DNA of 39,893 bases from Clostridiaceae bacterium (GCA_012521015.1 JAAYNE010000130.1:1-39893), one strand, 5' to 3'; positions 1-39,893 are shown, numbered from the stretch's first letter. A program made the numbers and translations. Notes: a model not told the origin generated them from the letters alone.

Positions 1-2
1 AT

Positions 3-248
3 ATGATTGAAATCAATGAAGCTTTTGCTGTTCAAGCCTATGCGGTAGCAAGAGATCTTGATTTAGACATGGATAAAGTAAATATGTATGGTGGCGGTAT
101 TTCAATCGGTCACCCTTTAGGTGCAACAGGTGTCATCTTAGCTTTAAAAGTTATGTATGAATTCAAACTGACCGACATAGAAGATGCACTTGTAGCGATG
201 TGTATTGGTGGTGGACAGGGAATGTCTATGTATTTTAAGAAATATTAA
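3..248 (+). CDS. Acetyl-CoA acetyltransferase (thiolase), C-terminal part, truncated by window start
   Basis: NEAFAVQA, GGGISIGHPLGATG and CIGGGQG thiolase C-terminal motifs; gene continues upstream of the window. Confidence 0.93.
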   Translation: MIEINEAFAVQAYAVARDLDLDMDKVNMYGGGISIGHPLGATGVILALKVMYEFKLTDIEDALVAMCIGGGQGMSMYFKKY

Positions 249-607
249 AGACGGTATTTGAATTTTAATAATTAACTCAGCTTTCTTCTAAAGGGAAAAA
301 TTGTAAAAGAATTTTGAAAGAATAGCTTTTAATTAAAAAATGAGTATAGAAAACAGAACTAGCGTATTTTTAAAAAAGAATGTAGGTTTAATGTGGGTTT
401 TTAGATTCTTTATAGAAGTTCTTACTTTATAAGGTCTCTGGACATGTTGCAGGAAATAAACCAGACGAATTATTTTTCTAGCAATAAGTAATCTTCTTTT
501 AACCGTCAAAATAGAAAAATGTTTTGTGGACCAAATTATATTTGCTTATATTAAAGCGTACACTAAATACTTTCTTAAGTAAATGGGTGTAATATAAACA
601 ACAGGTG

Positions 608-643
608 TTGTAATATTAAACAATTTATTATGTAGTATTACAA
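608..643. promoter_or_regulatory. Inverted repeat TTGTAATA-N20-TATTACAA, possible operator upstream of lactonase operon
   Basis: TTGTAATA at 608-615 and TATTACAA at 636-643; related direct copy GTGTAATATAAACAA at 587-601. Confidence 0.3.
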
Positions 644-873
644 TAATATATTGTTAAATTGTAGGTTTTGGATGTTTTTAGCTATCTACTTTTGTGTACA
701 TTCTTTTGACGGACCAATTTTGGGAGGAAGAGGTAAGCACATTCACTTGCAAGGAAAAACCAAAGTGAGTCAACTGTGATACCACCTACTATATATGCTG
801 ACATTATTGCATTTTATTTTTGTTCAATAAACTGTCTACAAATACAATAACATTATTCTCGGAGGGACAATTT

Positions 874-1830
874 ATGGTAGTTAATAGTGTATTAGGAAAA
901 ATATCGACAGATCAGCTTGGTTGTGTTTTAATGCATGAACACATTGTTTGTTGTGATTGGTCGATGAGAATGGCATTTCAAGAAAAGTGGTTTGATTATA
1001 ATAAAGTAGTAGAAATTGCTGTTGCTCAATTAAAAAAAGCAAAAGAAAATTTTGGGATTACTACAATTGTTGATGGTACTGCTGTTAATCTTGGCAGGGA
1101 TATTTATCTTATTAAAGAAGTTTCTGAAAAATCTGGTGTTAATATAATTGCATCATCTGGCATGTATTATAATGAAGAACCTTATTTAATGGGTAAACCT
1201 ACAAGTTATCTAATTGATTTAATGCTTGAGGAATGTTTAGAAGGCATTCAAAATACAAATGTTTTACCAGGAATTTTAAAAACTGCAACAGATTCTTATG
1301 GTCTAACCGAGCTAAACAAAAATTTGCTTTATATAACTAGTGTGGTACATAGGGAAACGGATCTTCCTATTTTTGCTCACTCTGATAGTAGATCTAAAGT
1401 AGGTTTGATTCAGCAAGACGAGTTTCAAAAGAATGGTGTGGATTTATCAAGAGTTATTATAGGCCATAGTGGAGATTCTAATGATTTGGGATATTTAGTA
1501 GGTCTATTAACAAGAGGTAGTTATATAGGGATGGATAGATTTGGGGACGATGAAAAGAATAGTTTACTTAATCGTTGTAGAACTATTGCGGAATTGTGTA
1601 AAAGAGGATGGTCAAAAAAAATGGTACTTTCCCATGATTTTTCTGCCTATATTGATTGGGGAAATCATAGCTGGGAGAAAACAAAAAATGCAGATTATTT
1701 GAACTTAGATGTTGACTATACTTATGTTCATCGTAAGGCTATCCCAGTTCTACAGGAGCTAGGAGTGACTGAAGAGCAAATTAATGATATGTTAATAGAA
1801 AATCCAAAGCGATTTTTCGAAGGTTATTAA
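874..1830 (+). CDS. Phosphotriesterase-family (PTE-like lactonase) metal-dependent hydrolase
   Basis: HEH near N-terminus, GILKTATD (candidate carboxylated Lys), AHSD, IGHSGDSNDLGYL, LSHD; ATG at 874 preceded by GGAGGG (ORF track start at 820 lacks an RBS). Confidence 0.88.
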   Translation: MVVNSVLGKISTDQLGCVLMHEHIVCCDWSMRMAFQEKWFDYNKVVEIAVAQLKKAKENFGITTIVDGTAVNLGRDIYLIKEVSEKSGVNIIASSGMYYNEEPYLMGKPTSYLIDLMLEECLEGIQNTNVLPGILKTATDSYGLTELNKNLLYITSVVHRETDLPIFAHSDSRSKVGLIQQDEFQKNGVDLSRVIIGHSGDSNDLGYLVGLLTRGSYIGMDRFGDDEKNSLLNRCRTIAELCKRGWSKKMVLSHDFSAYIDWGNHSWEKTKNADYLNLDVDYTYVHRKAIPVLQELGVTEEQINDMLIENPKRFFEGY

Positions 1831-1903
1831 TAAGGATATAATCAAACTTATTGAAAAGGAAAAGAATGACTATGACTTTATATAATAGTAGGGGGTATTT
1901 GTT

Positions 1904-2659
1904 ATGGTAGAATATCAGATAAAAATGTTAAAGATGGGTACTTTGTATGGTGAAAAATCTTCGTTGACTATGGGCATAGATTTTGGAGTTCCTATTCCTA
2001 TTCCAATGTGGTCAGCTGCTATAGAAGGAAATGGTCATAAAATAGTTGTTGACACGGGAATTAAGTCGCTGGAATGGACCAAAGAAAATTTAGGAGACCA
2101 ATATGAGGTAGAACAAGAAAGTGATGAAACAATGGAAGCTGCCCTTGAGCATATTGGTTGGAAGCCAGAAGAAGTTGATATTGTCATTAACACACATTTA
2201 CATTATGACCATTGTGGTTCTAACTATTTATTCAAAAACGCAAAGTTTTATTTGCAAAGTAGTGAATGGGATTATGCGTTTCAGCCAGTCAAAAACCAAG
2301 AGTGTTTTTATTATGAAGAACTTTTTGGTTGGCAAGCAGTAAGATATACATCCTGGAAAATGCTTTCAGGAGAATATCAGATTCTTCCTGGTCTTAGGGT
2401 AATACCACTTGGGGGACATTCTGTTGGAGGACAAGGGGTTTTTGTAAATACAAAAGAAGGTATTGTTTGTTTAGCTATGGATGCGGTTGGTCTATATGAG
2501 AACCTTGAAAACAATATCTTGCCTAACATAATGACAAATGTAGAAGATGGTTTTAAAGCATTTGATATTATCAGGAATAATTCTGATTTTGTTATACCAG
2601 GTCATGATACATGTATAAACAAATACCAAAGTTCAAACTTTCCAGTTGTTAATAAGTGA
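1904..2659 (+). CDS. MBL-fold hydrolase, N-acyl homoserine lactonase (AiiA/AttM)-like
   Basis: HLHYDHCG (HxHxDH), GGHSVGG, AMDA, IPGHD metal-ligand motifs; RBS AGGGGG upstream. Confidence 0.85.
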   Translation: MVEYQIKMLKMGTLYGEKSSLTMGIDFGVPIPIPMWSAAIEGNGHKIVVDTGIKSLEWTKENLGDQYEVEQESDETMEAALEHIGWKPEEVDIVINTHLHYDHCGSNYLFKNAKFYLQSSEWDYAFQPVKNQECFYYEELFGWQAVRYTSWKMLSGEYQILPGLRVIPLGGHSVGGQGVFVNTKEGIVCLAMDAVGLYENLENNILPNIMTNVEDGFKAFDIIRNNSDFVIPGHDTCINKYQSSNFPVVNK

Positions 2660-2669
2660 GGTGGAAAAT

Positions 2670-3434
2670 ATGACAAGTGAATATAAAATTAAAGTTTTGA
2701 ATATGGGCAGTGTGACTGTTGACAAAGGTGGAATGACAAGAGGAACAGACTGTGGCACGGAGCTAAGGATTCCTCAACAGGCTGTGGCGATAGAGGGTAA
2801 CAATTTAAAAATCATTTGTGATACTGGAGTTCATAGTGTTGACTGGGTCAATGCAAATGTGAGTACTGTGAAAGATTGTGTTTTAAAAGATGATGAATCT
2901 TTAGAAGGTGCTCTCAAACATATTGGTTGGAAGCCAGAAGAAGTTGATTACGTTATTAATACTCATTTACATTATGATCACTGTGGAGGTAATTATATTT
3001 TTAAAGGTTATAAAACGAAATTCGTTATACAAAAAAAAGAATGGGATTTTGCTTTTAATCCAACTCCGAACCAAGAACAATATTATATGACAGATTTGTT
3101 TAATCATAAGGCAGTGTTTCCAGATCAGATTTTATTGATTGATGGTGAAATTGAGCTTGAAGATGGGATAGTATTAATTCCGACTCCTGGACATACCAAA
3201 GGTCATCAATCGGTCTTAATTAACACAGAAGAAGGTGTGGTTTGTTTTGCAGCAGATGCTTCAAATATTTATGAAAATATAGATAAAGATATTATAGGTA
3301 ACATTTTGTATGACACATATTCAGGTTTTAAGTCTATGGAAGATATTCGACGAAAAGCAGAATTTATTATCTGTGGACATGAGCCTAGAACTGAGAAATA
3401 TCAAACAAATAATTTTATGAGAATCCATGTATAG
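2670..3434 (+). CDS. MBL-fold hydrolase, N-acyl homoserine lactonase-like, tandem paralogue
   Basis: HLHYDHCG, TPGHTKGHQS, AADA, CGHE; start at 2670 preceded by GAGGTGG; shares HIGWKPEEVD.VINTHLHYDHCG.NY.FK with the preceding gene. Confidence 0.85.
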   Translation: MTSEYKIKVLNMGSVTVDKGGMTRGTDCGTELRIPQQAVAIEGNNLKIICDTGVHSVDWVNANVSTVKDCVLKDDESLEGALKHIGWKPEEVDYVINTHLHYDHCGGNYIFKGYKTKFVIQKKEWDFAFNPTPNQEQYYMTDLFNHKAVFPDQILLIDGEIELEDGIVLIPTPGHTKGHQSVLINTEEGVVCFAADASNIYENIDKDIIGNILYDTYSGFKSMEDIRRKAEFIICGHEPRTEKYQTNNFMRIHV

Positions 3435-3554
3435 GAATCTACGTTGAGAGTAATGTATTTATTGATAATCAAATAGTGAAACAATATGTTAGAATAGTTG
3501 TAATATATTGTTTAGAATTTAAAACATCAAAAAAACAAAGAAAAAGGAGAAAAA

Positions 3555-4811
3555 ATGAAAAAGGTATTATCAGTGGTTCTTACACTTCTAGTTATTTTAA
3601 CTTTGATTGTAGGATGTTCCGGTGGAAAAAAAGACGAGGAAGTAGAGGAAAAGAAAGAGGAGAAAGTAGAGGAAAAAGTAGAGGAAAAGAAAGACGAGGA
3701 AGTAGAAGAAAAGAAAGACACAGAAACGGAGTCAGATAAAAAAGCAGAATCTTCAGATGATACGTATGGATTGCCAAAAGGAGATTGGCTAATAGGTTTT
3801 GCGAATGGTTATTTTGGTAACACTTGGAGAGCGCAATATGTAGAGAGTTTTGAACAAAAAGCAGAAGATTATAAGCAAAAGGGCATTATATCCGATTACA
3901 TCGTTCAAAGTACAAATGCAGATGCTACTGAGCAACTAAATCAAGTGAATGATATGATTGCAAAAGGTTGTGATGCAATACTAATCAATGCGGTTAGTGC
4001 GGCGGCTATGCAACCAGTAATTACTGCATGTAATAATGCAGATGTACTGCTTGTAATTGCGACTGATCCAGTTGGAATTGATGATTCTGTAGTAGAAGTT
4101 TTATGTGATAATGAGGCTTTATATTATATAATGTCAGAATGGATAGTATCTAAACTTAATGGAGAAGGTAATATCGTAAAAATAACTGGTACACCTGGAA
4201 TGCCTGCTACTGTAGTAAGACAAACAGTCGCGAATGAAGTGCTTTCTAAAACTAATATTAATGTTTTAGGAGAAGCTCCTGGTAGTTGGTCCCAAACAGA
4301 GGCTCAAACAGCAATGTCAACGCTACTTTCTACATATAGCAACATTGATGCAGTTTTAACCGAAGATGTCATGGCAGAAGGAATAATGCGTGCATACGAA
4401 ACTGCGGGAGAAGAACTTCCTCTTATGACCGGTGATTATGTTATGAGTTTTTTCAGAAAATGGGATGAAGTTGGTGGAGATCATGATTTTTGTGTAACTA
4501 CATTCCAAGCACAACATTCTGCAGATGCCTTGATGTACACAATCCGTGTTCTAAATGGATATGAACTTGATTATGAATTGCAACCGAATTCGCTTGATCA
4601 TGATTGTATTAACGCTATCATGTCACCTCCTTCATATTGTGTAACACTTAATGGTGTAACGGAAGAAGATAAGGATGAGTCATGGGCTAATTACGAAGGG
4701 GTTACATATATTTCTTTAGCAGAGGCTTTAGAGATAGGAGCTGACTTAGATGATACTGAGGGTTTAGGCAAGACACAAACTGAGGAAGAATGGGATCAGT
4801 ATTTTAAATAA
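3555..4811 (+). CDS. Sugar-type ABC transporter substrate-binding lipoprotein (periplasmic binding protein 4-like)
   Basis: Lipobox VGCSGG after hydrophobic signal, Lys/Glu linker, IGFANGYFGNTWRAQ..., TNADATEQLNQVNDMIAKGCDAILINAVS typical of ribose/rhizopine-type SBPs. Confidence 0.88.
   Translation: MKKVLSVVLTLLVILTLIVGCSGGKKDEEVEEKKEEKVEEKVEEKKDEEVEEKKDTETESDKKAESSDDTYGLPKGDWLIGFANGYFGNTWRAQYVESFEQKAEDYKQKGIISDYIVQSTNADATEQLNQVNDMIAKGCDAILINAVSAAAMQPVITACNNADVLLVIATDPVGIDDSVVEVLCDNEALYYIMSEWIVSKLNGEGNIVKITGTPGMPATVVRQTVANEVLSKTNINVLGEAPGSWSQTEAQTAMSTLLSTYSNIDAVLTEDVMAEGIMRAYETAGEELPLMTGDYVMSFFRKWDEVGGDHDFCVTTFQAQHSADALMYTIRVLNGYELDYELQPNSLDHDCINAIMSPPSYCVTLNGVTEEDKDESWANYEGVTYISLAEALEIGADLDDTEGLGKTQTEEEWDQYFK
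3630..3735 (+). repeat. Low-complexity Lys/Glu tandem repeat in SBP linker
   Basis: Reiterated gaggaagtagaggaaaagaaag units encoding KKDEEVEEKKEEKVEEKVEEKKDEEVEEKK. Confidence 0.8.
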
Positions 4812-4838
4812 GTAGGTGGTTATTATTGATAAATGCCA

Positions 4839-4881
4839 TTAAAGTTTATAGCTGTGTATGAAAACACAGCTATAACTTTAA
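4839..4881 (+). terminator. Strong intra-operon hairpin between SBP and ATPase genes (attenuator or mRNA-stabilising element)
   Basis: ttaaagtttatagctgtgt / acacagctataactttaa, 18 bp stem with one bulged T and 6-nt loop; no clean poly-U tract. Confidence 0.7.
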
Positions 4882-4918
4882 AAGGTATAATTTTAATAAA
4901 AAAATAGAGGTAAGTATT

Positions 4919-6403
4919 TTGAAGCTGGAATGTAAAAATATTAGCAAAAGATATGGAAGTGTTGTTGCTTTAAATAACGCTGATTTGACAATTGAGTCTG
5001 GTGAAATTAGGGGTCTGGTAGGTGGCAATGGGTCAGGAAAGAGTACTCTCTCTAAAATTTTATCTGGTGCAGCTGTTTTAGATGAAGGAGAAATTTTAAT
5101 CGATAATTTTCCTTATAAAGCTAATAGTCCAAGAGAAGGTAAAGAAAAGGGTATTGTAATGACTGCCCAGGAATTAAGTCTTTTAAGAAATTTATCCGTT
5201 TCATACAACATAAATTTGTGTTTTTTAGACGAAATATTGGGGAAATCAAGATTCATCAATAAAGATTATGCTGAGCAGAGAGCAATTGAACTGTTGGAAA
5301 TGCTGAATATAAAGCATATTTTAGAGATGAATATTAATGACATATCTACAAATGAGCAATATCTAGTTGAATTTGCCAAAGCACTCATTCAAAAACCAAA
5401 AATCCTAATTGTTGATGAAATTACATCTGCATTATATAAAAATGACGTTGAAATAGTCAAAAATGTTTTATTTAAGCTTAGAGATGAAGGTATTATAATA
5501 ATTTATATTTCTCATAGGTTAAATGAAATATTTGAAATATGTGATAATGTGACTGTTTTGCGTAATGGAAATACAGTTGGGACTTTTGATGTTAGTAATA
5601 TTGATGAAAATGAGCTTATTTCATATATGTCTGGTCGCGAGATAAAAGATGTTCTGGTTTCAGAGCATCTGGATGAAGGCTCCACTCCAGTTATATTAGA
5701 TACAAAGGATGTGCCTTTAAATGTACATAATAAAGATACGTCTGTAAGACTGAGAGTAAGAGAAAAAGAGTTTGTTGGAATAGCTGGTTTAGAGGGTCAA
5801 GGACAAAAAGATTTTTTGAGATCTCTTTTTGCGATAGATAAACCGATAACATTAGAATATAAAGGAGAGGTTGTTACATTGAATGGCCCTCGAGACGCAG
5901 TTAAGAATAAGTTTGCATTTATTTCAGGTGATAGAGAGGTAGAGGGCACCTTTAAAGAAAGAAGTATTGCTGAAAATGCGGTTGCTGTGAGCGATTTAGT
6001 TTTAAACAGTAAAATTCAAGAAGTAGATGACTTATTAAAAAATTCTGGTGTAAAATACTCAAATGCAAAAGATTTAATTATTTCTTTGTCGGGTGGAAAT
6101 CAACAAAAAGTTGTAATTTCTAGGTGGACAGCAACAAAACCTAACATAATTTTAGCAGATGATCCTACGAAAGGAATTGATATACAAGCAAGAAGAGATG
6201 TTCATGAGACTATGCGTAATATGTTAGAAAGTGGCAGTTCTGTTATCATGATTTCTAGTGATGATGAGGAATTAGTTGAAACTTCAAAAATGATGCCAAT
6301 GAGTAGAGTAGTTGTTTTCTATGAAGGTACTATTGTTGCTACACTTTATGGTGAGGATATAAGTTTGGAAAATATTTCAGCAACAAGTTCTGGAAAGTAT
6401 TAA
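4919..6403 (+). CDS. Sugar ABC transporter ATP-binding protein (RbsA/MglA-like, two NBDs)
   Basis: GGNGSGKST Walker A in NBD1, LSGGNQQKVVISRW in NBD2; TTG start with GAGG upstream. Confidence 0.88.
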   Translation: MKLECKNISKRYGSVVALNNADLTIESGEIRGLVGGNGSGKSTLSKILSGAAVLDEGEILIDNFPYKANSPREGKEKGIVMTAQELSLLRNLSVSYNINLCFLDEILGKSRFINKDYAEQRAIELLEMLNIKHILEMNINDISTNEQYLVEFAKALIQKPKILIVDEITSALYKNDVEIVKNVLFKLRDEGIIIIYISHRLNEIFEICDNVTVLRNGNTVGTFDVSNIDENELISYMSGREIKDVLVSEHLDEGSTPVILDTKDVPLNVHNKDTSVRLRVREKEFVGIAGLEGQGQKDFLRSLFAIDKPITLEYKGEVVTLNGPRDAVKNKFAFISGDREVEGTFKERSIAENAVAVSDLVLNSKIQEVDDLLKNSGVKYSNAKDLIISLSGGNQQKVVISRWTATKPNIILADDPTKGIDIQARRDVHETMRNMLESGSSVIMISSDDEELVETSKMMPMSRVVVFYEGTIVATLYGEDISLENISATSSGKY

Positions 6404-6420
6404 CGAAAGAGATTTAGAAA

Positions 6421-7407
6421 ATGAAAAGTAAATTGATAAATTTTATAAGATGGCCTGCGTTTGTCTCTTTGGTACTTTTGGTATCATTGTTAATAATAAA
6501 TCAAATTCTAAGCCCAGGTTACCTTAACAAAGCTTATATCACAAATTTTTTAGGCTCAAATGGTCCCTTGATAATGTCGAGTATAGGTTTATCCATTGTT
6601 TTAATTAGTGGTGGAATGGATATTTCTGTTGATGGTATTATGAGTCTAATTAATGTTGTCTATATAACTTTATCTGAAAGTGGTATGCAAACAATATTAA
6701 TTTTAGTTATTTGTATACTTGTAGGTCTTTTTTGTGGAATAATTAACGGACTATTTGTTGGATATTTAAGGATAACTCCGATACTGACAACTTTTGCGAC
6801 ATCATCGTTATTTTCTGGTATCGCTCTTTGGATTATGCCTTCACCTAGAGGATCTGTACCTAAAGGATTACTTAATTGGTACTATTCATGGTTAGGTGGT
6901 TTTGGAGCTCCGATTTTATTCCTTTTGATAATAGTAATCGGTTGGTTTATTATTAGAAAATCAAAGTTAGGGATAATGTTATATGCTGTTGGTGCAAATA
7001 AAGAAAATTCCTATTTATCTGGAATAAATGTATATAGAGTTCAATTTATCAGCTATGTGTTAGCTGCTTTATTTTATACAATTTCAGCAATCTCTATGAC
7101 AACCTACTTTAGTGGTGGTGATGCTACTGTTGCATCAGCATTGACGATGAAAGCTATTACTGCCTGTGTAATTGGCGGAGTTCTTTTGTCAGGAGGTGTG
7201 GGAGATGGAATTGGTGCTGCATTTGGTGCGACTTCTCTTGGCTTAGCAATTACAACGGTTTTAGCAATTGTAAAGAATGCATTTTTCCAAGATTTTGCAT
7301 CCGGTGTTCTAATGCTGATAGCAGTAATTGGATGTACTCTATTAAATAGATATATTGCAAATAAATTTTCTAAGAAGGGAGTGGTGATTAATGCTGAGAA
7401 AGATTAA
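6421..7407 (+). CDS. ABC transporter permease (RbsC-like)
   Basis: Polytopic; GGMDISVDGIMSL and GGVLLSGGVGDGIGA motifs of RbsC-family permeases. Confidence 0.88.
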   Translation: MKSKLINFIRWPAFVSLVLLVSLLIINQILSPGYLNKAYITNFLGSNGPLIMSSIGLSIVLISGGMDISVDGIMSLINVVYITLSESGMQTILILVICILVGLFCGIINGLFVGYLRITPILTTFATSSLFSGIALWIMPSPRGSVPKGLLNWYYSWLGGFGAPILFLLIIVIGWFIIRKSKLGIMLYAVGANKENSYLSGINVYRVQFISYVLAALFYTISAISMTTYFSGGDATVASALTMKAITACVIGGVLLSGGVGDGIGAAFGATSLGLAITTVLAIVKNAFFQDFASGVLMLIAVIGCTLLNRYIANKFSKKGVVINAEKD

Positions 7408-8353
7408 TAAGAATAACGAAATAATTAGGAATTTTCTCCCTTCAATTATAATTATTGTATTAATGCTTCTAGTCGGTAATATTTTAACCCCAGGTTTTAC
7501 ATCTGCAAATAATGTTTTTAATATAATTTGTAAAGCATCAGTTTTGACAATAGTGTGTATTGGACAGGCCTTTGTAATGATTTCTGGAAATTCAGGTATC
7601 GATATGTCTGTTGGATCGATAATGAGCTGTGCTGCTTTGCTTGGACCATCTATGACTCAAGGTCAAAATATTGGTTTACTGTGGTCACTACCCATTTTCT
7701 TGATATTGGGTTTTCTTGTTGGCGTTATAAATGGTTTATGTATACAAAAATTTAGACTCCCTGCTTTGGTTGTAACTTTGTGTATGGGGATAGTTGTTGA
7801 TGGACTAACAATAGGGTTTACTCACGGGAAGCCTTCTTTAAAAATTCCAGATTTATTGTTAGAACTAGGAATACCATATTTAGGGCGCATGCGATTATTG
7901 ACAATAATTGTAATAGTACTTTTATTTTTAATGGAATTATTTTTGCAAAAATCCAAATATGGTAGACAGCTGTTTCTATGTGGGAGCAATCAAAATGTTG
8001 CGAGATTGTCAGGGCTTCGTGTTAATGTAATTGTTGTTATATCCTATGGAATAAGTGCCATGATGGCTGCATTAGCTGGTTTTGCTTTAGTAGGATATGT
8101 GGGAAGTGCCCAATTGTTCATGGCTGATGAATACACAATGTTATCAGTGGCTTCTGTTGTTATTGGAGGAACAAGCTTGAGTGGTGGTAAAGGAGGAGTT
8201 ATTGGTGGAGCTCTAGGTGCTTTTGTCTTGTTCCTATTGACCAGTATTTTAACAGTCCTTGGATTACCAGATGGTGCTAGAATAGGTATTGAGGGACTTG
8301 TCTTATTGTTAATTTTAATGGCTAACAGTAGGGAAAGTAAATTAAGAATATAA
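7391..8353 (+). CDS. ABC transporter permease (RbsC-like), second subunit
   Basis: Polytopic; SGIDMSVGSIMS and GGTSLSGGKGGVIGGALGA motifs; 17-bp overlap with preceding permease ORF. Confidence 0.88.
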   Translation: MLRKINKNNEIIRNFLPSIIIIVLMLLVGNILTPGFTSANNVFNIICKASVLTIVCIGQAFVMISGNSGIDMSVGSIMSCAALLGPSMTQGQNIGLLWSLPIFLILGFLVGVINGLCIQKFRLPALVVTLCMGIVVDGLTIGFTHGKPSLKIPDLLLELGIPYLGRMRLLTIIVIVLLFLMELFLQKSKYGRQLFLCGSNQNVARLSGLRVNVIVVISYGISAMMAALAGFALVGYVGSAQLFMADEYTMLSVASVVIGGTSLSGGKGGVIGGALGAFVLFLLTSILTVLGLPDGARIGIEGLVLLLILMANSRESKLRI

Positions 8354-8514
8354 AGTATAATTTTAAATATCAAAAATAAAAGTAAGGAATAGGAAATTGA
8401 TACCAGTAAATTAGTGATATTTCGATTTAGTGTAAGTAAAACGGAATATTAATAAAGTATATATAAGCGAGAAAACTAGAAAACAGGTGAACGGGAACAA
8501 CCTCTGTAAAAGGC

Positions 8515-8577
8515 AAAAGAATTATACTTAGTATATTGGTCGAAGTCTAGATTGATCTTATAGAGTATAATTCTTTT
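8515..8577 (+). terminator. Long inverted repeat after importer operon (candidate terminator)
   Basis: aaaagaattatact (8515-8528) / agtataattctttt (8564-8577), perfect 14 bp, followed by T-rich sequence. Confidence 0.55.
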
Positions 8578-9101
8578 GTTAGGTTTTTAATTTTTTGATA
8601 TTGTCACATTCTGAAAATAACAAATATTGGTTACTTTTTGAATACTTTATAGAGCAAAAAATTATATGATTTCTTCATATCTCTTTGAAATAATGTGGGC
8701 AGCAGAAATATTCTGGTAATTGCAATAATTGTTTTTTATGCTCTATGACTTTGTATGAATAGAAATAGACAAATATTTGGTATTGGAATATTAATCATTT
8801 ATAATTACTTTAGGAATCGGATGTGGCAAATGAGATCGATTCTTTTATGTTCTAACCTTAAATGCGGAAAGTTTTAGGACATATAATCCTTACTATTAGG
8901 TCCTAGGATTTGATGTTAGAGAATCAGTGGCTATGATTAGATTATGCAAAGAAATTAAAAAAGAAATTATAAATATATATAATTAATACTAAGATAACCG
9001 GTCTCGAACATCAGAAGACGACCTTTATTACAGAAGTGTGACTTGCTGTATTTAAAATATTTTCAAGAGGGATTGGTTTTAGTTGGAAATGACATCTAGT
9101 G

Positions 9102-9120
9102 TTGATTCAGATTGAATCAA
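9102..9120. promoter_or_regulatory. Palindromic candidate operator TTGATTC-N5-GAATCAA upstream of Gld-like ABC cassette
   Basis: Perfect 7-bp inverted repeat TTGATTCAGATTGAATCAA. Confidence 0.35.
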
Positions 9121-9217
9121 ATTAATTTTAAGCTAGCGGTTCTAAAAGTCTAAAAAATTGATGGATGAAGCTTTGCTTAAAGATGATTTGTTTTATTTAT
9201 ATGGATTATATAGAGAC

Positions 9218-10150
9218 ATGTTAGTTGTAAAAAGCATTAAAAAAAAGTATAGAGATAGTGTAGTTTTGGACAATATTTCATTTAATATTAAAAAAGGTGA
9301 AATATGTGGTTTTTTGGGGGTTAATGGAGCAGGTAAATCTACGACCATCAATATTATCAGTAGTTATCTTAGTCCTGATTCTGGCTCTGTAGAGTTGAAT
9401 GGTATTGGTTTTGGTAATTATAAAGAGTATAGAAAACAATTTGGGTTTTTGCCTGAAAAACCACCTATATATCTTGATATGACGGTGCAAGAATATTTGT
9501 CTTTTGTTTATGATGCGAAAGGCTTACCTAGGAAAGATAAAAGTAAAAATATCAATTACTCCTTAGAAATAACGCAAATAGGGGATGCTAGGAAACGGCT
9601 TATTAATAATCTATCAAAGGGCTTTAGACAACGGATTGGGATTGCTCAAGCTGTGTTGGGGAATCCCAGTATTCTATTACTAGATGAGCCAATGATAGGT
9701 TTAGATCCCTTACAAATTTTTCAAATGCGTTCGATGTTTAATATGTTAAAAGAACAATTTACAGTTTTGATGAGTTCTCACATTTTATCTGAAATTTTTG
9801 AAATATGTGACAGAATTTTGTTGTTAAGTGGTGGGAATATAGTTTATGATGGTTCGAAGGAATGCTTTTTTTCAAAAGACACAAAAACAAGTGAATTTAT
9901 TATTACTACAAATAAATCTCTTGAGAAGTCTCATATTGATGCTATTTTAAAGATAAAAGGAATCTTGTCAGTTTGTAACTTAGATAATGTCACATACAAT
10001 ATAACATTAAAAAATATTCTACATGAAAATGAAATTAAAAAAGAGCTATTGTTGTTTTTATTGGGTCAAGATATTTCGATTAATGAATTATCACCTAGTT
10101 TACAAAACAATGATTTAGAGAGTGTTTTCTTAAGTTATATTTGTGATTAA
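9218..10150 (+). CDS. ABC transporter ATP-binding protein (GldA/CcmA-like)
   Basis: GVNGAGKSTT Walker A, LSKGFRQRIGIAQA signature, ILLLDEPMIGLDP Walker B; start uncertain (ORF track starts at 9158). Confidence 0.9.
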   Translation: MLVVKSIKKKYRDSVVLDNISFNIKKGEICGFLGVNGAGKSTTINIISSYLSPDSGSVELNGIGFGNYKEYRKQFGFLPEKPPIYLDMTVQEYLSFVYDAKGLPRKDKSKNINYSLEITQIGDARKRLINNLSKGFRQRIGIAQAVLGNPSILLLDEPMIGLDPLQIFQMRSMFNMLKEQFTVLMSSHILSEIFEICDRILLLSGGNIVYDGSKECFFSKDTKTSEFIITTNKSLEKSHIDAILKIKGILSVCNLDNVTYNITLKNILHENEIKKELLLFLLGQDISINELSPSLQNNDLESVFLSYICD

Positions 10151-10223
10151 TTTGAGCTACTTGATAAAAATATGAACTATTTATTATCAAGAATTGATAA
10201 CAGAGAGATTATATGATAATTGT

Positions 10224-10925
10224 ATGAAATATGTATTAAAAAAGGAATTACTGTCATATTTTAATAATTTAAGTGGATATATATATATATCCCTTTTCTT
10301 TTCTGTTAATTCATATTATTTTGTTGTATCAAATTTAATGGCTGGGCAAAATAATGTAGCCGAATATTTTCAAAGTATGAGTACAACTATTATGTTTCTG
10401 ATTCCCATTTTGACAATGAAAGTCTATTCAGAAGAGAAAAAACACAAGACAGATCAGTTGTTGTTTACTTTGCCACTAAACATCTACTCTTTAATGCTTG
10501 CAAAGTTTTTAGCTACTTTTATCATATTTCTTATGGGCGTATTTTCTACAATTTTATTTGTTGTTATTTTATCATTTTTTGGGCAAGTAGATTATTTAAT
10601 AGTTTTGAGCTCGTATTTAGGAATAATTTTAGCGGGTTCTAGCTTTTTATCTTTTGGGATTTTTATTTCCTCTCTTACTGAAAATCAAGCTACTGCATCA
10701 ATAATCACTTTTTCGATTTTATTCTTTTTTAATATAGTAGTTTATGCAAAAAATTATATAAATAATCCCATTGTTCTAAAAACAATAGATGTGATAGCAA
10801 TATTTGAAAGATATAAATTATTTACTATTGGTATATTTGATTTTGAAGCAGTAGTTTATTATTTATCGATTGTTTTTTTATTCTTTAGTTTGACAAAAGT
10901 TTCTTTAACTAAACATAATATTTAG
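10224..10925 (+). CDS. ABC-2-type permease (GldF-like)
   Basis: Hydrophobic; MKYVLKKELLSYFNNLSGYIYI and MKVYSEEKKHKTDQLLFTLP typical of GldF-type ABC-2 permeases; between ATPase and GldG homologue. Confidence 0.82.
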   Translation: MKYVLKKELLSYFNNLSGYIYISLFFSVNSYYFVVSNLMAGQNNVAEYFQSMSTTIMFLIPILTMKVYSEEKKHKTDQLLFTLPLNIYSLMLAKFLATFIIFLMGVFSTILFVVILSFFGQVDYLIVLSSYLGIILAGSSFLSFGIFISSLTENQATASIITFSILFFFNIVVYAKNYINNPIVLKTIDVIAIFERYKLFTIGIFDFEAVVYYLSIVFLFFSLTKVSLTKHNI

Positions 10926-10958
10926 TGATGGTTTTATAGGATATTAGATTGATTAGCT

Positions 10959-12359
10959 ATGAAAAACAGAAAAAGTATTTATATTATATTGTTGTTAATT
11001 CTGATTGTTATTATCAATATATTTTTCCAAAAACTAGGAAAAATAATTAATTTAAAATTTGATTTTACTACAAATAGTCTTTATTCAATTTCTGAAGAAA
11101 CTGTAAATATTGTATCTAAATTAGATAATAGTGTTACCATCTTTTATATTAAACCTACAGATAATGATATTACTGAGATATCAAGATTATTAACAGAGTA
11201 TTCTAAAGTTAGTGACAAGATCACTGTAAAGTATATAAATCCAGCGACTGATTTTTTGTTTATAGACAAATATGAGTTATTAGATGTTCCTATAAAGCTG
11301 AACTCAATAATTGTAGAATCAGAAACTAATAGATACGTCCTTCAGCTAGAAGACATGTATAATTTTAGTACTGATGGAACTAAAGTATTGTTTTCAGGCG
11401 AATCTAAATTAACAAATGCAATTGTTAATGTTTCCAATCCTAATAAGAGTATAATTGGATATGCTCAAGGACATGGAGAAGATTCACCTTCAATACTAAC
11501 GGCTTTGTTATTGGAATCAGGGTATACTACTTCTAGTTTAATCTTTAACAAACCGATTCCTGAAGACATTGATGTATTGTTAATTTTATCTCCAAAGTCT
11601 GACTATACAGACCATGAAATAAAAATATTGGATGAATATCTTTCTAAAGGTGGATCCATTGTGTTTTTTAAACACACTTTTTCTGATAATCTTGTTAAAT
11701 TATATTCATATTTAAGTGAATGGGGTATTAAATTTAATGAAGATCTAGTTTTGGATTACAATAACAATATTCTAGACAATAGTTCTTACGTCATTTCGCA
11801 GTTTTATCAACATGAAATTAACAATTACTTCAAGAATAATAGCTACTATGTTGTAGTTCCTAGTGCAAATAGTATTTCTAAAGATTTTAGTAACAATACT
11901 AATTCAGATGTATTACCTGTTCTATCAAGTTCAGATAATGCATACTCTCGCAGCCAACAAGATATATACAAAGATTTTGATAATCAAATTTATAGTTCAA
12001 CCCAGGTTCCTAATGCAAATGATGAGAAAGGATCGTTTGTGTTGGCTGCTACTTCTTCTAGAAACTATAATAATGGAAAAATTGGTAAGATATTTGCCTG
12101 CGGATCACATAGGATGTATTACGATAATTTATTGGGTTTAAATTCAGTGGCCAATTCTAGATTTTTCATAGAAATATTAAAATGGGGAATACAATCTAAG
12201 CAAGATTCTCTGCCAATTTTAGGGAAAGAAATAGGTTCTATGCCCATTACTGTTTCAACAGTTCAAATTAATTTACTAACATTTCTTCTAGTTTTTGCGA
12301 TTCCTATCTGTATATTACTCTATGGTGTTATCAATAATTATAAAAGGAGACAGTTATGA
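10959..12359 (+). CDS. GldG-family ABC transporter auxiliary protein
   Basis: N-terminal TM, FDFTTNSLYSISEET, GYAQGHGE, LLILSPKSDYTDHEIKILDEYLSKGGS, C-terminal TM. Confidence 0.82.
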   Translation: MKNRKSIYIILLLILIVIINIFFQKLGKIINLKFDFTTNSLYSISEETVNIVSKLDNSVTIFYIKPTDNDITEISRLLTEYSKVSDKITVKYINPATDFLFIDKYELLDVPIKLNSIIVESETNRYVLQLEDMYNFSTDGTKVLFSGESKLTNAIVNVSNPNKSIIGYAQGHGEDSPSILTALLLESGYTTSSLIFNKPIPEDIDVLLILSPKSDYTDHEIKILDEYLSKGGSIVFFKHTFSDNLVKLYSYLSEWGIKFNEDLVLDYNNNILDNSSYVISQFYQHEINNYFKNNSYYVVVPSANSISKDFSNNTNSDVLPVLSSSDNAYSRSQQDIYKDFDNQIYSSTQVPNANDEKGSFVLAATSSRNYNNGKIGKIFACGSHRMYYDNLLGLNSVANSRFFIEILKWGIQSKQDSLPILGKEIGSMPITVSTVQINLLTFLLVFAIPICILLYGVINNYKRRQL

Positions 12360-13657
12360 AAATATCTTCTAGTAAGATTTTAATAATCTCGATAATAATA
12401 TTATTGATGCTAATATATTTATTGAATTCAATTTCAAATCATCAAGTATTGAGTAAAGAGCGATTAATCCCGTCTAATTACTCAAATAAGATTAATCGAA
12501 TAACAGTAGTAAATAATAAAAAAAGTGATAATACTTATACAATAGATAATGATTTATTAAATGGGGAATTGACTTTAGAAGATTCTTTAGAATTGGAAGG
12601 TTTTGCACTGAATTTTCCAGCTATTCAATTTATTTGGGATAAATTAATAAACATTGAAGTACAAGAAATAATATACGAGGACAATGCTGAACAATATTTT
12701 CAAGAACCTCTGATGTCTATAACTTACAATACAGGGAAAGAAGAAATTACATTTATATTTGGGAAAAAGGTTGAAATAATAAATGGCTATTATGTAAAAG
12801 AGGTATTATCTAATGACGATAAAAGCAATAAAGAAACATTTATAGTTAATTCAGAAGAAGTCGAACAAATTATTAATGCAAAAAACGGTTTTTATTTACG
12901 AAACCTGATTGATTTTAATTATGAAAGTGATTATGAATATCTTAACAGTATTGAAATTTGGCATAAAGACAATATTATTTTTGGGATTAATAAAGAAAAT
13001 GATGACTTTTTGTTAAGTTATCCAATTTCTTATATATGTAACTATCATAAACTAAAAAGCATATTATTAGATCCCGTGATGCATTTAAAATGGGGTGAAG
13101 TTGCTGATGAATTAATCAATTTCTCAGAGGCGGGTCTAGATGACCCAAATTACACCATTAAATACAGTTATAAAGGTGATTTGATTGATATTCTTATAGG
13201 TAAATCTGAAGGCAGTGAAACATATATTTCTAAAAGAGGAAGCGAACAAATTTTTTTGATTGAAAATAATAATTTATCTTTTTTAGGAATAGATTATAGA
13301 GAGTTAATAGGCGATACAGTTTATAACAGAAGACTAAATTCTATAAAAACTTTAAATATCAAATATAAGGGAAAAACGTATAATTTTGATGCATTATCAA
13401 ATGAGGGGAAAAATTATAATAATTTGCTCAGAGCTATTTCTAATACGAAAATTTTTGATACAGTTGATGTTAATACATATCTTGACGATAGCAATAATCT
13501 TGAAATCAACATATCGTTATATTCTGAGATTAATGATCATTTAGTTTTTACTCCAATTAATGATAGAGAGTATGCCTTTTTTATTAATGATATTAGTTAT
13601 TTTTCGGTACAATCTCGTGACGTTGATAATATTATTGACGCATTAGATGGTCTTTAA
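12356..13657 (+). CDS. DUF4340-type protein of the GldG cassette
   Basis: N-terminal TM then beta-rich repeats; ATGA overlap with gldG-like gene; position typical of DUF4340 partners. Confidence 0.68.
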   Translation: MKISSSKILIISIIILLMLIYLLNSISNHQVLSKERLIPSNYSNKINRITVVNNKKSDNTYTIDNDLLNGELTLEDSLELEGFALNFPAIQFIWDKLINIEVQEIIYEDNAEQYFQEPLMSITYNTGKEEITFIFGKKVEIINGYYVKEVLSNDDKSNKETFIVNSEEVEQIINAKNGFYLRNLIDFNYESDYEYLNSIEIWHKDNIIFGINKENDDFLLSYPISYICNYHKLKSILLDPVMHLKWGEVADELINFSEAGLDDPNYTIKYSYKGDLIDILIGKSEGSETYISKRGSEQIFLIENNNLSFLGIDYRELIGDTVYNRRLNSIKTLNIKYKGKTYNFDALSNEGKNYNNLLRAISNTKIFDTVDVNTYLDDSNNLEINISLYSEINDHLVFTPINDREYAFFINDISYFSVQSRDVDNIIDALDGL

Positions 13658-13783
13658 TTTTGATTTAAATGATGTTTACATGTATTATTATAATAATTAT
13701 TATACAAACCATTTTATGTGATGATATTTAAAAAAGAAATGTTGTAGTACAACTGATTATTTGAAAGGGGAAAGGATTTTTAT

Positions 13784-14962
13784 ATGGAGAATGTGGTTAT
13801 AGTATCAAGTGCGAGAACGGCTGTAGGTAGTTTTGGTGGATCTTTAAAAGAGTATCAGGCACCCGATTTAGGTGGATTTGCAATTAAATCTTCGGTAGAA
13901 CGGGCAGGATTAGAGCCAAAAGATATTGATGAAGTTGTCATGGGATGTGTAGCAACTGCTGCGGAAAATGCTTTCATGGCTCGTATATGTTCAGTGAATG
14001 CTGGTATTCCCTATGAAGCCGGGGCATTGACTGTAAATCGGCTTTGTGCTAGTGGATTGCAGTCAATTGTTACGGCAGCTATGGAAATAAACCAAGGTTT
14101 TGCCAACATTGTTGCAGCCGGTGGTGCAGAGAGTATGAGTAATATACCTTTTTATTTAAGAAAAGCTCGTTTCGGTTATAGAATGGGAAATTCAGTATTA
14201 GAAGATGGATTAATAACAGCGTTAACAGATCCCTTTTCTGGTTCTCATATGGGTTTAACTGCTGAAAATATAGCAGAAAAATATAATATTTCACGTGAAG
14301 AACAAGATGAATATGCATTTGAAAGTCAAAAAAGAGCTATTGCTGCAAGAGATGCGGGGAAATTTTCAGATGAAATATTCCCAGTTGAGTATAGAATAGA
14401 TAGAAAAACAAAAGGTATTTTTGAAAATGATGAATTTATTAGAGACAATAGCAGTTTAGAGTCATTAGCAAGGCTTAGACCTGCTTTCAAAGAAAATGGT
14501 TCGGTTACTGCGGGTAATGCGTCAGGTATAAATGATGCTGGTGCTGCTATGATTTTAATGAGAGAATCTGAAGCAAAAAAACGCAATATTAAACCCCTTG
14601 TTAAGATAAAAGATTCTGCTGTAGCTGGTGTTGATCCCAATTATATGGGTACTGGTCCTATTCCTGCAACCAGAAAATTGTTTGAAAAAACCGGGTTAAC
14701 AAAAGATGATATTGGTTTATTTGAATTAAATGAAGCTTTTGCTGCTCAAGCAATAGCATGTATTCGTGAATTAGAGTTAGATCTAGATAAGGTGAATGTT
14801 AATGGATCTGGAATCTCTATAGGGCATCCAATTGGAGCTACAGGTGCTATAATAACTATTAAGTTAATTAACGAGATGATACGAAGACAAGAACAATATG
14901 GTATTGCTACATTATGTATTGGTGGAGGACAAGGTTTGTCTGTATTGTTTGAATTGTGTTAA
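13784..14962 (+). CDS. Acetyl-CoA acetyltransferase (thiolase)
   Basis: VNRLCASGLQS active Cys, GHPIGATG, CIGGGQG; RBS AAAGGGG upstream. Confidence 0.95.
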   Translation: MENVVIVSSARTAVGSFGGSLKEYQAPDLGGFAIKSSVERAGLEPKDIDEVVMGCVATAAENAFMARICSVNAGIPYEAGALTVNRLCASGLQSIVTAAMEINQGFANIVAAGGAESMSNIPFYLRKARFGYRMGNSVLEDGLITALTDPFSGSHMGLTAENIAEKYNISREEQDEYAFESQKRAIAARDAGKFSDEIFPVEYRIDRKTKGIFENDEFIRDNSSLESLARLRPAFKENGSVTAGNASGINDAGAAMILMRESEAKKRNIKPLVKIKDSAVAGVDPNYMGTGPIPATRKLFEKTGLTKDDIGLFELNEAFAAQAIACIRELELDLDKVNVNGSGISIGHPIGATGAIITIKLINEMIRRQEQYGIATLCIGGGQGLSVLFELC

Positions 14963-15008
14963 TTATTCTGTTTGTTGTATCATATTTTTTACTAAGAAGC
15001 GAGGTTAA

Positions 15009-15764
15009 ATGTTTATGTATGATTTTTCAAATAAGTTTGTTTTAGTAACAGGGGCAGCTCAAGGAATAGGTCTAGCTATTGCGAGACGATTTGTTACTGA
15101 ACATGCATCAGGAGTAGCATTGATTGATTACAATCAGGACTCTTTGAACAATGCATTAGCAGAATTAGAGTCTATCAATACTGACAGTGTTATTTTACCA
15201 GTATCTTGTGATGTTTCAAATTATGAAAATTTATCTTTAGCAATTAATCAAATAATTGATAGATTTGGTCGCATTGATATCTTGATAAATAATGCAGGAA
15301 TCACAAGAGATGCAATATTTCACAAAATGAGTTTAGATCAATGGAACGATGTTATCAATATAAATTTGAATGGCGTTTTTAATTGTACTAGATTAGTAAT
15401 AAATGGCATGAGAGAGAATAACTATGGAAAAATAGTTAACATGTCTTCAAAATCTGCATATGGTGAAGTAGGACAGGCAAACTATGCAGCTACCAAAGCT
15501 GCTTTAGTAGGATTTACAAAAACTCTTGCTAAAGAGGGTGCTAGAAAGAATATAACTGTAAATGCTGTATTGCCTGATTTTATTGATACACCCATGATGA
15601 ATGCAATTCCTCAAGAAAATTTACAAAGAAGAATTGAAGATGCACCAATGAAAAGAATGGGAAAACCAGAAGAGGTAGCTGCTTTAGTAGCTTTTTTGTC
15701 TAGTGATGAATCTTCATATGTAACTGGAGAAACTATCAATTGTAATGGTGGTACTAGGACTTAG
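15009..15764 (+). CDS. SDR-family reductase, PhaB/FabG-like (acetoacetyl-CoA or 3-oxoacyl reductase)
   Basis: TGAAQGIG, NNAGITRDAIFHKMS, Ser-x12-Tyr-x3-Lys (S..NYAATK), C-terminal VTGETINCNGG. Confidence 0.9.
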   Translation: MFMYDFSNKFVLVTGAAQGIGLAIARRFVTEHASGVALIDYNQDSLNNALAELESINTDSVILPVSCDVSNYENLSLAINQIIDRFGRIDILINNAGITRDAIFHKMSLDQWNDVININLNGVFNCTRLVINGMRENNYGKIVNMSSKSAYGEVGQANYAATKAALVGFTKTLAKEGARKNITVNAVLPDFIDTPMMNAIPQENLQRRIEDAPMKRMGKPEEVAALVAFLSSDESSYVTGETINCNGGTRT

Positions 15765-15777
15765 TAGCTTTTTGTCT

Positions 15778-15831
15778 TTTACATACAAATAATATACCCT
15801 CTGAGAGACGGTAGTATTATTTGTATGTAAA
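15778..15831 (+). terminator. 17-bp perfect inverted repeat downstream of SDR (candidate terminator)
   Basis: tttacatacaaataata (15778-15794) / tattatttgtatgtaaa (15815-15831). Confidence 0.65.
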
Positions 15832-16134
15832 TTTACTTCTCTTACTTTAATAGTGCCTGTTTGTCTGAGAAAATCGTACGCTCGTCAACCTCTTCAAAAT
15901 TTTCTGGGATATTTCTGGGATAATTATATATCAAATCTTTTAGTTTTTTGGAGATATTGCTTTGTGTACTTACTAATTTTGTTTTTCTTAGGTATATTGT
16001 AGTGCACAAATTGGTTCAAGTTTTTAGTGTTTTAATAGTTGAAATAAATTTTTAATATGTGTTGCACAATTGCATTCTTATTCTGAACTATCTATAATAA
16101 AGCGACAATTAAATTAAATGCGATGACAGGAACA

Positions 16135-16535
16135 GTAAATTAGGCGTAAAGAGAGAATAGCGAATGGAGGATGGTGAAAGCTCCGTATCTCTGCTTAATT
16201 GAAAATCATCCTCGAGCAGTGAGCCTGAATTTTTAGTAAATTAATTAAGGGAGAATTACAAATTTTTATATTAATTAATTGCTTTGAAAAGAAGAGGACT
16301 AAATTAGTAAGGTGAACCGATTGCTGATAGCAGCCCTGCGTTAGTGGAAAATGAGATAAATTTATTTGTAATTCCAAATTGATAATTCTCAAGATTGAAT
16401 TGTCAGGTAGTTCTGAATTGATAACCTTGATCACTGAGTTATTAGTTGAAACCGAGAATACAATGAATTTATGAAAACGGGTGGTACCGTGCAGATTTGC
16501 GCCCCGGTGAAGAGGCGCTTTTTTATTGGGAAAAG
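16135..16535 (+). ncRNA. T-box leader (Ile specifier) upstream of ileS
   Basis: Stem I with AGAGAGAA and GGTGAAAGCT elements, candidate specifier ATC (16205-16207) followed by purine and ATCCTCGAGCAGTGAGCC; T-box GGGTGGTACCGTGC at about 16479-16492; terminator GCGCC..GGCGC-TTTTTT. Confidence 0.93.
16499..16524 (+). terminator. T-box intrinsic terminator
   Basis: gcgcc (16499-16503) / ggcgc (16514-16518) followed by TTTTTT. Confidence 0.85.
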
Positions 16536-16692
16536 TGAGATTAATTTTCATTGAATTTTGCAGCTAGAGCGAAATGAAGTTGAAGAAATAGTATTATTCA
16601 ACTAATAAACGAAATAAACTGGAAAAATAGGATTTGAAGATAAAAATTATAATGATAAATCCATAGAATAAGAATTGCTTGAAGGAGTACAC

Positions 16693-19600
16693 ATGTATAC
16701 AAAAGTAGACAGTTCATTAGATTTTGTTGAACGCGAGAATAATATCAGAGAGTTTTGGAACAAGAAAAATATTTTTGATAAGCAAACAGAACTCCGGAAA
16801 GATGGTGATAAATTTGTCTTTTACGACGGTCCGCCGACAGCAAATGGTAAGCCGCATATCGGTCATGTTTTAACCAGAGTCATTAAAGACGTTATCCCCC
16901 GTTATCACATTATGAAAGGCAAAAATGTATATCGCAAAGCCGGTTGGGATACTCACGGTTTACCGGTTGAACTTGAAGTGGAACGTTTACTGGGTTTGGA
17001 CGGAAAAGATCAGATCGAAGAATACGGAATAGAACCTTTCATCAAAAAATGCAAAGAAAGTGTTTGGAAATATAAGACCGAATGGGAAGAAATGTCTGAA
17101 AGGATTGCTTTTTGGGCCGATATGGAGAATCCCTATATCACATATGAAAATGACTATATTGAATCAGGTTGGTGGGCATTGCGTCAAATCTGGGATAAGG
17201 GATTGATTTATCAAGGTCATAAAGTTGTGCCGTATTGTCCGCGTTGCGGAACTGCATTATCAAGTCATGAGGTGGCTCAAGGTTACGAAGATGTCACTGA
17301 ACCGTCGGTATATGTTCGCTTTGCCGTTGAGGGTGAAACCGATACGTATCTGACTGCTTGGACAACGACTCCTTGGACTTTGCCATCAAACCTTGCACTT
17401 TGTGTACATCCGGATGAATATTATGTTTTAGCAGAAGTAAATCAGGATGTTGACGGCACGGAAAAGAAAATCCGTTACTATGTCGGTGAATCTTTGGCTG
17501 AGGATGTTTTAGGTGAAAACTATAGCATAATTGAAAGAATGCAGGGCAAGGATTTAGTAGGCAAGAAATATCAAGCATTATTCCCATACGCTGAACAGTT
17601 GATTGAGCAACAGAAAAAAGAAGCTTTTTATGTTGTAATGGATACATATGTAACAATGGATGAGGGTACCGGAATAGTACATCAAGCACCTGCATTCGGT
17701 GATGATGACGCGCGTGTCGGTCGAATCTATAATTTGCCATTTGTCCAATTTATCGAGGAAGACGGAACATTACCGGAAGTGGCAACCGATTTTGCCGGTT
17801 TAACCTTCAAAGAAGCTGATCCGAAAATTATTGAAAATTTACATGAACGCGGATTGTTGCTGAAAATTCAGGAACATACACATAATTATCCGTTCTGTTG
17901 GCGTTGTCATACACCGTTAATGTATTATGCTCGTCAATCCTGGTTTGTGAAAATGACTGAGCTTAGAGATAACTTGGTTGCCAATAACAGCACTGTCAAT
18001 TGGATTCCACCAACTATCGGTACCGGTCGTTTCGGTAAGTTTTTGGAAAATGTTGTTGATTGGGCTTTATCCCGCGAAAGATACTGGGGGACACCGTTGC
18101 CGATTTGGCGTTGTGAAGACTGCGGACACGATTATCTGGTCGGTTCAATTGAAGAGCTGAAAGCAATGTCGGATAATTGTCCGGATGATATTGAATTGCA
18201 TCGTCCTTATATTGATGAAGTTCATCTAAATTGTCCTGAATGTCAAGGCAAAATGCAAAGAGTGCCGGAAGTTATCGATGGTTGGTTCGATTCAGGTGCA
18301 ATGCCTTTTGCCCAATATCATTATCCTTTTGAAAATCAAGAACTATTTAAGAAAACATTCCCTGCTGATTTTATTTCTGAAGCTGTCGATCAAACCAGAG
18401 GTTGGTTCTATACCTTAATGGCTCTCGGTACAGCGGTTTTTGATCGTTCGCCATTTGAGAATTGTATCGTAATGGGGCATGTTCAAGACGAAGAAGGCCG
18501 TAAGATGTCGAAACATATTGGTAATGTTGTCGATCCGATTGATGTGCTAAATGAAGAAGGTGCGGATGCAGTGCGTTGGTATTTTTTCAGTAACAGTCAA
18601 CCTTGGTTGCCGTCACGATTTTCAGCTCAGATGGTTAACGAGATGAAGCGTAAATTTATCAGCGGATTATGGAATACCTATGCATTCTATGTTTTGTATG
18701 CTGATATTGATCAATTTGATCCAAGCAAATATGAACTTGAATATGATAAGTTAAGTGTCATGGATCACTGGATTTTGAGCCGTCTTAATACTTTGGTGAA
18801 AGATGTTGATCAGCGTATGGAAAAATACGACATCACCGGTTCGACCCGAGTCATGGAGAATTTTGTCGATGATTTGACAAACTGGTACGTTCGTCGTTCT
18901 CGGGATCGTTACTGGGGTTCCGGTATGGAACAAGACAAAATCAATGCATATATGACATTGTTTACTGTTTTGGAAACTTTAACCAGATTGTCTGCTCCGT
19001 TTGTTCCGTTTATGACAGAGAGCATTTATCAAAATATAGTAGTGAATTTCTTTGTTGATGCACCGGAAAGTGTCCATTTGTCCGATTTTCCGACTTATGA
19101 TGAGAATATGATTAATCCGGAATTAGAGCAACAAATGCAGCTTGTTTTGGACTTGGTTAATCTTGGTCGTGCTGCAAGAAATCTTTCAGAAATGAAAATT
19201 CGACAACCTTTGACAAAAATGTCGATCGTTTCCGATGATAAATTGGACGATGCTTATATTCCCTTAGTTGCTGATGAGTTAAATGTCAAACAAGTAGAAT
19301 GGGTAACCGATGCAACTGAATTACAGGATTATCAATTCAAACCGCAACTCCGTTTATTAGGACCACGTTTCGGTAAAAACTTAGGTGAGGTTAGTAAAAA
19401 ACTTGCAGAAATTGATGGTCGGGCAGCTTATCTTGAATTACAAGAAAAAGGTCAAATCGAATTAGAAATTGCCGGTGTAATGGAAATTTTCACGGAAGAA
19501 GATTTGTTGGTTTCAGCAATTCAAGCTGAAGGTTTAGCGACTGCTTCCGATCATGGCGTAACGGTTGCTTTAGACACAACTTTAACTTCTGAATTGATTG

Positions 19601-19857
19601 ATGAAGGCAATGTCCGTGAAATCGTTTCAAAAATCCAAAATATGCGTCGCGACAGCGGTTTTGAAGTTGCCGACCGCATTAATTTGTATTATGCGGATAA
19701 TGCTGAACTAGGTGAGTTGATTGAACGCTTTGCTGATACGATTAAAGCTGATGTTTTGGCTGTCTCCGTCGCTCCTTTACAAGATGGTGTTCCTCATGTA
19801 TCAAGTGTAAACATTAATGGCAAAGATTTGACAATTGGCTTGGAGGTAGTTGGCTAA
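16693..19857 (+). CDS. ileS: Isoleucyl-tRNA synthetase
   Basis: DGPPTANGKPHIGHVL, KMSKHIGN, GWDTHGLPVE; ATG at 16693 with GAAGGAG; behind Ile T-box. Confidence 0.98.
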   Translation: MYTKVDSSLDFVERENNIREFWNKKNIFDKQTELRKDGDKFVFYDGPPTANGKPHIGHVLTRVIKDVIPRYHIMKGKNVYRKAGWDTHGLPVELEVERLLGLDGKDQIEEYGIEPFIKKCKESVWKYKTEWEEMSERIAFWADMENPYITYENDYIESGWWALRQIWDKGLIYQGHKVVPYCPRCGTALSSHEVAQGYEDVTEPSVYVRFAVEGETDTYLTAWTTTPWTLPSNLALCVHPDEYYVLAEVNQDVDGTEKKIRYYVGESLAEDVLGENYSIIERMQGKDLVGKKYQALFPYAEQLIEQQKKEAFYVVMDTYVTMDEGTGIVHQAPAFGDDDARVGRIYNLPFVQFIEEDGTLPEVATDFAGLTFKEADPKIIENLHERGLLLKIQEHTHNYPFCWRCHTPLMYYARQSWFVKMTELRDNLVANNSTVNWIPPTIGTGRFGKFLENVVDWALSRERYWGTPLPIWRCEDCGHDYLVGSIEELKAMSDNCPDDIELHRPYIDEVHLNCPECQGKMQRVPEVIDGWFDSGAMPFAQYHYPFENQELFKKTFPADFISEAVDQTRGWFYTLMALGTAVFDRSPFENCIVMGHVQDEEGRKMSKHIGNVVDPIDVLNEEGADAVRWYFFSNSQPWLPSRFSAQMVNEMKRKFISGLWNTYAFYVLYADIDQFDPSKYELEYDKLSVMDHWILSRLNTLVKDVDQRMEKYDITGSTRVMENFVDDLTNWYVRRSRDRYWGSGMEQDKINAYMTLFTVLETLTRLSAPFVPFMTESIYQNIVVNFFVDAPESVHLSDFPTYDENMINPELEQQMQLVLDLVNLGRAARNLSEMKIRQPLTKMSIVSDDKLDDAYIPLVADELNVKQVEWVTDATELQDYQFKPQLRLLGPRFGKNLGEVSKKLAEIDGRAAYLELQEKGQIELEIAGVMEIFTEEDLLVSAIQAEGLATASDHGVTVALDTTLTSELIDEGNVREIVSKIQNMRRDSGFEVADRINLYYADNAELGELIERFADTIKADVLAVSVAPLQDGVPHVSSVNINGKDLTIGLEVVG

Positions 19858-19892
19858 TAATTCTAAGCATATATTGACTTTTCTTATTTAGA

Positions 19893-19952
19893 CTTGCACA
19901 CTTTTTAAGCTTGTTCAGCAATTTCACAGTATAACCTTGAATAGTGTGCAAG
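19893..19952 (+). other. Inverted repeat downstream of ileS
   Basis: CTTGCACACT / AGTGTGCAAG, perfect 10 bp with about 40-nt loop. Confidence 0.45.
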
Positions 19953-20062
19953 CTCTTTAGTAAAATTTGCTTTAGAAAATGTAAACAGCTCACAATTTTG
20001 AGCAATCTCAAAAAAAGAAGAATTTTGTCCGGTTAAAGTCAAAAAGTTGGAGTAGTTAAAAA

Positions 20063-20713
20063 GTGAAAAAAAACAAACTTAAGGTTAAATCTAAACCCAA
20101 ATCTACATCTACATCTAAAACTAAATGGAGAAGTTTGTTGATCGTAGTAATAATTTTGATATTGCTGATCTTTTTACCGAATTTATATATTGTAGCAACG
20201 ACTTCCGGTCAAATTACCACGCTTCAAAATATTTCATCCCAATACTATGAATGTGCTTTAATCTTCGGAGCAGGAATTCGTGACGGAAAACCTTCGCCGA
20301 TTTTAAGAGAACGCTTAGATATGGGAGTGGCTCTATATCAAGCAGGTATCGTACCGAAATTATTGCTTAGCGGTCACGGTTCAGCTGATGGCCAGGGATA
20401 TGATGAAGTCAAAGTGATGCGTGAGTATGTTTTGGATAAAAATGTGCCTGATGCAGATTTGATTATTGATAAGTCGGGTTTTTCAACCTATGAAAGTATT
20501 CAACGTTGCTTAAATACCTATCATTTACAAAAGGTTTTATTGGTTAGCCAAAAATATCATCTTTATCGTGCAGTCTATCTTGCCAATCAACTTGGGCTTG
20601 AAACTGGTGGTGTGATTGCAGATCAACGCAGACTCTCCGGTCAATTTCTACGTGATGTTCGAGAGATCTTTGCACGTGATAAAGACTTTATAAAAGGAAT
20701 AATCAAACCCTAA
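20063..20713 (+). CDS. DUF218 / YdcF-SanA-ElyC family membrane protein
   Basis: N-terminal TM, ALIFGAGIRDGKPSPILRERLDMGVALYQAG, LLSGHGS, KSGFSTYESI, VLLVSQKYHLYRAVYLA; GTG start with GGAG upstream. Confidence 0.88.
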   Translation: MKKNKLKVKSKPKSTSTSKTKWRSLLIVVIILILLIFLPNLYIVATTSGQITTLQNISSQYYECALIFGAGIRDGKPSPILRERLDMGVALYQAGIVPKLLLSGHGSADGQGYDEVKVMREYVLDKNVPDADLIIDKSGFSTYESIQRCLNTYHLQKVLLVSQKYHLYRAVYLANQLGLETGGVIADQRRLSGQFLRDVREIFARDKDFIKGIIKP

Positions 20714-20785
20714 ATAAAAGGAATAATCAAACCCTAATTTAATGAATAATCAAACCATAATATAATGATTAATTAATCTTAATTT
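20690..20785 (+). repeat. 24-bp tandem repeat array spanning the stop codon of the DUF218 gene
   Basis: ATAAAAGGAATAATCAAACCCTAA exact at 20690-20713 and 20714-20737, then degenerate copies at 20738-20761 and 20762-20785. Confidence 0.8.
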
Positions 20786-20841
20786 AAGGTATAATTAAAT
20801 CCTGATTTCCGGATGACTGTTTCTCATCTTTGGAGGTAGAA

Positions 20842-21414
20842 GTGAATAGAAAACATTTTAATTTGATCTTAGCCGGTGTATTGGCAGGACTATATTTAGT
20901 TTTAACCTTACCTTTTGCTCAAATTGCGTCCGGCATGATTCAGTTCAGACTGGCGGAAACAATTGCTGTTTTACCTGCTCTGACTCCGGCAGCAATTCCC
21001 GGAGTTTTTTTTGGCTGTCTACTAGCTAACTTTCTCAATCCGCAAAATCTCGGTCCGATTGATATTTTTGGCGGTAGTCTGACAACCTTATTGGCAGCAT
21101 GTTTGACTTATGTTTTGGCAAAACCGTTACGCTGTTATTTGAAAATGGAAAAATCAGAACAAGCGGAAGCGATCGGATTACGTAAAAGTGCTAATATCTC
21201 CAAATTCGTTTCTTTGATACCACCGGTTATTCTTAACGGATTAATTGTCGGAACATATTTGCCATTTCTTTTCTCGACGGAAACTCCTGTGATTGGTGTA
21301 ATTTTAACAACAATACTCTCGATAACGGTTTCTCAAACAATTGTGATTTTTGGCCTAGGCTTACCACTCCTAATCAGTCTGAGCAAAAACAAAGCTATTT
21401 TGAAATATATCTGA
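20842..21414 (+). CDS. queT: QueT-family (COG4708-type) queuosine precursor transporter
   Basis: NRKHFNLILAGVLAGLYLVLTLPFAQIASGMIQFRLAETIAVLPALTPAAIPGVFFGCLLANFLN; GTG start with TGGAGG upstream. Confidence 0.82.
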   Translation: MNRKHFNLILAGVLAGLYLVLTLPFAQIASGMIQFRLAETIAVLPALTPAAIPGVFFGCLLANFLNPQNLGPIDIFGGSLTTLLAACLTYVLAKPLRCYLKMEKSEQAEAIGLRKSANISKFVSLIPPVILNGLIVGTYLPFLFSTETPVIGVILTTILSITVSQTIVIFGLGLPLLISLSKNKAILKYI

Positions 21415-21519
21415 TATATTGTAATTTAGATATTAGATATATTGAGATTTATATATCTTAGATATTGTAATTTAAGAATTTAACAGATTATGAATATTAA
21501 TGAGGTTAATTTGATTATG

Positions 21520-22452
21520 AAAAGATTTTTAAATTGTTTTAGTTCGGATTTTGCTCAAATCAACAAAACTGAATTGTTAGCAGCTATTGCTCAAGCAGAA
21601 GGACGTACCGTTGTCAGCGAAACTATCGGGGTTTTTCCTCCACTTTTAACTGATGTTACTAACGCTGAATTAGCGGCATCTTTTGGAGCTGATATGTTGA
21701 TTTTAAACTTGTTTGATGTAGACAACCCGACTATTTACGGCTTACCACAGGAACTGGCTGATCCGGATTTTAGTAAATTGTCGGTAATTAACAAAGTGAA
21801 GTATTTAACGGGTAGACCGGTAGGGATTAATCTTGAACCTACTATAGCTGCTGAGTCTAATGATCCAAATCCGTTTAAAATGACAGCAGGCAGAATTGCC
21901 TCAGTTGAAAATGCCAAAAAAGCTTTAGAGCAGGGAGTTAATTTTTTGGTAATTACCGGAAATCCGGAAACCGGTGTAGATAATCAGAAGATAATTAAGT
22001 CTTTAGAAGAAATAAAAGAGGCAGTAGGAGATCAACTGGTTCTTATTGCAGGGAAAATGCATGGTTCAGGAATTTTATCTGAAAGTGCAGAGAATATAAT
22101 TACGGAAGCAGATGTTTTGAATTTCATGGCTGCCGGTGCAGATATTATTCTACTACCTGCTCCCGGAACTATTCCCGGTATCACAATGGATTATATTCGT
22201 AAATTAGTCCAAATTGTACATCAAAAAGAAAAAATGACGCTGACCTCTATTGGAACTAGTCAAGAAGGAGCAGATCCTGCTACGATTAAGCAAATAGCTT
22301 TGCTTTGTAAAATGACCGGAACAGATTTACACCACATTGGCGATAGCGGCTATATTGGTATTGCAACACCGGAAAATATTATGCATTACGGAATTGTCAT
22401 ACGCGGAGTTCGTCACACTTATCATCGCATGGCTGCCTCAATCAGAAGATAA
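21520..22452 (+). CDS. DUF7916-like TIM-barrel-type protein (homologues often annotated as haloacid dehalogenase-like)
   Basis: RFLNCFSSDF, SETIGVFPPLLTDVTNAELAASFGADMLILNLFDV, GRPVGINLEP, GDSGYIGIATPENIMHYGIVIRGVRHTYHRMAASIRR. Confidence 0.65.
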   Translation, partial: KRFLNCFSSDFAQINKTELLAAIAQAEGRTVVSETIGVFPPLLTDVTNAELAASFGADMLILNLFDVDNPTIYGLPQELADPDFSKLSVINKVKYLTGRPVGINLEPTIAAESNDPNPFKMTAGRIASVENAKKALEQGVNFLVITGNPETGVDNQKIIKSLEEIKEAVGDQLVLIAGKMHGSGILSESAENIITEADVLNFMAAGADIILLPAPGTIPGITMDYIRKLVQIVHQKEKMTLTSIGTSQEGADPATIKQIALLCKMTGTDLHHIGDSGYIGIATPENIMHYGIVIRGVRHTYHRMAASIRR

Positions 22453-22617
22453 TTCTAGAAGATTGAAAGTCATTTGCTGTGAAATATATTTCAAATTTAA
22501 AGTTGCTTATTATGCGTTTATGAAATATAAAGCAGTTTATTCCTAGGTCATGTCAAAATTAGAGCCAGAGCGATAAAGATATTTATTATGAAATAATAGA
22601 ATGAAAAATTAGAGAAT

Positions 22618-23421
22618 ATGACACAAACACATTATTTTAAGCCGAATCAAGCTTTAGATCATGAGATAAAAACAATTGAGTATACAATTGCTCAACATAA
22701 TTTTCAATTTATTACGGATCGCGGTGTTTTCTCCCGTAATAAAGTTGATTACGGTACAAATATTATGTTAAAAACCGTTATTACAGAATTAAAAAAAAGT
22801 CGTTTTGATTTTTCTTATGTGGCTGCACAAGATGAATCTCAAAATAATATGATTGAATCGATTAATGGCATTAAAATACAAAAATGCTTGGATTTAGGTT
22901 GCGGTTATGGTGTTGTATCAATTGTCTTAAATACACTTTTCCCGGAACAAAGATGGTATGCAGTGGATATAAATCCAAGAGCGGTGGAATTGACCAAAAG
23001 AAATTCTAAAAAACATGGTTTAAACATTACGGTAATTGAATCTGACGGTATTCCAAAATCAATTATTTCATCAAGTGAAATTTATAAAGTTTCTGAATTT
23101 AAGATGAGAACGATTGAATCTGACGGTATTCCGGAATCAATGATTTTGGGAAGCGAATCTGATAAAAAAATAAAATTTGATTTAGTTATATTGAATCCGC
23201 CAATTCGTGCAGGAAAAGATGTTTGCTATAGGTTATTTACTGAAGTTGCTGCAGCAATTAAAACTGATAGTGTTTTTTATACGGTTATTCAAAAAAAACA
23301 AGGAGCTGTTTCGGCATTTAAATACTTGCAAAAATTGTTCTCAGATGTGATTGTTGTGGATAAATCAGGTGGCTATCATACGATTCGCTGCAGAATACCA
23401 AGCCCGATTGAATCTGATTAA
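22618..23421 (+). CDS. Class I SAM-dependent methyltransferase (RsmC-like small methyltransferase domain)
   Basis: LDLGCGYGVVSIVL, YAVDINPRAVELTKRN, FDLVILNPPIRAGKD. Confidence 0.87.
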   Translation: MTQTHYFKPNQALDHEIKTIEYTIAQHNFQFITDRGVFSRNKVDYGTNIMLKTVITELKKSRFDFSYVAAQDESQNNMIESINGIKIQKCLDLGCGYGVVSIVLNTLFPEQRWYAVDINPRAVELTKRNSKKHGLNITVIESDGIPKSIISSSEIYKVSEFKMRTIESDGIPESMILGSESDKKIKFDLVILNPPIRAGKDVCYRLFTEVAAAIKTDSVFYTVIQKKQGAVSAFKYLQKLFSDVIVVDKSGGYHTIRCRIPSPIESD

Positions 23422-23502
23422 TCATGAGAACAGCAAGGAACGGCTAAAAATCCCTTCCCAAAAACATATCAATTCGTTAATAAGTAAAAATGGAGAAATA
23501 TC

Positions 23503-24021
23503 ATGCCAAACGAATCTAAACAAAACAATTATTCCGTTCAAGCTATAGGTCAGGATAGTCACAGATTTGTTGAAAGAAGTGATCCGAAAGTTTTGGTGTT
23601 GGGCGGAGTTGAAATTAAGGATTGTCCGGGGCTTGCGGGAAATAGTGATGCAGATGTTTTGCTTCATGCATTAACCAATGCGATATCCGGAATTACTTGT
23701 AAACCGATTCTCGGAACTATAGCTGATGAGTTATGTTTGGATCATGGAATTACTGACAGTAAAGTTTATTTGGAATTGGCTTTGGCTGATTTAGCTGACC
23801 TTAACTATGAGATATTACATATAAGTTTTACGGTTCAAGCATGTCGTCCGAAACTTTTGCCTTTGATTCCTGAAATAAGGAAATCGATTGCTAAAATTAT
23901 AGAACTTAACCTTGAGCAAGTCATGATTACTGCAACCAGCGGAGAAGGTCTGACAGATGTTGGTCGAGGCGAAGGCATAGAGGCTTTTTGTGTAATTTCG
24001 GTTGTACCGATTGCTGAATGA
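23503..24021 (+). CDS. Divergent IspF-like (2-C-methyl-D-erythritol 2,4-cyclodiphosphate synthase family) protein
   Basis: AIGQDSHRF, VLGGVEI, LAGNSDADVLLHALTNAI, ATSGEGLTDVGRGEGIEAF. Confidence 0.8.
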   Translation: MPNESKQNNYSVQAIGQDSHRFVERSDPKVLVLGGVEIKDCPGLAGNSDADVLLHALTNAISGITCKPILGTIADELCLDHGITDSKVYLELALADLADLNYEILHISFTVQACRPKLLPLIPEIRKSIAKIIELNLEQVMITATSGEGLTDVGRGEGIEAFCVISVVPIAE

Positions 24022-24379
24022 TTTAATTGAATGTTTTAGAGAATTTATCAAGTAACAATTTATACTCGATCGAATAATTTGCCTATTATGTTTGGATATG
24101 GCGTAGATATACCGATTCCAACAAGTAATAAGGCGAGAAAAGATCAATGGTGAAAAAAGTATTTTTAATAGAGCAATTGTTACATTTTTTTAATGCTACT
24201 TATTGTATAATGGTTATGTTCGATAATTTAGCTTTCAAAAATAGAAAAGAACAATTCTTGATGCTATAATAAAACTGTGTAAATTTACAAAAAATCGGTG
24301 TCCTTTCAGGATTAATTATTAAATATAAAGTTGTTTCAGAATAAATTATAGAGTTTATTATTAAATATAAAAGGTGAGT

Positions 24380-26464
24380 ATGACCAACAAGAAAAATGAG
24401 AACATATCAAATAAAAAACCAGGTACACCGATTAATCGGCAACCCAATAATCACTGGAACCAAAATACTGCCGGTTCCCCAAAAAACCAAACAGCTCGAC
24501 CTTTACGAGAAGTCAAGCTTAACAATAATGGAATAACCCCCGGGGCTAATATTAGAATGACTCGAGTTAATAATGGCTCAAGTTTAAAAGCGAATAGAGG
24601 GATGAAGCCCGGAGTTGGGAAAAAGCCGGAGCCTGGTTTCAGTAATGGTCCAAAACCTAATTCAAACAATAAAAAGAAAACATCCAATAAAATATTGTAT
24701 TTAATCTATACTTTAGCCGGCATAGCTTTAATTTTGCTAGTGTTTACAGTTATTCATTTTATGAAAGACGGTAAATCGGAAAATGATGTATCTGAAGTAG
24801 CCAAAACTACCAAGACTGGGGTTGTAACACAAGCAGAAGAAGGAATTTCATCCAGTATTTATTTTGGCGACATTTGTTTAGGTGGTATGGAATATGCTGA
24901 TTTTGAAAAGCAAATGACTGAAAAATCTTCTGAAACGTTAAAGAATATCAAGATAAATTTAGAGAATGAAAAAGACGTAAATCAAAAAAAGGAATCCAGT
25001 TTAAGTGCTTTAGACTTAGGTATTATTTTAGATTTTGAAAAAATTTATAAAAATGCAGAAGAACTGAACGAGCTAATTAAACAAGAGCCGTCCAAGAAGT
25101 CCAAAACAACAAGCTTATTTCTCCAAGTTGTAAAAGCGGAGACTATTGAAGATAACACTAAGGATTTACTTGAAAAAAATCCACGAATAGCTGAATTGGC
25201 TGATATTGAGGATAATAATTACAAATTGCATCCGGTTTTTGTGATAGATGAAATTGCTCTGAAAAAAGCTGTAGAAGATTTTTCCATAGAAGTTGAAATC
25301 AAACCGGGGAAGTTGGCAGCAACGACTTTTAATCTTGAAACTTTGGAGTTTGAATTCGTTGAAGTTGCCAAAGGTTACAAATTGGATACGGAAAAATTAA
25401 TCGACAAATTGAAGCAGGCTTTTTCCGAAAACAAATTGAACGAATCAATTAAGTTGGAATTTGTTGAATCTGATGAAGTTCCGGAAGAAGAGGATGTTGA
25501 ATTCGGTTTGATATCTTCAGGATTTACGGAATTAGTTTCACATGACCCTGCCCGTGACTCTAATGTAAGAAGAGTCGCCGAATTACTTAGCGGATTTGTA
25601 ATCCAACCGGGCGAAGAATTTTCTTATTGGACTAACATTAATCCGATTACCGAAGAAAACGGCTATACTTATGGCGGTGCAATTGCTGCTGACGGTTCAT
25701 ATGAATCTGTAATCGGCGGAGGTATTTGCCAAGGCAGCAGTACATTATATTTAGCTGCGGTTAGAGCAGATTTAGAAATAACGGAACGCAATAACCATAC
25801 AATTCCGAGTGCATATGCGATTGAAGGTATTGATGCAATGGTTTCGGAATGGTCTGATTTAAAATTTGTAAATAATACCGGGTACCCGATAGCGATTGTC
25901 GGATATTACGTCGATTCGACTTCAGTTGAATTTCAAATATACGGCAAAAAATTTCCGCCGGGCGTAACGATTGATTTAGATCCGCATTTTATAAGTCAAG
26001 CTGCTGCTAAAGCACCGAATAAGGTTGTCAATAAAGATTTGGAACCGGGTGAAGAAGTTGTGGTGAAAAATGGAATAATCGGTTCGTATTGGTCAACCGA
26101 TAAAGTATATTATCGTGATGGCATTGAATATGACCGGGTTCACTTGAATAATTCGTATTACTGGTCATATGCGGGAACGATTGAATATAATCCTGATTCA
26201 CCGGATAGTACAACTACCAAAACAACAACTAAAAAAACGACGACCGAGAAAACCTCAACAGAGGAAACTACAGCCGGGGAACCATCAGGATCGACAGATC
26301 CCGCACCGGTAACTCCAGACCCTGCACCGATAACTCCAGATCCCGCACCGATAACTCCAGACCCTGCACCGGTAACCCCAGATCCCGCACCGGTAACTCC
26401 AGACCCTCCGGTCGTAGATCCGCCGATTGAAAATCCTCCAGATCCAGGAGAAGCAGAACCTTAA
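24380..26464 (+). CDS. VanW-family protein with disordered N-terminus, TM and Pro-rich repeat tail
   Basis: FTELVSHDPARDSNVRRVAELLSGFVIQPGEEFSYW...IGGGICQGSSTLYLAAVRADLEITERNNHT; TM near residue 110. Confidence 0.9.
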   Translation: MTNKKNENISNKKPGTPINRQPNNHWNQNTAGSPKNQTARPLREVKLNNNGITPGANIRMTRVNNGSSLKANRGMKPGVGKKPEPGFSNGPKPNSNNKKKTSNKILYLIYTLAGIALILLVFTVIHFMKDGKSENDVSEVAKTTKTGVVTQAEEGISSSIYFGDICLGGMEYADFEKQMTEKSSETLKNIKINLENEKDVNQKKESSLSALDLGIILDFEKIYKNAEELNELIKQEPSKKSKTTSLFLQVVKAETIEDNTKDLLEKNPRIAELADIEDNNYKLHPVFVIDEIALKKAVEDFSIEVEIKPGKLAATTFNLETLEFEFVEVAKGYKLDTEKLIDKLKQAFSENKLNESIKLEFVESDEVPEEEDVEFGLISSGFTELVSHDPARDSNVRRVAELLSGFVIQPGEEFSYWTNINPITEENGYTYGGAIAADGSYESVIGGGICQGSSTLYLAAVRADLEITERNNHTIPSAYAIEGIDAMVSEWSDLKFVNNTGYPIAIVGYYVDSTSVEFQIYGKKFPPGVTIDLDPHFISQAAAKAPNKVVNKDLEPGEEVVVKNGIIGSYWSTDKVYYRDGIEYDRVHLNNSYYWSYAGTIEYNPDSPDSTTTKTTTKKTTTEKTSTEETTAGEPSGSTDPAPVTPDPAPITPDPAPITPDPAPVTPDPAPVTPDPPVVDPPIENPPDPGEAEP
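26297..26401 (+). repeat. 21-bp tandem repeats (TPDPAP) at 3' end of VanW gene
   Basis: Five consecutive 21-bp units alternating GATCCCGC and GACCCTGC starts. Confidence 0.92.
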
Positions 26465-27423
26465 AAAACAGAAGGTTTATAATTAACAGAATATAGTTGA
26501 TGATCTTCTTTATTGCTACCATGAAAATCACTACCCGCTGTAAAAGGCAAGTTTAGTTTTCGGGCAAGAGAGAAGATCATTTTTTGTTGTTTCAGACTCG
26601 CATTGCTGTGAAAAGCTTCAACACCGATATTTGCCAGATTTGCAATTTTTGTAATTTTTTCAATTAATAAACTTTGATTTTCACACCAACCATACTGATG
26701 GGGATGTGCGATTACCGGAAAACCATTAGATTGTTCAATTAATTGCAGAGCGTATTCAAGTTCAACTCCTTGACGAGGAACATATGCCGGCTTGCCTTCT
26801 GCTAAATAATCGTCAAACGCTTGTTGAATAGAATTGACATAATTGTTAGCAACCAGCCATTTGGCAACTTTGACTCTACCTGTGACCGGTTGCTCAGGCG
26901 AAGGATCAAGCTCATTTTTTGGAATGGGTATTCCTAAGTCATGTATGCGTTTAATTAATTCCAGATTTCGTTTGCCACGTATAACTCTTTGTTTTTCTAA
27001 AAAATCGTCTATTTTTTTGATTGATTGTCCGGAATAATATGCCAAAAGATGAATTTCCTGATCTTCAAAGACCACCGATAATTCAACACCCGGAATTAAT
27101 ATCGGATTTTGATTTTTGTGGTTTTCGGTTTTGTGTCGTTTGATTAAACAATTTCCATCTAAGTTCTGATTTGACAAAAACCTATTATCTGAATACTGTT
27201 CGGGCAAAAAGTCTTCAAGGACAGAGTATTGTCCGATAAGTTCCAGACATCCTTGAATTGTATCATGGTCTGTTAATGCAATATATTTCAGTTGATTGAT
27301 TTGAGCAAGTTGCATTACCTGTTTCGGAGTATAACTTCCGTCAGAAGCTGTTGAATGAACATGGAGGTCAATCCCACCAGTTTCGGTGATTTTACTTAAG
27401 AATAAGCCTAATTTATTATTCAT
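26461..27423 (-). CDS. PHP-domain phosphoesterase (YciV/RNase AM-like)
   Basis: DLHVHSTASDGSYTPKQVM, ALTDHDTIQG, GVELSV, PVIAHPHQYG, GSDFHG. Confidence 0.9.
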   Translation of the reverse strand: MNNKLGLFLSKITETGGIDLHVHSTASDGSYTPKQVMQLAQINQLKYIALTDHDTIQGCLELIGQYSVLEDFLPEQYSDNRFLSNQNLDGNCLIKRHKTENHKNQNPILIPGVELSVVFEDQEIHLLAYYSGQSIKKIDDFLEKQRVIRGKRNLELIKRIHDLGIPIPKNELDPSPEQPVTGRVKVAKWLVANNYVNSIQQAFDDYLAEGKPAYVPRQGVELEYALQLIEQSNGFPVIAHPHQYGWCENQSLLIEKITKIANLANIGVEAFHSNASLKQQKMIFSLARKLNLPFTAGSDFHGSNKEDHQLYSVNYKPSVF

Positions 27424-27473
27424 TGTGAGGATAAGCCTAATTTATTATTTATTGTAAGACCAAGTCTTATTTA

Positions 27474-28427
27474 TTAATCTTTGTCTTTGTCTTTCAGATT
27501 AAGCTGCTCTGAAACCAAATATCTCGGTCTGCCTTTAATTTCATTGAAAATGTTTGCAATATATAATGCAATCATACTCAAGCTGATCATGATTGCTGAT
27601 CCGATTAATAAAACTAGCAGAATAACAGTTGTAAAACCTTCAACCGCATGACCTAAACACCAATTAATTAAAGTTTGCATAGCTAAAATCAAACAAAAAA
27701 TTGAAAGAATAAAAGTCAGTAGTGGAATAATTAATAAAGGTTTTGCTGAAAATCCGGTAATGGCCGAAATGCTTAAACGCAATAATTTACGAAATGACCA
27801 TTTTGATTTACTATCTTCCCGATCTTGTACGGCAAAAGGAATCACAATTCGCTTAAATCCCATCCAAGCCGATAAACCGCGGAAGAAAGTATCTCTTTCT
27901 TTAAATTGTCGCCAAGCCAAAACGACTTTGCGATCCAATAATTTGAAATCCGATGCATTATCTAAACTGTTACCGGAGAATTTTTTGAATAAACCGTAGA
28001 ATATTTTGGCGGATAATTTCGAAAAAAAGCTTTCTTTACCGCGGGATTGTTTCACACCTTCAACTACATCATAACCTTGTTGCCAGAGTTTGATCATTTC
28101 AGGAATCAGTTCGGGCGGATGTTGCAGGTCGGAATCCAGAATAATTACCGCATCGCCTTCTGCTTGTTCCAATCCTGCACAGAGAGCGGCTTCTTTACCA
28201 TAGTTGCGAGACAAACGTATAGCACTGATTTTCGGATTTTGTTGGGTAGCTTTCGTTAATATTTCCCAAGAATTGTCTGTTGAACCGTCATCAACAAATA
28301 ATAGAGTATAGTCGAAAACTTCATCCATTATTTGCTCTAAGACACTGATGGTTTTTGGTAAAATCTGGCTTTCATTGAAGCAGGGAATAATCAAAGTTAT
28401 TATCAAGAGTTTTGTCTCCTTAATCAA
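27474..28427 (-). CDS. Glycosyltransferase family 2 (DPM1/GtrB-like with two C-terminal TM helices)
   Basis: IIPCFNESQILPKTI, LFVDDGSTDNSWEI, ILDSDLQHPPELIPEM, two C-terminal hydrophobic segments. Confidence 0.92.
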   Translation of the reverse strand: MIKETKLLIITLIIPCFNESQILPKTISVLEQIMDEVFDYTLLFVDDGSTDNSWEILTKATQQNPKISAIRLSRNYGKEAALCAGLEQAEGDAVIILDSDLQHPPELIPEMIKLWQQGYDVVEGVKQSRGKESFFSKLSAKIFYGLFKKFSGNSLDNASDFKLLDRKVVLAWRQFKERDTFFRGLSAWMGFKRIVIPFAVQDREDSKSKWSFRKLLRLSISAITGFSAKPLLIIPLLTFILSIFCLILAMQTLINWCLGHAVEGFTTVILLVLLIGSAIMISLSMIALYIANIFNEIKGRPRYLVSEQLNLKDKDKD

Positions 28428-28445
28428 ATTAGTAGTTAATAAAAT

Positions 28446-28474
28446 TTGTCATAAAAACATATTAGTTATACAAT
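28446..28474 (+). promoter_or_regulatory. Sigma70-type promoter for pgk-tpiA
   Basis: TTGTCA (28446-28451), 17-bp spacer, TACAAT (28469-28474). Confidence 0.6.
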
Positions 28475-28532
28475 ATTTTAAGATTATTACAGATAAATTG
28501 TAACATACAAAATAGAATAAGGGGTGCTTGCT

Positions 28533-30479
28533 ATGGCCAAAAGAAAAAAGAAAAATATTGAAGATGTATCTGTACAGGACAAAAAAATTATAGTCAGAGT
28601 TGACTTTAATGTTCCTCTGGATAAACAAACAGGTGAAATTACAGACGATAAGAGAATCAGAGCTGCTTTGCCGACAATTCAATATTTAGTTGATAACAAA
28701 GCAAAAGTTATTTTGATGTCACATCTTGGCAGACCGCAAGGATTTGATCCGAAGCTGTCAATGAAGCCGGTTGCAGATCGTTTAAGTGAATATTTGGGCC
28801 AAGAAGTAATCTTGGCAGCGGATGTGATCGGTGATGATGCTAAGGCCAAGGCTGAAAATTTACAAGCAGGCGAAGTAATGATGTTGGAAAATTTGCGTTA
28901 CCAAGCTGAAGAAACTAAAAACGATCCTGCTTTTGCCAGAGAACTTGCAAGTTTGGCTGAAATATATGTAAATGATGCTTTCGGAACTGCACATCGTGCA
29001 CATGCATCAACTGCAGGTGTAGCGAATTATTTACCGGCATATGCAGGCTATTTAATCCAAAAAGAGATTGAAGTTATGGGCAAAGCAATTACTGATCCGA
29101 AACAGCCGTTTGTAGCAATTTTGGGTGGTGCTAAGGTTTCCGATAAAATTGGTGTGATTCGTAATCTTTTGCCACAAGTTGAAACTTTGATAATTGGCGG
29201 TGGTATGGCATTTACTTTCTTAAAAGCTCAAGGACTGGAAATAGGCACCTCGTTATGCGAAGAGGATAAACTTGATTTGGCAAAATCGTTATTGGAAGAA
29301 GCTGCAGCACAAAATGTCAATCTGTTATTACCGGTTGATACTGTTGCAGCATCAAACTTTACGGCAGATGCAGCATATAAGATCGTTGATGTTGAGGCAA
29401 TGCCGGCTGATATGATGGGTCTTGATATCGGACCGAAAACTGTCGAAAAATTCTCGGAAGCAGTCAAAACAGCAGGTACCGTTGTTTGGAACGGTCCGAT
29501 GGGTGTTTTTGAATTTGAAGAATTTGCCAAAGGAACCAGAGCGATTGCTGAAGCTTTAGCAAATTCCGATGCAATCAGTATTGTAGGTGGAGGCGATTCT
29601 GCGGCGGCTGTTGAATTGATGGGCTTTGCAGATCAGGTTACACATATTTCAACCGGCGGCGGAGCATCTTTAGAATTGCTTGAAGGTAAAGTTTTGCCAG
29701 GCTTGGATTGTCTTTTAGACGGTGGAGAAGGACGTCAAACTTTTGCTGCAGGCAATTGGAAAATGAATAGCGGTGTCCCTGCCGATGCGGAAAAATTATT
29801 GAGTGAATTATTACCTTTGGTTAAAGATGCTGATTCCACGATTGCAATCGGTGTACCATTTACTGCACTGACCAAAGCTTTAGAAGTTACAGCATATAGT
29901 AATATCAAGATTGCTGCTCAGAATTGTCATTTCCAAGATAATGGTGCCTATACAGGCGAAGTTTCAGCCAAAATGCTGGCTTATATGGGTGTGCCGTATG
30001 TAATTATCGGTCATTCGGAACGCAGAGAATATTTTGCAGAAACAGATGAAACTGTAAATTTAAAAGCTAAAGCAGCTCTTCACTGGGGTGTTCGCCCGAT
30101 TATTTGCTGCGGTGAAAGTTTAGAACAGCGTGAAGCAGGTGAAACTTTTGCTTGGATCAAAGAACAGATTACCAACGGTTTAAAAGATATTCCTGCCGAA
30201 AAAATGGGATTTATAACAATTGCTTATGAGCCAATTTGGGCAATAGGTACGGGAAAAACGGCTTCAGATGAACAAGCACAAGAAGTCTGTGCTTATATTA
30301 GAGAATTAATTGCCGAATTATATAATACGGAGATCGCTTCAGAATTAAGAATTCAATATGGCGGCTCAGTCAATGCCGGAAATGCTGCAGGATTATTTGC
30401 TCAACCGGACATTGACGGAGGTTTAGTTGGTGGTGCTTCATTAAAACCTCAAGATTTCAGTGTTATTTGCTTAGTATAA
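28533..30479 (+). CDS. Bifunctional phosphoglycerate kinase / triosephosphate isomerase fusion
   Basis: [77 protein letters not shown]; one continuous ORF, TIM part from about 29733. Confidence 0.97.
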
Positions 30480-30484
30480 ATCAG

Positions 30485-30522
30485 AATTAAGGCTCAAACT
30501 GTTAGTTCGAGCCTTAATTTTT
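30485..30522 (+). terminator. Intrinsic terminator between pgk-tpiA and gpmI
   Basis: aattaaggctc / gagccttaattttt. Confidence 0.85.
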
Positions 30523-30557
30523 GAAGTTTCATTTTCGATTCAGAAGGAGAATATTTA

Positions 30558-32120
30558 ATGACAGAAATCAAACAAAGACCGGTTGTTCTTTTTGTTTTAG
30601 ACGGTATCGGTATTAACGAGAATACGAAGGATAATGCGGTGTATACGGCTAAAACACCCAATTTGGACAAATATCGCGCTGCATGGCCGAATACAAGTAT
30701 TAAAACCTCCGGTCAGGATGTCGGTTTACCGGACGGTCAAATGGGCAATTCTGAAGTGGGTCATATGAATATTGGTGCAGGCCGTGTTGTTTACCAAGAT
30801 TTAAGCAGAATTAGCAGAGCAATTGCAGACAAAAGTTTTTTCCAAAATCAAGCTTTGATTAATGCGATGGAATATGCAAAGCAGAATAAATCCGCTCTGC
30901 ATTTATTAGGTTTATTATCCGATGGTGGAGTTCACAGCCACCAAGAACATTTATATGCCCTATTGCAAATGGCTAAAGACCAAGGCTTGAACAAAGTGTA
31001 TCTGCATTGTTTTTATGATGGTCGTGACGTTTCGACTACTGCAGGTGTAGGTTATACTGAAGAATTACTGAAAAAAATTTCCGAAATCGGTATTGGTAAA
31101 ATTGCTTCGGTAAGTGGTCGTTACTATGCAATGGATCGCGATAATCGTTGGGAACGTGTAGTGCAAGCTTATGATGCCGTTACCAGTTGTGCTGTGAAAA
31201 CAGGCACCGATCCGGTTCAGGTATTACAAGATTCTTATGCTGCGGGTGTAACCGATGAATTTATTCTTCCGACTACAATTGTTGATCAAGCGGGTGAACC
31301 GGTAGGGCCTATTCAAAATAATGACAGTGTTATTTTCTATAATTTCCGTCCGGATCGGGCGCGTGAATTGACCAGAGCTTTGAAAGAACCGGGATTTGCC
31401 GAATTCGAATTAAAAACCGGACATTTGAATTTGTACTACGTAACTATGACTGAATACCATAAAGATTTTTATGACTTCCCCCAATTTGAAATTGCCTACG
31501 GGCCTGAAGTCTTGAAGAATACCTACGGTGAATATGTATCCGGTTTGGGTCTGACGCAATTGCGAATTGCGGAAACCGAAAAATATCCTCACGTTACTTT
31601 CTTCTTTAACGGTGGTATCGAAAAAGAATATCCCGGTGAAGACAGAGCATTACTGCCATCACCCAAAGTTGCGACATATGACTTAAAGCCGGAAATGAGT
31701 GCTTATGATATTACGGAAGAATTGTTGAAACGTCTCAATTCAAATAAATATGATACAATTATTTGCAACTATGCAAATGGTGATATGGTAGGTCATACGG
31801 GCGTATTTGAGGCTGCAGTTGCTGCAGTTGAAGCGGTTGATGATTGTGTGGGTCAAGTAGTTGAAAAGATTTTGGCAATGGGCGGAATAGCTCTCTTGAC
31901 TGCCGATCATGGAAATTGCGAACAGATGGTAGATCCTGTAACCCAAGAAATCTTTACAGCTCATACAACTTTTCCTGTGCAATTAATAGTTGTTGGTAAA
32001 GATGACATTGAATTGAAATCTGGTGGCCGTTTGGCGGATCTTGCACCGACCATGCTGGATTTGATGGGTCTTGAACAACCTGTTGAAATGACCGGTGAAA
32101 GTTTAATTATCAGAAAGTAA
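30558..32120 (+). CDS. gpmI: 2,3-bisphosphoglycerate-independent phosphoglycerate mutase
   Basis: DGIGINE, GNSEVGHMNIGAGRVVYQDL, HCFYDGRDVSTTAG, ADHGNCEQM. Confidence 0.97.
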   Translation: MTEIKQRPVVLFVLDGIGINENTKDNAVYTAKTPNLDKYRAAWPNTSIKTSGQDVGLPDGQMGNSEVGHMNIGAGRVVYQDLSRISRAIADKSFFQNQALINAMEYAKQNKSALHLLGLLSDGGVHSHQEHLYALLQMAKDQGLNKVYLHCFYDGRDVSTTAGVGYTEELLKKISEIGIGKIASVSGRYYAMDRDNRWERVVQAYDAVTSCAVKTGTDPVQVLQDSYAAGVTDEFILPTTIVDQAGEPVGPIQNNDSVIFYNFRPDRARELTRALKEPGFAEFELKTGHLNLYYVTMTEYHKDFYDFPQFEIAYGPEVLKNTYGEYVSGLGLTQLRIAETEKYPHVTFFFNGGIEKEYPGEDRALLPSPKVATYDLKPEMSAYDITEELLKRLNSNKYDTIICNYANGDMVGHTGVFEAAVAAVEAVDDCVGQVVEKILAMGGIALLTADHGNCEQMVDPVTQEIFTAHTTFPVQLIVVGKDDIELKSGGRLADLAPTMLDLMGLEQPVEMTGESLIIRK

Positions 32121-32279
32121 AATTATAAAACAGAACGATAAATTTTGTAGTTCAAGCTAGATAATTCAGGCTAAAAGTATGATTATTTCTAATATCAAAA
32201 CAGCAGAAGTATGATATAATACAAAATGTATAAAAATAATGAAAAATAGTTATAAATTTTAGTCAAAAGGAGAGAACTT

Positions 32280-35200
32280 ATGACAAAAGACAAACAATTT
32301 ATGACGATGGACGGGAACATGGCTGCTGCATATACATCATATGCATTTTCCGAAGTAGCAGGTATTTTCCCGATTACTCCGTCGTCGCCCATGGCTGACT
32401 ATGTCGATAAATGGGCTCAAGAAGGACAAAAAAATATATTCGGACAAACAGTGGACGTTATTGAAATGCAATCTGAAGCAGGAGCTGCAGGTTTCGTACA
32501 TGGTTCATTAGCAACAGGTGCATTGACAACTACTTATACAGCATCTCAAGGTCTGTTGTTAATGATACCAAATATGTATAAAATAGCCGGTGAGTTATTA
32601 CCTTGCGTATTCCATGTTTCTGCCAGAGCACTTGCAGGACAAGCTCTTTCAATATTCGGTGATCATTCCGACGTAATGGCATGTAGGCAAACCGGATTTG
32701 CGATGTTGGCATCATCAAGTGTTCAGGAAGCACATGAAGTAGCAGCAATTGCTCATTTAGCTACAATTAAAGGACGTGTGCCTTTCCTCCATTTCTTCGA
32801 CGGTTTCAGAACATCACATGAAATTCAAAAAATTGAAGTCTTGGATTATGACGATTTAGGCGGATTAGTTGACAAGGAAGCACTAGATGCTTTCCGTAAC
32901 CAGAGTTTAAGCCCGAATGATCCTGTAATTCGCGGTACGGCTCAAAATCCGGACATTAATTTCCAAGCTCGTGAAGCTTCCAATATATACTACAAAAATC
33001 TAGTGCCAATTGTAGAAGAATATATGGCAGAAATTAGTAAGTTAACCGGTCGCGACTATAAACCATTCAAATATTATGGTGTAGAAGATGCGGAAGAAAT
33101 CATAGTCTGCATGGGTTCGGTATATGAAACTGTTTGTGAAACTGTGGATTATCTTAATGCCAATGGTCGCAAGGTTGGTGTAGTACATGTTTACCTATAT
33201 CGTCCGTTCTCAATAAATCTTTTGCTTGAAGCAATTCCTAAATCAGTTAAGAAAATTGGTGTTTTAGATCGTACTAAAGAGCCTGGTGCAGAAGGTGAAC
33301 CCCTTTATCTTGATGTTGTTGCAGCATTTAAAGAAGTGGAAAATGCACCGAAAATTGTCGGTGGTCGTTATGGTTTAGGCTCTAAAGATACAACACCGGA
33401 TCAAATTGCCGCAGTATTTACAAATTTAAGCAATGATTCGCCGCTGCACGGTTTTACAATTGGCATCAACGATGATGTTACACATTTATCATTACCGCTC
33501 GGAGATAGCATTGATGTTGCAAAAGAAGGTACATTTGCTGCACGTTTCTGGGGTCTGGGTTCAGACGGTACAGTCGGTGCTAATAAAAATTCAATTAAAA
33601 TTATCGGTGATCATACTGACATGTATGCTCAAGCTTATTTCAGTTATGACTCGAAAAAATCAGGTGGTATCACTATCTCTGATCTGCGTTTCGGTAATGA
33701 GCCGATCAGGGCACCGTATTTAGTAGATAAAGCTGACTTTATTGCTTGCCACAACCAAGCTTATGTCAATACTTATGATATGCTTACCCCGTTAAAACCC
33801 GGCGGATCATTTCTTTTGAACACACAATGGGATCTGGCGGATTTGGAAAAACATTTACCGGGCCAAATGAAACGTTTCATTGCCAAAAATAATATTAATT
33901 TCTATACGATCAATGCTATTGATTTAGGTGTTGAAATTGGTCTGGGTACTAGAGTTAATACAATTTGTCAGGCTGCATTCTTCAAAATTACTGAAGTTAT
34001 TCCGGTAGAAGATTCAATCAAATACATGAAAGAAATGATTGTTAAATCCTACGGTTCAAAAGGTGAAGACATCGTTAACATGAACTATGCTGCAGTTGAT
34101 GCAGGTATTAAACATGTTAAAAAAGTCGAGGTTCCGGCAGAATGGGCAAATGCAGAAGATACAGTTTTACCGGTTCGTGAAGCTCCGGATTTCGTGCAGA
34201 ACATTGCTGATGTTATGAATCGTCAAGAAGGCGATACACTCCCTGTTTCAGCCTTTATGGAATATGTTGACGGACATATTCCACTTGGTACCTCCAAGTA
34301 TGAAAAACGCGGTATTGCGGTTAATGTTCCGAATTGGATTCCCGAAAAATGTATTCAATGTAATCAATGTTCATTTGTATGTCCGCATGCAGTTATTCGT
34401 CCTGTACTATTGAATGAGGAAGAAGCAGCTGCTGCACCGGAAGGATTTATTACAATCGGTGGTTCCAAACCGTATGAAGAATTCCAATACAAAATCCAAG
34501 TTTCAGTTCTAGACTGTACAGGCTGTGGAGTATGTGCCGTTCAATGTCCTGTTAAAGCTCTGGAAATGGAACCGATTGATGATCATATGAATGAAATTGA
34601 GAATTGGGAATATGCAGAAACCGTATCGCATAAAGCTAATCCGATGAAAAAGAACACAGTTAAGGGTTCACAGTTTGAACAACCGTTACTCGAGTTCTCC
34701 GGCGCTTGTGCAGGTTGTGGTGAAACACCATATATTAAACTCTTAACTCAATTATTCGGTGATAGAATGCAAATCTCCAATGCAACCGGTTGTAGCTCGA
34801 TTTGGGGCGGTTCTTCACCGTCAGCACCATATGTCAAGAATAAAGACGGATTCGGACCGGCATGGGCCAATTCACTATTTGAAGATGCGGCAGAGCATGG
34901 AATGGGTATGCACATGGGAGCAAAACAAATCCGTAAGCGTGCTACGAAAAAAGTTGAAGATCTGATGGCTCTGAATGCCTGTGAAAACATCAATCTCGCT
35001 GCACAAGCTTGGCTTGACAGTTATGATGACGGTGAGGCTACACGTCAGACCACCGCTGATCTGGTAGCTGCTTTAGAAGGTTATGCCGGAGATAATGCTG
35101 AGGCAAAAGCTTTAATTGACGGAATTCTTCAATTGAAAGATTATTTGATGAAACGCTCATCCTGGATTATTGGTGGTGACGGCTGGGCATATGATATCGG

Positions 35201-35822
35201 CTTTGGCGGCTTGGATCACGTTTTGGCATCAGGCGAAGATATTAATATCTTTGTTCTCGATACCGAAGTATATTCCAATACCGGTGGTCAAGCTTCGAAA
35301 TCGACTCCGTTAGGTGCAATTGCTGAATTTGCTGCCGGCGGTAAACCGATCAAGAAGAAAGATCTCGGTATGATCGCGACAACCTATGGTTATGTCTATG
35401 TTGGTCAAATTGCTATGGGAGCAAATCAAGCTCATGCCTTGAAGACAATTGCTGAAGCTGAAGCATATAACGGACCTTCAATTATCATTGCGTATGCTCC
35501 TTGTATCTCGCACGGTATCAGAGGCGGCTTGACCTTGTCACAAACCAGAATGAAAGATGCGGTCGAAACCGGCTACTGGCATCTTTGGAACTATGATCCG
35601 AGAAAAACGGAAAAAGGTGAGAACCCGTTTACGCTTACATCAAAACCGCCTAAACGTGATTATCGTGACTTTATTAATAGAGAAGTGCGTTATACTGCTC
35701 TGAATAGAAAATATAATAAAGAGCAAGTAGAGGAAATCTTCGATAAGGCTGCTGAAGCTGCTGAAGAACGCTATCAAGTATATATACGCATGGCGGAAGC
35801 AAATTTCAACAACGCTGAGTAA
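32280..35822 (+). CDS. nifJ: Pyruvate:ferredoxin (flavodoxin) oxidoreductase
   Basis: MDGNMAAAYTSYAFSEVAGIFPITPSSPM, two CxxCxxCxxxCP 4Fe-4S motifs, GCAGCGETPY, NTGGQASKSTP TPP domain. Confidence 0.97.
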   Translation: MTKDKQFMTMDGNMAAAYTSYAFSEVAGIFPITPSSPMADYVDKWAQEGQKNIFGQTVDVIEMQSEAGAAGFVHGSLATGALTTTYTASQGLLLMIPNMYKIAGELLPCVFHVSARALAGQALSIFGDHSDVMACRQTGFAMLASSSVQEAHEVAAIAHLATIKGRVPFLHFFDGFRTSHEIQKIEVLDYDDLGGLVDKEALDAFRNQSLSPNDPVIRGTAQNPDINFQAREASNIYYKNLVPIVEEYMAEISKLTGRDYKPFKYYGVEDAEEIIVCMGSVYETVCETVDYLNANGRKVGVVHVYLYRPFSINLLLEAIPKSVKKIGVLDRTKEPGAEGEPLYLDVVAAFKEVENAPKIVGGRYGLGSKDTTPDQIAAVFTNLSNDSPLHGFTIGINDDVTHLSLPLGDSIDVAKEGTFAARFWGLGSDGTVGANKNSIKIIGDHTDMYAQAYFSYDSKKSGGITISDLRFGNEPIRAPYLVDKADFIACHNQAYVNTYDMLTPLKPGGSFLLNTQWDLADLEKHLPGQMKRFIAKNNINFYTINAIDLGVEIGLGTRVNTICQAAFFKITEVIPVEDSIKYMKEMIVKSYGSKGEDIVNMNYAAVDAGIKHVKKVEVPAEWANAEDTVLPVREAPDFVQNIADVMNRQEGDTLPVSAFMEYVDGHIPLGTSKYEKRGIAVNVPNWIPEKCIQCNQCSFVCPHAVIRPVLLNEEEAAAAPEGFITIGGSKPYEEFQYKIQVSVLDCTGCGVCAVQCPVKALEMEPIDDHMNEIENWEYAETVSHKANPMKKNTVKGSQFEQPLLEFSGACAGCGETPYIKLLTQLFGDRMQISNATGCSSIWGGSSPSAPYVKNKDGFGPAWANSLFEDAAEHGMGMHMGAKQIRKRATKKVEDLMALNACENINLAAQAWLDSYDDGEATRQTTADLVAALEGYAGDNAEAKALIDGILQLKDYLMKRSSWIIGGDGWAYDIGFGGLDHVLASGEDINIFVLDTEVYSNTGGQASKSTPLGAIAEFAAGGKPIKKKDLGMIATTYGYVYVGQIAMGANQAHALKTIAEAEAYNGPSIIIAYAPCISHGIRGGLTLSQTRMKDAVETGYWHLWNYDPRKTEKGENPFTLTSKPPKRDYRDFINREVRYTALNRKYNKEQVEEIFDKAAEAAEERYQVYIRMAEANFNNAE

Positions 35823-35937
35823 TAAACAATAATTATTACGAAAGATTGTCTTTGAATAATTAACCATAAAGACGATGCTAAAATATTTATTAACGCAGAA
35901 ACATAACTGCAAAGGTAAATAATAAATATGTTATAAT

Positions 35938-35973
35938 AAATCCCCGTAGCAAAATGAAGTTGCGGGGATTTTT
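35938..35973 (+). terminator. Intrinsic terminator downstream of PFOR
   Basis: aaatccccg...cggggattttt. Confidence 0.85.
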
Positions 35974-36065
35974 CTGAATTTAACGAATAAATTGAAGTTA
36001 ATAGATAACCTGAATTCAACAGATAAGCAGTCAGATTTTACTGCTAAGGGAAAGGAATCTATCAA

Positions 36066-37076
36066 ATGCAGGTAAGTTTTAACAGAATGTTGCATCTATC
36101 AGATACTTTAGTGCCAGATTTATTTATTACCGAATATATTAATAAATTGAGCGGAAATGCAATACGCTGCTATTTAATCTTGCTTTTAACCTTTCAACAC
36201 GGTAATCGAAAAGCTTCACCGGCGGATCTTGCACAAAGATTAGGTATCAGTGTAAATAAAGCGGAACAGGCCTTGACTGAATTGCAACAAGTTCAGCTAA
36301 TCATTATCCAAAGTGGTAATATCGAATTGGTTGATCTGAAAGCTAAAGAAATCCAACGCAATTTGTTGCAAAATCAACCCCATGAAAATGTGTCGGAAAC
36401 GGATATTTCACGAAGAGAAGCGATTATACAACAAATCAATGATACATTCTTCCAAGGTGTTATGTCTTTGGGATTTTATACAATAATCGATGAATGGTTT
36501 AATCAATATCAATTTGAACCTGAGGTCGTTTATGCAATTTTTGCTGAAGCGAGCTCCAAACAAATGTTGAAAAATCCGGGGTATGTTTCAGGTATTGCTA
36601 AAAATTGGGGCGAGTCCGGCGTCAAAACCTATAGCCAATTGAATCAATATTATAAAAACTACGAAGCAAGACAGCTTTTGACCCAAAAAATCCGAAAAAA
36701 ATTAAACATAAAAGGTTTTTTGACTGAGTATCAGGAAGACTTAGTCACTAAATGGACTGAACAATATGGTTATAATTTCGAGATTATTGATTTGGCGATG
36801 GCAGAAACTGTTAACGTTGGTTCTCCGAGTTTTAAATACATCGATACAATTCTTACTGCTTGGTACAAAAAGGGTCTTAAAACTGTAGCAGCCATTGAAG
36901 CGGATCAAAAAGAACATCGCAGACAATTTGTAAGTGCAAAAAAAGCTATCAGCTCGCCCAAAGCAAGAAGACGTCTCAAGACAAAGGAACAGGCAGAACA
37001 AGATATTCCTGAAGAAGAATTATATCGATTAGACCTGATCCAACGTTATTCCGAGGCAGGAGAAAATGATGAATGA
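36066..37076 (+). CDS. DnaD-domain replication initiation protein
   Basis: N-terminal wHTH-like region (SPADLAQRLGISVNKAEQALTELQQVQLI) and two DnaD-type helical modules (EPEVVYAIFAEASSK..., YNFEIIDLAMAETVN...). Confidence 0.78.
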   Translation: MQVSFNRMLHLSDTLVPDLFITEYINKLSGNAIRCYLILLLTFQHGNRKASPADLAQRLGISVNKAEQALTELQQVQLIIIQSGNIELVDLKAKEIQRNLLQNQPHENVSETDISRREAIIQQINDTFFQGVMSLGFYTIIDEWFNQYQFEPEVVYAIFAEASSKQMLKNPGYVSGIAKNWGESGVKTYSQLNQYYKNYEARQLLTQKIRKKLNIKGFLTEYQEDLVTKWTEQYGYNFEIIDLAMAETVNVGSPSFKYIDTILTAWYKKGLKTVAAIEADQKEHRRQFVSAKKAISSPKARRRLKTKEQAEQDIPEEELYRLDLIQRYSEAGENDE

Positions 37077-38104
37077 CGCGAAATTTTGATCAATATACTA
37101 AGAAACGTTTGAGTCGTTATTATGAATTAGCAAGACAGGAAGCGGAGCGTCTCCGTGACCGTAAGGTGAATTCAATTTACCAAACGTATCCTGAAATAAA
37201 GGAACTGGAAAACAAGAAAATTCAGGCTGGAATAGTACAAATTAGAAATAAAATCAGCGGATTTGTCGAGCAAAATACGTTTGAATTAGCCGAGATAGAG
37301 CAAGAGTTAACGAAAGTGTTGAATTTGTATAATATTCCTCTGGATTATATGGAGCCTGATTATAGTTGCAAAATTTGTCATGATAGAGGTTGGATTGGTG
37401 ACAGCTATTGTTCTTGTGTTGATCGTGTTTTAATCGAAATCAATCAGCAGACTAATCTTTATTTACCGGCTCCGGATCAAACATTTGCAAATTTTGATTT
37501 GAATGTTTTTTCAAATCAAAAAAATCCGGTGTTTTTTCAAGGTCAACTTTCACCGCAAGAAGCAATGCGTGGTTTACGCACTATTGCAAAAAGATACGTA
37601 AATAATTTTCATGATAATCCGGAAAATTTATATTTGTTCGGTACAACCGGCACCGGTAAAACCTTTTTAATGTCCTGTATAGCCAATGAATTGAGCAATA
37701 AAGGTGTTAATCTGGTTTTTATCAGAGCTGTTAAATTATTTGAATTAATGGCTCAACGCAGAACATTGCTCAATAGTTTCAGTCCGGATCCTGAAGAACG
37801 AGATTTGGTTAATAGAAAATTTGATTTAATCAATAAAACTGAATTGCTTTGTATTGATGATATAGGTCTTGAAGCAAAGGGTTTGCTCAATACGTACTCT
37901 GATCTGATTGTTTTATTGGATGACCGCTATAATGCGAATTTGCCGGTAATTATGACCGGCAATCTAAAACCGTCGGAGCTTGCTGAAGATTATGATGAGA
38001 GAATTCAGAGTAGAATTACCGGAAACTATCAACTGCTGATGTTCGAAGGACCTGATCTTAGAACTCAAACGGCAAAAGGGAAAATGGAACAAAGTGCGGA
38101 TTAA
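37073..38104 (+). CDS. DnaC/DnaI-like AAA+ helicase-loader ATPase
   Basis: LFGTTGTGKTFLMSCIANEL, ELLCIDDIGLE, Cys cluster CKICHDRGWIGDSYCSC; ATGA coupling to dnaD gene. Confidence 0.88.
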   Translation: MTRNFDQYTKKRLSRYYELARQEAERLRDRKVNSIYQTYPEIKELENKKIQAGIVQIRNKISGFVEQNTFELAEIEQELTKVLNLYNIPLDYMEPDYSCKICHDRGWIGDSYCSCVDRVLIEINQQTNLYLPAPDQTFANFDLNVFSNQKNPVFFQGQLSPQEAMRGLRTIAKRYVNNFHDNPENLYLFGTTGTGKTFLMSCIANELSNKGVNLVFIRAVKLFELMAQRRTLLNSFSPDPEERDLVNRKFDLINKTELLCIDDIGLEAKGLLNTYSDLIVLLDDRYNANLPVIMTGNLKPSELAEDYDERIQSRITGNYQLLMFEGPDLRTQTAKGKMEQSAD

Positions 38105-38477
38105 AACAGGCATAGATATATTGGATTTACGGAGATTTAAGAAATCTCTCGAACGCAGAGGAAAAAATTTTCTTCTAACTTTTCTAGTGGAAGAAGAAAT
38201 TGAAAATGCACAAAATAAACCGGAGAGTTTAGCTGGTTTATTTGCTGCTAAGGAAGCCGTTTCTAAAGCAATCGGCAGTGGTATCTGGCAAGCCGACGTA
38301 AAATGGCATGATATTTTTATCTCGAATGATGAATTAGGTAAACCGCACGTTGATTTGAGCGGCGAAGCATTTACCAGATATGATAAAATGAACGGGATAG
38401 ATATAGATATCAGTATCAGTCATGAGAAAAATTATGTTGTTGCAATTTGTGTAATATTGACTGATTCAAAAGTCTAA
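38094..38477 (+). CDS. acpS: Holo-[acyl-carrier-protein] synthase
   Basis: TGIDILDLRRF, LAGLFAAKEAVSKAIGSGI, SISHEKNYVVAI; GTG start overlapping upstream gene by 11 bp. Confidence 0.88.
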   Translation: MRIKTGIDILDLRRFKKSLERRGKNFLLTFLVEEEIENAQNKPESLAGLFAAKEAVSKAIGSGIWQADVKWHDIFISNDELGKPHVDLSGEAFTRYDKMNGIDIDISISHEKNYVVAICVILTDSKV

Positions 38478-38491
38478 GAACGAAAAGAATT

Positions 38492-39649
38492 ATGAGCAAT
38501 AAAGCTAAAAAATTTGATAAAAATTTGAATAAGAAATTTAGTCAGAAACTTGATAAGGAATCGACAAAAAAAGTTAAAATAGATTTGACCGGTCACAAAC
38601 TGAAAATCGTCGAGCAGGATATATATATTGATAAAATAAAATCTCGAAGATTTCCGAAATGGTTGATTCCGATGATTTTAGTGATAGCATTGTCTTTGGC
38701 ATTAATATGGTTTGTTCCGGTACTGTTTGCTAAATATCAGATCCAAAGAGCAGATCAGTACGATTCTAAACAAGCTGAAATAGATCCTTTTCTCCAAGAG
38801 GCCGACGCGGTTGTTAATCAAAAGAGTGCGGCAATTTGGGCGGAACCAAATCGTCAAAGCCTTCGTGTAACTTCCGGCGTTTATAACGAGCCGGTTAAGA
38901 TCTTAGATTCGCAAATTAATAATGGATATTATCTGGTCGAGTTGGCGGACGGAGTAAAGGGTTATGTTTTAGCGGACAAATTAACTCTTAATCTGAATTC
39001 ATATAATGTTGAATCAGCAAAGAATAAAGTATTGTTGATTAATCGTGAAAAAGCTATTGTTTCCGACACAATTGGTGGTGATGTAATTGCAATTGCTCCG
39101 ATGGGCAGTGTACTTTATGCGGATTATGTGACAGAGCAGGTAGTGCGTGTAATTATTCCCGGTGGGGATATCGGATGGATGAGCAGAGAGAATTTAGTGC
39201 TATTGGATGTGAATCAAGCAATTCCTGAACCGGAAAAAAAGCAAGCAGATATATTTTGTTCCAGCGCATTGATTTTTATCAATGCCGCATATGTACCTGG
39301 TGGGATGGATATGAGCGGTATCGACCTGCCTTCGATAATTTATCTTGCCGGAAAAACTAATGGTTTAAATATTCCGCGTATCATGCAAAAACAAGCAAAG
39401 TATGGCACCCAGATTTCTTTTGAAAGAGATAAATATGACATGCCGAATATTGATGCACTAAAAGCGGGAGATATCTTGTTTTTCTCATTAGACAAAAATC
39501 CGGCAAATTTGACTTCGGCTGCTATTTATTTAGCAGATGGTAATATTCTCTACGCTTCGGGAAATCAAGGATCGATTCAAATTGTCAGTTTACCGGCAAA
39601 TGAAAAGATTGCTGAGAGCATGGTTATTGCAAGACGTCTGTTCGATTGA
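38492..39649 (+). CDS. Membrane-anchored SH3-like protein with degenerate NlpC/P60-like C-terminal domain
   Basis: TM (WLIPMILVIALSLALIWFVPVLF), SH3-like region, then AAYVPGGMDMSGIDL...IPRIMQKQ...LKAGDILFF...AAIYLADGNILYAS...VIARRLFD following P60 order. Confidence 0.62.
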   Translation: MSNKAKKFDKNLNKKFSQKLDKESTKKVKIDLTGHKLKIVEQDIYIDKIKSRRFPKWLIPMILVIALSLALIWFVPVLFAKYQIQRADQYDSKQAEIDPFLQEADAVVNQKSAAIWAEPNRQSLRVTSGVYNEPVKILDSQINNGYYLVELADGVKGYVLADKLTLNLNSYNVESAKNKVLLINREKAIVSDTIGGDVIAIAPMGSVLYADYVTEQVVRVIIPGGDIGWMSRENLVLLDVNQAIPEPEKKQADIFCSSALIFINAAYVPGGMDMSGIDLPSIIYLAGKTNGLNIPRIMQKQAKYGTQISFERDKYDMPNIDALKAGDILFFSLDKNPANLTSAAIYLADGNILYASGNQGSIQIVSLPANEKIAESMVIARRLFD

Positions 39650-39714
39650 AAAACAGCAAAAATCAGGAAGAAAACAAAACCAAATAATTATTTCCCTAAA
39701 TCTATAAAAATGAT

Positions 39715-39743
39715 TTGACAACTCGGGAATTCGTTGCTATTAT
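39715..39743 (+). promoter_or_regulatory. Near-consensus sigma70 promoter for tRNA operon
   Basis: TTGACA (39715-39720), 17-bp spacer, TATTAT (39738-39743). Confidence 0.8.
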
Positions 39744-39771
39744 CATTAAGCGTTTGAAATAGCGTGTGCAC

Positions 39772-39848
39772 GGCGGCGTAGCTCAGCTGGCCAGAGCATT
39801 CGGTTCATACCCGGACGGTCGTAAGTTCAAATCTTACCGCCGCTACCA
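39772..39848 (+). tRNA. tRNA-Met (CAT), elongator type, CCA encoded
   Basis: Cloverleaf: GGCGGCG acceptor, GCTC D-arm, TTCGG-TTCATAC-CCGGA anticodon arm, GTAAG-TTCAAAT-CTTAC T-arm, CGCCGCTACCA. Confidence 0.95.
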
Positions 39849-39852
39849 AGAT

Positions 39853-39893
39853 GGCCCGTTGGTCAAGAGGTTAAGACACCGCCCTTTCACGGC
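39853..39893 (+). tRNA. tRNA-Glu (TTC), truncated by window end
   Basis: ggcccgttggtcaagaggttaagacaccgccctTTCacggc matches the 5' half of bacterial tRNA-Glu. Confidence 0.88.

Follow-up and report, generated by a model that had tools for sequence, protein, structure and literature searches.

What would be taken up and opened at a locus in which three lactonase-type hydrolases of two folds stand in front of a ribose-type ABC importer? Here we address this question for a contig of an anaerobic Clostridiaceae bacterium (GCA_012521015.1 JAAYNE010000130.1:1-39893), the whole of which, 39,893 nt, constitutes the window; its own assembly amounts to 2.08 Mb in 156 contigs and is 89.5% complete. ORF calls and Pfam searches bore out the description in an earlier note, according to which a PTE-family hydrolase and two tandem AiiA-like MBL-fold hydrolases are co-directional with a complete CUT2 (ribose-type) importer, all on the + strand at 874-8353. 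The features on which the argument draws are as follows.

1..248, + strand: 3' end of a thiolase gene, truncated by the contig end; the translation resembles a thiolase C-terminus
874..1830, + strand: PTE-family amidohydrolase, putative lactonase (PF02126, E=1e-64)
1904..2659, + strand: MBL1, MBL-fold hydrolase, AiiA / 4-pyridoxolactonase-like (Lactamase_B, PF00753, E=1.3e-14)
2670..3434, + strand: MBL2, MBL-fold hydrolase, paralogue of MBL1 (Lactamase_B, PF00753, E=2.6e-21)
3555..4811, + strand: SBP, CUT2-type lipoprotein substrate-binding protein (Peripla_BP_4, 2.2e-40)
4843..4886, + strand: strong stem-loop 3' of the SBP gene (fold of intergenic 4812-4918)
4919..6403, + strand: CUT2-type ATPase with two ABC domains and a TTG start (ABC_tran, 9.7e-40, two stretches)
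6421..7407, + strand: permease A (BPD_transp_2, 5.5e-24)
7391..8353, + strand: permease B (BPD_transp_2, 3.3e-27)
8505..8585, + strand: inverted repeat followed by a T-rich tract, probable operon end (hairpin in the fold of 8354-8640)
9158-13657, strand not given: exporter-type gene set (ABC-2) of low GC, between the operon and the downstream thiolase
13784..14962, + strand: thiolase of the beta-ketothiolase type and probable pathway member (sequence identity, tree grouping)
15009..15764, + strand: SDR of the acetoacetyl-CoA-reductase/FabG type, candidate 3-hydroxyacyl-CoA dehydrogenase (NCBIfam FabG/AcAcCoA_reduct)

The PTE gene was assigned the ATG at 874, which is preceded by a GGAGG-like site; an upstream TTG at 820 is less likely. 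Successive operon genes are separated by 73, 10, 120, 107 and 17 bases, and the genes for permeases A and B overlap. The interval between the SBP and ATPase genes (4812-4918) folds at -28.6 kcal/mol into a long hairpin, and this stem-loop may limit expression of the genes downstream. The operon probably ends at about 8505-8585, where a long AT-rich inverted repeat (AAAAGAATTATACT...AGTATAATTCTTTT) is accompanied by a T tract; the repeat was not listed by a consensus terminator scan, which requires a G+C-rich stem and a short loop. An Rfam search found no riboswitch upstream of the operon, its sole match being a tRNA at the far end, and the 625-base leader folds slightly better than its shuffles (z -2.5). 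No regulator gene adjoins the operon in the window. The GC fraction of the operon is 0.336, compared with 0.378 in the housekeeping part of the contig and 0.269 in the exporter-type set.

The importer has the make-up of the CUT2 ribose and xylose importers, with a Peripla_BP_4 SBP, an ATPase with two ABC domains and two BPD_transp_2 permeases. Unlike those systems, however, all of its members fall far below the named-family cut-offs: no NCBIfam score reached the equivalog cut-off for a named substrate (ribose, xylose or arabinose), the best matches of the ATPase being xylose, arabinose and ribose ATPases. A fold search with the SBP retrieved ribose-, xylose- and galactofuranose-binding proteins; the model is a moderate one (pLDDT 67), and for this reason we did not derive a ligand from it. 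The SBP keeps the equivalents of Arg141 and Asp215 of ribose-binding protein, whereas Pro replaces Arg90, so that one of what we take to be the three ribose contacts is missing.

As the earlier note had also stated, the expected metal ligands are visible in all three hydrolases, both by motif positions and in PDB alignments. In the PTE-family enzyme the HxH motif, the carboxylated Lys, the two His and the Asp of PTE-like lactonases are present as H21, H23, K136, H169, H198 and D255, and residues aligned with Tyr97, Arg223 and Trp263 of SsoPox, which are characteristic of PTE-like lactonases, are kept as well. The enzyme matched the M. tuberculosis structure 4if2 (E=7.8e-62) and SsoPox 2vc5 (E=1.3e-51), and its metal ligands and lactonase-type residues are common to these and to phospho-furanose lactonase; it is nevertheless distant from every solved PTE-like lactonase, and scores 60 bits against a cut-off of 630 in the NCBIfam phospho-furanose lactonase family.

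MBL1 and MBL2 are 46% identical and both have the MBL fold with the HxHxDH motif (HLHYDH), the GGH/PGH histidine, the bridging Asp and the C-terminal GH, sharing fold, metal ligands and size with AiiA-type N-acyl homoserine lactonases. MBL1 matched NCBIfam AHLLactAiiA at 9.6e-33, under the equivalog cut-off, and AiiA in the PDB at E=7.8e-21; for the MBL2 model (pLDDT 83.9) the best PDB folds were 4-pyridoxolactonase (TM 0.85) and AiiA. The distances are nonetheless considerable. Identity is about 25% to AiiA in the fold alignment and 25% to the 4-pyridoxolactonase of Mesorhizobium loti, itself a catabolic lactonase. MBL1 and MBL2 reach 113 and 118 of the 375 bits set for AiiA, and 89 and 123 of the 325 bits set for 4-pyridoxolactonase. 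The position of the catalytic Tyr194 of AiiA is not conserved, being Asn in MBL2, and a YEN motif lies two residues further on. The MBL tree did not resolve the placement of MBL1 and MBL2, which may or may not stem from a duplication within the lineage.

Genome neighbourhoods proved more instructive. We searched 38 genomes of the family, about 390 each from the class (391) and the phylum (398), plasmids and viral contigs. The operon was absent from the family relatives searched, and at the thresholds used MBL2 relatives were found in one other genome among 391 in the class and in 2 of 398 across the phylum. The PTE was detected at E<=1e-20 in 1 of 37 family relatives (29% identity), which argues for a recent or patchy acquisition of the operon; the viral contigs gave no match. 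Since these genes are rare in family, class and phylum genomes and the MBL plus ABC unit recurs in other genomes, chance is not at issue.

The closest MBL relatives found are all members of catabolic clusters. In G216, a genome of the same class, the order MBL-SBP-ATPase-permease A-permease B is kept at 42-53% identity (42% for permease A, 53% for permease B), and beyond it follow a LacI regulator gene in the opposite orientation, an AMP-dependent acyl-CoA ligase, a CoA-transferase, an SDR, a 3-hydroxyacyl-CoA dehydrogenase, a thiolase, a TRAP transporter and a glycerate kinase. The cluster of G658, from another class, consists of LacI, ligase, CoA-transferase, SDR, 3-hydroxyacyl-CoA dehydrogenase, a VOC protein and an MBL, followed by a PF04199 cyclase-family protein, SBP, ATPase, both permeases, a thiolase and a further MBL. 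The MBL of G440 is accompanied by a ligase, a thiolase, a CoA-transferase, an SDR and an MFS transporter; the last of these fits the galactonate-type family best, with a score below the cut-off. (Sequence similarity and inspection by eye were the basis for naming the CoA-transferase and SDR in G216 and LacI in both G658 and G440.) Plasmid matches to MBL2 (39-40%) were all from Caballeronia, and in each of the three replicons examined the MBL stands immediately in front of SBP-ATPase-permease; one of them, L057, is unannotated, and its genes were identified as ORFs. These loci also contain an SDR, a beta-keto-acid cleavage enzyme, a 3-hydroxyacyl-CoA dehydrogenase and a gene of the SMP-30 lactonase family. 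Finally, a distant relative (31%) of the G216 MBL adjoins an AMP-dependent ligase and a CoA-transferase in a halophilic archaeon.

The conservation of gene order that the earlier note had proposed as a check was therefore seen in part: MBL-SBP-ATPase-permease(s) recurs in G216 and the three Caballeronia replicons, and the same genes are found in one G658 cluster, but the PTE is absent. Indeed, no PTE was present in any related MBL cluster found, so the pairing of PTE and MBLs is unique to the window among these clusters and the "two folds" are a local addition; as a conserved arrangement, the pairing is not supported. PTE homologues carried by plasmids or by genomes of the class (L004-L008) occupy other contexts with no MBL-ABC synteny, and in one same-genus genome (L030) the PTE adjoins a different CUT2 importer. 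A scan of genome contigs with the PTE yielded one actinobacterial PTE (39%), which was discarded: the surrounding predicted ORFs matched none of the 7 operon proteins, and ORF calls in this high-GC sequence are unreliable.

Counterparts of the downstream enzymes in these clusters are found in the window, where the MBLs, a thiolase and an SDR lie within 16 kb, though another gene set intervenes. The downstream thiolase shares 61% identity with its counterpart in the G658 cluster, as against 53% or less with thiolases of its own family, and in the tree it groups with the cluster thiolases of G658, G440 and G216 (100/99 support), apart from the family thiolases. The upstream fragment has its best match in the G216 cluster thiolase (57.5% over 80 aa), compared with at most 50% for family thiolases and at most 52% for the others, a weak difference because the fragment is short. 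The contig breaks inside this gene, and its N-terminal part was not found in the own assembly. Judged by their sequences, the window thiolases are consistent with a cluster that arrived along with the operon. The SDR, 42-45% identical to the cluster SDRs, may likewise be linked to the operon, because the thiolase adjoins it.

The logic common to the clusters is a hydrolase, CoA activation, oxidation at C3 and thiolysis, with SDR oxidation and beta-keto-acid cleavage in its place in Caballeronia, and it implies that the hydrolase must release a 3-hydroxy acid. We therefore consider it probable that the operon represents the uptake and ring-opening part of a CoA-linked catabolic pathway for a small polar lactone of a 3-hydroxy acid. 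In such a pathway the CUT2 importer would bring in the lactone, or possibly its hydroxy acid; MBL1 and MBL2 would hydrolyse the lactone to the 3-hydroxy acid, and the PTE-family enzyme might help with another isomer or ring size. Conversion of the acid to its CoA thioester would follow; an SDR or a 3-hydroxyacyl-CoA dehydrogenase would oxidise C3, after which thiolase would split off acetyl-CoA and leave a shorter acyl-CoA. CoA ligase and CoA-transferase genes are present in G216, G658 and G440. Neither a PF01144 CoA-transferase nor an acyl-CoA ligase standing alone turned up in the own, incomplete assembly, where AMP-binding domains occur only in very large frames; the CoA step in this organism is thus one that we infer. 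Counted against the pathway were the low-GC ABC-2 exporter-type set that splits the operon from the thiolase and SDR, these missing CoA genes, the lack of an adjoining regulator, the non-conserved Tyr194, and the glycerate kinase, which was seen in one cluster only, beside that of G216.

The closest precedent is the deoxyribonate cluster of Klebsiella michiganensis, which encodes a CoA-synthetase, a beta-hydroxyacyl-CoA dehydrogenase, a thiolase, a CoA-transferase, a lactonase and a glycerate kinase (Price et al., PMC6365646). In this route 2-deoxyribonate is degraded through CoA intermediates, and the shorter product, glyceryl-CoA, is released as glycerate and phosphorylated (PMC6365646). The enzyme set of G216 is equal to that of Klebsiella (ligase, CoA-transferase, 3-hydroxyacyl-CoA dehydrogenase, thiolase, lactonase, glycerate kinase), and because G216 has the whole CoA set of this route the reading that we consider most likely is that a 3-hydroxy-acid lactone is taken up and opened. 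Klebsiella uses MFS transporters and its own lactonase, whereas G216, G658 and the window have CUT2 importers and putative MBL lactonases; of the Klebsiella scheme the window itself shows only transport, putative lactonases, thiolases and an SDR. By analogy with this route, 2-deoxyribonolactone, of the 2-deoxyaldonolactone class, is the best single guess for the ligand, though a doubtful one. It is tentatively conceivable that the clusters constitute a previously undescribed, widely transferred module of anaerobes, in which CUT2 importers take up an intact 2-deoxyaldonolactone, or another such lactone of a 3-hydroxy acid, and AiiA-type MBLs act as catabolic lactonases ahead of CoA-linked thiolysis.

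Several other explanations were weighed against this one. An ordinary aldonolactone or sugar operon, importing a pentose or its lactone with the hydrolases as housekeeping sugar lactonases that feed a kinase route, would agree with the sugar-binding relatives of the importer, with class PTE homologues near apparent sugar kinases and aldolases, and with the same-genus genome, in which the PTE, an apparent FGGY kinase and a CUT2 importer occur together (L028 and L030, the kinases identified by eye). We regard it as unlikely, since neither the window operon nor the MBL clusters contain a sugar kinase, isomerase or aldolase, and CoA-ester enzymes are found there instead. Both hydrolase superfamilies are promiscuous, and together with the altered active-site Tyr this would suit esterases or organophosphate or amide hydrolases that act on an unrelated imported compound, the lactone link being mere family resemblance. 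This explanation is improbable, since in independent clusters the MBL is accompanied by members of different known lactonase families (SMP-30, PTE) and by enzymes that require a hydroxy acid.

The neighbours also bear on whether the MBLs might open a carbocyclic 1,3-diketone by C-C hydrolysis, as in anaerobic phloroglucinol breakdown, and not a lactone. PF04199, the family of dihydrophloroglucinol cyclohydrolase, is represented in the G658 cluster, and with 561 bits the Caballeronia cleavage enzyme exceeds the cut-off of 430 bits set for the 3,5-dioxohexanoate family. A cyclase-family gene was seen only in G658, however, and neither in the clusters of the window and G216 nor in those of Caballeronia, while the lyase-family gene was seen only in Caballeronia; neither the PF04199 cyclohydrolase nor the triacetate lyase is among the window genes. 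Five further neighbourhoods of the cleavage-enzyme family had no annotated cyclase (5/5), so the family label appears to be broad, and after their examination this quite improbable scheme was set aside; SMP-30 and PTE, moreover, point to lactones. Quorum quenching or vitamin B6 breakdown, with acyl-homoserine lactones or 4-pyridoxolactone as substrates of MBL1 and MBL2, is suggested by their best named relatives, AiiA and 4-pyridoxolactonase, in sequence and in fold. The very low scores, 89-123 bits where the curated equivalogs require 325-375, and the lack of Tyr194 make quorum quenching unlikely, the enzymes are cytoplasmic and lie, unlike AiiA, in a catabolic operon beside an importer and CoA-ester enzymes, and no other B6-degradation genes were seen around the MBLs in the clusters; we hold either role to be very improbable.

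The catabolic, CoA-linked reading extends beyond this locus. The suggestion that lactonase-type enzymes and a dedicated importer serve catabolism and not quorum quenching is supported as far as gene sequences can tell, and the related clusters add to it a CoA-linked oxidation route. The MBL group is more likely catabolic than quorum-quenching, because its members are repeatedly found beside a sugar-type importer and enzymes of 3-hydroxy-acid oxidation; this suggests a true role in food processing for some of the enzymes that now bear the label of quorum-sensing blockers. For a set of so far unassigned ABC importers it also offers a concrete and testable class of candidate substrates, the small polar lactones that derive from 3-hydroxy acids. 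Such MBL neighbourhoods span two Bacillota classes and the Betaproteobacteria, with the distant relative beside CoA genes in the halophilic archaeon. N-acyl homoserine lactonase is the annotation that genes of this group carry, as in the Caballeronia records.

Two features of the window outside the lactone operon were recognised by eye:
9158-13657, genes for an ABC ATPase, an ABC-2-type permease and two large proteins
28524-30479, a single 651-aa frame, an apparent phosphoglycerate kinase-triosephosphate isomerase fusion

The first of these, with a GC content of 0.269, has the lactone operon on one side and the thiolase-SDR pair on the other; it looks like a separate insertion or an older neighbour. 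By eye, its genes resemble those of gliding or exporter-type systems. Fusions of the second kind are known in some other bacteria.

Within the operon, a strongly repetitive Glu/Lys linker (KKDEEVEEKKEEK...; 3615-3765) joins the lipoprotein signal to the domain of the substrate-binding protein (SBP), and the counterpart in the SBP homologues of G216, a genome of the same class, and G658, from another class, is far shorter or different.

A same-genus genome carries another PTE-family amidohydrolase (26-29% identity) at locus L030 (G037:C45, 1455-8826), adjoining an apparent FGGY sugar kinase, assigned by eye, and a CUT2 importer of its own; this is a PTE-importer pairing independent of that in the window. 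In G216 (L015, 463-12724), a second AiiA-like MBL-fold hydrolase of the same group lies with genes for TRAP-type transport and with a citE/RipC-like gene, which resembles citrate lyase; this suggests a further pathway for an organic-acid lactone. On a plasmid of Salinigranum rubrum (L062, 4316-7937), an archaeal gene labelled 'N-acyl homoserine lactonase family' adjoins an AMP-binding ligase and a CaiB-type CoA-transferase.

The source genome itself encodes AMP-binding domains inside very large frames on contigs C50, C113 and C154, including a 3573-aa frame with three such domains on C50; these are probably nonribosomal peptide synthetases.
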